From positions 1 to 43,714 of the IMG/VR virus record IMGVR_UViG_3300044971_002300: 43,714 nt of DNA. The stretch is one strand, 5' to 3'. This DNA comes from a virus. Below the pieces are notes generated by a model. It ran no database searches and was not told the origin of the DNA. It worked only from the letters and a program-made list of their open reading frames with translations. Position 1 is the first letter of the stretch. The number at the start of each line of letters is the position of its first letter. The position numbers and the translations under genes are program-made. Of the stretch, positions 1 to 43,714 are shown piece after piece.

Positions 1-89
1 AGGCCGCCAAATAAAATGAATATGTCGATTGTAGCCGTAAGGAAGAGGGCAATCAGTAGCGTTAGGATCACAATCTCAAACTCTTTCAT
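1..89 (-). CDS. Possible small membrane protein, cut by window edge
   Basis: Reading leftwards from an ATG at 87-89, 29 codons stay open to the window edge. They encode MKEFEIV followed by a strongly hydrophobic stretch (ILTLLIALFL, then a second short hydrophobic run). The composition fits a membrane-spanning N-terminus. No Shine-Dalgarno is visible on this strand, and the gene would be divergent from the nuclease gene at 135. Function unknown; the short length makes it uncertain. Confidence 0.3.
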   Translation of the reverse strand, partial: MKEFEIVILTLLIALFLTATIDIFILFGG

Positions 90-105
90 TGGAGGAAAAA
101 TACTT

Positions 106-111
106 TATACT
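106..111 (+). promoter_or_regulatory. -10-like box TATACT upstream of the nuclease gene
   Basis: TATACT lies 29 nt before the ATG at 135 in an AT-rich gap. CTTTCA at 83-88 sits 17 bp upstream and is a poor -35 match. The spacing matches similar boxes elsewhere in the window, which is the main reason for calling it. Confidence 0.45.
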
Positions 112-134
112 CTGAATAATATACAAAACCTTCG

Positions 135-989
135 ATGGTTGCTAAAGTTAATGCATCGGATCCTTGGGATTTAGCCAAGGAACAGCAACCAAAGATGATG
201 CGGGACCTGAACAGGACCGCAGCCAGAATTACGCTTAACGGAAAACGTCACTATACAACTCCGTTACCCACTGGACCTGCACCGTCCGTAACTACTATTA
301 TTGGTGAGACAGCTTCCGAAGCGAACAAGCGGAAGCTCGAAATGTGGTCAAAGGCAAATCCAGGTGTTAAAGAAGCGGCGGCTGAGCGGGGTACTGCCAT
401 CCACTATGGCATGGAATGCTATCTCAAAGGAAACAAGAATCCAGACATACCAGAGGATTACAAGGATTTTTGGGCTGGTATGCCGCCGATCCTGGATCAA
501 TTTGAAGAAGTGCTTTGGGCAGAATCGCCTATTCTTGAAAAGTTTAATTTCACTATCGGCGCTGACGACGTTGCTCGCGTCTGGGGTTGTGACGAGGAAG
601 GACGCGCCTGGGCTGGTGCCCCTGACATTATTGGTGTGGTTAATAACAAGCTGACACTTGCTGACCTCAAGACCAGTGTCAAACCATACAGCAGGAAGTG
701 GCCCAAGGACTTGGAGAAAGGGTCGCCGGAATGGCGTGATCTCTTGGGTGGTCACATGAAATTTAAAAAAACCTGCAAGCAGTTGGCTGCATATGACCTT
801 GCCATTCAACAAACCTTGGGGATGAGGGTCCAGCAAGCTGCAATTCTGGTTTCAACCCCGGTTCGCACTCAGGTATTCAAGATCTCCAGGCGGTATCTCG
901 ATATCCTGCATGAAGATTGGTACAAGATTGTTGCAGAGTATTACACTCAAATTGAGAATTGTGGTGTCTACGATCCGGACTTGATCTGA
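135..989 (+). CDS. PD-(D/E)XK nuclease, RecB/Cas4-like
   Basis: This 284-residue protein carries the ordered motifs of RecB-type PD-(D/E)XK nucleases: ERGTAIH near residue 85, GAPDIIG (the PD aspartate) near 160, LADLKTS (D-x-K) near 175, and the late QLAAYDLA motif near 217. Such phage enzymes are metal-dependent exo- or endonucleases used in recombination, DNA end processing or host DNA breakdown. It heads a tightly packed plus-strand series, and its stop overlaps the next ATG (TGATG). A -10-like box precedes it. The motif set is clear; the exact substrate is not determinable from sequence. Confidence 0.85.
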   Translation: MVAKVNASDPWDLAKEQQPKMMRDLNRTAARITLNGKRHYTTPLPTGPAPSVTTIIGETASEANKRKLEMWSKANPGVKEAAAERGTAIHYGMECYLKGNKNPDIPEDYKDFWAGMPPILDQFEEVLWAESPILEKFNFTIGADDVARVWGCDEEGRAWAGAPDIIGVVNNKLTLADLKTSVKPYSRKWPKDLEKGSPEWRDLLGGHMKFKKTCKQLAAYDLAIQQTLGMRVQQAAILVSTPVRTQVFKISRRYLDILHEDWYKIVAEYYTQIENCGVYDPDLI

Positions 990-1201
990 TGACTGAGTGG
1001 ACTCCTGACAACCAACATGTGATCTGGGATCCTCACAGTCCTGAAGAGCGGAGGCGCCGGACCGCATGGTCTGTCGCAACATCATGTGCAATTGAGACGG
1101 GTGAGAATCCAGTTGACATCTACAACCGTATGCTGGATGAATTCCAGGCTGTAGATATGTACGGGCACATGGCTCTAGATGAGTCCAATGAGTCCGAATA
1201 A
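989..1201 (+). CDS. Small conserved-looking protein, unknown function
   Basis: A 70-residue protein starts at the ATG overlapping the nuclease stop codon (TGATG). I prefer this to a start 30 nt upstream because of the coupled overlap. It is acidic at the C-terminus and contains WTPDNQHVIWDPHSPEERRR near its N-terminus. I recognise no family. Translational coupling to the nuclease suggests co-expression with replication or recombination genes. Confidence 0.6.
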   Translation: MTEWTPDNQHVIWDPHSPEERRRRTAWSVATSCAIETGENPVDIYNRMLDEFQAVDMYGHMALDESNESE

Positions 1202-1244
1202 TTTTAAGAATCTGTGATGGCCCTCTCGGATTGGCGGCCGTAGG

Positions 1245-1457
1245 ATGAAGAGACACTCAACTCCAACCACCATGGAAATCTACATTTCCTTGGGGGAGTG
1301 GATGAATACGCTCCAAGGCCGCATGAACAGTGCGGTTGATGGGGATTGTTTTTGTCTGCCTTCCCATATGCATCTTCATGCTTATGAACTGGTAAAGGAG
1401 ACATGGTTCCCTGATCGGGACTTTAAAGTAGAACTCAAGGAAGCACGTAAGGTATGA
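1245..1457 (+). CDS. Small protein preceding primase-helicase, unknown function
   Basis: A 70-residue ORF whose stop overlaps the primase start (ATGA), which supports it as a real coupled gene. An alternative start at 1272 would give MEIYISLGEW. Neither start has a convincing Shine-Dalgarno. No recognised domain. The 43-nt gap before it holds only a nine-codon open stretch. Confidence 0.55.
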   Translation: MKRHSTPTTMEIYISLGEWMNTLQGRMNSAVDGDCFCLPSHMHLHAYELVKETWFPDRDFKVELKEARKV

Positions 1458-4096
1458 CCAGCCAAAATCAGCAAGCTCTTCGTCCGGGAGAAATCAATCT
1501 CGGATACATTCCCATCGATTGGCCCTTAACACCCCTGGGTGCAAAGAAAGATCCGTATGTGAATGGCTGGCAGAACAAGCCTTTTAGCGTTCGTGAAATT
1601 GAAGAAGAGATCGTAACTGGCAACTGTAAGGCCATTGGATTGCTGGGTGGTCCGGTCTATAACCATCCCTATGGTTTGGTTTGGGTTGATATTGATGGCC
1701 CTAGCGTCTACACACTTGTTAAACAGCTGTCGGATCAGGAGGATTTTGATGTTGCACTGCCTCCCACGCTGACTATCTGCAGTGGTAAGGCGGGTCGTGA
1801 ACGGAAACTCTACAAGCTAAGCCGAGAAAAACAAAAACATTTTGCACGAAACAAATACACCTGGCACGCTGAGACCAACAAGGAGAAACTTGAGATCCTT
1901 TGGTCTAAGCACCAGGGCGTGCTGATGGGTCTGCACCCTGAAACCGAAGGCTATTACACAGCTGAAGGGATGGGTTTTGAGTGGGTGGAACGCCTGCCTG
2001 AATTTCCGGAATGGCTTCTTAATCTCATCGTTAATAAGAACGTTCGTCAGGGTACACCTGCGAAAGAACGCACTCGGATCGTTGGTCCTGGTTTTGCTAT
2101 CAACGCTGAGATCTCGCTAGAGCGGGACATGAAACTGGCGACAGAAGCAATGTGGGCTCTGCCGCCAGATGCCGCTGATGATTACGACATTTGGATCACT
2201 ATCGGCCAAACGCTTCACAGCTTGGATGAATCTCTGCTTGATAGCTGGGATGAATGGTCCAAGCAGTCAGAGAAGTACAAGGAAGGTGAGTGCCACAGGC
2301 GGTGGCGTTCCTTCTCCAAGAACGGTGGTCGCGGCCTGGGATCTCTTATTCACATTGCCCAGGAGCATGGGTGGAAGCCTTCCCAGGAGCACCGTGCGTT
2401 GAATGTTGATGATGAGACATTAAATCACGTTTCGAAGCTACTTGCTGAAATTGAAGAGGATTTACTGATGGCACCGGAATTACTTGAGGAAACCAAGTCT
2501 CCAACTCAAACTGAACCAGTGTGGAAGAAGCGGCAAACACGGGCGCCTCAAGAGAAATCAGGAAAAGACCAACGGTCAAGAAACCCTTCATCGAACGTAG
2601 TTACCGACGTTGTGCTCGACCTGTATAAGGGGGATCTGCTCTTTAGTCAACCCCATAACCAGTTCTTCCTGTATCAGAAGGAAGCACCTGGTCTGTGGTC
2701 GCCTTTAACCAAGATCGAAATCCTTGGTGACATCCGTAACAAACTGCAAATGTTAGGTGACTTCCTGCCTAACGGTTTCAGTATCAACTTGATGAACGAT
2801 GTCTGCACTCAGCTGCAGTCGGTTCTTGCCTTTGAAGATTGGTATGACAACAGCGAGCTGCTGCTGTTCACCAATGGTGTGCTGAATGTTCAGACCAGGG
2901 AGCTGCTTCCCTTTGGCCGGGAGCTTCACCTGACCCAACTGATGCCGTATCCCTATGACCCGGCAGCCACCTGTGAAGAAATTGTTAAATGGCTGAAAAG
3001 TACACAGCATGACAGCTGGGAACGTACTCAGGTTCTGCGGGCCTGGTTGCGGGCCACACTCCTGGGTCGTTATGAGATCCAGAAGTTTGTGGAAATCGTG
3101 GGTCCGGGTAAGTCGGGTAAATCCACCTACGCAAACCTGGCGGTAGCACTGGTGGGTAAGAGCAATACTTACTCAACGGACTTCGAGAATATGGAGAAGA
3201 ACCGTTTTGAAGCTGCCGCCTACATGGGTAAAAAGCTTCTGCTGTTCCAGGATGCTGATCGTTGGGGTGGTTCTGTCTCCAGGTTGAAGGCCATCACTGG
3301 AAGTGACTGGATCCGTAGCGAACGTAAGTATCAAGGTGAAGGTCTGGATCCTTTCCAGTACCACGGTGTTGTGATGATCACCGCCAACGAAGCAATTCAG
3401 TCCACTGACTACACCTCTGGTCTTGCCCGTCGTCGCCTCACCATTCCTTTCGACCGTCCGTTCACGGGCGGGCCGAATGAACAAAAAGAATTAATTAAGT
3501 TCAATTCCAAGGGTGAGCCCCAAGGTGTGTTCTCCCCTCTGCTGCCAGGACTGGTGAACTGGCTGCTGGATATGAGTGAGGAGGAGATGCGTGAGTACCT
3601 GATGGAAACTTCGAAGAAGGTGAAGTTCTTCAAGAAGTACGAGAAGATGCAGAACCTCCGGTCCAACCCCCTGTTGGATTGGATGGAGCACAAGATCATC
3701 TACGACCCAGGCATCAGCTCAGCTGTTGGTTTCACGAAGAATGCACCGATGGGTTCTTCACATATCTATGCCAACCAGGACAAGTGGTTGTACGCAAGTT
3801 ATGCAGAGTTCTGTCGCCAGTGCAATGTGGGCATCATGTCGCGTAACCGATTTGAACCCCTCTTCCTGGACATCTGCAAACACCAGCTCAAGATCAACGT
3901 CTACCCCTTACGCAATACCAGGGGGATGCGGGTGGTAAATGTGGCTGTCCGTGAGTCCAGTCCTAAATATGAAGATTGGCCTTCCGTTGTTGAGGTGTCT
4001 GCAGACAAAGATAAATACAAAGAATTTTATGGGATGTCACTGGAAGCAAACCTGGATGCGACAATGGAAGATGAGTTGGAAATAGTCGATGTCTAA
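1454..4096 (+). CDS. Primase-polymerase / D5-like SF3 helicase
   Basis: This 880-residue replication protein joins several domains. The N-terminal half has a prim-pol-like region with VDIDG (residues about 77-81). A PriCT-2-like segment follows at about 215-290, with DYDIWITIGQTL and RWRSF. A D5-N-like region follows (LLFTNGVLNVQTREL). The C-terminal superfamily 3 helicase has Walker A GPGKSGKST near 548, Walker B KKLLLFQDAD near 595, motif C GVVMITANE near 640 and arginine finger LARRR near 658. It would unwind and prime phage DNA at an origin. It overlaps the preceding gene by 4 nt and speD by 8 nt. The helicase assignment is secure; the prim-pol assignment is somewhat less so. Confidence 0.9.
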   Translation: MTSQNQQALRPGEINLGYIPIDWPLTPLGAKKDPYVNGWQNKPFSVREIEEEIVTGNCKAIGLLGGPVYNHPYGLVWVDIDGPSVYTLVKQLSDQEDFDVALPPTLTICSGKAGRERKLYKLSREKQKHFARNKYTWHAETNKEKLEILWSKHQGVLMGLHPETEGYYTAEGMGFEWVERLPEFPEWLLNLIVNKNVRQGTPAKERTRIVGPGFAINAEISLERDMKLATEAMWALPPDAADDYDIWITIGQTLHSLDESLLDSWDEWSKQSEKYKEGECHRRWRSFSKNGGRGLGSLIHIAQEHGWKPSQEHRALNVDDETLNHVSKLLAEIEEDLLMAPELLEETKSPTQTEPVWKKRQTRAPQEKSGKDQRSRNPSSNVVTDVVLDLYKGDLLFSQPHNQFFLYQKEAPGLWSPLTKIEILGDIRNKLQMLGDFLPNGFSINLMNDVCTQLQSVLAFEDWYDNSELLLFTNGVLNVQTRELLPFGRELHLTQLMPYPYDPAATCEEIVKWLKSTQHDSWERTQVLRAWLRATLLGRYEIQKFVEIVGPGKSGKSTYANLAVALVGKSNTYSTDFENMEKNRFEAAAYMGKKLLLFQDADRWGGSVSRLKAITGSDWIRSERKYQGEGLDPFQYHGVVMITANEAIQSTDYTSGLARRRLTIPFDRPFTGGPNEQKELIKFNSKGEPQGVFSPLLPGLVNWLLDMSEEEMREYLMETSKKVKFFKKYEKMQNLRSNPLLDWMEHKIIYDPGISSAVGFTKNAPMGSSHIYANQDKWLYASYAEFCRQCNVGIMSRNRFEPLFLDICKHQLKINVYPLRNTRGMRVVNVAVRESSPKYEDWPSVVEVSADKDKYKEFYGMSLEANLDATMEDELEIVDV

Positions 4097-4445
4097 TGGG
4101 CGTCACCTAATTTTAGATTTGTATGAGTGTGATCCAGAGGTTTTGGACGACTACGACAGGTTGTCTGAACTTCTGGAGGCTGCCCTTTTGATGTCGAAAG
4201 CCACAATCCTTCGCATCATTGGCGAGAAATTTGAGCCGCAGGGCGTAACGCTACTGGCGCTCCTGGCTGAGTCTCATGCGTCTATTCATACCTGGCCTGA
4301 GCTTGGGTACGCCGCCATCGACCTCTATACCTGCGGGGATACCACCAACACGCACAAGGCTGCTGACTTCCTGAAGTACAAGCTCAAGTCCCAGAAGGCA
4401 GAGGAACAGGAGCTGGTGCGCTCAACGGCGCCTCCTGAAGCCTGA
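4089..4445 (+). CDS. speD: S-adenosylmethionine decarboxylase proenzyme (SpeD)
   Basis: A 118-residue class 1 bacterial-type AdoMet decarboxylase. The processing site is the E61-S62 bond in LLAESHASIHTWPE; S62 would become the pyruvoyl cofactor. His67 and Cys82 (LYTCG) match the catalytic residues of the Thermotoga enzyme, offset by one. The enzyme makes decarboxylated AdoMet for spermidine synthesis. It overlaps the primase-helicase by 8 nt and is followed directly by a terminator, so it is the last gene of the replication operon. Length and motifs indicate an intact proenzyme. Viral polyamine genes are auxiliary metabolic genes; the benefit to the phage is inferred. Confidence 0.93.
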   Translation: MSNGRHLILDLYECDPEVLDDYDRLSELLEAALLMSKATILRIIGEKFEPQGVTLLALLAESHASIHTWPELGYAAIDLYTCGDTTNTHKAADFLKYKLKSQKAEEQELVRSTAPPEA

Positions 4446-4462
4446 GAGCAACGGTAAAGGTT

Positions 4463-4489
4463 GAGGCCCTGTTTCGGCAGGGCTTTTTT
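4463..4489 (+). terminator. Rho-independent terminator after speD
   Basis: GCCCTG (4466-4471) pairs with CAGGGC (4478-4483) around a TTTCGG loop, followed by six Ts. It ends the plus-strand operon of nuclease, primase-helicase and SpeD. Confidence 0.88.
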
Positions 4490-4544
4490 CATGGCCGCAA
4501 GAAGTACGCATGTACTTAAATCCCAGGGTGAGACTCAGATGTCG

Positions 4545-4666
4545 GTGCAGAGATGCAGACTTTGGGGGGCTTTTAACCCTTACGTGATGTAAATGACACT
4601 ATGAGATGACAGTGTAATTTAGCTTATATAAAGATAAAAATGGGGTCAAAGTCTGCAAGTCTGCAC
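4545..4666. repeat. 20-bp inverted repeat pair in the post-speD gap
   Basis: GTGCAGAGATGCAGACTTTG at 4545-4564 is nearly the reverse complement of CAAAGTCTGCAAGTCTGCAC at 4647-4666 (18 of 20 positions by eye). The arms flank 82 bp of AT-rich sequence. This noncoding gap could hold a replication origin or operator, or be an HNH target or insertion scar. Confidence 0.7.
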
Positions 4667-4701
4667 GGGACAATGACACTCCTACCCCCTAGAATGTCAT
4701 T
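4591..4701. repeat. Recurring AATGACA motif with inverted copies
   Basis: AATGACACT occurs at 4592-4600 and 4672-4680. An inverted AATGTCATT lies at 4693-4701, and an imperfect inverted copy AGTGTAATTT at 4611-4620. A small perfect hairpin, AAGTAC-GCAT-GTACTT, lies at 4502-4517. Together these resemble clustered protein-binding sites. The gap 4490-4721 contains no convincing gene. Confidence 0.55.
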
Positions 4702-4721
4702 ACCCACCCACAGGTCCGGTC

Positions 4722-5405
4722 ATGGCAAGCCTTGTGAAGAAGCTCCAGCAGGTAGCGAACGACTTCGGGGAGCCGTCCTTCCGTCATGTCCACGGCATCG
4801 AGGGGATGGAGGAGGAACGCCTTAAGGAACTGGGCTACTACCGGGGGTTCCCCTGCCCTCACGGTCATCTCATTCGAGACTCAAACCAACACTGGTGCTA
4901 TGAGTGTGGCCGGAAGATCCTGAGCAACGTCTGCGGGTTTGACATCAACTACCTGCATGCCGACTACAAACACAAGTACGCCAAGCTCTGGAAGAAAGTT
5001 AAGGTCACTTTCCCGGAAGAGTGCTGGGAGATTGAGACTCCTGGTGAGACGACCCCCAGGAGAGTGTGCTTGCCCTCCTACCGCTCCGGCTACAGCAAGC
5101 AGAAGTCTGAGAACGTCAACATCCACAAGGCCCTGTACCAGTGCGCCTGGGGGGATGTGGGGGTGCTGGTCGTCACGCGGTTATGTGGCAATCCCAAGTG
5201 CGGCAACCCTCTGCACATGGCGTCCACCTTTAATCGCGGCTATCCACCCAAGAACGTGACACCGCTTGAGCTGGACTTCAAAGCTGAAAAACTCATGCTG
5301 TACAACCGCCAATCTCATACTGAGACTGGTGTGCAACAGGTGATACGAAGCGAGTACAAGAACGTGATCTCAAATCCTGAGTACCTTGCAGAGAAAGCCG
5401 AATAA
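4722..5405 (+). CDS. Putative zinc-binding HNH/His-Me-like endonuclease
   Basis: A 227-residue protein with two cysteine/histidine clusters. The first is CPHGH...HWCYECGRK (about residues 45-67), which looks like a zinc ribbon. The second, LCGNPKCGNPLHM near 155-168, resembles the zinc-binding loop of His-Me finger homing endonucleases. In the usual form a His precedes the first Cys by one residue or so; here the equivalent position is Arg (VTRLCG), so it may be diverged or inactive. It follows the repeat-rich noncoding gap. Freestanding nucleases of this kind are common in phages. The nuclease call is moderate; zinc binding is better supported. Confidence 0.55.
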   Translation: MASLVKKLQQVANDFGEPSFRHVHGIEGMEEERLKELGYYRGFPCPHGHLIRDSNQHWCYECGRKILSNVCGFDINYLHADYKHKYAKLWKKVKVTFPEECWEIETPGETTPRRVCLPSYRSGYSKQKSENVNIHKALYQCAWGDVGVLVVTRLCGNPKCGNPLHMASTFNRGYPPKNVTPLELDFKAEKLMLYNRQSHTETGVQQVIRSEYKNVISNPEYLAEKAE

Positions 5406-5434
5406 CTTTCTTACTTTGTTTGCGGGAAAATAAG

Positions 5435-5440
5435 TATACT
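5435..5440 (+). promoter_or_regulatory. -10-like box TATACT upstream of the GT4 gene
   Basis: TATACT begins 28 nt before the ATG at 5463. TTACTT at 5411-5416 is a weak -35 candidate with 18 bp spacing. The box is shared with other gene starts in the window. Confidence 0.5.
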
Positions 5441-5462
5441 AATTTCAGTCAATTTGTAAGTA

Positions 5463-6707
5463 ATGACTGAGAACAAGCCTAAACTTCTCTGGATTGGTGA
5501 CATCGTTGCCATGACCGGCTTTGCGCGTGTTACAGAGAATGTGCTGAGTAATCTGAAAGATAAATACGAAATTCATGTCCTGGGCTGCAACTGGCATGGG
5601 GATTACACCCCGCTCCAGGAAGAGTACAGGATGTATCCTGCTTCCAACCGATTCCAGCAAGCTCCGTTTGGGGAAGAACGGATTCGTGAGATCGTTGAGT
5701 TGATTCGTCCTGATGTTGTCTTCACGATGAACGACATCTGGATCATTAACGAACAATGGAAACGTATTGCTGACTTACGCGAAGCCATCGGTTTCAAATT
5801 CGTGGGCTACTACCCCATGGACTCCTATGGTTGGTATGGCGCAATCCTTGATACTCTCAACGATTGGGATGCTGCTGTTTGCTACACGGAATTTGGCGCA
5901 CAAGAAACTATCACCGCTGGTTCCCAAAAACCAATCAGTGTCATTCCCCACGGCGTGACGGCAGGTCAGTTCCGTCCGATTGACAAGCTTAAGGCGCGTG
6001 AACAGCTGGGCTTGAGTCCAGATGATTTCATTGTGTTCAACGGAAACCGAAATCAATTCCGCAAACGTATTGACTTAACGATCAGTGCTTTTGCAAAATT
6101 TGCAGTTGGCCGTCCAGATACAAAGCTCTACCTTCATATGGGCTTGAAGGATCAGGGCTGGGACATCATGCCACTCTTTGCTCGAGAGATGCAACGTCAA
6201 GGTCTTGATCCAAACAACCGGATCATCATGACAACTCCTCATCCTAATCCGCCAAACGTTGATGTTGAACTTCTAAACGTCATCTATAACGCAGTTGATG
6301 TTGGTGTTAATACTTGCAAAGGTGAAGGCTGGGGTTTGGTCAACTTTGAACACGCGGCATGTCGTGTTGCTCAAGTAGTACCAGATCACACGTCATGTAA
6401 AGAAATCTTTGATGGATTTGGGGTCTTAATTAGATCGTTGCATGCCGATGTGGACACCAACTTTGGCCGCATCATGCCTTGCCCTGATGACAATCACCTT
6501 GCAGAACTCCTTGGGGAACTGTACGAAGACCGTCAAAAACTTGATAGTGTTGCCGAAGCTTGTTATCAACGGGCCACGGATCCATGTTTTGAATGGGAAA
6601 GTGTTGCTGCTCAGTTTGACGAGGTCTTCCAGGAAGTACTCGTGACACAAGAGAAGAAAGCAATGATTGTAAAACCTAAAGCTCGCAATAAAAAGAAAGG
6701 AAAATAA
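5463..6707 (+). CDS. GT4-type glycosyltransferase (GT-B fold)
   Basis: A 414-residue group 1 glycosyltransferase. The N-terminal Rossmann region begins LLWIGDIVAMTGFARV. The donor-binding C-terminal half carries FNGNRNQFRKRIDL near residue 197 and the E-x7-E motif GEGWGLVNFEHAA near 287. It would transfer a nucleotide-activated sugar to an unknown acceptor. The C-terminus is very lysine-rich (KARNKKKGK). The gene is monocistronic: a -10-like box precedes it and a strong terminator follows. Two more glycosyltransferases lie at 9561-11128 on the other strand. Targets might be host polysaccharide, phage DNA or virion proteins; sequence does not decide. Confidence 0.85.
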   Translation: MTENKPKLLWIGDIVAMTGFARVTENVLSNLKDKYEIHVLGCNWHGDYTPLQEEYRMYPASNRFQQAPFGEERIREIVELIRPDVVFTMNDIWIINEQWKRIADLREAIGFKFVGYYPMDSYGWYGAILDTLNDWDAAVCYTEFGAQETITAGSQKPISVIPHGVTAGQFRPIDKLKAREQLGLSPDDFIVFNGNRNQFRKRIDLTISAFAKFAVGRPDTKLYLHMGLKDQGWDIMPLFAREMQRQGLDPNNRIIMTTPHPNPPNVDVELLNVIYNAVDVGVNTCKGEGWGLVNFEHAACRVAQVVPDHTSCKEIFDGFGVLIRSLHADVDTNFGRIMPCPDDNHLAELLGELYEDRQKLDSVAEACYQRATDPCFEWESVAAQFDEVFQEVLVTQEKKAMIVKPKARNKKKGK

Positions 6708-6724
6708 AACCGGCTTTAGTTAAT

Positions 6725-6745
6725 GCCCCCAAATGGGGGCTTTTT
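6725..6745 (+). terminator. Rho-independent terminator after the GT4 gene
   Basis: GCCCCC (6725-6730) and GGGGGC (6735-6740) form a stem around AAAT, followed by five Ts and TTTC-rich sequence. Confidence 0.9.
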
Positions 6746-6780
6746 CTTTGGCGTTTATTTACAAAAAACGAAGAGTAAAA

Positions 6781-6786
6781 TATAAG
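6781..6786 (+). promoter_or_regulatory. -10-like box TATAAG after the terminator
   Basis: TATAAG starts 27 nt before the ATG at 6808, just downstream of the terminator, where a new transcript must begin. No -35 hexamer is evident. Confidence 0.4.
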
Positions 6787-6807
6787 TACATCAACGTAAC
6801 TGTAATA

Positions 6808-7551
6808 ATGCGCAATTCTGAAGCCCAAAGACAGCGCACTCAGGACAATCCTCTTGTATTAGGACCCTTCAGCCAATTGTCAGTTAGAAAATTAACAGGG
6901 GCTTTGGGGCCTCAGAACAAAGTAGTTGGGCGTGCCGATACAAACTCCAGCTCTAATGGAGGCTATGGACAAGGAACATACAACCACTGGTTTCGTATTG
7001 ACCTTGAATCATCTGCTTGGATCATTATTGCCAAGGGGGGTCCAAGACCTGAATACATCAATGTTTCTACCTTTGATTTAAATCTTGCTCCTATACAAGG
7101 CAGAGCTATTTTTGACACCGATAGTATCCCTGAAATTATTGATGGTGATGTTTATTTTCCATATCTTGGGCATGTAATGAATAGACAGTCAAATCTTTAC
7201 AATCAATTTTTTGCAAATCGTTTAGATAAAGGGGACCAACGTTACTATCCACTTGATCGTGGCAGTTATCTCCTTTGTATTTCTACAACACGAAACGAAC
7301 CACTGAGTTATGAAGTATCTTTTGTTGTTGAGTTTCCAGTAACAACCTTTGATATTTTGCTTGAAGATTACGGCTTGCTTTTGTATGAAAACACTGACCA
7401 AAGTTACGTTGTAGCCGACACAACGTCTGATTACGTTCAGAATGATTTACATACGCATTCACTATCAGAATGGGACGAAGCATGGAGACGAGAGCACCAG
7501 CAGGGCCTTCCTTTCCCAGAGGCTCTTGTACCTTACGCAACACAACCATGA
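6808..7551 (+). CDS. Hypothetical protein, possibly virion-associated
   Basis: A 247-residue protein. I place the start at 6808 because the longer frame from 6733 would begin inside the terminator. The sequence reads as a beta-rich soluble protein (for example YNHWFRIDLESSAWIIIAKG near residue 63, and GSYLLCISTTRNEPLSYEVS near 153). No signal peptide, membrane segment or recognised domain. Its stop overlaps the next ATG (ATGA), starting a chain of coupled small genes. It may be a carbohydrate-binding or accessory structural protein, but that is a guess. Confidence 0.65.
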   Translation: MRNSEAQRQRTQDNPLVLGPFSQLSVRKLTGALGPQNKVVGRADTNSSSNGGYGQGTYNHWFRIDLESSAWIIIAKGGPRPEYINVSTFDLNLAPIQGRAIFDTDSIPEIIDGDVYFPYLGHVMNRQSNLYNQFFANRLDKGDQRYYPLDRGSYLLCISTTRNEPLSYEVSFVVEFPVTTFDILLEDYGLLLYENTDQSYVVADTTSDYVQNDLHTHSLSEWDEAWRREHQQGLPFPEALVPYATQP

Positions 7552-7682
7552 CCTCTCTCTATCTCTGGTTAAAACGCAATCTTTTTAAATACAACAAAAA
7601 ACCCAAGGTAAAGATGACTAATTTTCAAAAGTATTGCCAGGAAAACCCATCTGCTCCTGAATGTCGCATTTATGATCTCTAA
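7548..7682 (+). CDS. Small protein with NPSAPECRIYDL C-terminus
   Basis: A 44-residue protein starting at the ATG that overlaps the upstream stop (ATGA). It has a basic N-terminal half (WLKRNLFKYNKK) and ends FQKYCQENPSAPECRIYDL. I believe this type of C-terminus is common among small cyanophage proteins of unknown function. The two cysteines could bind metal or form a disulfide. Its TAA overlaps the next ATG (TAATG). Confidence 0.6.
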   Translation: MTSLYLWLKRNLFKYNKKPKVKMTNFQKYCQENPSAPECRIYDL

Positions 7683-7921
7683 TGTCTGAAGAACAAATTA
7701 AACATGTCCCACCGAGTGAGGCGACGGAAGAAGACTGGGAAGATTTCTTTACCGACTGGGATATTCCTCAGGGTACGACTTATCCCCTGGATTTGGACCA
7801 CGAATGGTTGTGTGTGGCTAGCCAGCATGGTCGTGGCACGGTCAAACAGACAAGCGAGCGATTGGTTGAATCGAAGAAACAACAAAAGGTCCCGCCGCCT
7901 GGATATAAATTTGACAGGTAA
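7682..7921 (+). CDS. Small acidic hypothetical protein
   Basis: A 79-residue protein coupled by TAATG to the preceding gene. The first 45 residues are acidic and aromatic (EEDWEDFFTDWDIP); the tail is basic (ERLVESKKQQKVPPPGYKFDR). No family recognised. It overlaps the following reading frame. Confidence 0.6.
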   Translation: MSEEQIKHVPPSEATEEDWEDFFTDWDIPQGTTYPLDLDHEWLCVASQHGRGTVKQTSERLVESKKQQKVPPPGYKFDR

Positions 7922-8141
7922 AGAAGGCAACCTGTTCCAGGCTTTAGCGGTGCGTACTCTTCGTGAATGGGAAACGCAAATCCCTTACGGTGACTCTATT
8001 ACTTTCTTTTGTCAGTCAGCAAAAGCAGATAAACAGTTTCGAGTTTGGAAACGTTGGTTTATGAGGCATGAAAACATGAAATGGAATATTTATGAAGAAA
8101 GTAAAAGTTTCTTTTTCTATAGATCAAAACCTTTAGAATGA
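7911..8141 (+). CDS. Small hypothetical protein, start uncertain
   Basis: The frame encodes a convincing protein from about 7911: ALAVRTLREWETQIPYGDS, then FRVWKRWFMRHENMKWN, ending FFFYRSKPLE. The only ATG far upstream (7704) lies deep inside the previous gene, where this frame looks noncoding. I therefore suggest the TTG at 7911 (76 residues, 11-nt overlap). A frameshift joining it to the preceding ORF is an alternative. Function unknown. Confidence 0.5.
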   Translation: MTGKEGNLFQALAVRTLREWETQIPYGDSITFFCQSAKADKQFRVWKRWFMRHENMKWNIYEESKSFFFYRSKPLE

Positions 8142-8159
8142 AGAAAACGGGATAAACCC

Positions 8160-8324
8160 ATGAGCAAACTTAATGAGTATTTAGAGGTTGCCCTTGCAAT
8201 CCACGCAGCTTGTTCTGCAATCTGTGCCTTAACACCTACCCCAAAGGACGACAAACTTGTGCGTAAACTCTACAAGATCATTGAGATCGGTGGTCTTGTG
8301 ATTGGTCGTGCCAAGCAACGTTGA
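8160..8324 (+). CDS. Small hydrophobic protein, holin-like candidate
   Basis: A 54-residue protein. A mostly hydrophobic stretch at about residues 8-25 (VALAIHAACSAICAL) is followed by TPTPKDDK, a second amphipathic/hydrophobic segment (IIEIGGLVIG) and a basic end (RAKQR). Size and layout fit a small holin or antiholin, and the gene sits end to end with the lysin operon on the opposite strand. That context is suggestive only. TAGAAT at 8134 is a possible promoter box 26 nt upstream. Confidence 0.55.
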   Translation: MSKLNEYLEVALAIHAACSAICALTPTPKDDKLVRKLYKIIEIGGLVIGRAKQR

Positions 8325-8486
8325 TTAGTTTGGCAACGCCTGGAACCAAAACACGATTCCATTATTAGCTTCAACCCATTCTCGTGTTTTGTATGCGTCA
8401 TTCCTTTCTAGGGTGGCGCATTTTCTTTCTTTGTCTAATTCCCAGCACATATTCACCCGGATCTTGGGCTCCTTATTGCGTTTCAT
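8325..8486 (-). CDS. Small protein downstream of the lysin, unknown function
   Basis: A 53-residue protein from an ATG that overlaps the lysin stop (ATGA), so it is translationally coupled to the lysin. It is charged and Trp/Cys-containing (VNMCWELDKERKCATLERND, then REWVEANNGIVFWFQALPN). No membrane segment. It ends one base from the convergent plus-strand gene, so nothing is left noncoding here. It could be a lysis regulator, but there is no direct evidence. Confidence 0.6.
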   Translation of the reverse strand: MKRNKEPKIRVNMCWELDKERKCATLERNDAYKTREWVEANNGIVFWFQALPN

Positions 8487-9589
8487 TTAGATACCAAAAT
8501 TGCCCAGCCTGTATTTTTTCCTTCACATTCCCAGCGAGGAAGCCAATTCTTGCGGCTATAACGCACAGCTTTTCCTGATGACTTGCTGTGGATTACATAA
8601 CCACCGTTGACCATATCGGCTTCTCCGTTGGGGTCATTATGGACAAACGCATCTGGCGTAAATCCAATGCAGCAGGTCCAGTGACCAAATCCAGACGGAT
8701 TCTTTGAGGTCCCTTGGTGCAGCCACCCAACAGCTACGGGGCGACCATTGCGAATTTCATTTTCTAATAACGCATAATTACCGTTAGTTATAAAACGTGC
8801 CTGAAGACCCAGGGATCTCAAGGCTGCAATTTGAACATCTTTGTCGGTGGTATCGCCATAACGTGCGCGAATTTTATTGTATTCATCGTCATTCTTCACC
8901 TTTCCATAGTACTCAGCGATCATGGCACAAGTACTTGAGAAACACTCGCGATAACCCCGCTGAGATTGGTTGTCGAGCTGGTATTCATATGGTACGTTTA
9001 AAATCTTTTCATTGACAACATCCTTTTGCTCTCCTCCAGGACGTTGAAGTTTTTGATCTAAGATCTGGATTAATTTAGTACTGTACGCTGGGTCAGTTGC
9101 ATAACCCTCTTTTACCAATAACTCCGCACATTCATTTCTATTCTTAGCACGATTTACTCCCTTGAAATTTTTATAGTCCTTGTACCAACGATCTACCAAA
9201 TACGTAATGCACGTTTCAATATCAGGAAAGTCAAGAAACCCATCCTTGATTGTTATCCATTTGCCGTTAATAAATTCTTGTGTGCTAACAGTAGAGCCTC
9301 CCCCCTTTAAACCTAAAACATTGTTTTTACCTGACATATGTTTTCCCCAACCTGACTCTAAGGCCCACTGTGCACAAACGCATTCAGGAAATACGGCTCC
9401 AGCTTCTTTAGCGGCTGCGTATACACCATCCCAATTATTGTTGTCTACTTGTGGCTTGGTCTTACGATATTTCTTGGCAAATTCATCCAGGACATCAGAA
9501 GAAAGCTGGGACTGCAACCAATTCCATGCTTCAATCTGATGAGGTAATTCTTCGTAATACTTAGCCGCGTCCGTTAGTTTGATTGACAT
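8483..9589 (-). CDS. Two-domain lysin: glucosaminidase plus C39-like peptidase
   Basis: A 368-residue protein with two catalytic modules. Residues about 50-160 match glucosaminidase (FlgJ/LytD-like, cutting the glycan strand), with catalytic Glu in QWALESGWGKHMSGKNN. Residues about 198-365 match peptidase C39_2-like enzymes. ECFSSTCAMI puts the nucleophile at about Cys214, aligned to the usual CGPT..AM, with His in GHWTCCIGF near 302 and Asp/Asn in VHNDPNG near 318. The protein could cut both glycan and peptide bonds of peptidoglycan. No signal peptide, so release would need a holin, or it acts as a virion enzyme. It overlaps the upstream glycosyltransferase by 29 nt. Confidence 0.85.
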   Translation of the reverse strand: MSIKLTDAAKYYEELPHQIEAWNWLQSQLSSDVLDEFAKKYRKTKPQVDNNNWDGVYAAAKEAGAVFPECVCAQWALESGWGKHMSGKNNVLGLKGGGSTVSTQEFINGKWITIKDGFLDFPDIETCITYLVDRWYKDYKNFKGVNRAKNRNECAELLVKEGYATDPAYSTKLIQILDQKLQRPGGEQKDVVNEKILNVPYEYQLDNQSQRGYRECFSSTCAMIAEYYGKVKNDDEYNKIRARYGDTTDKDVQIAALRSLGLQARFITNGNYALLENEIRNGRPVAVGWLHQGTSKNPSGFGHWTCCIGFTPDAFVHNDPNGEADMVNGGYVIHSKSSGKAVRYSRKNWLPRWECEGKNTGWAILVSK

Positions 9590-10274
9590 TGTCTAATATC
9601 CGTTTAAAATCTCCTGAATATACTTTAGGACCAATATGCATACAGGTCGATGTGGTGTTAACCCAAATATCAAAGCCCAGTTGTTTTAGTTTTTCGCAGA
9701 GATAAATGTCTTCACCCATAAACTCCTCACCAATAAAATCGTACTGACAAATATTAAACAGTTGTTTACCACGGAATTGAGTGAGTGTGCTGTTGTCAGC
9801 CAATGCTTTCAAGGCTTTCCGACCTAGCTTTAAACAGCTGGTACTTACCCGATCTGCCTTAACCCAGTTCCCTTCTTGCTTGGGTGTATCCGCAAAAAAG
9901 ATATCGTAACTTTCAGTATCAGACTTCTTTACCGTGGGGATAGCTACTACATCTCGTGCATCAGTTATGACATCTAGGAACGATTGGGCGTTACAAAAAA
10001 CGTCCGAATCAATAAAAATGAGGCTGTCAAAATCATTTTTAATGGCAGCGGTTAACAGCTCGTTGCGTGCCATGGGGAGGATGCTTTCATAAGACAAGAG
10101 AAGCATTTGGATATCAATGCCCCTCATCTGGCAAAGCTTGGTGATCTCATGGATGGCAAAACTGTACCAGGCATCGACACGTCCGTCGAGTGCAGGGGTG
10201 CCAATCAATACACGCTTTGGTTGCTTCTGAGGTTGCTTAGAAGCCTTTGCCACTGGGAAAATCTTTTTTGCCAT
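9561..10274 (-). CDS. GT-A-fold glycosyltransferase
   Basis: A 237-residue enzyme. I choose the ATG at 10274 rather than the in-frame TTG 6 nt upstream. Key features are RVLIGTPALDGRVD at the N-terminus, SILPMARNELL, the D-x-D metal/nucleotide-sugar motif in LIFIDSDVFC near residue 92, and GEDIYLCEKLKQLGFDIWVN followed by HIG near the C-terminus. The latter resembles Anp1/GT2-like acceptor-side motifs. It sits between a GT4 gene and the lysin, with overlaps on both sides. It probably acts with the neighbouring glycosyltransferase and methyltransferase on one glycan. Confidence 0.82.
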   Translation of the reverse strand: MAKKIFPVAKASKQPQKQPKRVLIGTPALDGRVDAWYSFAIHEITKLCQMRGIDIQMLLLSYESILPMARNELLTAAIKNDFDSLIFIDSDVFCNAQSFLDVITDARDVVAIPTVKKSDTESYDIFFADTPKQEGNWVKADRVSTSCLKLGRKALKALADNSTLTQFRGKQLFNICQYDFIGEEFMGEDIYLCEKLKQLGFDIWVNTTSTCMHIGPKVYSGDFKRILDNVNQTNGRG

Positions 10275-11128
10275 GTCCAATGCTTGTTGTAAAACTCAGT
10301 CTGGTCAGCCAGGTTTTGCTGGTTTTCTGGTGACCAGTAATTGTCAATAACCCTGTTCAAAAGAATAGCGTAATTTTGAGCTAATCGTTCATGGTTGCTG
10401 TCATAACCAATGAAATCAGCGTATTCACCACAGGTTTCAAACAGTGCTCCATAGTTGGTGACGACTGCCTGGCAACCAGCACACATGGCTTCGATTGCGG
10501 AGATGCAAGAGGTTTCTTCAAAAACACTGGGGTAAGCAAAGATATGAGCGTCTTGAAGAGCGGTACGTATCTCTTCGTTTGGCGCATACCCTTTGACGTT
10601 GATGCCAGGAGTGCGTTCTAGCTCTGCAAACAGCTGATCAAATTTTCCTTCCAAAGACTTAGCAAAAGATGTGCCGTAGATGATGATAGAAGAGTAAACG
10701 TCTAGTTCAATGTCATCTCGATTGAGGAGTTGAAATGCATGCAACAAAACATGTAGTCCGCGCCAGGGTGTTGATGTATAGATCAACTTGAGCTTGCCCT
10801 TGGGCTTTGGCTTTGGTTCAAATTCTATCGTGGCATTCTTGATGACGACTGATTTCCAGGCTGGTGCGTTGAATTTTTCTCTGAATTTTTCGTAGCACCA
10901 ATGAGAGTCGTAAATAAAACAGTCAATTTTATCAACGAAGCTAGGGCTTCTCATCCCCTGTACGTTTTCTTGATCGTAACTCAGTTCCTGCAGGAGGATA
11001 TTCTTCTTACCTGGAACGATCAGCTCGGGTCTGCACACAGAAACAATCAAGTTGATTCCGGAGAAATCCAGATTCTCTTTTAGTGTTTCAACAAGGATTT
11101 CTGTGCCACCTTTCGGTTGATCAGGCAT
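10205..11128 (-). CDS. GT4-type glycosyltransferase
   Basis: A 307-residue GT-B enzyme starting at the ATG whose codon lies inside the stop region of the methyltransferase (ATGCCTGA, 8-nt overlap). The N-terminus MPDQPKGGTEILVETL is the usual acceptor-side glycine loop. KLIYTSTPWRGLHVLLHAF near residue 115 starts the donor domain, and EETSCISAIEAMCAG near 220 is the E-x7-E motif. No signal or membrane segment. It overlaps the next glycosyltransferase by 70 nt. Substrates unknown. Confidence 0.85.
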   Translation of the reverse strand: MPDQPKGGTEILVETLKENLDFSGINLIVSVCRPELIVPGKKNILLQELSYDQENVQGMRSPSFVDKIDCFIYDSHWCYEKFREKFNAPAWKSVVIKNATIEFEPKPKPKGKLKLIYTSTPWRGLHVLLHAFQLLNRDDIELDVYSSIIIYGTSFAKSLEGKFDQLFAELERTPGINVKGYAPNEEIRTALQDAHIFAYPSVFEETSCISAIEAMCAGCQAVVTNYGALFETCGEYADFIGYDSNHERLAQNYAILLNRVIDNYWSPENQQNLADQTEFYNKHWTWQKRFSQWQRLLSNLRSNQSVY

Positions 11129-11726
11129 TACGTTCAAACAGGAAATCAACCTGGAGCAACTGATTGTTCTGATCATAGAGGACATCAATGATGTCTCGCA
11201 AGCAGTATCCATTTTTATCCAGATATCCGATAACACGTCCTGCCAAGGGAGCACCGTGGTTGTACTGCTGGACTGATGTTTCCAGGAGCAAATACCGTGG
11301 CTGTGTTTGTTTAAAATATTGTTTGCCGCCTTTCAAGATGTCAAGCTCTGCGCCTTGAACATCAAGTTTGATCATATCAAACGGTGGGAACTCTAGATCA
11401 TCCAGTGCGTACATCCATTTTTTGAGCACCACGGGATTGGTGTAGTAGACCGTGTTCTCGCGATAAATGGAACTGCCTGTTGTTCAGCTCTCCTCTGGAA
11501 GGGTGTAGAAATCCACCTGCTTGGTTTCTTTGCCAAGCAGATAAAAGTCTGTGTCAAATGCCTGGAGGAGTGACGCTTGCCTTTCGTCACCCTCAATGCA
11601 TTTAATTCGTGCAGCAGGAAATAACTGGCGAGCTAACCGTGCAAATTCGCCACGATAAGCCCCGACATCTAGGACACTCGTAACGGGGTGCTCTAGATGC
11701 CGGAGACGTTGCCGAAACCGATCCAT
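11121..11726 (-). pseudogene. FkbM-family methyltransferase split by an in-frame TGA
   Basis: One continuous frame of 201 sense positions reads as an FkbM-type SAM-dependent methyltransferase. SAM motif I is VLDVGAYRGEFARLA near residue 20, then CIEGD, FYTLPEES, a TGA codon at 11484-11486, TTGSSIYRENT, and FDMIKLDVQGAELDILKGG. The homology carries straight through the TGA with no frame change. This may be a nonsense mutation, a sequencing or assembly error, or readthrough. FkbM enzymes O-methylate sugars, which fits the adjacent glycosyltransferases. If the stop is real, neither half should be active: the SAM loop and the second conserved motif fall on different fragments. Confidence 0.75.
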
Positions 11727-11733
11727 GAAGGAA

Positions 11734-12042
11734 TCAGGTCAGGGAGGTGATATCAAAGTCGTCAACCTTGCTTTCTGTGGCAGGGGTGGTGAGGCTGCCG
11801 TACATACTGTCGAACACCATGTCCCAGTGCACGGTGTTGCAGAAACCGAGGAGTTCAGCTTTGGTGAAATCGGCGGGCTCTTTGTCAAGGTATTCCACGT
11901 CCACTTCGGTGCCGAAATCACGGTTGAAACCACCGTAGGAGTAGACGACAGTCAGATCCCACTTACGGACTTTACCGTTGGTTTTAACGGTGGGGATAGC
12001 CTTAGAGAGAGCTTTAGTAGCGCCCTGGGTATGTACAACCAT
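11734..12042 (-). CDS. Hypothetical 102-residue protein
   Basis: I take the ATG at 12042; an in-frame TTG lies 9 nt upstream. The protein has beta-rich segments (KWDLTVVYSYGGFNRDFG, then TEVDVEYLDKEPADFTKAEL) and ends KVDDFDITSLT. No family recognised. It leads the methyltransferase-glycosyltransferase-lysin series and follows the tail fibre gene, so it could be a tail accessory or fibre-assembly protein, but nothing proves it. The start codon lies in a short inverted repeat (CCATTG...CAATGG). Confidence 0.65.
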   Translation of the reverse strand: MVVHTQGATKALSKAIPTVKTNGKVRKWDLTVVYSYGGFNRDFGTEVDVEYLDKEPADFTKAELLGFCNTVHWDMVFDSMYGSLTTPATESKVDDFDITSLT

Positions 12043-12065
12043 TGTTGGCAAGAGTCAATGGTTTT

Positions 12066-12071
12066 ATTATA
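12066..12071 (-). promoter_or_regulatory. -10-like box TATAAT
   Basis: On the minus strand TATAAT lies 29 nt before the ATG at 12042, in the short gap after the tail fibre gene. No good -35 is present. Confidence 0.45.
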
Positions 12072-12087
12072 CGTCAGTTTCAACGCA

Positions 12088-15000
12088 TTACGGCGTTAAT
12101 CCCGATACTTTATTTTCCAATTCTTTCAAACGCTTAGCAAGTTCCTGCGTTGCTTTAATCAAGATTGGATACGTCTTCATTGGATCAGCTTCCCAGCAAT
12201 CAGGATTGTTCTTATGTACCAAACGTGTGTATTCGGCTGTACCAAAAGAAGTTTCAACTGCATCTAATTCCTGGGCAATAAAACCAAAATCTTTTCTTCC
12301 TTTGCGAGAACCATCGCGTGTTGCCCAGTCAAACTGCACTGGACGTAGGGCGTTAATGAAGGTTACACCATAAGGAAGATCCTTAATGTTGGTTTTATCC
12401 CGCTGGTCCGACAGTGTTGAAATTGTCGTATCAGCACAACGAAGGTTGACAACGTCAGCATTACCAAGTGTAAACTCACCAGTAACAGTTGCCGCAGAAG
12501 CCTGGGCTTCGTTACCAATACAGGTGTTATTAACGCCTGTAGTAAGACCCGAACCAGCAGAATGTCCAAGCGCGGTATTTCCTGTTGCAGTGGTGTTTGA
12601 TAATAACGTTTGTCGACCAACTGCGACGTTTTGATTACCTGCCGTATTGTTTTGAAGCGCACTAGAACCAACTGCAACATTAGAAGCGCCTGTTATATTA
12701 GCATTTAAAGCATCCCGACCAACTGCAACATTATTAACACCTGTTGTATTAGTAAATAAAGCTTGCTGACCTACAGCAGTATTGTGAACGCCTGTTGTAT
12801 TAACAGCTAAAGCGCTTGAGCCGACTGCAATATTGCCCGTTCCTATTGTGTTAGAAGCAAGTCCACTGACGCCGATGGCAATATTATTGACACCTGTTGT
12901 ATTGGAAAGCAATGCACTGGCACCAACTGCAGTATTACCAGATCCTGTTGTAGAGCTTCCAAGTGCATTAACACCTATAGCAACATTAATTGAGCCTACT
13001 GTATTTACATCAAGAGCGTTAAAACCAATAGCAACATTCCCGCTAGCTGTTGTATTAGCAGCAAGCGCATTAGTACCAATGGCAGTATTATTGAGACCCG
13101 CTGTATTAGAAGCAAGACCACTAGCACCTACGGCAACATTGTTTGATCCTGTTGTATTTAAAGTAAGACCACTGGAGCCAACTGCAGTGTTATTGTTTCC
13201 TGTTGTTGCTTGACGAAGTGCATTAGATCCAAGAGCAGTATTGGCAGTTCCTGCTGTACTGTTTTGAAGCGCACTGAAACCTAATGCAGTATTACCTATG
13301 CCTGTTGTGTTGGCAAAAAGCGCAACGTAACCTACTGCAGTATTGCCTACGCCCGTGGTATTCGATGCAAGACCACTGACGCCTACGGCAACAGTATTAC
13401 TTGTTGTATGAGCAGTAAGGGCGTTTACGCCTATGGCAACATTACTGGTACCTGTTGCATTGGCAGCTAAAGCACTATTACCAACAGCAGTATTACCAGA
13501 TGCTACTGTATTAGCACCTAAAGCATTTTGACCAACTGCTGTATTCTGAATGCCTGTTGTATTAGCAACTAAAGCATTTTGACCAACTGCAGTATTACCA
13601 GATGCTGTTGTATTAGAATCTAAAGCATTTTGACCAACTGCGGTATTATTAGCGCCTATTGTAGTAGACTCTAAAGCATTTTGACCAATCGCAGTATTAT
13701 TGCTAACGTTTGATGCGCTATCTAAAGCATTTTCACCAACTGCAGTGTTATTATTCCCTGTTACACTAAAAGTTAAAGCAGCTCGACCAACTGCAGTATT
13801 ACCAGAGCCTATTACATTAGTGGCTAAAGCGCCTCGGCCAACTGCAGTATTATTGACGCCTGTTGTAGTATTGCCTAAAGCAGCTCGACCAACTGCAGTA
13901 TTTTCAGAGCCTGTTGTATTACTGCCTAAAGCAAATCGACCAACTGCAGTATTAGAAATACCTGTTGTATTTTCTTTACCTGCTCGATAACCAATAAAAG
14001 TATTATCACTTCCGGTATTGTTTAAACCTGCTTCAAAACCAAGGCTTGTTTCAAACGGGCTTCCGGAATCTGTTTGGCCAATTAAACCGGAAACACCAGA
14101 AATCCATGAAGTAGTTCCATCAGAATTTGTGCTTAATATAAAGCCAGAGGTTCCTGTTGTTGGTGGAAAAGAAAATAAACCATAAGGACGAATATCACCA
14201 GATCCACTGACAATTAAAACACCACCGCTAGCGTAGTACGTATTACCGGAAATAATACCTGCTGTAAAAACTCCACTGCCAAAAATACCGCTGCCACTAA
14301 CCTGAATATTTCCGGTAGTTGTTTGAGTAAAGTTTACGGTCGTAAAATTACCTGTTGCAGCAGTAACGGTAACGGCTTCAACGGTAACTCCTGTGATATA
14401 TGCACCAGAAACCCTAGATGTGAATGTACCGGAAATGCCAGTTAAATTCGTAAATAAACCAAGGTTTCCTGTAACGGTTCCTCCCGAAACCGTGCCACCG
14501 TCTATTTTTGTTGTTCCTGTAATTTGGTTAAAGGTTGCGCTATCACCGATAACATTTTGTCCTGAAAGCTGTGATGTAAATACGCCACTAATTCCGGTAA
14601 TCCTTGTAAAGGCAGCCGTACCACCGGTTATGGAAGCGCCAGAAAGCTGCGAGGTAAAACTTCCGGAAACGCTGTTAATAGTTACAAAATTACCTGTGAC
14701 TCCTGTAACTGTTCCGCCTTCGACTCGGGTGCTACCGGTAACGTAATTGAAAGTTGCGTTTTCGCCTACAAAATTTTGACCTGAAATTTGAGATGTAAAT
14801 ACGCCACTAACGCCTGTAACCCTGGTAAACGAACCAGCGGTTCCTGTTATGTTTGCTCCAGACAGCTGTGATGTAAATACACCAGATACACCAGTAATAG
14901 ATCCAAAGTTACCAATAGATCCCGTGATTGCAGCCCCTGACAAAAGGGTTGTAAATATACCAGTCTGCCCTGTAATAGCTGTAAATTGACCATTGTCTCC

Positions 15001-16629
15001 GGTGATTGTTGCTCCAGAAACGCGTCCAGTAAACGCACCACTAATTCCATTAAGCTGTGCAAACCCACCTGTGCTACCAGTAATGGTTGCGCCAGAAAGG
15101 CGATCCGTAAAGGTACCTGAAACGCCTGTTAAGTTCGCAAACTGCCCGTTATTTCCAGTAACGGTTGCTCCAGAAACAACGTTAAAAATCCCTGATACAA
15201 AAGTACCGGTTGTGGCGTTAATGGTGTTTCCTGTAATTGTTGTACCACTTAAAGTCGTGGTGAACACGCCTGTAACAGCTCTTGCCGTTGTGAAGTTACC
15301 AGATGCACCAGTAATGGTATTACCGGAAATACTGGTTAAACCGTATATTTCATTTCCAGTTAGTATCCCAAAAGTACCGGTAATACCTGTAACAGATCCT
15401 CCTGAAATCTGACCACTAACAACAATCCCGGAAGAAAATGTTGCGTTGCCACTGATGTTTAAATTCCCTGCGGCACTAATGTTGCCAGTTGTATCAATTG
15501 TTGGAATAGAAATAGTGTTAGTAAAAACACCGGTTTGAGCTTCAATCTTTTGGAATAAACCAGTGACGCCTGTGATGGTTGCACCAGACACGCGTGTCGT
15601 GAAAACTCCAGTAGCACCTGTGACACTAGTAAAGGTTCCCGCATCCCCTGTTACTACTGCGCCAGAAATTCTACTAGTAAATACACCTGATACTCCGGTA
15701 ATGTTAGTAAAAGTACCAACATTACCTGTAACAACTGCACCGGAGATTTGTGTTGTAAACGTACCTAAGCCACCAGTTAAATTTGCAAATAAACCAGTGG
15801 CACCGGTTACCGTTAAACCCGATACCCGTGTGGTGAAAGTTCCGCTAACTCCGGTTAAATTTGCAAATAAACCAGTATCTCCTGTGACAGTTGAACCAGA
15901 AACACTTGTGGTAAATACTCCGGAAACACCCGTTAAGTTTGCAAATAAACCTGCCGCTCCTGTAATTGTTGCTCCGGATAAACGAGTTGTAAAAACGCCA
16001 CTGATACCAGTAATGCTACTGGCTTGAACTGCATCACCAGTTACAACAGCACCAGAAACTTGAGTTGTAAATACACCGTTGACACCAGTAATGTTGGTGC
16101 CACTGAAACTAGAAAATAAACCGGTTGCTCCTGTAATCGTTTGTCCTGTTAAAGAAGTGAACGCACCAGAAACACCTGTTACTGTTGTTCCGCTTAACCT
16201 TGTAAAATTGCCCGTTCCGATTGTTGCAGTTCCACCGATTACGTTTGTGAAATTGCCAGTAGATGCGTTGACATCAACAGCCTGAAATGTCTGACCAGTA
16301 AATACTGTTCCACTGGTTAACGAATTAAAGACCGCGCCACTATTTACCGTAAGGTACGCAAAAGTACCAGTGTTCGTGACGTTGATCGAAGCAGGAGTAA
16401 ATGAACCGCTAACGGAAAGATTGCCGCCAACAGTTAAGTCGCCTGCAACACCACCACCTGTTAACTGAAGATAGTAGTTGTTGAAATATTGCTTTGTTTC
16501 GTTAAACGTGAGTTTTTTACTTTTTAGACCAGGATCAACTTCGGCAACATCAACAACCAATAAAAGATCGTCGTCGTTGATATTCGTCGACGTGATCGCT
16601 GGCAATTCAGTTATGCGCCTATTAGCCAC
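12088..16629 (-). CDS. Giant repetitive tail fibre with S74 chaperone domain
   Basis: A 1513-residue protein with a GTG start. Residues 1-60 (RITELPAITSTNINDDDLLL) are probably the virion-attachment end. Residues about 100-830 are a long series of short degenerate repeats of the TGVSGVFTTRLSGATITG type, probably a beta-structured trimeric shaft. Residues about 870-1385 hold roughly 30 copies of a 17-residue NTAVGxxALxxNTTGxx repeat, like YadA/Hep_Hag heads. The last ~115 residues are a peptidase S74 intramolecular chaperone: STLSDQRDKTNI carries the autocleavage Ser, followed by FGFIAQELD and a coiled coil (LAKRLKELENKV). It is the likely receptor-binding fibre; the chaperone would trimerise it and then cut itself off. 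Confidence 0.9.
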   Translation of the reverse strand: MANRRITELPAITSTNINDDDLLLVVDVAEVDPGLKSKKLTFNETKQYFNNYYLQLTGGGVAGDLTVGGNLSVSGSFTPASINVTNTGTFAYLTVNSGAVFNSLTSGTVFTGQTFQAVDVNASTGNFTNVIGGTATIGTGNFTRLSGTTVTGVSGAFTSLTGQTITGATGLFSSFSGTNITGVNGVFTTQVSGAVVTGDAVQASSITGISGVFTTRLSGATITGAAGLFANLTGVSGVFTTSVSGSTVTGDTGLFANLTGVSGTFTTRVSGLTVTGATGLFANLTGGLGTFTTQISGAVVTGNVGTFTNITGVSGVFTSRISGAVVTGDAGTFTSVTGATGVFTTRVSGATITGVTGLFQKIEAQTGVFTNTISIPTIDTTGNISAAGNLNISGNATFSSGIVVSGQISGGSVTGITGTFGILTGNEIYGLTSISGNTITGASGNFTTARAVTGVFTTTLSGTTITGNTINATTGTFVSGIFNVVSGATVTGNNGQFANLTGVSGTFTDRLSGATITGSTGGFAQLNGISGAFTGRVSGATITGDNGQFTAITGQTGIFTTLLSGAAITGSIGNFGSITGVSGVFTSQLSGANITGTAGSFTRVTGVSGVFTSQISGQNFVGENATFNYVTGSTRVEGGTVTGVTGNFVTINSVSGSFTSQLSGASITGGTAAFTRITGISGVFTSQLSGQNVIGDSATFNQITGTTKIDGGTVSGGTVTGNLGLFTNLTGISGTFTSRVSGAYITGVTVEAVTVTAATGNFTTVNFTQTTTGNIQVSGSGIFGSGVFTAGIISGNTYYASGGVLIVSGSGDIRPYGLFSFPPTTGTSGFILSTNSDGTTSWISGVSGLIGQTDSGSPFETSLGFEAGLNNTGSDNTFIGYRAGKENTTGISNTAVGRFALGSNTTGSENTAVGRAALGNTTTGVNNTAVGRGALATNVIGSGNTAVGRAALTFSVTGNNNTAVGENALDSASNVSNNTAIGQNALESTTIGANNTAVGQNALDSNTTASGNTAVGQNALVANTTGIQNTAVGQNALGANTVASGNTAVGNSALAANATGTSNVAIGVNALTAHTTSNTVAVGVSGLASNTTGVGNTAVGYVALFANTTGIGNTALGFSALQNSTAGTANTALGSNALRQATTGNNNTAVGSSGLTLNTTGSNNVAVGASGLASNTAGLNNTAIGTNALAANTTASGNVAIGFNALDVNTVGSINVAIGVNALGSSTTGSGNTAVGASALLSNTTGVNNIAIGVSGLASNTIGTGNIAVGSSALAVNTTGVHNTAVGQQALFTNTTGVNNVAVGRDALNANITGASNVAVGSSALQNNTAGNQNVAVGRQTLLSNTTATGNTALGHSAGSGLTTGVNNTCIGNEAQASAATVTGEFTLGNADVVNLRCADTTISTLSDQRDKTNIKDLPYGVTFINALRPVQFDWATRDGSRKGRKDFGFIAQELDAVETSFGTAEYTRLVHKNNPDCWEADPMKTYPILIKATQELAKRLKELENKVSGLTP
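12478..14008 (-). repeat. Coding tandem repeat, ~51-nt units (YadA-head-like)
   Basis: Roughly 30 diverged 51-nt units encode NTAVG-type 17-mers. Neighbouring units are similar enough at the DNA level to allow recombination and copy-number change; three consecutive units share NTAVGQNAL. Confidence 0.85.
14400..16320 (-). repeat. Coding degenerate repeats of the fibre shaft
   Basis: Repeated units encode patterns such as GVFTTRLSGATITG at roughly 12- to 26-residue spacing. Gly, Thr and Val are strongly over-represented, as expected for a repetitive beta shaft. Confidence 0.8.
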
Positions 16630-16654
16630 CTATTTAAAACACATAAACCTATAA

Positions 16655-16665
16655 ATTAAATTATA
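16655..16665 (-). promoter_or_regulatory. TATAATTTAAT box within a small hairpin before the fibre gene
   Basis: TATAAT starts 36 nt before the GTG at 16629. It lies inside CCTATAA...TTATAGG, an inverted repeat (7-bp arms) that could also act as a weak terminator for the upstream gene. No U-run follows. Confidence 0.35.
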
Positions 16666-16682
16666 GGCGAGATGTGCTTATT

Positions 16683-17066
16683 TTATTTGACCTTAATTTC
16701 AATACTTGGCAGCAAACGAGAACCGAGGTGCCAGGCTCCTTGAATGCCTAAAACAAGGCCACAGGAAAGAGCAAAAACCACAATCAATTCAGCCACTGTC
16801 AGGTTGCGCCTCACATAAACAAACTGTGGTGGCTCCACAAATTCTGGGACGTTTCTGCCTTGCAATGGAGGGAAAACCATGCTTTGTTGTGGCATGGGAG
16901 ACCGGGCTGCTGCACTACTTTCTTCCAGTGCCTGTTTGATTGCATTTTCTCGTGCCTGGGCCTTGAGTGCTTCCAGTAACTCAGGTGTGATAGTCCTTGG
17001 CAAGGGAACGTTGAAATTTTGTTCCGGAGAACGGGGCGGATTGGAAGGGGTTACTTGATCTTCCAT
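16683..17066 (-). CDS. Predicted membrane protein, proline-rich N-terminus
   Basis: A 127-residue protein from the ATG at 17066. The N-terminal part is Pro/Gln/Ala-rich (SNPPRSPEQNFNVPLP), then a helical Ala/Glu segment (LLEALKAQARENAIKQALEE). Near the C-terminus is one membrane helix (AELIVVFALSCGLVLGI) and a short basic tail (IEIKVK). The topology resembles small phage envelope-targeted proteins. It might be involved in lysis or entry; no specific homology is seen. It is divergent from the HTH gene at 17111. Confidence 0.65.
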   Translation of the reverse strand: MEDQVTPSNPPRSPEQNFNVPLPRTITPELLEALKAQARENAIKQALEESSAAARSPMPQQSMVFPPLQGRNVPEFVEPPQFVYVRRNLTVAELIVVFALSCGLVLGIQGAWHLGSRLLPSIEIKVK

Positions 17067-17086
17067 TGGATAGCAGAATGCTTTTT

Positions 17087-17092
17087 TATACC
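17087..17092 (+). promoter_or_regulatory. -10-like box TATACC before the HTH gene
   Basis: TATACC lies 24 nt before the ATG at 17111, in the divergent gap at the start of a plus-strand operon. TTGGAT at 17066-17071 is a possible -35, but the 15-bp spacing is short. Confidence 0.4.
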
Positions 17093-17110
17093 TTAGCATT
17101 TAATCAAAAC

Positions 17111-17524
17111 ATGTCGAGTATGAGTTACGGGATTCGAAAGGGATTGGAGGATATCGCCCATGAACTAAAAGGTGTGCGAAACATCTTGGCGTCCATGTGG
17201 CACAGTCGGTATCAAACCCAGGAAACTGACCAGTTAAATCCTCAGGCTTTTGCTGATGAGTACATTTCTACAGAAGAATGTGCTCGTCGGCTTGGGATAT
17301 CAGATCAGACCATTCGAAATTGGATTGCTATTGGCAAGAAAAAACCTGAGAAAGGCTGGACGGAAGGACTGCATTACGTCAACGTTTCTCCTGATCCATC
17401 CAAGAAAGCGGTAATTCGTGTTCCTTGGAATCACTTGATCATGTCCTTTTCAAAAAACAAAGACATTGATCTGTCTGACTTCTATGGCAGGAAGTACCAA
17501 AGTACCCAAGAGAAACTTGAATGA
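17111..17524 (+). CDS. Helix-turn-helix DNA-binding protein
   Basis: A 137-residue protein starting at MSSMSYGIRKG. The central segment STEECARRLGISDQTIRNW (about residues 57-75) is a helix-turn-helix of the excisionase/MerR type, followed by a wing-like region ending VIRVPWNHLIMSF. The N-terminal 40 residues look helical. It opens the plus-strand operon and overlaps the next gene by 4 nt (ATGA). It is probably a regulator of phage genes, or an Xis-like factor; target unknown. Confidence 0.7.
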   Translation: MSSMSYGIRKGLEDIAHELKGVRNILASMWHSRYQTQETDQLNPQAFADEYISTEECARRLGISDQTIRNWIAIGKKKPEKGWTEGLHYVNVSPDPSKKAVIRVPWNHLIMSFSKNKDIDLSDFYGRKYQSTQEKLE

Positions 17525-18021
17525 TGTTAAATCGTTTCCATGACTTAGACCTACAGGAACTCACGGTCAAAAACTGTCAGGATCTGCTGCCCGAATCTTT
17601 GTTTAATCAGGTCCAGGACTTCCTCCCTCCTGAGGGATCGTTCGATGATTTATGCCTGCGTCGATATCTAGAAAACGTTAAAGAGTATGAAGAGGAGGAC
17701 GCCAATTCCGGCATGACATTAGCCAACCGGCTTCGCTTGGCTTTTGTTGATATGCACCCAGATACAATCTGTGGTAAATTTCCGCAAGCAGAGTTGCCTC
17801 TCAAGCGGAGATTACGGTGCGTTGCTGAGTATTTGATTCGCTCCGGAGAGTTTGATAAGCTACGGGACGAAAAAGGAAAGCTTGTCAAAAAGAGAGGGAA
17901 CCTTGGAAAACTGGTCGTTATCTACCAGCCATTGCCTAAGCTAAAAGAATCATTACTTCGACAGGGATTGGTTTCAAATGAACCGGAGAGAAAAACTGAT
18001 TCATGCAACCCTTCAGGGTGA
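17521..18021 (+). CDS. Hypothetical 166-residue protein
   Basis: Coupled to the HTH gene by ATGA. Charged, mostly helical: QVQDFLPPEGSFDDLCLRRY near residue 30, and LKRRLRCVAEYLIRSGEF near 95. The KLRDEKGKLVKKRGNLGKLV stretch could be a basic beta hairpin. No recognised family. The last 15 codons overlap the next ORF. The position next to DNA-modifying and nucleotide genes suggests an early or middle role. Confidence 0.65.
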   Translation: MMLNRFHDLDLQELTVKNCQDLLPESLFNQVQDFLPPEGSFDDLCLRRYLENVKEYEEEDANSGMTLANRLRLAFVDMHPDTICGKFPQAELPLKRRLRCVAEYLIRSGEFDKLRDEKGKLVKKRGNLGKLVVIYQPLPKLKESLLRQGLVSNEPERKTDSCNPSG

Positions 18022-18367
18022 CATGAATGAAACCAAAGGCAAGATGCTAAATCAAACCATTGATTTCATTCTTGGCGATATGGGATCAATGTACTATCAA
18101 TTTTGGCAAGTTGATGGTCCAGGGGTCATGGTATTTCAACCCCAGAGTAAAGAGCGCTCCATGTTTTACTGGACGTTAAAAGAAATTCACTCTGCTCAAG
18201 AGGAATGCGAACGAGACAATAAAGGTGATCTTGCGGAAAGCTTTAGGCGCATTTTAGAGGCCGCTCAAAAAATTGACCCTGAAGAAAAGGCGGGTTACGT
18301 CATTAATGATGATGAAGGCGTGCGTTATTTTGAGATTGATTACAACCAAATGGTGGACAAGAAGTGA
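17978..18367 (+). CDS. Hypothetical 129-residue protein
   Basis: The start is ambiguous. The ATG at 17978 overlaps the previous gene by 44 nt. An ATG at 18023, with GGGTG just upstream and directly after the previous stop, would give 114 residues. The body is an alpha/beta acidic protein (MYYQFWQVDGPGVMVFQP; ESFRRILEAAQKIDPEEK). Its stop overlaps the next gene's GTG (GTGA). No family recognised. Confidence 0.6.
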   Translation: MNRREKLIHATLQGDMNETKGKMLNQTIDFILGDMGSMYYQFWQVDGPGVMVFQPQSKERSMFYWTLKEIHSAQEECERDNKGDLAESFRRILEAAQKIDPEEKAGYVINDDEGVRYFEIDYNQMVDKK

Positions 18368-18951
18368 CGATTAGGCGGGTTACGGGCAGAAAGGAAGATC
18401 TTGAGTTGATCACCCCCACGGAGTTAATACAAGCCGCCAACATGGTTATGGGGAACATCGACCTTGATCCCGCCAGTTCCAAAGTGGCACAGCAGTTTGT
18501 GCAAGCGGATCAGTTCTTTGGTCCGCAACAAGACGGCCTTAATGCCCAGCAGTGGTTTGGGAAGGTGTATTTGTTTCCACCCAGTGGTTGTTATTTCTTT
18601 GATAAGAAACTTGACAGGTGGAAGATGACCAGGGCCTCATCCCCAACCTTGGTTTCATCTCATGCTGTTTGGTTTAGGACTCTATTCAAGAAATGGTACG
18701 CCGATGAGGTTGAGCAAGCCATCTACTTCAGCAACTGCCCTGACATGATTCGTTATGAACAGAAGATATTTGATTTTCCCATCTGCTTCTTGAAGACGGT
18801 ACCACGTTTGATCAAGAACACTAGCGAGGGAATCGGTGAGCATAAAACCTGTACTTCTTTTGTGGTTCATTTGCAACCCAAATTGAACTCGTCTGAGGCA
18901 ACGCAAAAATTTATCGATGTTTACGAGCAATTTGGCCGCGTTATCTACTGA
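18364..18951 (+). CDS. Dam-like adenine methyltransferase relative with altered active site
   Basis: A 195-residue protein with a GTG start overlapping the preceding stop. It resembles phage N6-adenine methyltransferases of the Dam (PF05869) type: ELITPTELIQAANMVMGNID near residue 15, LDPASS at about 36, an ADQFF/QDGL segment, and W-x-GKVY before the catalytic motif. In active enzymes the motif is (D/N)PP(Y/W). Here it reads LFPPSGCYFF, so the acidic/amide residue is Phe and the aromatic is Ser. The rest of the fold looks intact (RASSPTLVSSHAVWFRTL). It may be inactive, or a DNA-binding or modified-activity derivative. Confidence 0.6.
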   Translation: MTIRRVTGRKEDLELITPTELIQAANMVMGNIDLDPASSKVAQQFVQADQFFGPQQDGLNAQQWFGKVYLFPPSGCYFFDKKLDRWKMTRASSPTLVSSHAVWFRTLFKKWYADEVEQAIYFSNCPDMIRYEQKIFDFPICFLKTVPRLIKNTSEGIGEHKTCTSFVVHLQPKLNSSEATQKFIDVYEQFGRVIY

Positions 18952-18958
18952 ATTGGGT

Positions 18959-18964
18959 ATAGTT
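18959..18964 (+). promoter_or_regulatory. -10-like box TATAGT before dcd
   Basis: TATAGT starts 26 nt before the ATG at 18985, in the only noncoding gap of this operon. No -35 is seen. Confidence 0.35.
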
Positions 18965-18984
18965 AAAGACGATTAAAGGGCTTT

Positions 18985-19572
18985 ATGGGAATCCTTTGCG
19001 ACAGCGAAATCAAGAAATTTGCCCTTGAACAGGGGATGATTGAACCGTTTACAGATCGGTTAATCAACGAAGAAAGTGGGCGACGTGTTCTGAGTTACGG
19101 TTTGAGTTCTTACGGGTACGACATCCGCCTGTCCCCTAAACAGTGTCTCATCTTTGGACGCATTCAAGAAGGTGTATCAGATCCAAAGGACTTCAATCCT
19201 AAGATCCTTTCTGATTCAGCTCTCCTGGAAGACGAGAAAGGCCAATACTTCCTTCTGCCTCCCTACGGCTATTGCTTGGCAGTTGCAGAAGAGCGCCTGA
19301 AGCTTCCCCAGGATGTGACGGTAATTGCCATGGGCAAGAGCAGTTACGCACGCTCGGGCATCATTGCTAACATCACGCCCGCAGAGGCCGGTTGGGAGGG
19401 CTACCTGACCCTTGAGATCAGCAATGCCACGGGGCAATTCAATCGTATCTACGCAAACGAAGGGATCATCCAACTTCTGTTCCTTCGCGGAACTCCTTGT
19501 GAAGTTTCTTACCAGGACCGGAAAGGTAAGTACCAGAACCAGGCACAAGAAGTTGTTTACTCTAAGGCTTGA
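18985..19572 (+). CDS. dcd: dCTP deaminase
   Basis: A 195-residue member of the dCTP deaminase/dUTPase superfamily. The diagnostic stretch GKSSYARSGIIANITPAEAG (about residues 113-132), followed by WEGYLTLEISN with the catalytic Glu, matches Dcd, as do YANEGIIQLLF and SYQDRKGKYQNQ near the C-terminus. The enzyme turns dCTP into dUTP, feeding thymidylate synthesis; some relatives also hydrolyse dUTP to dUMP. It would shift the host dNTP pool for phage DNA synthesis. Length is normal for the family. Confidence 0.93.
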   Translation: MGILCDSEIKKFALEQGMIEPFTDRLINEESGRRVLSYGLSSYGYDIRLSPKQCLIFGRIQEGVSDPKDFNPKILSDSALLEDEKGQYFLLPPYGYCLAVAEERLKLPQDVTVIAMGKSSYARSGIIANITPAEAGWEGYLTLEISNATGQFNRIYANEGIIQLLFLRGTPCEVSYQDRKGKYQNQAQEVVYSKA

Positions 19573-19574
19573 GC

Positions 19575-19781
19575 ATGGATTCCAGTGACTTAGAGCAAAG
19601 GATCGATATCCTTGAGATCCTTGAAAACCAGGTTATCTTTTTAAGTAATGCGGAGCTGGCAGGCAAGCTTGCTCCTTTTAAAACAGGTAACGTCCAATGG
19701 GTTTTGAATACGCTCCAGGATTCTCTGGGGCAGATGCAAGACGCTTTGGATTTAGAAGACTTCAGCAACAACTGGAGTTAG
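19575..19781 (+). CDS. Small acidic helical protein, unknown
   Basis: A 68-residue protein from the ATG 2 nt after the dcd stop; a TTG overlapping that stop would add two residues. It is acidic, with a heptad-like N-terminus (LEQRIDILEILENQVIFL) suggesting a coiled coil. Last gene of this plus-strand run, overlapping the convergent gene by 4 nt. Function unknown. Confidence 0.6.
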   Translation: MDSSDLEQRIDILEILENQVIFLSNAELAGKLAPFKTGNVQWVLNTLQDSLGQMQDALDLEDFSNNWS

Positions 19782-20158
19782 CTAAAACCGTAAAAAGTAC
19801 CTGACTGTGGCCGGGGCTTTTTGGCGTAACCCACGCTTCCCACTGTGCCGTACTCGTCCCCCAGACTTGGAACTTCAACACCACCTATGGTGGCTTCTGA
19901 CCTGGGGGTTTCACCACGGAGGGTTGGCTCATCAATGGAAGCTTTCTGGCGGAATTTATTTGCCGCTTTTGCTGCGCTAAAGAACTTTTTAATTCCCTCT
20001 TGTTTTTCGTTTATTGGTTCTACTGTTGTTCGTTCATCTTGAGGAATTCGACGTAGGTCTGTATCGTAATTCCGTTCCGGAACAAGATCACTGATTTCCG
20101 ATCCGGAACTACCAGAATCCTGCCGTGGATCGTATGTGGGATCAAAGAATCTTGCCAT
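19778..20158 (-). CDS. Hypothetical 126-residue protein, Gly/Ser-rich
   Basis: I choose the ATG at 20158 (MARFFDPTYDPRQ) over an upstream frame that runs into the divergent gene. It appears largely disordered (DSGSSGSEISD; RGETPRSEATIGG), with one basic helix (KKFFSAAKAANKFRQK). It might be a minor virion protein: FDP-type N-termini also appear in large structural proteins here (for example AEVFDPRS in the protein at 27639-29201). A single minus-strand gene between two plus-strand runs. Confidence 0.6.
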   Translation of the reverse strand: MARFFDPTYDPRQDSGSSGSEISDLVPERNYDTDLRRIPQDERTTVEPINEKQEGIKKFFSAAKAANKFRQKASIDEPTLRGETPRSEATIGGVEVPSLGDEYGTVGSVGYAKKPRPQSGTFYGFS

Positions 20159-20194
20159 AGTATTATTGTAAAAGGAGTAATTCAAATTCTTAAT

Positions 20195-20542
20195 ATGATG
20201 CATAACGCAGCATCGTTCCTGGATGCGTTTGTCCAAGACGAAGTGAAGTGTCGCTGCTTAAGCGAAGAAGACTTTGGGCAGCCGCTCGCAAACGAAGAAA
20301 ATGATGTACCCTTATATGACATGTACAACCGTGGACTAGCGGCATGTCAACAAGGAAACGAGAGGCAGAACCTATCTTTGGCGGAAGGGCGTCGTCCGGG
20401 ACTAACGGGCTATATCCCTTCGATGGAGGAAGGTCTGGAGATGGGAGCAGCACCCAAGCCCAAAGGCTTGGTACTGGAGCTGGAGATGGTTCCAGAGAAG
20501 GAGAAGGCTCTGTCCGCAAAACGACGTGGTTTGACCCGGTGA
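20195..20542 (+). CDS. Hypothetical ORF overlapping the DUF3310 gene
   Basis: A 115-residue ORF; the second ATG at 20198 is also possible. The first 50 residues look coding (AASFLDAFVQDEVKCRCLSE). The rest overlaps the DUF3310 ORF in another frame by 199 nt and may not be real. AAGGAG at 20172-20177 is too far upstream (17 nt) for a normal ribosome site. It may be the true N-terminus of the DUF3310 protein if a -1 frameshift exists. Confidence 0.4.
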   Translation: MMHNAASFLDAFVQDEVKCRCLSEEDFGQPLANEENDVPLYDMYNRGLAACQQGNERQNLSLAEGRRPGLTGYIPSMEEGLEMGAAPKPKGLVLELEMVPEKEKALSAKRRGLTR

Positions 20543-20910
20543 ACGAGCTGAGTGATTGCCCAGGTGGTGTATGCCCCGTACCTTGGGCTAAGGGTGTCGA
20601 AGCTCTTGCCAGCTCTGAATTTTTGAGTAAGGACCGGGATTCCAACTTTCCTGGCGAGAACACTATTGAAGAACCTCCTGTTGTCCAGTCGGATGAGGTC
20701 AATCACCCCCCTCATTACAATGATGGCGGCATTGAGTGCATCGAAGCAATCGAAGCTTCTTTAACTCCAGAAGAGTTCCGTGGTTACTGTAAAGGTAACT
20801 TGATGAAATATAGCTGGCGCGAACGCATGAAGGGCGGCACTAAGTCACTGAAAAAAGCGCAGTGGTACTTAGACCGCCTTATTCAATTTGATGAAGCTCA
20901 GAACGGCTGA
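20344..20910 (+). CDS. DUF3310-family protein
   Basis: A 188-residue ORF. The last ~75 residues match DUF3310: VNHPPHYNDGGIECIEAIEA, YCKGNLMKYSWRERMKGG and LKKAQWYLDRLI. The family is widespread in phages and often annotated as a nucleotide-kinase-like protein, though its function is not established. The first ~110 residues are low-complexity Gly/Ser/Arg then acidic, and overlap another ORF; the start codon has no Shine-Dalgarno. The C-terminal domain call is firm, the N-terminus is not. Confidence 0.75.
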   Translation: MSTRKREAEPIFGGRASSGTNGLYPFDGGRSGDGSSTQAQRLGTGAGDGSREGEGSVRKTTWFDPVNELSDCPGGVCPVPWAKGVEALASSEFLSKDRDSNFPGENTIEEPPVVQSDEVNHPPHYNDGGIECIEAIEASLTPEEFRGYCKGNLMKYSWRERMKGGTKSLKKAQWYLDRLIQFDEAQNG

Positions 20911-21203
20911 AGCTCATCTTCATCCTCGTCGCCGTCGTCAAAGTAAGAACAGGCGGCGGCGAGTTCTTCCAGTTCAATATCTGTGGGTACGTCAAAATCA
21001 AGCTGAATGTTTTCGTCGGAAAGGATCTCTTTGACCGCTTGCCACTCCATCAGGCGTTGATGGTATAGGTTCAACAGGGTGACATAGAGTTCATCCCAGG
21101 TCATTTCCTTGGCCACCATCTCAGCCTTCCGCATGGAAAACTGAAGTTCCAAGGGCAGTTCAAATTCCCTGGGCTCTACTGATCTTTCCATTGCGTTTTT
21201 CAT
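20898..21203 (-). CDS. NblA-like phycobilisome degradation protein
   Basis: A 101-residue protein whose residues about 14-52 align with NblA: FELPLELQFSMRKAEMVAKE, a central Met, then LLNLYHQRLMEWQAVKEIL. This compares with the cyanobacterial pattern ELSLEQQFSIR ... LYEQM ... (Y/K)xELL. NblA is a small helical-hairpin adaptor that brings phycobilisome rods to Clp protease. Phage nblA genes are known in freshwater and marine cyanophages. Here the protein is longer than usual (~60 residues), with an acidic C-terminal tail (YFDDGDEDEDELQPF). An ATG 12 nt downstream is an alternative start. Family membership is likely but needs a profile search. Confidence 0.65.
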   Translation of the reverse strand: MKNAMERSVEPREFELPLELQFSMRKAEMVAKEMTWDELYVTLLNLYHQRLMEWQAVKEILSDENIQLDFDVPTDIELEELAAACSYFDDGDEDEDELQPF

Positions 21204-21227
21204 GGTCTTGATGAAACTATTTTAAGG

Positions 21228-21881
21228 CTAGCTGGCGAATAAAGTTTCAAGTCCTTGATCGTCAACCAACCCCCAGGGATCTTCGTCTACCTTAAACGAA
21301 TTTGCAAACTCTGCAAGGGCGTAAGGATTGATTTTTTCTTCAAGCTCTCTGATGGCCCTAACTTGATGTGGTGCAGCACTATAGTTTCGAAACGCCTTAA
21401 GCAGTACCTCTGTGGATACCCAGGGATTTGCATCAATCTCACGCAAGAACAGTTCAACCTCCTCCCTGCGCCTATCGATCAAACCACCAATAACTCGATG
21501 GTTTTCATCAAAGATCCAGTGCGAGATTTCTTCTGCAACGCCAGCCCAGTCCTCATCATTTAAGCAGTCAATGACATTGCTATAGAGAAAAGGTTTCCAT
21601 CCAATTGAATGGACAAAAGAAATTAAAGCCTGCTCAGAAGGCTCGTTTAAATGTAAGTTTAAATCCTTCAGTAAATTCTTGATTGCTTTTACTTCACAAC
21701 TCAAGTACTCAAGTGCTTTTTCTTTGGTGCACCATTGACCTTGTTTTACCGGAGAACCATCTGGGTAAAACTGAGTCCCATAGCCAATGGTGTAACGTCC
21801 TTCCTCGTCAGAAAGGAAAGCTTTCTCATTAAAGCCTTCGTATTTACGAATAAGAGCAACCGCTTCTCGCAAATCTGACAT
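21228..21881 (-). CDS. GH24 lysozyme (T4-type muramidase)
   Basis: A 217-residue phage lysozyme. Glu15 in IRKYEGFNEKAF is the expected acid catalyst, followed by DEEGRYTIGYGTQFYPDG with the conserved T-x-GYG. GGLIDRRREEVELFL near residue 140 is the late GH24 motif. It would cut the MurNAc-GlcNAc bonds of the host wall. About 60 residues beyond the catalytic domain are unassigned. No signal peptide or membrane anchor, so a holin would be needed. A perfect 8-bp hairpin abuts the start codon, which may control translation. Confidence 0.9.
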   Translation of the reverse strand: MSDLREAVALIRKYEGFNEKAFLSDEEGRYTIGYGTQFYPDGSPVKQGQWCTKEKALEYLSCEVKAIKNLLKDLNLHLNEPSEQALISFVHSIGWKPFLYSNVIDCLNDEDWAGVAEEISHWIFDENHRVIGGLIDRRREEVELFLREIDANPWVSTEVLLKAFRNYSAAPHQVRAIRELEEKINPYALAEFANSFKVDEDPWGLVDDQGLETLFAS

Positions 21882-21902
21882 GGGAGTACATCAAGTACTC
21901 CC
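21882..21902 (-). promoter_or_regulatory. Hairpin abutting the lysozyme start codon
   Basis: On the minus strand GGGAGTAC-TTGAT-GTACTCCC is immediately followed by the ATG. The stem is a perfect 8 bp with a 5-nt loop. No other Shine-Dalgarno is present, so folding should hinder initiation unless transcription starts inside it. TAGTAT at 21903-21908 is a possible -10 box. Confidence 0.6.
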
Positions 21903-21928
21903 ATACTACACACCTTAAAAATATTTTG

Positions 21929-22051
21929 TTAACGTCCTTGACCCCTTGTTTTTTTACGGCCATGATTGGGCTTTGAATTTAAACCCTGGCCTTGACGTGT
22001 TTTCTTGGGTTTGGATTCAATTTTATTGATGGTTGACTTGGGTTTTGCCAT
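21929..22051 (-). CDS. Small highly basic protein
   Basis: A 40-residue Lys/Arg/Gly/Gln-rich protein (SKPKKTRQGQGLNSKPNHGR, then KKTRGQGR). Similar short basic proteins seem frequent in cyanophages, function unknown. A nucleic-acid-binding or DNA-condensing role is plausible from charge alone. It is located directly upstream of the lysozyme leader. Confidence 0.55.
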   Translation of the reverse strand: MAKPKSTINKIESKPKKTRQGQGLNSKPNHGRKKTRGQGR

Positions 22052-22077
22052 GGTTGGAAGTGGTTGGCGTCACCACT

Positions 22078-22503
22078 TTACAGGGAAACCGAGCCCCGTG
22101 GGCGTCTATTGTTACATTGTTCTTGATGGGTTGCCCAACGAACATTTCCTGGTTCGTAATGTCCAAGATTATCAATACGATCTAAACTCATTCCTATAGG
22201 CCTCGTCCCTATATCATCAACTAATTGCTGTAAAGAGTTAAATCTAAATTCAACGTTCACATAATATCCACGGTGGCCCGTTTTACATCGATAACGAGCC
22301 TTGTAATAACTTGAACGGGTTCTTAGCATGGCCGGGTCATTTTTTACGCCTGTGCCTTTGTTTTTCGGAACTTGGCTTTTTTTGTTGCATGAACGGCACT
22401 TCCAAAGACCCTTTCTTCTTGTGTACTGATCAATGCGAATGCTTCCAGCGCATGCACAGGTTTCACAAAACACATCAACAAAACGGCTATTAGCGTTGGC
22501 CAT
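22078..22503 (-). CDS. Freestanding HNH homing endonuclease
   Basis: A 141-residue protein from the ATG at 22503. An N-terminal zinc-ribbon-like CETCACAG...CRSCNKK precedes a C-terminal HNH core of the phage type: SLDRIDNLGHYEPGNVRWAT followed by QEQCNNRR. Such enzymes nick or cut DNA and usually move as selfish elements between phage genes. TATACT lies 26 nt upstream of its start, giving it an apparent promoter of its own. Small intact open frame; likely functional. Confidence 0.85.
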   Translation of the reverse strand: MANANSRFVDVFCETCACAGSIRIDQYTRRKGLWKCRSCNKKSQVPKNKGTGVKNDPAMLRTRSSYYKARYRCKTGHRGYYVNVEFRFNSLQQLVDDIGTRPIGMSLDRIDNLGHYEPGNVRWATHQEQCNNRRPRGSVSL

Positions 22504-22523
22504 TAAATTTAAGCAACCCAAAT

Positions 22524-22529
22524 AGTATA
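22524..22529 (-). promoter_or_regulatory. -10-like box TATACT before the HNH gene
   Basis: Minus-strand TATACT starts 26 nt before the ATG at 22503, matching the spacing seen at other starts. Confidence 0.4.
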
Positions 22530-22543
22530 CCACTTAACGCTGT

Positions 22544-22843
22544 TTACCACTTCACACGGTGGCTCCAAAAGCGTGCAGACATGATGTCAGGATTTGGATC
22601 TTGGGCATTATGCCTGGCGTAATATGATTTCTTTCGTGCCTTGTCCTTGGCGGATTGGGGATTTTTACCAGCGCCCTCAACCCCCTGCTGTCCAAATCGA
22701 ACAATCTTTTCCTCCCCACCCTTACATGCTTTGACCACATGTGATTTTGTTGGGTGCCCAGGGGTGCGCCTGGGTTTGTTACAAGCCATCTTGTCTTTTG
22801 CAAGCTTTGCCGCAGACGCAGCTTTTTTCCTTTTATCAGACAT
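22544..22843 (-). CDS. Basic conserved-type protein, unknown function
   Basis: A 99-residue, strongly basic protein coupled by TAATG to the 1115-residue gene upstream. The core reads CNKPRRTPGHPTKSHVVKAC, then VRFGQQGVEGAGKNPQSA, and ends SARFWSHRVKW. I believe this is a recurrent phage/cyanophage protein family without known function. The two Cys flanking a His-containing segment could bind metal. Co-expression with a virion protein suggests a late role. Confidence 0.7.
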   Translation of the reverse strand: MSDKRKKAASAAKLAKDKMACNKPRRTPGHPTKSHVVKACKGGEEKIVRFGQQGVEGAGKNPQSAKDKARKKSYYARHNAQDPNPDIMSARFWSHRVKW

Positions 22844-25800
22844 TAGAGGCCTTTAAACAGTGAAGTAAACTCTCCCAGGAAAGATTGAGCACCCCCATAA
22901 GTGTCCTCGTCTTCCTCGTCATCACCCATTGTAAAATAATTAGTTTCACGATCCTTGGATTCATCATCCGTTTTCTCCTTGTCATCTGGAAATAAGTTTC
23001 CAATCGAAGTAAGAGAAGCAAACGGATCGCTTAAGTCAATTCCTTCAAACTTAAGCGCTTCATTTGATCCTGATTTTGTAAGGAGCACTTGCTCACTTCG
23101 ATCAAGGTCAGGGAAAAACTTTTCATAAAACTCATCTTCTGTGCCTTGATATCCAGCATTTTTAAACACTGCGTATAGCTGTGTTGTTGGCTTGACGGCT
23201 CCTGTGTCAAAGTCTTCAGGACGTTCAATATAAGTGACGCCCAAAATTTCTTGCGTTGGCTTTTCGCGTTTTTCGTTTAGGAATTTAATGTTCTCCCTGA
23301 TTGTTTGTGCCGATCCTGTGCGAAGTGCATCAATAATGTATTGCCTTAATTCTTCCTTGTCGCCTGCAAAATCTTTTAATCCATAACGATTCAACACCTC
23401 TTCCCATGCCTCAGGTGTTTTTGTTGGATCTAAACCTTGCAACATCTCATCTGCAAATTCTTCTGGTGTAATAAATTGACCAAAAACGGGATCTCCTTTT
23501 AATGCTTCTTCTTTCATCACTGGCAGCACAGTGCCATAAATGTAATCCTTAACCTTGCCTGCGTTGACAATATCTTCCGCTGGGTCAAACCCTAATCCCT
23601 GACCCTTTACCTCAAAATGCATGCGGGCAAACGCCGCTTTATTGTTTACATCAATACCAAAACGATAAATTTGCTGCGCCCAATAAGGGTCTCCAGCTTT
23701 TGCTTTTGCCCAATCTTCTGCAACGGTTGTTTTTTGTTTTTCGTAATTGGTCTTGTTGTAACTGTCTGTAACTGGATCAAAGTAAAAAGTAGGGTCAAAA
23801 GATCTGGCACCAGTACTCTTAACATCATCCAGATATTTTTTGGTATACAAGTCACCAAGCGTTTTTAGCGCATCATATGAATCTTGCGTTTGGAATGGGT
23901 TCTGCTCTTGCTGTCTAACATCAAGATATTCCATGAACTCATCCATGGATCGTGATGTGTTGAAGCGGGGTAGCAAATATTCGTCAATATAACTACGCGC
24001 AAATTCAGCCTCAACATTCATCATTTGCGTTTTCTCGCTTGTTGAATAAGCAAGTGCAAGGCTTCTATTTTTTTGTTCGTCTAACGTTTTAATATCAGCT
24101 TCTAGCCTTGATTGGATAGGTGTAAGAGTTGTTTTTGCTGTGCTACCAGGATCACCCTTGATTGTGTTTAAGATTGTCTGCCCTTCTGTTCCTTGCTTTC
24201 CAAGGAAATCAACTAGTTGTTCTGTTGTTGTGAATCCAGCACGCTTCAGGAAATCCTCTGTGAATTTATTTGTAGTTGGGTCAAATACTTTTGCGGTCGT
24301 TGCATCACTTGTAAATGCACTGATAATATCCTTTTTTTCTTCCAGGGGTTCAAACAAACTGTAGTCAATTCCGTACTTTTGTTTGATTGCAGTATCAAAC
24401 CATTGCTGCCAGTTGTAACCCACGTTATCGCGCATCCCGGTCACATTCCCAAGGGCGCCCAGGAGGTCTTCTTCTGCCTTGCCACCAGAGGTTAGGGAGA
24501 GGACCCCGCCAACTCCACTGTCACCCAGGATGGAGTCTGCCAATGTCTGGTTCAAATTGAAAACCTCACTGAAACCGTCAAACCCTTTATAGAAATCAAG
24601 GGCTTGCTGTCTGGACTGTACCTTTTTAATCTCTGCAATCGTGTCTTTTAAAATTGTTTGATTTAACGCTGCAAACTTTTTAACATCAACTTCTGCTTTT
24701 GTACCGATAGCGTCGTTAATTGCTTGCTCTAATTCAGTGATGCCACTACCTGTATTAATGTTGTAATTCAAAATTACCTGTTTATCTTCCGGTCGTTCAG
24801 ATAAACGGAATAGAACAGCAAACTCATCCGGATCATCTGGATCCAAGTACTTTTCTTTTGCTAACGCACGCCAATAGGGGTCTCCTTGTTTTGCTTTTGT
24901 CCATTCATTATTAACCTGTGTGATGTTTAATAGGCGCTGAGTAATCGTGTCACGATCTACCCCCAGCTGTAAATCTCGAATCTGTTGGATCTCAGCATCT
25001 GTAGGTTTGTTTTCAACATATGCATTAGCTCTTGCAGTTGTTTCTGCAGCATTACCGCGCAACCCTTGCGCTTTACCAATGTTGGTATAGTGCTGCAAAT
25101 AAAAGTTATTCTCGCCATAACGCTGCGTAATATCAATATCATCTTTTGCTACAGCGTCGTCCCAGGCTTTCTTTACTGTTGCATTCTGTCCACTGTAGTA
25201 CTTAGGATCAAACGTTCCATAGGGAGGTTTGGCCCCAAGGTTTGCATCCCATGGAACTAATTTCTCTACTTGATAAAAAACTTTAAACTGATCTTTGACA
25301 CCAGAAACAATATCTGCAGCTTCTTTGGCGGTAAACCCTGCGGCTATCAGGTTGTTTGTTGTTAATTTATCTCGTTGCGCTACGTAATCACCGCCTTGTG
25401 TTGCGCCTGCGGTAGCAACAGTAGTTGAATATAAACCATTTAAGGCTGTGTTTTTAGTGTTTAAAACTGTATTTTGTTGGTTGAGAGTTGTGTTATTAGT
25501 ATTTAAAACTTTGCCTTCATAATTCAGCTTTTCATTTGCAGCATTTAGTGTAGTATTTGTTGCATTAGTTTGCGCATTTGCAGTGTTCTGTGCCTGGATA
25601 GCTTGCCGTTCTTTTTCAATTTGAACGTTTTTAGTGGCGTTATCAATATTAGTTTTATAGTTGGCAGCATTTAAAGCTGCATTTTTTTCATTGGCAGCTT
25701 TGTTATTTGTATTAGTAGTCGCATTAGCTGTATTTGTTGCTTGATTATCTACTACAACTTGCTTTAAGTTTAAAAATTTATTTTTTGGATCGTCATTAAA

Positions 25801-26190
25801 TGTATCAACATTGCCTCCAACCGCAGATTTAATATCTGAAAATGATGTATTTGGAGTGATTTCTACGGATTGTACTGAATACCCCATATCCGGGGTCTTG
25901 TCATCATCACTGATTTTGCCAATAAACTTTTTACCAAGCAGGGTAACATGATGGACGTGAATGGTTTTTTTGGTTTTCTTATCTGTTGGGTAATCAGTTC
26001 TTAAATTGGTTTCATAGTCATACTTTAAATTTGTAGCAAGAAACTCAGGAAGAGCAGTGTTAGTTGTTAAGTTTGTTGGGTAATCAGTTCTTCTTGTTGT
26101 GTCGTAGTTAGTAGGAAAATTGGTATTGTAATCCGTCTTCTCATTGGTAACGACCCACTTCTTCGCTGTAGCGTCATAAACAATAGCCAT
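22843..26190 (-). CDS. Large (1115-residue) probable virion protein
   Basis: No domain recognised. The N-terminus has TDYxTN-type repeats (NEKTDYNTNFPTNYDTTRR). Residues about 150-250 are an Asn/Thr/Ala-rich repeat region resembling a long helix or coiled coil (TTLNQQNTVLNTKNTALNG). The remainder is globular helical and contains a duplicated motif: AKAKxGDPYW near residues 438 and 823, each after a FDPxYY/FDPTFY segment. The C-terminus is acidic (GDDEEDEDTYGG). Length and place next to structural genes suggest an internal/ejected or tail-tube-associated protein. It could replace a tape measure, but there is no hydrophobic tape-measure signature. Confidence 0.65.
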   Translation of the reverse strand: MAIVYDATAKKWVVTNEKTDYNTNFPTNYDTTRRTDYPTNLTTNTALPEFLATNLKYDYETNLRTDYPTDKKTKKTIHVHHVTLLGKKFIGKISDDDKTPDMGYSVQSVEITPNTSFSDIKSAVGGNVDTFNDDPKNKFLNLKQVVVDNQATNTANATTNTNNKAANEKNAALNAANYKTNIDNATKNVQIEKERQAIQAQNTANAQTNATNTTLNAANEKLNYEGKVLNTNNTTLNQQNTVLNTKNTALNGLYSTTVATAGATQGGDYVAQRDKLTTNNLIAAGFTAKEAADIVSGVKDQFKVFYQVEKLVPWDANLGAKPPYGTFDPKYYSGQNATVKKAWDDAVAKDDIDITQRYGENNFYLQHYTNIGKAQGLRGNAAETTARANAYVENKPTDAEIQQIRDLQLGVDRDTITQRLLNITQVNNEWTKAKQGDPYWRALAKEKYLDPDDPDEFAVLFRLSERPEDKQVILNYNINTGSGITELEQAINDAIGTKAEVDVKKFAALNQTILKDTIAEIKKVQSRQQALDFYKGFDGFSEVFNLNQTLADSILGDSGVGGVLSLTSGGKAEEDLLGALGNVTGMRDNVGYNWQQWFDTAIKQKYGIDYSLFEPLEEKKDIISAFTSDATTAKVFDPTTNKFTEDFLKRAGFTTTEQLVDFLGKQGTEGQTILNTIKGDPGSTAKTTLTPIQSRLEADIKTLDEQKNRSLALAYSTSEKTQMMNVEAEFARSYIDEYLLPRFNTSRSMDEFMEYLDVRQQEQNPFQTQDSYDALKTLGDLYTKKYLDDVKSTGARSFDPTFYFDPVTDSYNKTNYEKQKTTVAEDWAKAKAGDPYWAQQIYRFGIDVNNKAAFARMHFEVKGQGLGFDPAEDIVNAGKVKDYIYGTVLPVMKEEALKGDPVFGQFITPEEFADEMLQGLDPTKTPEAWEEVLNRYGLKDFAGDKEELRQYIIDALRTGSAQTIRENIKFLNEKREKPTQEILGVTYIERPEDFDTGAVKPTTQLYAVFKNAGYQGTEDEFYEKFFPDLDRSEQVLLTKSGSNEALKFEGIDLSDPFASLTSIGNLFPDDKEKTDDESKDRETNYFTMGDDEEDEDTYGGAQSFLGEFTSLFKGL

Positions 26191-26203
26191 TTGAGTTATT
26201 TAA

Positions 26204-26572
26204 TTAGACGGCAACTTTAGGATGAAGATCAAAATGCTCAGGCTGGAACCAATCAATGAATTCCTGGGACATCCAGGTCTTGATTCGATTGTACTGAACT
26301 TCATCAAAGAAGTCTTGATTGCAGTACCAGTCTTCCATTTTAGTGCTTGCTTTATTTGTATTGCACGATCTGCACGCGGGAATCAGATTATTTCTATTGC
26401 TTGAACCTGATTTGAACCTAGGAATAATGTGATCAAGGCTTGTTGCCTCTGCCTTGCAATATGCACACTTAAAGTCCCAGGCTTCGTAGATGGACTGTCG
26501 ATAACGTTTCTTTGCTAACTTTGGAGTTAATTCAATGAGTAAGGAAAGCGGATCCTGCTCACAATTGAACAT
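26204..26572 (-). CDS. HNH endonuclease
   Basis: A 122-residue classical HNH protein: CAYCKAEATSLDHIIPRFKS (zinc Cys pair, catalytic His), NRNNLIPACRSCNTNKAS (N-x8-type motif and second Cys pair). Basic N-terminus (KLAKKRYRQSIYEAW). It lies between virion genes, as homing or packaging-associated HNH proteins do. It is not next to the terminase, so homing is more likely. The gap 26573-26711 upstream holds no gene. Confidence 0.9.
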   Translation of the reverse strand: MFNCEQDPLSLLIELTPKLAKKRYRQSIYEAWDFKCAYCKAEATSLDHIIPRFKSGSSNRNNLIPACRSCNTNKASTKMEDWYCNQDFFDEVQYNRIKTWMSQEFIDWFQPEHFDLHPKVAV

Positions 26573-26656
26573 GCTCTTTAGTTGCCGTTACTTTATTTTA
26601 ATTTCACCTCATTCATTTAAAACCACAACAGAACTATTAACAAAACATAAGGAAAG

Positions 26657-26695
26657 TTGACAGGTCCCTTCCAGGCGCTACCGTACTTGGGTACG
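26657..26695 (+). promoter_or_regulatory. Possible promoter/operator for the HTH gene
   Basis: A perfect TTGACA (26657-26662) is followed 16 bp later by TACCGT, a poor -10. It overlaps a short inverted repeat CGTAC-TTGG-GTACG (26682-26695). This could be an operator for the HTH protein encoded at 26712. Confidence 0.3.
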
Positions 26696-26711
26696 CGTTT
26701 TTACTCGCGCC

Positions 26712-26930
26712 ATGACCAAGACCAATGGTTGGGTCTCCGTTCAAAGAGCGGAAGAACTCCTTGGCATTGACCGGAAGACCTTGTTTAAGTACAGGGATAA
26801 TGGCACCCTCAAGCTTGGGCCGCACTTTGCAGCCTTTCCTGAGACCCGTTCACGCGATGGCTACCGCTGGAACGTAACGGCAGTCAGGAAGCACCTGCAA
26901 AAGCAAGACATGCTGGCTGCATGTTCTTGA
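26712..26930 (+). CDS. Small HTH (excisionase-like) DNA-binding protein
   Basis: A 72-residue protein, the only plus-strand gene in the late region. VSVQRAEELLGIDRKTLFKY (residues 8-27) is a helix-turn-helix of the Xis/MerR class, followed by a winged section (SRDGYRWNVTAVRKHLQ). It overlaps the convergent integrase-like gene by 47 nt. The pairing resembles an int/xis module, but it could equally be a transcription regulator. Confidence 0.6.
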   Translation: MTKTNGWVSVQRAEELLGIDRKTLFKYRDNGTLKLGPHFAAFPETRSRDGYRWNVTAVRKHLQKQDMLAACS

Positions 26931-27306
26931 ATGCACGAGAATGATTTTTTCTCATGCGGTGTGCCAAAAGCAAATCAGTGATGTTTAATCGAACATCCTG
27001 GTAGGCAATGGCTTGATACAGAGAGCGGGAGAGGGATTCCAGGCGGTCTTGCATTTCGCAGGACCGCTTTTCTTTTAGCCCAAAAAGAAAAACCCACTGC
27101 GGATGTAGTGGGGCAATCTTTTTCTTTTTACTTTGAAGTAGAATTGAATTATCAGATTGCCAGGTAAATCCGTTTAACTCGTCAGGCTTTACTCCATAGG
27201 TTGCAATCATTCCATACAACCAGGCAACTGCTTTGGTTTTTTTTCGTGAGGCCAGCTGGAAATACTCATCAACAATCCGCTGGTCAATAGGCGGGGAGTG
27301 AGTCAT
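26884..27306 (-). CDS. Tyrosine recombinase-like remnant
   Basis: A 140-residue protein resembling the catalytic domain of cyanobacterial/phage integrases. AVAWLYGMIATYGVKPDELN corresponds to the Arg I region, but with Lys where the catalytic Arg should be. KKKKIAPLHPQWVFLFGL follows the usual strand pattern, and AHRMRKNHSRAF resembles the HxxR box. It stops before any GH...Y segment, so the nucleophilic Tyr is missing, and the N-terminal arm-binding and core-binding domains are absent. It is probably non-catalytic: a decayed integrase or a DNA-binding derivative. It overlaps the convergent HTH gene. Confidence 0.5.
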   Translation of the reverse strand: MTHSPPIDQRIVDEYFQLASRKKTKAVAWLYGMIATYGVKPDELNGFTWQSDNSILLQSKKKKIAPLHPQWVFLFGLKEKRSCEMQDRLESLSRSLYQAIAYQDVRLNITDLLLAHRMRKNHSRAFKNMQPACLAFAGAS

Positions 27307-27414
27307 AACTGAGATGAGCTGGATAACCCGAAGCTAAGCAAGCAGGGCTCCAGGGCGCAAGTGGTAAAGGATTTCTTAATAAGTCCTACGGGACTAATAT
27401 AAGTTTACATTATG
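27307..27414. other. Noncoding gap with small inverted repeats
   Basis: 108 bp without a gene. It holds AGGATTT...AAGTCCT (imperfect palindrome around TTAA, near 27369-27388), overlapping a small AGTCC-TACG-GGACT hairpin. No tRNA or clear promoter. If the flanking integrase-like gene was once active, this is where an attachment site might be sought. Confidence 0.35.
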
Positions 27415-27636
27415 TTACTCTGGTCCAATTCCACTGGCAAACGCAGCCCAGGCGAGGCCCAAAGCTTCCATTGTGGATATTTCACCTGACTGGTAAGGAA
27501 GGTGTACAACATCGCCAGCGTGATACACGGTAGGTATTCCGCTGTACTGGATCTCACTATCCCCGTAGATCCTTTCATTTAATTGCTCTTGTGAATAAAT
27601 GAAATTGGTTGAAACGACATCTCCAAACTCAGCCAT
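27415..27636 (-). CDS. Small hypothetical protein of the virion module
   Basis: A 73-residue protein from ATG 27636, 2 nt after the upstream stop, with GGAGTG as a good Shine-Dalgarno. A GTG at 27642 is a poorer alternative. The sequence FGDVVSTNFIYSQEQLNERI is followed by a hydrophobic Ala/Gly-rich end (ALGLAWAAFASGIGPE). Unknown function; last gene of the late operon branch. Confidence 0.65.
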   Translation of the reverse strand: MAEFGDVVSTNFIYSQEQLNERIYGDSEIQYSGIPTVYHAGDVVHLPYQSGEISTMEALGLAWAAFASGIGPE

Positions 27637-27638
27637 AA

Positions 27639-29201
27639 TCACACTCCAGGGCGTTCACCAGAAGCTGGAATATACTTGCTTCCGTTTTTATCAATCATTG
27701 TAAAACCATTCATTTTTACAAATGTTGATGGGATATTGAAAAGTTTTTGCATCATTGGCATCATCATTGGCGCCTGACAGTTGTAAGGAGGTACGTCCAT
27801 TGTTGACAAAGAACGTCTTTGTAAATTTGCGGCCTTAGCTTCAGTTTGCTCTTTTTCTGTATCTTCCACTAATTTTTGCTCCCAGGCGGCCATGCTTTGA
27901 ATACCTACAGGGAAATCTGACGGTTCGGGTGGAAATACACCTTCTTCATATTTCATGGCATAAATGTGCTTGCAATAGCGCATCTCATCAAGCAGGGGGG
28001 TCCAGGTATCCGTTAAAGATGTGATAACGTTTCCTGCAGCAGAATAATCGTTATAAGTTGGCAAGCCTTCTGCTTTCGCTCCTGGAATAGAAGGATCAGG
28101 AGTATTGCGGAGATACATTGCACCAAAATCTCTAAACACACCTGGATTGTCTCTATTGGCTCCTACTTTAGTTGATACTGTTGGTGTAACTGTTGGTGGC
28201 ACGTTGTATTGGGGAGCGGGTGACACAATTCGCATGTCACGATTAACCGTGGCACTTGTCATTGAACTGTTATCAACTATTCCATTTTTGGTCATTATTT
28301 CATACCTGCCAGGTTTCAATGTGGCAACATTAGTCCGCGGAAATTTTACTTTTAATGAATCAGAAACTTTATTTAAAGAGCTAATGAATCCATAATCGCG
28401 CCGATTAAAATCTTGACAGGAACAGCAATAGCGAGTGCCCGTCATAAAAAACCTGTTTAAGTTTGGAGGCCTTGTCGCAGGCGTAATTAAATCTCTATCT
28501 GGCGTTGCCTCTACTGAACCAGCTTTTCGTATTTTTAAAATCCCAGTAAAAGGGTCTGTATCTGCCAGTACAGCCGAAACATATCCATACCTTTTTTGTG
28601 TTGCAGGATCAATCGTATCTCTATCTATAGGAACGCCGCCGGGTGTGATGATTCGATCTTCCAGTATTTCTCCGTTAATCGCCTTCAGTCCACCAGGTAC
28701 GCCAGGAATTGCAACATATAAAGGCGGAGGTAACGGGTTGCCGGAACTCCAACTTCCGTTAAGTTGTACGTACCAAAAGTCAGTGTCTTCAGTTACAGAA
28801 GCAATAGAAGCACGCACCCCAGTGCTATCAAAAACATTGTCAAACCGTAAACTACCAGCAACACGGACGCCAGCCCAGTGCATGCCAAATTCTTTATTCG
28901 TTGTTGGAAATCCTTTAAAAACACCTGGAATAGTTGGTTGATTACCACTTGTTGAAGGAGTGCCAGCGGGGACAGGAACCTTGTAGGTAAAAGGATAATC
29001 GTAAGAATTATCGTAAAAACAAGCGGTTGCAATTTCGTAACCACGGCGCCAGCGGGACCATGCTGACTCACGATTAATCGTATATAAAGAATCAGGAACT
29101 GATCCTTTGGAAAATTCTGTCGTAATCGGTTTTACAGACCGAGGGTCAAACACCTCGGCCTTATTGAAGTTTCCAAAAGAGCTTCCACTCTTTTTGGCCA
29201 T
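27639..29201 (-). CDS. Probable virion protein with SWIM-like Cys/His pairs
   Basis: A 520-residue protein of the structural operon. YCCSCQDFNRRDY (near residue 257) and RYCKHIYAMKY (near 410) together give the C-x-C ... C-x-H ligand set of SWIM zinc fingers, but with about 150 residues between the halves instead of a short loop. The intervening region is beta-rich and Pro-rich (SPAPQYNVPPTVTPTVSTKV). Methionine-rich stretch near the C-terminus (CQAPMMMPMMQKLFN). It is possibly a tail or baseplate component; the exact role is unknown. Confidence 0.65.
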   Translation of the reverse strand: MAKKSGSSFGNFNKAEVFDPRSVKPITTEFSKGSVPDSLYTINRESAWSRWRRGYEIATACFYDNSYDYPFTYKVPVPAGTPSTSGNQPTIPGVFKGFPTTNKEFGMHWAGVRVAGSLRFDNVFDSTGVRASIASVTEDTDFWYVQLNGSWSSGNPLPPPLYVAIPGVPGGLKAINGEILEDRIITPGGVPIDRDTIDPATQKRYGYVSAVLADTDPFTGILKIRKAGSVEATPDRDLITPATRPPNLNRFFMTGTRYCCSCQDFNRRDYGFISSLNKVSDSLKVKFPRTNVATLKPGRYEIMTKNGIVDNSSMTSATVNRDMRIVSPAPQYNVPPTVTPTVSTKVGANRDNPGVFRDFGAMYLRNTPDPSIPGAKAEGLPTYNDYSAAGNVITSLTDTWTPLLDEMRYCKHIYAMKYEEGVFPPEPSDFPVGIQSMAAWEQKLVEDTEKEQTEAKAANLQRRSLSTMDVPPYNCQAPMMMPMMQKLFNIPSTFVKMNGFTMIDKNGSKYIPASGERPGV

Positions 29202-29204
29202 GGT

Positions 29205-29984
29205 TTAGAAGAAGCCGCCTTGTGCGTAGATATGAGCGCCTGGCGTGTAACCAGAGATGTTCGGGCCGTCTGGGAAAACACCCACATAAATACGGTCACC
29301 CCGTTCCAGGTAAACACCTTTGTTGCGTAAGGGGGCAGATGATCCAAGGCCTGTGGTATTGCCGGCGCTGGGCATAGGAGCCCCAAGTTGTGGCATTAGA
29401 TCCGAGCAATCAACTTCGCCGCTGTTGGCAGGAACTGTTTTGGAAAACAGAAGACGATAGTCACCACTACCAGGAATGGGAGTAGTTGTACCACGCGTGT
29501 GGTAAAACACAAATGTCACTGCGGGCTGGTAGCCGTAAGTAGAACCGATATAGCTAAAGCCGCTTGTGGTGCCACCGGAAAACACAAGGCTTGTATTCAC
29601 GCCCGTCAGTGTTGCGGAACCTGTGTAAGTGTAATAACCGTAGCCGCTCATCGCTGCTGTGGCCAATACCCCGGTCTGTTGGATAAAGACAATTTGACCA
29701 CTGGTCAACGAAACAACATTACCTGATGTGCCAGAGCTAATTGTGTAGTCCGCCTCGCGATAGTTGTCGTTGCGAACAATGGTAATGGAATCAATAACCC
29801 CACCATTATTATTGTCTTCTTCCAAAGCAGCATCCATGTCTACAAGAATGGACGGCGCCTGACCACCCTGTACAAACAAAGTATTGGAAGTTGCGTGACC
29901 AACTGTTTGAGTCGTGACCCGCACGGAATCAAACAAAGGGCGGTCAATAAGCAGTGGCTGCTTGTTAGTGGCGGTACTAGACAC
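29205..29984 (-). CDS. Hypothetical virion protein, beta-rich
   Basis: A 259-residue protein with a GTG start (MSSTATNKQPLL), preceded 29 nt upstream by a TATAAT box. Gly/Ser/Thr/Tyr-rich beta composition (GYGYYTYTGSATLTGVNTSL), no membrane segment. It resembles in style the putative decoration protein at 34135. Both end with surface-protein-like sequence (this one with GYTPGAHIYAQGGFF). A structural role (fibre, decoration or tail) is inferred from position and composition only. Confidence 0.6.
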   Translation of the reverse strand: MSSTATNKQPLLIDRPLFDSVRVTTQTVGHATSNTLFVQGGQAPSILVDMDAALEEDNNNGGVIDSITIVRNDNYREADYTISSGTSGNVVSLTSGQIVFIQQTGVLATAAMSGYGYYTYTGSATLTGVNTSLVFSGGTTSGFSYIGSTYGYQPAVTFVFYHTRGTTTPIPGSGDYRLLFSKTVPANSGEVDCSDLMPQLGAPMPSAGNTTGLGSSAPLRNKGVYLERGDRIYVGVFPDGPNISGYTPGAHIYAQGGFF

Positions 29985-30003
29985 GTCTTTACTTTACCTT
30001 TTC

Positions 30004-30013
30004 ATTAATTATA
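30004..30013 (-). promoter_or_regulatory. TATAATTAAT box (late promoter candidate)
   Basis: The minus-strand 10-mer TATAATTAAT begins 29 nt before the GTG at 29984. Identical 10-mers occur at 32827-32836 and 43588-43597 with 28- and 30-nt spacing. Confidence 0.55.
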
Positions 30014-30018
30014 AAGGA

Positions 30019-30264
30019 CTAAAGCGAGTTTGAATTTAAACCAAACTCAGAAGACAACGCCATCATTTCCGTGAATCCTTTTGGATACCTAACAGACTCT
30101 AAGAATAAACCTTGTGGATTGCGCTGAAGATTTAAAAACCTTTGGAAAGATGCGCTATCCATTGTGGTCTCAGTACCCGGACTAAACGCAAAACGATTCT
30201 TGCCAAAAACTTCCCGGTAATATTCACCAGGAAGATACTTGTCCGCGTACTGAGAGTAAGCCAT
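30019..30264 (-). CDS. Hypothetical small virion-module protein
   Basis: An 81-residue protein whose ATG overlaps the muramidase stop (TGATG). N-terminus AYSQYADKYLPGEYYREVFG, then FLNLQRNPQGLFLES. No domain recognised. Coupled to the muramidase, so perhaps part of the same entry or lysis complex. Confidence 0.65.
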   Translation of the reverse strand: MAYSQYADKYLPGEYYREVFGKNRFAFSPGTETTMDSASFQRFLNLQRNPQGLFLESVRYPKGFTEMMALSSEFGLNSNSL

Positions 30265-30977
30265 CAGAATAAACCGGTACTACCAAAGAGAGGTGCTCCA
30301 AGGAAATTGAGATTTCCTGGGACTGTCTGGCGAAGCAACTGATCAACAATACCTGCCTTAAAGGAATCAAGAAGCGAAGTTGACTTCTTCTTCCTTAGGG
30401 CAGTTGTTAAAGCTTGAATGTCAATATCAGAATCGGGGGCTGGTGAAGTTGCAGCCCTTGGTGCACTTGCTGCCACCTGCTGGGCAGCGGGGGCAACTGA
30501 TGCATTGCCGTAATAATTCTGAAGAGAAGACAAGGATTTAACGGGTTGACCGTAGTAGCTACGTCCGCTTTCCGTTGGGAAAGAAGCCCATTCAGGAGCA
30601 AGGGCAGCTGCAACACGAGGAGATAAACCCTCTTTTTGAAGTGTTGATAAACCACCAATTCCCATTAAACGGTTACGAGCAAGAGCTAAAGCTGCAACGT
30701 CCTGTTCAGCAGGTCCAAAACCTTTTAAACCTAGGCGAGATGCTTGGCTTTGCCAGGTTCCAGGGAGGAACTGGTAAGCACCTGCGGCAGCACTTGCGTA
30801 TCCACCACTGCGAATAACACGATCAGGATGGCGACTCAGATCAGAGAAAGTTCCGCCACCAAACATGGTTTGATACCCTTTGGGTCCAGCAGTTCCTTCT
30901 GCAAACCGAATGGTTTTTAGAAGACGCTGACCCTCAGGAGTCTGGCGAAATTTTTCTAGGAACTGACGCTCGTTCAT
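30264..30977 (-). CDS. GH104-like muramidase (lambda R-type), virion-associated candidate
   Basis: A 237-residue protein from ATG 30977, coupled by ATGA to the preceding gene; a longer upstream frame overlaps that gene and is unlikely. Residues about 20-170 resemble lambda endolysin R-type transglycosylases: IRFAEGTAGPKGYQTMFGG (Glu27 catalytic), FSDLSRHPDRV, SAAGAYQFLPGTWQ and DVAALALARNRL. A linker of Ala/Pro (SAPRAATSPAPDSD) leads to a C-terminal helical segment (KKKSTSLLDSFKAGIVDQLL) that may anchor it in the particle. Its place among virion genes suggests it opens the wall during DNA entry. Confidence 0.8.
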   Translation of the reverse strand: MNERQFLEKFRQTPEGQRLLKTIRFAEGTAGPKGYQTMFGGGTFSDLSRHPDRVIRSGGYASAAAGAYQFLPGTWQSQASRLGLKGFGPAEQDVAALALARNRLMGIGGLSTLQKEGLSPRVAAALAPEWASFPTESGRSYYGQPVKSLSSLQNYYGNASVAPAAQQVAASAPRAATSPAPDSDIDIQALTTALRKKKSTSLLDSFKAGIVDQLLRQTVPGNLNFLGAPLFGSTGLF

Positions 30978-32347
30978 TGGACGCTTCTCCTGCCCTGGAG
31001 TTTCTGAAGCTGGCTGTAAGCAAGACCGGGATTCTGTTGAGCCCACTGCATCAGGACTTCTGGTGACATTCCGGTCGCACCACCTAACTCCATCAGTTGC
31101 CGTTGCAACTCTCCCGTCTGCTCCATACTCCTACCCAGTTGCTGCTGGCCCTCATAGAAGGAAGGAAGGGGGACACTTGTAGGAGCAGGGTACTGCTGAG
31201 CAGCATTAAGTACTTCTTGAGAGAGTGCGCGGTTTTGAACATTTTGACGTAGTGCGGGAACACCGGCCCCGTTAGACACCCTTGTCCCACCGTATGTGGG
31301 TCCACCAGGGAACGAACCACCAATGGGTACATCCGAGGCAATGGGTGTCTGCTGTCCGGCTTGTGCTCCAGGTTGACTAACACCTTGAGGAGGTGTCAGC
31401 ACAGGAGCAGGAGGTGGTGAATAACCACCAGGAGCTGGCGGCGGGGTGCCACCAACTGGATTCTGCCCCATTCCTTGATATTGCGCAAATCGAAATGTCC
31501 GATCCCTCGCACCGCTGTAATCAGGTGCAAGCTCCCCTGGATTCACGACAGGGCGATTTTGAATCGAAGTAACGCGTGGATCTTTTCGTGGGTCATACAC
31601 CAAGCCCCTGTCGGCCAGCATTTGAGTCAATCCTTGACCAGCTTGAATCATTGGTGTTGGGTCAGATAAAGCCCAAGCCGCGCCACCAAGGGCTCCAGGT
31701 AAGGCTACGGAACCACGCAACCCAGTCGCACCACCTGGGGAAAGGTTCTGAAGTAAGCTGCCGACTTGACCAAAATTAACGCCACCGCCACCACCGGCTA
31801 AAGCACGCGCTGCTTTTTCAGAGGTACCACCAAACTGTTTAAGAAACTCACGGCGTAAGGCCGGATCCCGCATGAATGGGCCACCAAAACCTGTTGGGCT
31901 AACCAAGGCCCCTTGAAGGCCTGTTGCTACCTGCCGAGCAGATTGGATGGCATCACCAATAACAGGGGCCTTGAGGGCGCCAGTGGCGTACTGTTGTACG
32001 CTTCGGGCAAGCTGGGGACCAGCGCCTGCTGCTTCTTGGATGGCACGATTCACCATACCAGCCTGAGCAGAGCGCTGTAGACCAGCTGGCATCCCAGCAA
32101 CGTCACTAATTAAACCAGTGAAACGAGCCGGAATATTGCCAAAATTTGGGCCAGCGAACTGAGAAGGTAGTCCACGTTGCAGGACATTCTCAGCCTGCGC
32201 AGCAAGAGAACGATAGGTCTGTGGGTTGGTAACCGTATCGGCAACCTGCTTCAGCGCCTTAGGTGCAGCTTTGGCGCCAAACCCTTGAACAGCTTTCAGG
32301 GCTGCTGGACCACCACGCATGAACAGCTGAAGAAATGCGTTACCCAT
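30974..32347 (-). CDS. Ala/Gly/Pro-rich structural protein, possibly ejected
   Basis: A 457-residue protein from ATG 32347 (TAATG overlap). The first ~240 residues are helical and Ala/Gly-rich (RGGPAALKAVQGFGAKAAPK). Then comes a Pro/Gly linker (GGTPPPAPGGYSPPPAPVL), and a Gln-rich C-terminus (GRSMEQTGELQRQLMELGG). The composition resembles internal ejection proteins of podovirus-like phages. It is coupled to the muramidase, which fits an entry machine. No domain-level homology recognised. Confidence 0.65.
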   Translation of the reverse strand: MGNAFLQLFMRGGPAALKAVQGFGAKAAPKALKQVADTVTNPQTYRSLAAQAENVLQRGLPSQFAGPNFGNIPARFTGLISDVAGMPAGLQRSAQAGMVNRAIQEAAGAGPQLARSVQQYATGALKAPVIGDAIQSARQVATGLQGALVSPTGFGGPFMRDPALRREFLKQFGGTSEKAARALAGGGGGVNFGQVGSLLQNLSPGGATGLRGSVALPGALGGAAWALSDPTPMIQAGQGLTQMLADRGLVYDPRKDPRVTSIQNRPVVNPGELAPDYSGARDRTFRFAQYQGMGQNPVGGTPPPAPGGYSPPPAPVLTPPQGVSQPGAQAGQQTPIASDVPIGGSFPGGPTYGGTRVSNGAGVPALRQNVQNRALSQEVLNAAQQYPAPTSVPLPSFYEGQQQLGRSMEQTGELQRQLMELGGATGMSPEVLMQWAQQNPGLAYSQLQKLQGRRSVQ

Positions 32348-32808
32348 TACCGCCAAACCTCATGAAGATAAATACGAGAACCCACTGCAGTGTCAGCTGG
32401 GCCAGGTAAAGCCTGAATAAATTCCGCGCCTGAACGCTCATATCGATAGCGAGCTTGGAATGGATCCTTGTAGTTGGGAACGTAAAGAATATTGGCTAAA
32501 CGATTGGTTTCGTAAAGGTAAACTTCGTTCCAAACTTTAAGAGCTTCCTGGGCATTGCTCGACCGAATGGTACGATCAACGTCGCCAAGGATGCTCTCCA
32601 ATCGGGTGGAAGGAGAAGTGGCAACCTCTGTTTTCTTTTCAGCCGTATCACAACGGCCGATCTGAATAATAATCTTGTCGTAAAAATAGGAATCAGGCAC
32701 GGTATTCATGGCCTCTTCCAGGCGAGCGTAATCGCCAGCCGGAACGGAAACCGTGAAATAGCCCAGGTGATACCTGACTCTACTTTTATCGAAGTCAGAT
32801 AGCTGCAC
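32347..32808 (-). CDS. Hypothetical virion-module protein (neck/connector candidate)
   Basis: A 153-residue protein with a GTG start and GGAAGG upstream. Reads RVRYHLGYFTVSVPAGDYAR at the N-terminus, then FYDKIIIQIGRCDTAEKK and a helical middle (AQEALKVWNEVYLYETNRLA). The size and early position after capsid genes fit a head-tail connector, but this is inference. A TATAATTAAT box lies 28 nt upstream. Confidence 0.6.
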   Translation of the reverse strand: MQLSDFDKSRVRYHLGYFTVSVPAGDYARLEEAMNTVPDSYFYDKIIIQIGRCDTAEKKTEVATSPSTRLESILGDVDRTIRSSNAQEALKVWNEVYLYETNRLANILYVPNYKDPFQARYRYERSGAEFIQALPGPADTAVGSRIYLHEVWR

Positions 32809-32826
32809 TTCTACCTTCCAATATCA

Positions 32827-32836
32827 ATTAATTATA
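32827..32836 (-). promoter_or_regulatory. TATAATTAAT box (late promoter candidate)
   Basis: A minus-strand 10-mer identical to those at 30004 and 43588, 28 nt before the GTG at 32808, in the gap after the M23 gene. Confidence 0.55.
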
Positions 32837-32851
32837 GTTGCAAGAAATCAA

Positions 32852-33598
32852 TCAGAGTCCAAAGAATTGGTTGGTGGCAAACTTTTGACCCTGGAGATAG
32901 GGCTCGCTATCCATGAACTGACCAAGAAAGTTTTTAGGACTTAAAGCTTGCTGCATCATTCCACCAACCAGGCCCTCCTTTAATTGTTCCATCATTGTTT
33001 TGGGTTTTTCTTTCTCACCCAAAACGCTAATCAGAGCTTCAATCAGCTGGCCTTGTTGTGTTTTATTGGCAACCTCATTTTGAACAAACGCCTGGGCCAA
33101 TAAAGCAGATGTATTGAAATCAGTGTTTAACGGTGCATCATTCTTGCGTGTTGTAGCCGCTTGAGGAAGCTCGCTTAAATGAAAAGTTTGAAGTTCATAG
33201 GGACCAGTGCGCAACACAGATACATTGCCCGCAGCACCCTGTCCTGAATGTGTTGATACTGAACCTTGACCTAAAAAACGCAAAGAAGTTCCTTCAGGAA
33301 ATGCATAATCCTCACCACGGTGATATGTGGATGCTCCCGCTGTTGGTGCGGTTCTTTTCCCCATGGGGCTGGTAATCTGCGTTCCAGGATTCAAAGCAAA
33401 GCCTTGTTTCTCGGGGCTGTAAATAGACTGCCATTCTTCTTTTCCTGGCAGCCGAAACTGCAAATATTGGCCAATATCTTTACGTGCAATTGAAAGAGGG
33501 ATTTCTTTCCCGTCTTTAGTGAGAGTAAAGTGCGCATGAGGGCCAGTAGAAACACCTGTGGATCCTACTTTTCCTTTAAATAAAGCTGGACCGGCCAT
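32852..33598 (-). CDS. M23-like peptidase with motifs in permuted order
   Basis: A 248-residue protein with the hallmarks of LytM/M23 zinc endopeptidases in swapped order. GSTGVSTGPHAHF (His21, His23), normally near the C-terminus of the domain, is at the N-terminus. SPMGKR...YHRGEDYAFPEG (His93, Asp97), normally first, follows, and FHLSEL (His140, the usual Y-x-HLS site) comes after it. All zinc and catalytic ligands are therefore present, as in a circular permutant. The last 100 residues are helical and Gln/Met-rich (VGGMMQQALSPKNFLGQF). It would cut peptidoglycan cross-links, probably from the virion. A terminator and a TAGAAT box precede it. Confidence 0.75.
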   Translation of the reverse strand: MAGPALFKGKVGSTGVSTGPHAHFTLTKDGKEIPLSIARKDIGQYLQFRLPGKEEWQSIYSPEKQGFALNPGTQITSPMGKRTAPTAGASTYHRGEDYAFPEGTSLRFLGQGSVSTHSGQGAAGNVSVLRTGPYELQTFHLSELPQAATTRKNDAPLNTDFNTSALLAQAFVQNEVANKTQQGQLIEALISVLGEKEKPKTMMEQLKEGLVGGMMQQALSPKNFLGQFMDSEPYLQGQKFATNQFFGL

Positions 33599-33623
33599 AT
33601 TCTTTTTCTTTTTATTCTAAAAC

Positions 33624-33650
33624 TAAAAAACCCCTGGAATCCCAGGGGTT
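33624..33650 (-). terminator. Rho-independent terminator, minus strand
   Basis: AACCCCTGG (33629-33637) and CCAGGGGTT (33642-33650) form a 9-bp stem with a 4-nt loop. On the minus strand it is followed by six Ts. It separates the capsid cluster from the M23 gene. Confidence 0.9.
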
Positions 33651-33670
33651 AAATGCCTTAGAAAAGGAGG

Positions 33671-34099
33671 TTATACGCGAATCAGATCAGCTGCTAAAAC
33701 CGCATCCCAGTCCACACGTTTGATCTGCCTGAGTTGCTCTAAGTTGTTGAACCGTTCACCCGATAAGGACATTTGAAGGTCTTTGATTTCTCGGGCAGTT
33801 TTAAGGCCAATACCCTTAATATGATCAGCGATCATTTGAGCGGTGGCCGTATTGATGTTCAACCGCGTTTCAGGAGGGAAAGAGCGAGGCTCTTCCTGTG
33901 CAGCTTTGTCTTTAATCTGAAGAGTTTTTACTTTCTTCGTTGCCGCTTCATCAGGGATGAGTTCAGTTTTGTAAGCGGTATAAAGGCGACCGTCCTGATC
34001 TTCGACCATGAACCAGTCGCCGTTATCCCATTCACTAACTACTTTTACCCTTGCACCTGTTTTTTTGTGCTGGTAAAGAATGGCGGCAGTTGTTGTCAT
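33671..34099 (-). CDS. Helix-hairpin-helix (ComEA-like) DNA-binding protein
   Basis: A 142-residue protein. An N-terminal SH3-like/KOW-like beta stretch (KKTGARVKVVSEWDNGDWFM) precedes a C-terminal ComEA-type helix-hairpin-helix: LNINTATAQMIADHIKGIGL, KTAREIKDLQ, and FNNLEQLRQIKRV. HhH units bind DNA backbones without sequence specificity. It lies between the capsid cluster and a terminator, so it may contact packaged DNA or act at the portal. Its ATG directly follows a hairpin. Confidence 0.75.
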   Translation of the reverse strand: MTTTAAILYQHKKTGARVKVVSEWDNGDWFMVEDQDGRLYTAYKTELIPDEAATKKVKTLQIKDKAAQEEPRSFPPETRLNINTATAQMIADHIKGIGLKTAREIKDLQMSLSGERFNNLEQLRQIKRVDWDAVLAADLIRV

Positions 34100-34122
34100 A
34101 GGACCAAAGTATCTCTGGTCCT
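34100..34122 (-). promoter_or_regulatory. Hairpin abutting the HhH gene start codon
   Basis: Minus-strand AGGACCA...TGGTCCT (7-bp arms, 9-nt loop) runs straight into the ATG at 34099. It could limit translation, or act as a processing or attenuation structure between capsid genes and this gene. No U-run. Confidence 0.5.
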
Positions 34123-34134
34123 AGTTTAACTCAC

Positions 34135-34932
34135 TCAGCTGACAGTGCGGCCAGTTAAGTAGCCATCAATGTCTTCGTAGCCAGGAGCTTCATCCGGCTG
34201 GATGTAGCACACTTCAACCACCAGGTAGCCTGCACGGCCAGCAGCGGAATCGGCATCGGAGATGTAGATACCACCAGAAGTGCTGGTGTCGTTTGCAGCG
34301 CCCTTGGCAAACACCTTCAGGTTGACGCCAGTGGTGGACGAGTAGTACAGGGTGCCACCCGAAACGCCAGCAGCACCGGTAGCGGTGATGAAGGGATTAG
34401 TACCATAGCCAGCAGTACCACCAGCAAAGAAGATCTTAGTGGCTGCGTCACCAGACACAGAGGAGGTCAGGTTGGCCTGAATAGGACCTTCGCCCACGCC
34501 AGAAGCGGCGGTAGGACCACTGGAGTCGCGACCGAAGGAGATCACGTTACCGGTGGCGGCATACACACCAGAGGCCACACGACCATCGCCCCAGCCAGAA
34601 GCCACGGAGATAGCGGTGCGATACACATACACAGGCAGGCTGGTGCTGCCAGAGATCACCATGCCGGTGATGTCAGGACGAGTGTCATCCTGGCGATAAG
34701 GAGACGGCACGATCACGTTGCCGGTCACCAGGGGAGCACCAGAGGTCTGGGTCACAGCAACGTAACCACGCTGCTGGAAATAACGGTAACCAGGGGTGGC
34801 CAGCACCGAAGTAGGGCCACCCTTGGAAGCGTTATTGCTACCGTCATCGTTGGTATCAATATTCTTGTACCAACCGTTCAGAGGTTCTGCCCAGTTACCT
34901 GGGTAGATTTTTTTAGACGAAAGATAGGTCAT
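34135..34932 (-). CDS. Probable capsid decoration/head protein
   Basis: A 265-residue protein immediately downstream of the major capsid gene, with a Shine-Dalgarno AAAGGAC. Gly/Ser/Thr-rich beta composition (YRTAISVASGWGDGRVASGV; SGGTLYYSSTTGVNLKVF). Codons end mostly in C or G, like the capsid gene and unlike most neighbours, which suggests high expression. Position plus expression bias suggests a decoration or second major head protein. No sequence family recognised. Confidence 0.65.
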   Translation of the reverse strand: MTYLSSKKIYPGNWAEPLNGWYKNIDTNDDGSNNASKGGPTSVLATPGYRYFQQRGYVAVTQTSGAPLVTGNVIVPSPYRQDDTRPDITGMVISGSTSLPVYVYRTAISVASGWGDGRVASGVYAATGNVISFGRDSSGPTAASGVGEGPIQANLTSSVSGDAATKIFFAGGTAGYGTNPFITATGAAGVSGGTLYYSSTTGVNLKVFAKGAANDTSTSGGIYISDADSAAGRAGYLVVEVCYIQPDEAPGYEDIDGYLTGRTVS

Positions 34933-34965
34933 TTATTTGTCCTTTGTTTTTACAGTTTATGTAAA

Positions 34966-36132
34966 TCAAACGTCGCCGTCATCAGACACGAAGCTGAAGG
35001 CGGTGGTCACGAAGTCCTTGTTGAGGATCTCGAAGCCAGCGTACAGCTGCCAGATCAGAATGATAAAGCGGCTGAAGTCGTCGTTGTTGTTGATCAGCAC
35101 CTGAGCGTTCGGGCCGCCGATACCCACGCCAATGGCTTGAGGACCGAAGAAGTAACCCTGAGCAACTTCTTGAGAAGTGTAAGAACCGCCGGTACCAGCA
35201 AAGGAAGCGGTGATGTTCTTGGTCGGGAAGTTGGTCGACTCGAAGAACTTGACGCCTTCAAACTGCACGCCAGTAGGCATCACAGGTTCACCAGCCAGGA
35301 AGTAACCTTGACCAGCCTGGGGACCCATGTAGAAGCTGGCGTTGTTAGGCATCATGGGGTTGCCCATGTACATGCCTTGGCCAGGGTTACCAGCGTAACG
35401 AGCGATCTCACGGAAGTCAGGATCACGACGCAGGTGCATCATGAAAGTAGGATCGCAGATGCAGCGATACAGACCATCAGAGAAGGTCGGCACGTTGCGC
35501 TTACGCAGATCCTTAACAACGTTCAGGAGGTCAGTACGCACGGAGAACTGCTGAACGTCAGCGGTGTACTCAGTGCCGGTGTAGGTGATCTGACCGGAAG
35601 CGTTCTTGGTCTTACCACCAGGGAAGTAGTAACCGCCTTGGGTGGTAGATGCAGCACCATTGGCTTCGGCTTTGGCGAGTTCATCAATGAACACGCGGTC
35701 GCGCCAACGGCGATAGTCATCAAGCAGCGTCAGGCTACCGATGGACTGGTGGAACATGTTCAGGTTGCCCGTGTCCAGCAGAAGGCGCTGGGCTGTGATC
35801 AGGGTCTCACGAGCAATCTTGAAGGTCGAAGGCTGGGTCGGGTCGCCCGGATCCGCAGGGCCGGTGTATTCCTTAAGCACCACCAGGACTTTCTCCTTGG
35901 TGATGTTGCGGCTGTTGGCAGTACCGATAGTCTGGTCAGCGATACGCTCCCGGCTATCCTTGGTACCAGGGGTACCCCAGAACTTGTAGCGGTCTAACTG
36001 AACGGTTTGACCGGGTTGACGAGTGAAGTCGTGGACAACCACGGGCTCCACTGCCATTTCGGCAATGTAAGCAGGGTGGGGACGATAAAGTTCCGCACCA
36101 AGGATTTTTGGAAAATCGTTATCAATGAACAC
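34966..36132 (-). CDS. Major capsid protein
   Basis: A 388-residue protein with a GTG start and GGAGG 10 nt upstream. It looks like an HK97-fold coat protein of the P22/N4-gp56-like group: an early TVQLDRYKFWG segment, KIARETLITAQRLLLDTGNL helix, RNVPTFSDGLYRCICDPTFM near residue 220, GVQFEGVKFFESTNFPTKN near 295, and IILIWQLYAGFEILNKDF at the end. C/G-ending codons dominate. It lies after the portal and scaffold candidate, as in many phages. No protease is apparent nearby. Confidence 0.85.
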   Translation of the reverse strand: MFIDNDFPKILGAELYRPHPAYIAEMAVEPVVVHDFTRQPGQTVQLDRYKFWGTPGTKDSRERIADQTIGTANSRNITKEKVLVVLKEYTGPADPGDPTQPSTFKIARETLITAQRLLLDTGNLNMFHQSIGSLTLLDDYRRWRDRVFIDELAKAEANGAASTTQGGYYFPGGKTKNASGQITYTGTEYTADVQQFSVRTDLLNVVKDLRKRNVPTFSDGLYRCICDPTFMMHLRRDPDFREIARYAGNPGQGMYMGNPMMPNNASFYMGPQAGQGYFLAGEPVMPTGVQFEGVKFFESTNFPTKNITASFAGTGGSYTSQEVAQGYFFGPQAIGVGIGGPNAQVLINNNDDFSRFIILIWQLYAGFEILNKDFVTTAFSFVSDDGDV

Positions 36133-36254
36133 TTTGTGTTATCCTCCAGAGTCTCAGGAAGGTTGTTTATCGGGTGAAAGATTCAGACATTTATATGTCT
36201 TATCTAACACAAATTTTAGCAGTCGGTAATTTTTATTTAATTACCGACCTTTAA
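36133..36254 (-). promoter_or_regulatory. Capsid gene leader with two hairpins
   Basis: The gap before the capsid gene holds GTCGGTAATT/AATTACCGAC (10-bp arms, 36222-36231 and 36239-36248), a likely transcript-end or processing hairpin without a U-run. It also holds AGACAT-TTAT-ATGTCT (36185-36200), overlapping TATAAA on the minus strand. GGAGG at the end is the ribosome site. It is probably a dedicated capsid mRNA leader. Confidence 0.5.
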
Positions 36255-37244
36255 TCATTCCATTACGAATAATTTATTCGCAACCACTTGGGGCTGAGCG
36301 TGATTCAGAACGCGCCATGCTTCTTGTGGGTTACGGGCCATGGCCTCGTTAAAGTCACCCCAGAAGTTGCCGGGTTGCTGGGGAGCAGCGGCAGCAGGGG
36401 GAGCAGGGAACTGACCAAATTCAGGTTGTTGAATTTGCTGAGTCGGGTAACCAGGAGTTTCCAATTGGGCCTCACTTTCGTAAACGGGATAAGGCCCTTC
36501 GGGACCAAAGAACTTGAGTGTGTAATCACTCAGTACGTCAGGGTTGGTCAGAATTTCGTTATAAGCGAGATTCTCTTGGTGCTCGCCCACAGCGAAGTTG
36601 GCGTAACCCTGGATGGTATCAGCGGCGCGGTTTCCCCACGCGACGGCGCTGTCCAGCATCCCTTCCAGCTGGAGGGCGTAGTTGTTCAGAATTGCCGGAG
36701 CTTCGATCCCGAACGCGTTCAGAATTTGGCGACTTTCCTGGCTCAGATTGTAATAATCCGCCACCGCCTCGTTCACTTCCGCGTGCGCTTGCGCGGCTGA
36801 GGAGCCCGTCAAGTAGGTTTGGGAAGAGCTGGGCGAGTATGCCTGGCTGGGATACGAGGTCGGCGCTGCCGATTGTGGCATACCTTGGAGGCTGGTCGAC
36901 CCGTAATTGGCCGGGGTATAGCTCGTCGGAGCCGACTGTGGAGCCTGGAACGGGGATTGAACTGGTGCGCTCAGCAGGTTCACCACCTTGTTGAACGCCG
37001 ATTCCCACGGATTCGAGGTCGATTCCGCCGTCTGGACCGATGGGGACTGGGGGGCGTATTGAGACGGGGCGAATTGGTAATTGGGGCTCGCCTGTGGTAC
37101 TGCCTGCGGGTAGCTGGTACCCACCTGATAAGCCACCGGTGCCTGCTGCACTTGGGGTGCCGGAGCCACGTAGCTGCTTGGAGCTACCGCTACTGGCGAC
37201 GGTTGGCTCGTCTGTGGGATCGATTGGACGGTAGCGTCCTGCAT
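36255..37244 (-). CDS. Candidate scaffold/head assembly protein
   Basis: A 329-residue protein with a strong Shine-Dalgarno (AAGGAG, 7 nt before ATG), located between portal and capsid genes where scaffolds usually are. The first 150 residues are Pro/Gln/Ser/Ala/Tyr-rich and disordered (SPVAVAPSSYVAPAPQVQQA). The middle is helical (AEVNEAVADYYNLSQESRQI; NYALQLEGMLDSAVAWG). The C-terminus is a Gln/Pro linker, then NFWGDFNEAMARNPQEAWRV. Its first 626 nt overlap the portal gene in another frame. The scaffold role is inferred from position and composition. Confidence 0.65.
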   Translation of the reverse strand: MQDATVQSIPQTSQPSPVAVAPSSYVAPAPQVQQAPVAYQVGTSYPQAVPQASPNYQFAPSQYAPQSPSVQTAESTSNPWESAFNKVVNLLSAPVQSPFQAPQSAPTSYTPANYGSTSLQGMPQSAAPTSYPSQAYSPSSSQTYLTGSSAAQAHAEVNEAVADYYNLSQESRQILNAFGIEAPAILNNYALQLEGMLDSAVAWGNRAADTIQGYANFAVGEHQENLAYNEILTNPDVLSDYTLKFFGPEGPYPVYESEAQLETPGYPTQQIQQPEFGQFPAPPAAAAPQQPGNFWGDFNEAMARNPQEAWRVLNHAQPQVVANKLFVME

Positions 37245-38994
37245 AACTCATCTCCTTTTGTAAGGCTTCTAAGGTTCGATACAGATATGGAGTTAAATCC
37301 AATCTGGGATCAGCAGCCATCGGAAGATCCGGTGATTGCGGGTGAGGGGTCTGCATCATGCCCCCCACTAAGCGAGCGAACTGAGAGTATGCACCCTGTA
37401 GTTCGTTCACCATCCTGAACGGGAACCCAGATAACATCTCGGCCCGTTCCTCATCCGTCTTAGACGGGAAGAGGTATTTCAGTGCTTCAATGCTATCAAC
37501 ACCTAATTCTTGCAAATTTCGAACAACAATGGAGTTGTTCAAGATGTCCTGGGTGGAATCCTCGTAAACAGGACCAAGCCAACGCCAAAGCATTGTGACA
37601 TCACCATCTGGAATCAAACCAATAACACCAGGTGGAATTTGTTGAGTTTGAACAGAAGCCATCATCAACTGCTTAATCTGTTCATTGAAGCCATCAAGGG
37701 CTTCTTCGTACATATCTAATTCTTCTTGGGAAGCTTCCTCGGACGGTTCCAGGGGTTTTTCAATTCCTGCTGCTGCAGCAAGACTCTCTCGGAACAAACG
37801 TTCTTCCTGGAAAATAATCAGTTCGAGGCAGCGGCAAAGGCCGTGTGTGTAAATGGCGTTTGCCTTTTTCTTTGAAGTAGCTGCAACGCGTCCAAACAGA
37901 GATTTGTATTCAGTTGCCGTTACGCCTGCAGAAATAGAAAGTTCATCAACACCACCCAGGGCAGTTCGAATTTCTTCTCGATACTGACGAGCAAAAGCGT
38001 TTTGGTCACCAGTGATTGCATCAGGAACAATATAGCCAACACGGTCGTTTGGCTCCAGGTTTGCAATAACTCGTGGAACTCGGATCTGGCCGTCGACACC
38101 ACGGGAGATTGGATCTTGCTTAAAGGTTGAGCGGCTGTACGCACTTAAGCTGCCAAAGCCAGAGTTTGCGGCAATAGAAGGACGCTGGACGGCACCGTCA
38201 CTACCCGCCTCCATCAAGTCTGTCTTGGGACGAGAAGAAAGAAGTGTTGGGTTACCAAAGAACTGCACGTTCTTCCGCATGGTGCGAACCAACTCATCAT
38301 GCGTTGTGATGTGATTCGCTAAGGCGTCGAACTCACCAACACCTTCCATTGAGAACCCCTTGGGGTTGTTAAAGATCTCAACGCAAGGAATAAACCCCAG
38401 GGAGTTTTTGAATTTTTTAGTTTTGCCAGGCGTGGCAAACGAAGGCATCTCAAAAGACATCTCGCCTTCTGAGTGCGTTTCTTCAATTTCTTTTGCTTTG
38501 ATCGAGAGCTTGATGTATCGTTTTGCACCTTGGTCGCCACTGATTGCTTGACCAGTGACGTTGGTGACGTTGATGTTGTCACCAAAACCAAAGCCCCGCC
38601 GCACCTTGTAGCTATAGATGATGATTACTTCTTCAAGCTCGCCGTCTACGTTGTAAAACGTGCGGTACTCATGCTCCCGGAAGTAATAAAGTCTGTAATT
38701 CTGTTTGGTGGGACGGATGTAAAACAACCCTTTACCATCACACAGAAAATAATCCCAGATAGAATCCAGGCGCGTATCAAGTTGGTTGTACTTAATTACG
38801 CGGTCAATAAAATCTTTGCGCTGATTGCCAAAGTTGTCTTGCCCTGGAAAAAACTCAACACCCTGACGGATGCCAAATAATTTCATTTGCGCCAGGTGAG
38901 AGGCAACCACGCTGGTATCAACAACCGCGTTGCCATCTTTTTCGATGTACGCGTTGATGATTTCCTGGAGTCGTGCATTAGAGCTGGTTGCCAT
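36619..38994 (-). CDS. Portal protein with overlapping C-terminal extension
   Basis: A 791-residue protein. The first ~585 residues fit a portal: helical N-terminus (QLDTRLDSIWDYFLCDGKGL), beta core (YYFREHEYRTFYNVDGELEE), the long helix/stem region (FARQYREEIRTALGGVDELS; RVAATSKKKANAIYTHGLCR) and QILNNSIV-like crown segments (DILNNSIVVRNLQELGVDS). After residue ~583 the frame continues 206 codons through the scaffold gene as a Gly/Ser/Pro then Arg/Gly-rich tail. A full portal would be complete without it. It forms the dodecameric DNA gate in the head vertex. Confidence 0.8.
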   Translation of the reverse strand: MATSSNARLQEIINAYIEKDGNAVVDTSVVASHLAQMKLFGIRQGVEFFPGQDNFGNQRKDFIDRVIKYNQLDTRLDSIWDYFLCDGKGLFYIRPTKQNYRLYYFREHEYRTFYNVDGELEEVIIIYSYKVRRGFGFGDNINVTNVTGQAISGDQGAKRYIKLSIKAKEIEETHSEGEMSFEMPSFATPGKTKKFKNSLGFIPCVEIFNNPKGFSMEGVGEFDALANHITTHDELVRTMRKNVQFFGNPTLLSSRPKTDLMEAGSDGAVQRPSIAANSGFGSLSAYSRSTFKQDPISRGVDGQIRVPRVIANLEPNDRVGYIVPDAITGDQNAFARQYREEIRTALGGVDELSISAGVTATEYKSLFGRVAATSKKKANAIYTHGLCRCLELIIFQEERLFRESLAAAAGIEKPLEPSEEASQEELDMYEEALDGFNEQIKQLMMASVQTQQIPPGVIGLIPDGDVTMLWRWLGPVYEDSTQDILNNSIVVRNLQELGVDSIEALKYLFPSKTDEERAEMLSGFPFRMVNELQGAYSQFARLVGGMMQTPHPQSPDLPMAADPRLDLTPYLYRTLEALQKEMSYAGRYRPIDPTDEPTVASSGSSKQLRGSGTPSAAGTGGLSGGYQLPAGSTTGEPQLPIRPVSIRPPVPIGPDGGIDLESVGIGVQQGGEPAERTSSIPVPGSTVGSDELYPGQLRVDQPPRYATIGSADLVSQPGILAQLFPNLLDGLLSRASARGSERGGGGLLQSEPGKSPNSERVRDRSSGNSEQLRPPAGRDAGQRRRVGKPRR

Positions 38995-39001
38995 TCACCG
39001 T

Positions 39002-39142
39002 CTACCCTTTTTCTTTTTTGATCTTAGCAGTTTTCTTATGTTCTTTTTTCTTGCGAAGCCAAAGACCAAAGAAGCTTAATTCAGCGGGAGTGTATAACTC
39101 CGGGTGCTTAAGAGCCTGCTTGACCAGCTTCTTTGTTTTCAC
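39002..39142 (-). CDS. Small basic protein between portal and upstream gene
   Basis: A 46-residue protein from a GTG overlapping the previous stop (GTGA). N-terminal KTKKLVKQALKHPELYTPAE reads like a short helical unit, then LSFFGLWLRKKKEHKK and a Lys-rich end. Similar KxPELYTPAEL peptides occur, I believe, in other cyanophages. Function unknown; it ends just before the portal start. Confidence 0.6.
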   Translation of the reverse strand: MKTKKLVKQALKHPELYTPAELSFFGLWLRKKKEHKKTAKIKKEKG

Positions 39143-39471
39143 ATTACACCTCTAAATTGAAGACCTGCTTGTCCAAGTTGTGGCCCCATATAAAACTGCG
39201 CGTTGGCCAAGCCAGCCATGTTGCCAATAGCATTAGGCAAATTACTGCTACCCATAGCCATTGGTAACCCCAGGGGCGCGGAGCCTGGCATCTGCTTGGG
39301 GATTGGTGTTCCGTAAACACCCTCGACGGCTTCTCTGTTTTCACCAGGTAAAACAGGTTGCCCAACTGGACGTTTGCCAGGAATGACGAAACCTGCGCCA
39401 AAGGGATTGCCAGCCATCACTGCACCGGCATTACCCATCCCTACTGGTTGACCGCCATAAACTCTAAACAT
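39139..39471 (-). CDS. Gly/Pro/Met-rich protein sharing a capsid motif
   Basis: A 110-residue low-complexity protein (GGQPVGMGNAGAVMAGNPFG; PKQMPGSAPLGLPMAMG). Its C-terminal QFYMGPQLGQAGLQFRGVM resembles SFYMGPQAGQGYF...GVQFEGVKF in the major capsid protein. A TAAAAT box lies 29 nt upstream of the ATG. It may be a small virion protein derived from a capsid fragment, or bind the same partner as that capsid loop. No recognised domain. Confidence 0.6.
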   Translation of the reverse strand: MFRVYGGQPVGMGNAGAVMAGNPFGAGFVIPGKRPVGQPVLPGENREAVEGVYGTPIPKQMPGSAPLGLPMAMGSSNLPNAIGNMAGLANAQFYMGPQLGQAGLQFRGVM

Positions 39472-39494
39472 ACTTCTGCTATCTCAATTTTTTT

Positions 39495-39500
39495 ATTTTA
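39495..39500 (-). promoter_or_regulatory. -10-like box TAAAAT
   Basis: Minus-strand TAAAAT starts 29 nt before the ATG at 39471. It overlaps the end of the upstream AbrB-like gene. Confidence 0.35.
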
Positions 39501-39683
39501 CTCGCATTCTTCTACTTCGTACCCAAATGGGTCATTTACTTTAGTCAGGACAATCCCGTCCCCCTGGACATCCCAATTCAAAATATCTCCTTCTCGCCAT
39601 CCCATCTCTTCGAGTAGGTCTTCGGGGAAAGTGAGGAACAGATCACCGTTGTCGTCTTCTTCGACTTCAAGGATGTAACTCAT
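39498..39683 (-). CDS. AbrB/SpoVT-like swapped-hairpin protein
   Basis: A 61-residue protein matching the AbrB/MazE DNA-binding fold: LEVEEDDNGDLFLTFPEDLL, then EEMGWREGDILNWDVQGDG and IVLTKV. These proteins dimerise as swapped hairpins and bind DNA, as transcription factors or antitoxins. No toxin gene lies next to it. It is very acidic overall, so DNA binding may be weak. Coupled by ATGA to the upstream membrane-protein gene. Confidence 0.7.
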   Translation of the reverse strand: MSYILEVEEDDNGDLFLTFPEDLLEEMGWREGDILNWDVQGDGIVLTKVNDPFGYEVEECE

Positions 39684-39973
39684 TTGGACAAAATCTTTTC
39701 CATTAGTTTATCAAGCTTATTATTGATTTCGCGAAAGTTATCATGCATTTCTTGAATTTCTCTTAAGAAGTCAACCTTTAAGACATAGTCCAAAGGCATG
39801 CGATTAATTTGATCTTCCAAGATGTCAATCCTGCGCTTTTGTGCGTTGGTGTAACTAAAGGCCTGTTGAATATCTTGGCTTTGTCGGCTTAAGATTTTAT
39901 TGGCAACCCAGGTGCCACCGCTGAGTGCAGACGCAATGGCCGTTAAAGCCAACGCAACGTATTCAGGACCCAC
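39680..39973 (-). CDS. Membrane-anchored coiled-coil protein (XhlA/holin-like)
   Basis: A 97-residue protein with a GTG start. One N-terminal membrane helix (EYVALALTAIASALSGGTW), then a charged coiled coil (RRIDILEDQINRMP; FREINNKLDKLMEKILSK). The topology resembles hemolysin XhlA or spanin-like phage proteins. Placed between terminase and portal genes, it could also anchor head assembly at the membrane. The function is not fixed by sequence. A TAGAAT box lies 27 nt upstream. Confidence 0.6.
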   Translation of the reverse strand: MGPEYVALALTAIASALSGGTWVANKILSRQSQDIQQAFSYTNAQKRRIDILEDQINRMPLDYVLKVDFLREIQEMHDNFREINNKLDKLMEKILSK

Positions 39974-39994
39974 TTTAAAAAATGCTTTTTTCTA

Positions 39995-40000
39995 ATTCTA
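39995..40000 (-). promoter_or_regulatory. -10-like box TAGAAT
   Basis: Minus-strand TAGAATTAGA starts 27 nt before the GTG at 39973, in the gap after the terminase gene. Confidence 0.4.
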
Positions 40001-40003
40001 ATT

Positions 40004-41533
40004 TTAGAAATCAAGCTGAAGTTGCCCTTTCCTGGCAAGACCTGTTACAAGCCAAACCAAAGCATCGACACAATCGTCATGGCTACTGACTCCGAAGTTC
40101 GTGAGTTCCTCGAAGAGATTTGTGAAATTTCGATACCGATTGAAAATGATTTTTCGGTCTTCGAACATGCCAATGATTCCCCTAAAACGTGCCAATTTAT
40201 CAGCACGGAATCCTTTGACTGGGTGCCAAATAAGGTTATAGAGACCTTCGTTATTCAGGCAGACCCGTTTAAAGTCAGCTTCCAGTGAAGCCTGGTACTG
40301 GACCGCTTCTGACCAGATATCACAAGTGGAGTATGTTGGGAAGTAGTTCCCATTGTCATCTCTGCCTAAAACTGACCAATCATTAAGTAGCTCTTTCATT
40401 GCATCGAGCTTTTCTAGGTTGCCCATTACCCGCAACCTACGGTAATCAATAATGTGGATACGATCTCCGATACGTCCGCCAAGTACCATGACGGTGTAAT
40501 CGTTCTTTTCTTTAACACCAGCGGACAGGTCAACCCCAATACCAAGGGCGTCAAATTCCGTTGAAATTTCGGCTTTAACAATTAATTCTGGCGCCAGGGA
40601 CAGCTCGTTCTGTCTGACGACTTGATTCATGTACTGGAAAGAAAAAGCAATTGGCGCCTGCCTTTTCTTTTCTTTTAAATAATCCAATGACCACATTTCT
40701 GGCCAATAGGATTGTTCGTCACCTGTTTTGGGATCTGTTTGAATTGCCGAGAGAACAATCTGAGTCCAGTTGTTTTGTTCGTTGAAAGTTGTGGAATGAA
40801 TGTCATCGTGTCTAAACCGTGTTCCAAGGCAGATGGCACGGGCGCCTTCAAACATGGTGGGAGCAATCACCGCGTTCCAGTTGTCCTGCATCATTTTCCT
40901 GATGTCAGGGTTGGAAATGTCTGCCGCTGATTTAATGGCGTCATCAATCATCACCAGATGAGAACGCTTGGAGGTCACTGAACCTTTTAGACCAGCAGCA
41001 CACAACGTGAATTGTTCGTCACCTGTGACATCAATGCCAGCAAATTTGTGATCAATGGACCAGTACTCATTACTGGTTACATTCTTTAAGAGGCGAACAG
41101 TAGGGAAAACTTCTTGGTATTTTTTACTTTCAATGATTCGTTTGATGGTTGCCGATTTAGAACGAGCAATATCAACCGTATAGGAGAGGTAAAGAATTTG
41201 CAGTGGCAGTTTTGCTTGTGCGTGGATGCCAATAGCCCAAGCAGTTAACAAGCCAAGCACCGTGCTTTTTGCTGATCCACGGGGAGCTAACAGGTCAATG
41301 TTGGGACCAGCAATTTTAATTAAACAGCTGCTGTCCTCGTTTGTAACAAAATGACGATGCCAATCTAAATGGTGTTTTGCTGGTTTCTTTTTCTCATCCA
41401 TATACTCGCAAAAGTAGCCGAAGTCTTCGCGAGCTAATTCGATCTGCTCTAAATTTTTATGTGGTTTAACGTTGAATTTTTGAGCAGCTGCTTTGGCGTT
41501 GCGCCGATACGCAAGATGAACGTAAGAAGGCAC
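40004..41533 (-). CDS. Terminase large subunit
   Basis: A 509-residue packaging motor. The ATPase domain has Walker A LLAPRGSAKSTVLGLL (near residue 85), Walker B HLVMIDDAI near 196 and coupling-motif-like CLGTRFRHDD near 240. The nuclease domain has GVDLSAGVKEKNDY (first Asp) near 337 and SSHDDCVDALVWLVTGLA near the end with acidic metal ligands. It pumps DNA into proheads and cuts concatemers. GTG start. Motifs appear intact and the length is normal. Confidence 0.95.
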   Translation of the reverse strand: MPSYVHLAYRRNAKAAAQKFNVKPHKNLEQIELAREDFGYFCEYMDEKKKPAKHHLDWHRHFVTNEDSSCLIKIAGPNIDLLAPRGSAKSTVLGLLTAWAIGIHAQAKLPLQILYLSYTVDIARSKSATIKRIIESKKYQEVFPTVRLLKNVTSNEYWSIDHKFAGIDVTGDEQFTLCAAGLKGSVTSKRSHLVMIDDAIKSAADISNPDIRKMMQDNWNAVIAPTMFEGARAICLGTRFRHDDIHSTTFNEQNNWTQIVLSAIQTDPKTGDEQSYWPEMWSLDYLKEKKRQAPIAFSFQYMNQVVRQNELSLAPELIVKAEISTEFDALGIGVDLSAGVKEKNDYTVMVLGGRIGDRIHIIDYRRLRVMGNLEKLDAMKELLNDWSVLGRDDNGNYFPTYSTCDIWSEAVQYQASLEADFKRVCLNNEGLYNLIWHPVKGFRADKLARFRGIIGMFEDRKIIFNRYRNFTNLFEELTNFGVSSHDDCVDALVWLVTGLARKGQLQLDF

Positions 41534-41559
41534 AGCACTACTTCAAGGTATTCCTAATA

Positions 41560-41808
41560 CTAACCTAAACGATTGAACATGCTGTCGAATGGCCCAGGAT
41601 TTTGATTGCTCATTGGGGCAAAGTAATCCTCTGGTTCATAAGGTGAACTATATGGTTTCTGCCCCGTTTTCAAAAGGGTTTGAAACAAATCACTTGATTG
41701 GGTTTCCCAGCCTTCCTTGCGTGCCTGCCGTGCAGCAGCGTAAGCCTGCTCAAACTGTGAGTTCAGTTGAGAGCCTAATTGCGGTTTTTGTGGGGATGCG
41801 CCGCCCAT
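41560..41808 (-). CDS. Small Gln-rich protein upstream of terminase
   Basis: An 82-residue hydrophilic protein (QKPQLGSQLNSQFEQAYAAA; RQARKEGWETQSSDLF), ending PFDSMFNRLG. Contains EDYFAPM, loosely like the D-Y-F-D-I motif of the small proteins at 43203-43567. Unknown function; cotranscribed with the terminase. Confidence 0.6.
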   Translation of the reverse strand: MGGASPQKPQLGSQLNSQFEQAYAAARQARKEGWETQSSDLFQTLLKTGQKPYSSPYEPEDYFAPMSNQNPGPFDSMFNRLG

Positions 41809-41810
41809 TG

Positions 41811-41966
41811 TTATTTACCTTTTTGTTTTTGTTCTTGGTACTTACGCGCCTTATCTAATGCCGCCCGACGTTTTTCTTTATCGTTCATTTCCGAACCGTC
41901 TTGATTTTTTGCTTCTTTCTTTTTGAAATGGCTAAGAAGCTCAGGCGGCATTTTATCTTTAGCCAT
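41811..41966 (-). CDS. Small Lys-rich helical protein
   Basis: A 51-residue protein (MAKDKMPPELLSHFKKKEAK, then DKEKRRAALDKARKYQEQKQ). It is very basic and helical. Flanked by 2-nt gaps on both sides, which supports it as a real gene of the packed operon. It may bind nucleic acid; function unknown. Confidence 0.6.
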   Translation of the reverse strand: MAKDKMPPELLSHFKKKEAKNQDGSEMNDKEKRRAALDKARKYQEQKQKGK

Positions 41967-41968
41967 TG

Positions 41969-42412
41969 TCAGCGACGACCAATGGCCTTACGACCACGTT
42001 GAATCAGATCATTGAACTCAGGTGTACCAGGTTCTGGTGTGCGGGTTGTACGTCCTGGGCCAAACGCAACGCCTGAACGCGCAGGAATGTTTGCTGGACC
42101 TTGACCTGCGCCACCAAAGGCTGCCCCAAAAGCTTGAGCGCCGCGCTCTACTGCACCGCCGGGAGCAACGCTGGCAGTGGCACGAGCACGTTCTGCTTCC
42201 ATCTGCGCCCGCATTTGCTGCTGCTGTTGTTCAGCCGCTTGGAAGTCCCGGTACATTTCTTCCCGGCGACCATTGCGATCACGTTCTGCAGTGATCTCAC
42301 CACGGCGGAAAGTAGACTCCTCCATGCCTGGACGTAGGGGTACTTGAGGAGCTTCCCCTGGAAACATTGAAGCTGACCCAGGCCTGCGTTGAATTGGTTT
42401 GCCAGCGCCCAT
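41969..42412 (-). CDS. Low-complexity Ala/Gly/Gln/Arg protein
   Basis: A 147-residue protein. Pro/Arg N-terminus (GKPIQRRPGSASMFPGEAPQ), helical Gln/Glu middle (EEMYRDFQAAEQQQQQMRAQ; MEAERARATASV), Gly/Ala loop and a basic C-terminus (RGRKAIGRR). It looks like an assembly or minor virion protein. TAAAAT lies 29 nt upstream of the ATG. No family recognised. Confidence 0.6.
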   Translation of the reverse strand: MGAGKPIQRRPGSASMFPGEAPQVPLRPGMEESTFRRGEITAERDRNGRREEMYRDFQAAEQQQQQMRAQMEAERARATASVAPGGAVERGAQAFGAAFGGAGQGPANIPARSGVAFGPGRTTRTPEPGTPEFNDLIQRGRKAIGRR

Positions 42413-42435
42413 GATTAATCTTTTAGTTACTTAAT

Positions 42436-42441
42436 ATTTTA
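42436..42441 (-). promoter_or_regulatory. -10-like box TAAAAT
   Basis: Minus-strand TAAAATATTA starts 29 nt before the ATG at 42412, in the only gap in this area. Confidence 0.4.
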
Positions 42442-42452
42442 AAGGAATGAAT

Positions 42453-43076
42453 TTACTCTTCGAGCTGCATTCTGGCCCAGACACTCATCGAGGCTTCTTG
42501 CAGAGGACCTTCAATTGGGTCGTCTTTAAAAATAAACATTAACTCACGAATGGCCCTATCAGCACCAGCCATCAACAAACCTTTGCGATCTCTAGCAGAA
42601 GAGAATTGCTCAATTTGTTGGATTGCACCGCGCAATTCTTTTTGCATGGACGCCACGCGGGCAACACCTGCATCACGTTTGACAGTGCCTTGCTCAACAG
42701 CTTCCCTAAGCTTCCGAATATCTTCTTGCATTTCCTCGATCTCGTAAAGAAGAGTTTTACGATGATCAGGTTTTTTGTAGTGTTTATTAACCCAAAGATC
42801 ACACGCAACAATACTCCCTGTATACCCAAGGAACCGGGAATACAGGAAGCACTCAATTACGGAGTTATTATCTTTGGCGAAAGAACAAAAAGATTCTTGA
42901 ACAGAGGAGTCGAGATTGTCAACCCACTGGTCAAAAACCTCAATATCGATAAGCTCGTTGAGCCTGGCCGTAGTCTCGCTCTTCGTCCTTTTGCTTGAAC
43001 TGCTGAGCTTGTTCGGCAGAGGTTCGTTGTTCAGACGCTCCTTTGCCGATTGTTTCTCGCTCTTGGGTTCCAACAT
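42453..43076 (-). CDS. Hypothetical protein, candidate small terminase
   Basis: A 207-residue ORF. The first ~40 residues are low-complexity and overlap the upstream gene by 137 nt; the core starts near LIDIEVFDQWVDNLDSSVQE. A possible DNA-binding helix pair (YSRFLGYTGSIVACDLWVNK), a central coiled coil (TLLYEIEEMQEDIRKLREAV) and a C-terminal helix (SMQKELRGAIQQIEQF) follow the usual plan of small terminases. It lies three genes before the large subunit. No homology is certain. The true start may be internal, or reached by a +1 frameshift from the 82-residue ORF. Confidence 0.5.
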   Translation of the reverse strand: MLEPKSEKQSAKERLNNEPLPNKLSSSSKRTKSETTARLNELIDIEVFDQWVDNLDSSVQESFCSFAKDNNSVIECFLYSRFLGYTGSIVACDLWVNKHYKKPDHRKTLLYEIEEMQEDIRKLREAVEQGTVKRDAGVARVASMQKELRGAIQQIEQFSSARDRKGLLMAGADRAIRELMFIFKDDPIEGPLQEASMSVWARMQLEE

Positions 43077-43188
43077 CTTCTGCTTTTTTCTTTGAGAATT
43101 CGTAGGCTACACCAGCTGCCTGGCGATATTTGTCAATATCAAACCAGTCGTCTGTACTGTAAGTATCAGTAATGTCTGTTGCAGCCAT
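42940..43188 (-). CDS. Small protein with a D-W-F-D-I N-terminal motif
   Basis: An 82-residue protein whose N-terminus TYSTDDWFDIDKYRQ matches GSTTDDYFDITKFEQ of the two tandem small proteins upstream. The rest is Glu/Gln/Lys-rich and helical (SEQRTSAEQAQQFKQKDEER). It lacks the shared C-terminal motif. The final 137 nt overlap the 207-residue ORF in another frame. Confidence 0.65.
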   Translation of the reverse strand: MAATDITDTYSTDDWFDIDKYRQAAGVAYEFSKKKAEDVGTQERETIGKGASEQRTSAEQAQQFKQKDEERDYGQAQRAYRY

Positions 43189-43202
43189 TCTAATAACTCA
43201 AA

Positions 43203-43379
43203 TCAGAAGTTGCTCATCATACCGGCAAGACCGGTACTAAAGATATCGCGACGACCTTCAACGCTCTTCTGGCGCTGTTGCCGTTGCTTCGATGCTTCAA
43301 GGCGATCTAGCAGCTGCTCAAACTTTGTGATGTCAAAATAGTCATCAGTTGTTGAGCCAAGAACAGGCGTTGTGGTCAT
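43203..43379 (-). CDS. Tandem small protein, copy 1
   Basis: A 58-residue protein. N-terminal GSTTDDYFDITKFEQLL, basic helix (RLEASKQRQQRQKSVEGRR), then DIFSTGLAGMMSNF. It is identical to the neighbouring copy at 52 of 58 positions. GAGG lies about 9 nt before the ATG. No known family; the shared ends suggest two short interaction motifs joined by a helix. Probably a virion or assembly protein, from context. Confidence 0.75.
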   Translation of the reverse strand: MTTTPVLGSTTDDYFDITKFEQLLDRLEASKQRQQRQKSVEGRRDIFSTGLAGMMSNF

Positions 43380-43390
43380 GGTTGTTTACC

Positions 43391-43567
43391 TCAGAAGTTG
43401 CTCATCATGCCAGCAAGACCGGTGCTGAAGATGTCACGGCGACCTTCAACGCTCTTCTGGCGCTGCTGACGCTGCTTAGATGCTTCAAGACGGTTCAGGA
43501 GTTCTTCGAACTTACTGATATCAAAATAATCGTCGGCAGTAGAACCGATAACAGGAGTGTTTGTCAT
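43391..43567 (-). CDS. Tandem small protein, copy 2
   Basis: A 58-residue paralogue of the protein at 43203-43379, with six substitutions (N3, I7, A11, S18, E22, N25), all in the N-terminal half. Residues 26-58 are identical although the DNA differs at many third positions, indicating selection on the protein. A TATAATTAAT box lies 30 nt upstream. Confidence 0.75.
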   Translation of the reverse strand: MTNTPVIGSTADDYFDISKFEELLNRLEASKQRQQRQKSVEGRRDIFSTGLAGMMSNF

Positions 43568-43587
43568 GGTTTATCAAATACCAATAA

Positions 43588-43597
43588 ATTAATTATA
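43588..43597 (-). promoter_or_regulatory. TATAATTAAT box (late promoter candidate)
   Basis: Third identical copy of this minus-strand 10-mer, 30 nt before the ATG at 43567. Confidence 0.55.
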
Positions 43598-43609
43598 AGG
43601 GGTATTTTC

Positions 43610-43714
43610 TTAGAAGCTAAAGCTTCCAACAAGAGATTTGTAAATGTCCCCTTGGGCAGCAATCTTTTGAACCTCTTTAGCGCCTTCGTTTTTCAGCTTC
43701 TGGGTTTCCTTGTC
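43610..43714 (-). CDS. C-terminal end of a gene cut by the window edge
   Basis: Thirty-four codons and a stop, open to the window edge. Helical Lys/Glu/Gln-rich sequence (KLKNEGAKEVQKIAAQ) ends GDIYKSLVGSFSF, resembling RDIFSTGLAGMMSNF of the two tandem proteins. It is probably a longer or related member of the same family. Confidence 0.6.
   Translation of the reverse strand, partial: DKETQKLKNEGAKEVQKIAAQGDIYKSLVGSFSF

Follow-up and report, generated by a model that had tools for sequence, protein, structure and literature searches.

A circularly permuted M23/LytM peptidase, predicted to be virion-borne, in S-EIV1-like phages

The peptidase locus

The window analysed here is the whole of a 43,714-nucleotide stretch of viral DNA (IMG/VR record IMGVR_UViG_3300044971_002300), which belongs to the S-EIV1-like phages (cyanophage). 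A sequence-only reading had proposed that positions 32852-33598 encode an M23 peptidase with its zinc-binding motifs in circularly permuted order. Translation bears out the reading frame and the motif positions and places the gene on the minus strand, running from the ATG at 33598 to 32852 and encoding 248 residues; a reading-frame check of the plus strand over 32852-33598 gave no open frame. The features of the window that are discussed are as follows.

8483-9589, minus strand: two-domain protein, glucosaminidase then C39-like peptidase, with glycosyltransferase genes close by
21228..21881, minus strand: separate Phage_lysozyme gene (PF00959, E 2e-20)
32347..32808, minus strand: phrog_29158 (function unknown), downstream neighbour, 86-97% identical in most relatives
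32852..33598, minus strand: circularly permuted M23 peptidase gene, 248 residues with a C-terminal tail (open reading frame, two reversed Pfam M23 stretches, about 100 viral contigs)
32855..33148, minus strand: C-terminal tail, residues 151-248, low-confidence predicted helices (pLDDT about 50; tail and domain exchange)
33170..33376, minus strand: M23 N-terminal segment (ITSPMGKR...HRGED...FHLS), residues 75-143, with predicted zinc ligands His93 and Asp97 and catalytic His140 (Pfam M23 profile 2-54)
33377..33499, minus strand: linker from the old C-terminus to the old N-terminus, residues 34-74 (between the two Pfam stretches; pLDDT about 96)
33500..33574, minus strand: M23 C-terminal segment GKVGSTGVSTGPHAHFTLTKDGKEI, residues 9-33, with His21 (catalytic) and His23 (zinc ligand), both predicted (Pfam M23 profile 70-94)
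33629..33650, minus strand: intrinsic terminator that separates the upstream gene from the peptidase gene (9-pair stem, then a T run)
33671..34099, minus strand: helix-hairpin-helix (HhH, ComEA-like) protein of 142 residues, upstream neighbour (partial TIGR00426 match; synteny)
34966..36132, minus strand: major head protein (phrog_1357, E 1.9e-17)

In the encoded chain, the C-terminal M23 segment (GSTGVSTGPHAHF) comes first and the N-terminal segment (HRGED ... FHLS) afterwards. The stretch G-S-T-G-V-S-T-G-P-H-A-H-F occupies residues 12-24, H-R-G-E-D residues 93-97 and F-H-L-S residues 139-142. Instead of the linear order HxxxD, HLS, HxH, the order is HxH, HxxxD, HLS. All M23 ligands that the sequence-only reading had listed as present (H93, D97, H23, H140 and H21) are indeed found, both in the translation and in the family.

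That reading would have fallen if a normal M23 domain preceded residue 1 in relatives, and this has been ruled out by in-frame stops and a terminator. The first scan gave 46 loci, and in 45 of them an in-frame stop lies 2-26 codons upstream of the conserved N-terminus, the remaining one being truncated by the contig end. L046, where the tblastn match started within the protein, is among the 45, and its complete N-terminus was read. In the window, the gene starts past the terminator and an AT-rich leader, and the isolate S-EIV1 has the same permuted gene layout. The leader (TTTTAGAATAAAAAGAAAAAGA, 33601-33622, minus strand) abuts the start codon; it is unique within the window, and similar leaders stand upstream of most relatives.

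Reversed matches to M23 profiles and structures

The Pfam profile PF01551 matches the 248-residue protein in two stretches (E 5.9e-7) with a summed score of 30 bits, above the curated cut-off of 28.7. Searching the two halves separately put residues 1-42 on profile positions 70-94 (E 7e-4) and residues 43-149 on positions 2-54 of the 96 (E 0.019). Positions 55-69, the turn from the HLS strand to the GQxIG strand, are missing from the permuted protein. The same reversal is observed with phmmer against PDB entry 3slu (E 2.2e-10), in which query residues 62-148 match chain residues 213-302 and query residues 9-38 match chain residues 312-342. In hhalign comparisons with 12 canonical M23 domains, the first half of the permuted family aligns to columns 101-135 (probability 97) and the second half to columns 13-86 (probability 99). 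Two partial M23 matches in reversed order were the outcome that a permuted domain predicted. Judged by these matches, the reversed motif order exceeds chance, and the window protein is a permuted relative of M23 rather than a standard PF01551 member. For annotation this matters, since the M23 profile sees two weak halves and misses 28 of the 55 family members at E 0.01.

Conservation of the permuted order

About 100 viral contigs share the permuted order and fall into two clades: HxH, which includes the window, and HLD, which includes S-EIV1 and has Asp as the last zinc ligand. The HxH-clade members L035 and L037 likewise have Asp. Among 55 family members, with identity down to 24%, no substitution occurs at H21, H93, D97 or H140, and the residue at position 23 is His in 25, Asp in 30 and nothing else. 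The length of the linker (residues 34-74) differs between the clades. Where dN/dS could be estimated, it is 0.03-0.14, synonymous sites being saturated in two of the window comparisons; these ratios indicate that the permuted domain is under strong purifying selection. Together, the reversed order, the conserved ligands and the purifying selection support the permuted-domain reading.

The Asp form is also observed in M23 proteins of Pelagibacteraceae (L161-L163, L166), which have the canonical order and carry STGAHLD, Asp replacing the third zinc ligand His. Therefore, the Asp form is not peculiar to permutants.

Predicted structure

AlphaFold2, run with 55 sequences, predicts residues 1-150 as one domain (pLDDT about 95) with strands at the motif positions expected for M23, and residues 151-248, the tail, with low confidence. 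An AlphaFold model of the HLD clade has confidence much like that of the window protein. Foldseek searches of the PDB with both models gave no credible match, to M23 or to any other fold. A permuted domain is penalised in Foldseek because the program aligns in chain order; this penalty may account for the absent M23 match, as an explanation and not as proof. Of the structural expectation raised from the sequence, one confident domain across both halves therefore stood, while the likeness to a known M23 structure did not appear in Foldseek against the PDB.

Against the viral models of BFVD, the best Foldseek match is A0A510E7V3_3 (E 1.3e-6, 167 columns). The S-TIM5 virion structural protein H6WFX6, whose model was independently predicted, is matched with E 0.028, probability 1.0 and 155 columns. 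A0A510E7V3_3 and A0A6J7X0C8_2, another Foldseek match in BFVD, lie in large viral proteins and may be further permuted M23 domains.

An exchange slot beside the head genes

In most S-EIV1-like contigs, the gene order is MCP, 34135 homologue, HhH, peptidase and phrog_29158. The HhH neighbour is 82-98% identical in most relatives and 42% at the lowest, in the deepest branch. HhH and phrog_29158 are mostly 82-97% identical to their counterparts in the window, and peptidase identity to the window protein drops to 28-80%. In a deeper branch (L132-L138, L140, L143), phrog_29158 comes before the peptidase and all genes are more diverged. In the S-EIV1 record KJ410740 (L048:3181-4407), the major head protein appears to be mis-annotated, as its frame matches continuously over 3256-4404, the first part lying under a minus-strand CDS.

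The position of the peptidase is occupied across S-EIV1-like phages by an HxH-type, an HLD-type or an M15-like enzyme. The M15-like domain is found at L139:3427-4113, L141:3512-4267 and L142:3626-4312, with the same tail as the permuted M23 protein of S-EIV1; in L139 and L142 the tail is 82% identical to that of S-EIV1 over 82 residues, with no similarity between the domains. L046 combines an HLD domain 77% identical to that of S-EIV1 with a tail 60% identical to that of the window protein. Tails are thus 60-82% identical across differing enzyme types, and these mismatches indicate that enzyme and tail recombine as modules. On this comparative evidence, the locus is an exchange slot for either of two permuted clades or an M15-like domain. 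The M15-like label is based on motifs only (GYHPxGMAIDV(R) ... HDTHVHL); searches of Pfam, NCBIfam and the PDB gave no match, and the tblastn matches, to cyanophage genes that carry a lysozyme or endolysin annotation, were weak.

Permuted M23 domains in other phages

Permuted domains have also been observed outside the S-EIV1-like phages. Virion structural proteins of S-TIM5-like cyanomyoviruses, about 1000 residues long, contain a permuted HLH-type M23 domain (L154:6128-9121, L159:893-3949, L282, L283). For S-TIM5 (H6WFX6) and S-TIM66 the permuted motif order was read from the sequence, and it is shared by two IMG/VR relatives. By eye, the S-TIM5 virion protein looks lysozyme-like at its C-terminus.

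A permuted HLD-type domain lies within tape-measure or tail proteins, mostly of 800-1700 residues, of Moraxella phages (Mcat18-23) and Acinetobacter Vieuvirus-type phages, at the following loci.

L147, L148, L160, L167-L169, L175-L251: tape-measure permuted HLD-type loci of Acinetobacter and Moraxella phages

One scan of IMG/VR gave 364 relatives. Among the 80 retained, the complete permuted order is present in 79, and a canonical arrangement in the same frame in none. In profile comparisons, the tape-measure and cyanophage families are collinear in permuted order over 114-116 columns, and the S-TIM group aligns more weakly. By motif order and profile comparison, three phage groups that are unrelated to one another carry the same reordered enzyme in their virion proteins.

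A tree built from 38 permuted domains and 29 canonical ones needs three order changes, but the alternative in which all permuted domains form one clade survives the AU test (p = 0.075); the tree is based on 119 columns and has long branches. An alignment spanning all permuted groups was too diverse for scanning. A scan of cellular genome contigs with the window family gave no relatives. Other candidates proved canonical: the cellular matches of the Moraxella domain (Pelagibacteraceae M23 only), the one match in a scan of 398 genomes, the cyanobacterial plasmid matches, which seemed permuted by query range and were canonical when the sequence was read, and the M23 domains checked in phages S-PM2, ACG-2014f, PaV-LD, phiPsal1, Floof, JanetJ and MW202640.

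A possible, though doubtful, generalisation is that M23 permutation is a recurrent phage-specific solution with more than one origin in virion proteins (S-EIV1-like cyanophages, Acinetobacter/Moraxella tape measures and Aurunvirus virion proteins). Relocated chain ends would perhaps allow the enzyme's tethering, threading or release through the virion, the active site staying free.

Proposed function

The window protein is quite probably a circularly permuted M23/LytM zinc peptidase, which would work at entry as an active, virion-associated peptidoglycan endopeptidase; its zinc binding, catalytic activity, substrate and place in the virion, together with what the tail does, are predictions. 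In this reading, the loop that leads from the 'HLS' strand to the 'GQxIGxxGxTG' strand is where the chain has been opened, which puts the HxH strand first, and the old C- and N-termini are joined by the linker of about 40 residues. The active site would be rebuilt in space, with zinc on His93, Asp97 and His23, the last of which is Asp in the sister clade, and His21 and His140 would activate water to cut peptidoglycan peptide cross-links. The C-terminal tail of about 95 residues would anchor the enzyme within the virion or on its surface, the gene lying between head genes, and action would then take place at entry. Phages exchange the slot as a cassette, presumably to suit the host cell wall.

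M23 domains can be catalytically dead, as in LytM factors, and it is conceivable, if rather unlikely, that the permuted domain is real yet non-enzymatic and binds peptidoglycan or another virion protein. This would fit the Asp at the third zinc ligand in more than half of the family and in the tape-measure copies, which are also HLD. However, the catalytic positions are all invariant, and His and Asp, the only residues at the third ligand, are both able to bind zinc. Canonical Pelagibacteraceae M23 proteins end in STGAHLD as well, and the probable M15-like enzyme in the same slot elsewhere argues for hydrolysis.

To a similar degree, it is improbable that the protein works as an endolysin, lysing the host when infection ends. 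M23 domains do occur in endolysins, and most of the best PHROG matches carry the label 'endolysin', but the gene lies among head genes near the MCP, and the other permuted copies found sit in tape-measure or annotated virion structural proteins. In addition, the genome has the separate Phage_lysozyme gene, which is the likelier endolysin, and the glucosaminidase/C39 protein. The location among head genes, the separate lysozyme and the virion and tape-measure relatives are the basis for predicting a virion-borne enzyme.

A common way for circular permutation to arise is duplication with later loss of the outer halves, and the reversed order might be a leftover of two tandem M23 domains decayed to half each, with no single functional domain. 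This is very hard to reconcile with strong purifying selection on exactly one full, invariant ligand set, with one confident predicted domain across both halves, and with the persistence of the order across about 100 contigs and across phage groups that are unrelated. A start-site, frameshift or assembly artefact concealing a normal upstream M23 domain, for which nothing in favour was found, is refuted by the upstream stops, the terminator and the identical S-EIV1 layout, and its likelihood is negligible.

Comparison with known systems

Few cell-wall enzymes are as well studied as the M23 peptidases. A search of the open-access literature found no description of a permuted M23 domain, and 'permut' is absent from the text of an M23 review (PMC9662197). 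As far as found, a permuted M23 has apparently not been described before; in the literature searched, circular permutation appears only for the unrelated NlpC/P60 fold. The natural permutant indicates that the M23 fold can accommodate new termini in the loop that follows the HLS strand, and it bears on how phages mount cell-wall enzymes on virions. The S-EIV1-like slot, with near-fixed neighbours and a swapped enzyme, offers a natural experiment on the fit between peptidase and host wall.

In permuted NlpC/P60 families (LRAT-like, YaeF/G6R), the catalytic residues are in permuted order (PMC6403190); these also have a cell-wall hydrolase fold but are cysteine peptidases unrelated to M23. The JanetJ tape measure and S-PM2 p210, tail- or virion-type proteins of tailed phages, resemble the proposed virion enzyme in carrying an M23 domain, but their motif order is canonical. 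A close counterpart comes from S-EIV1, an isolate of the same phage lineage: its 'peptidase M23 family' protein AHV82231 (KJ410740) shares the locus and the permuted layout, although the record makes no mention of the permutation. It differs from the window protein by Asp for His at the third ligand (GAHLD) and is 33% identical in the matched part. With the canonical M23/LytM endopeptidases (PF01551; NMB0315 3SLU, Csd3 4RNY, ShyA, LytM), the window protein has in common both conserved segments and the zinc and catalytic residues of HxxxD, HLS and HxH; it differs from them in that the segments are reversed, the stretch of profile positions 55-69 is absent and a linker joins the old termini.
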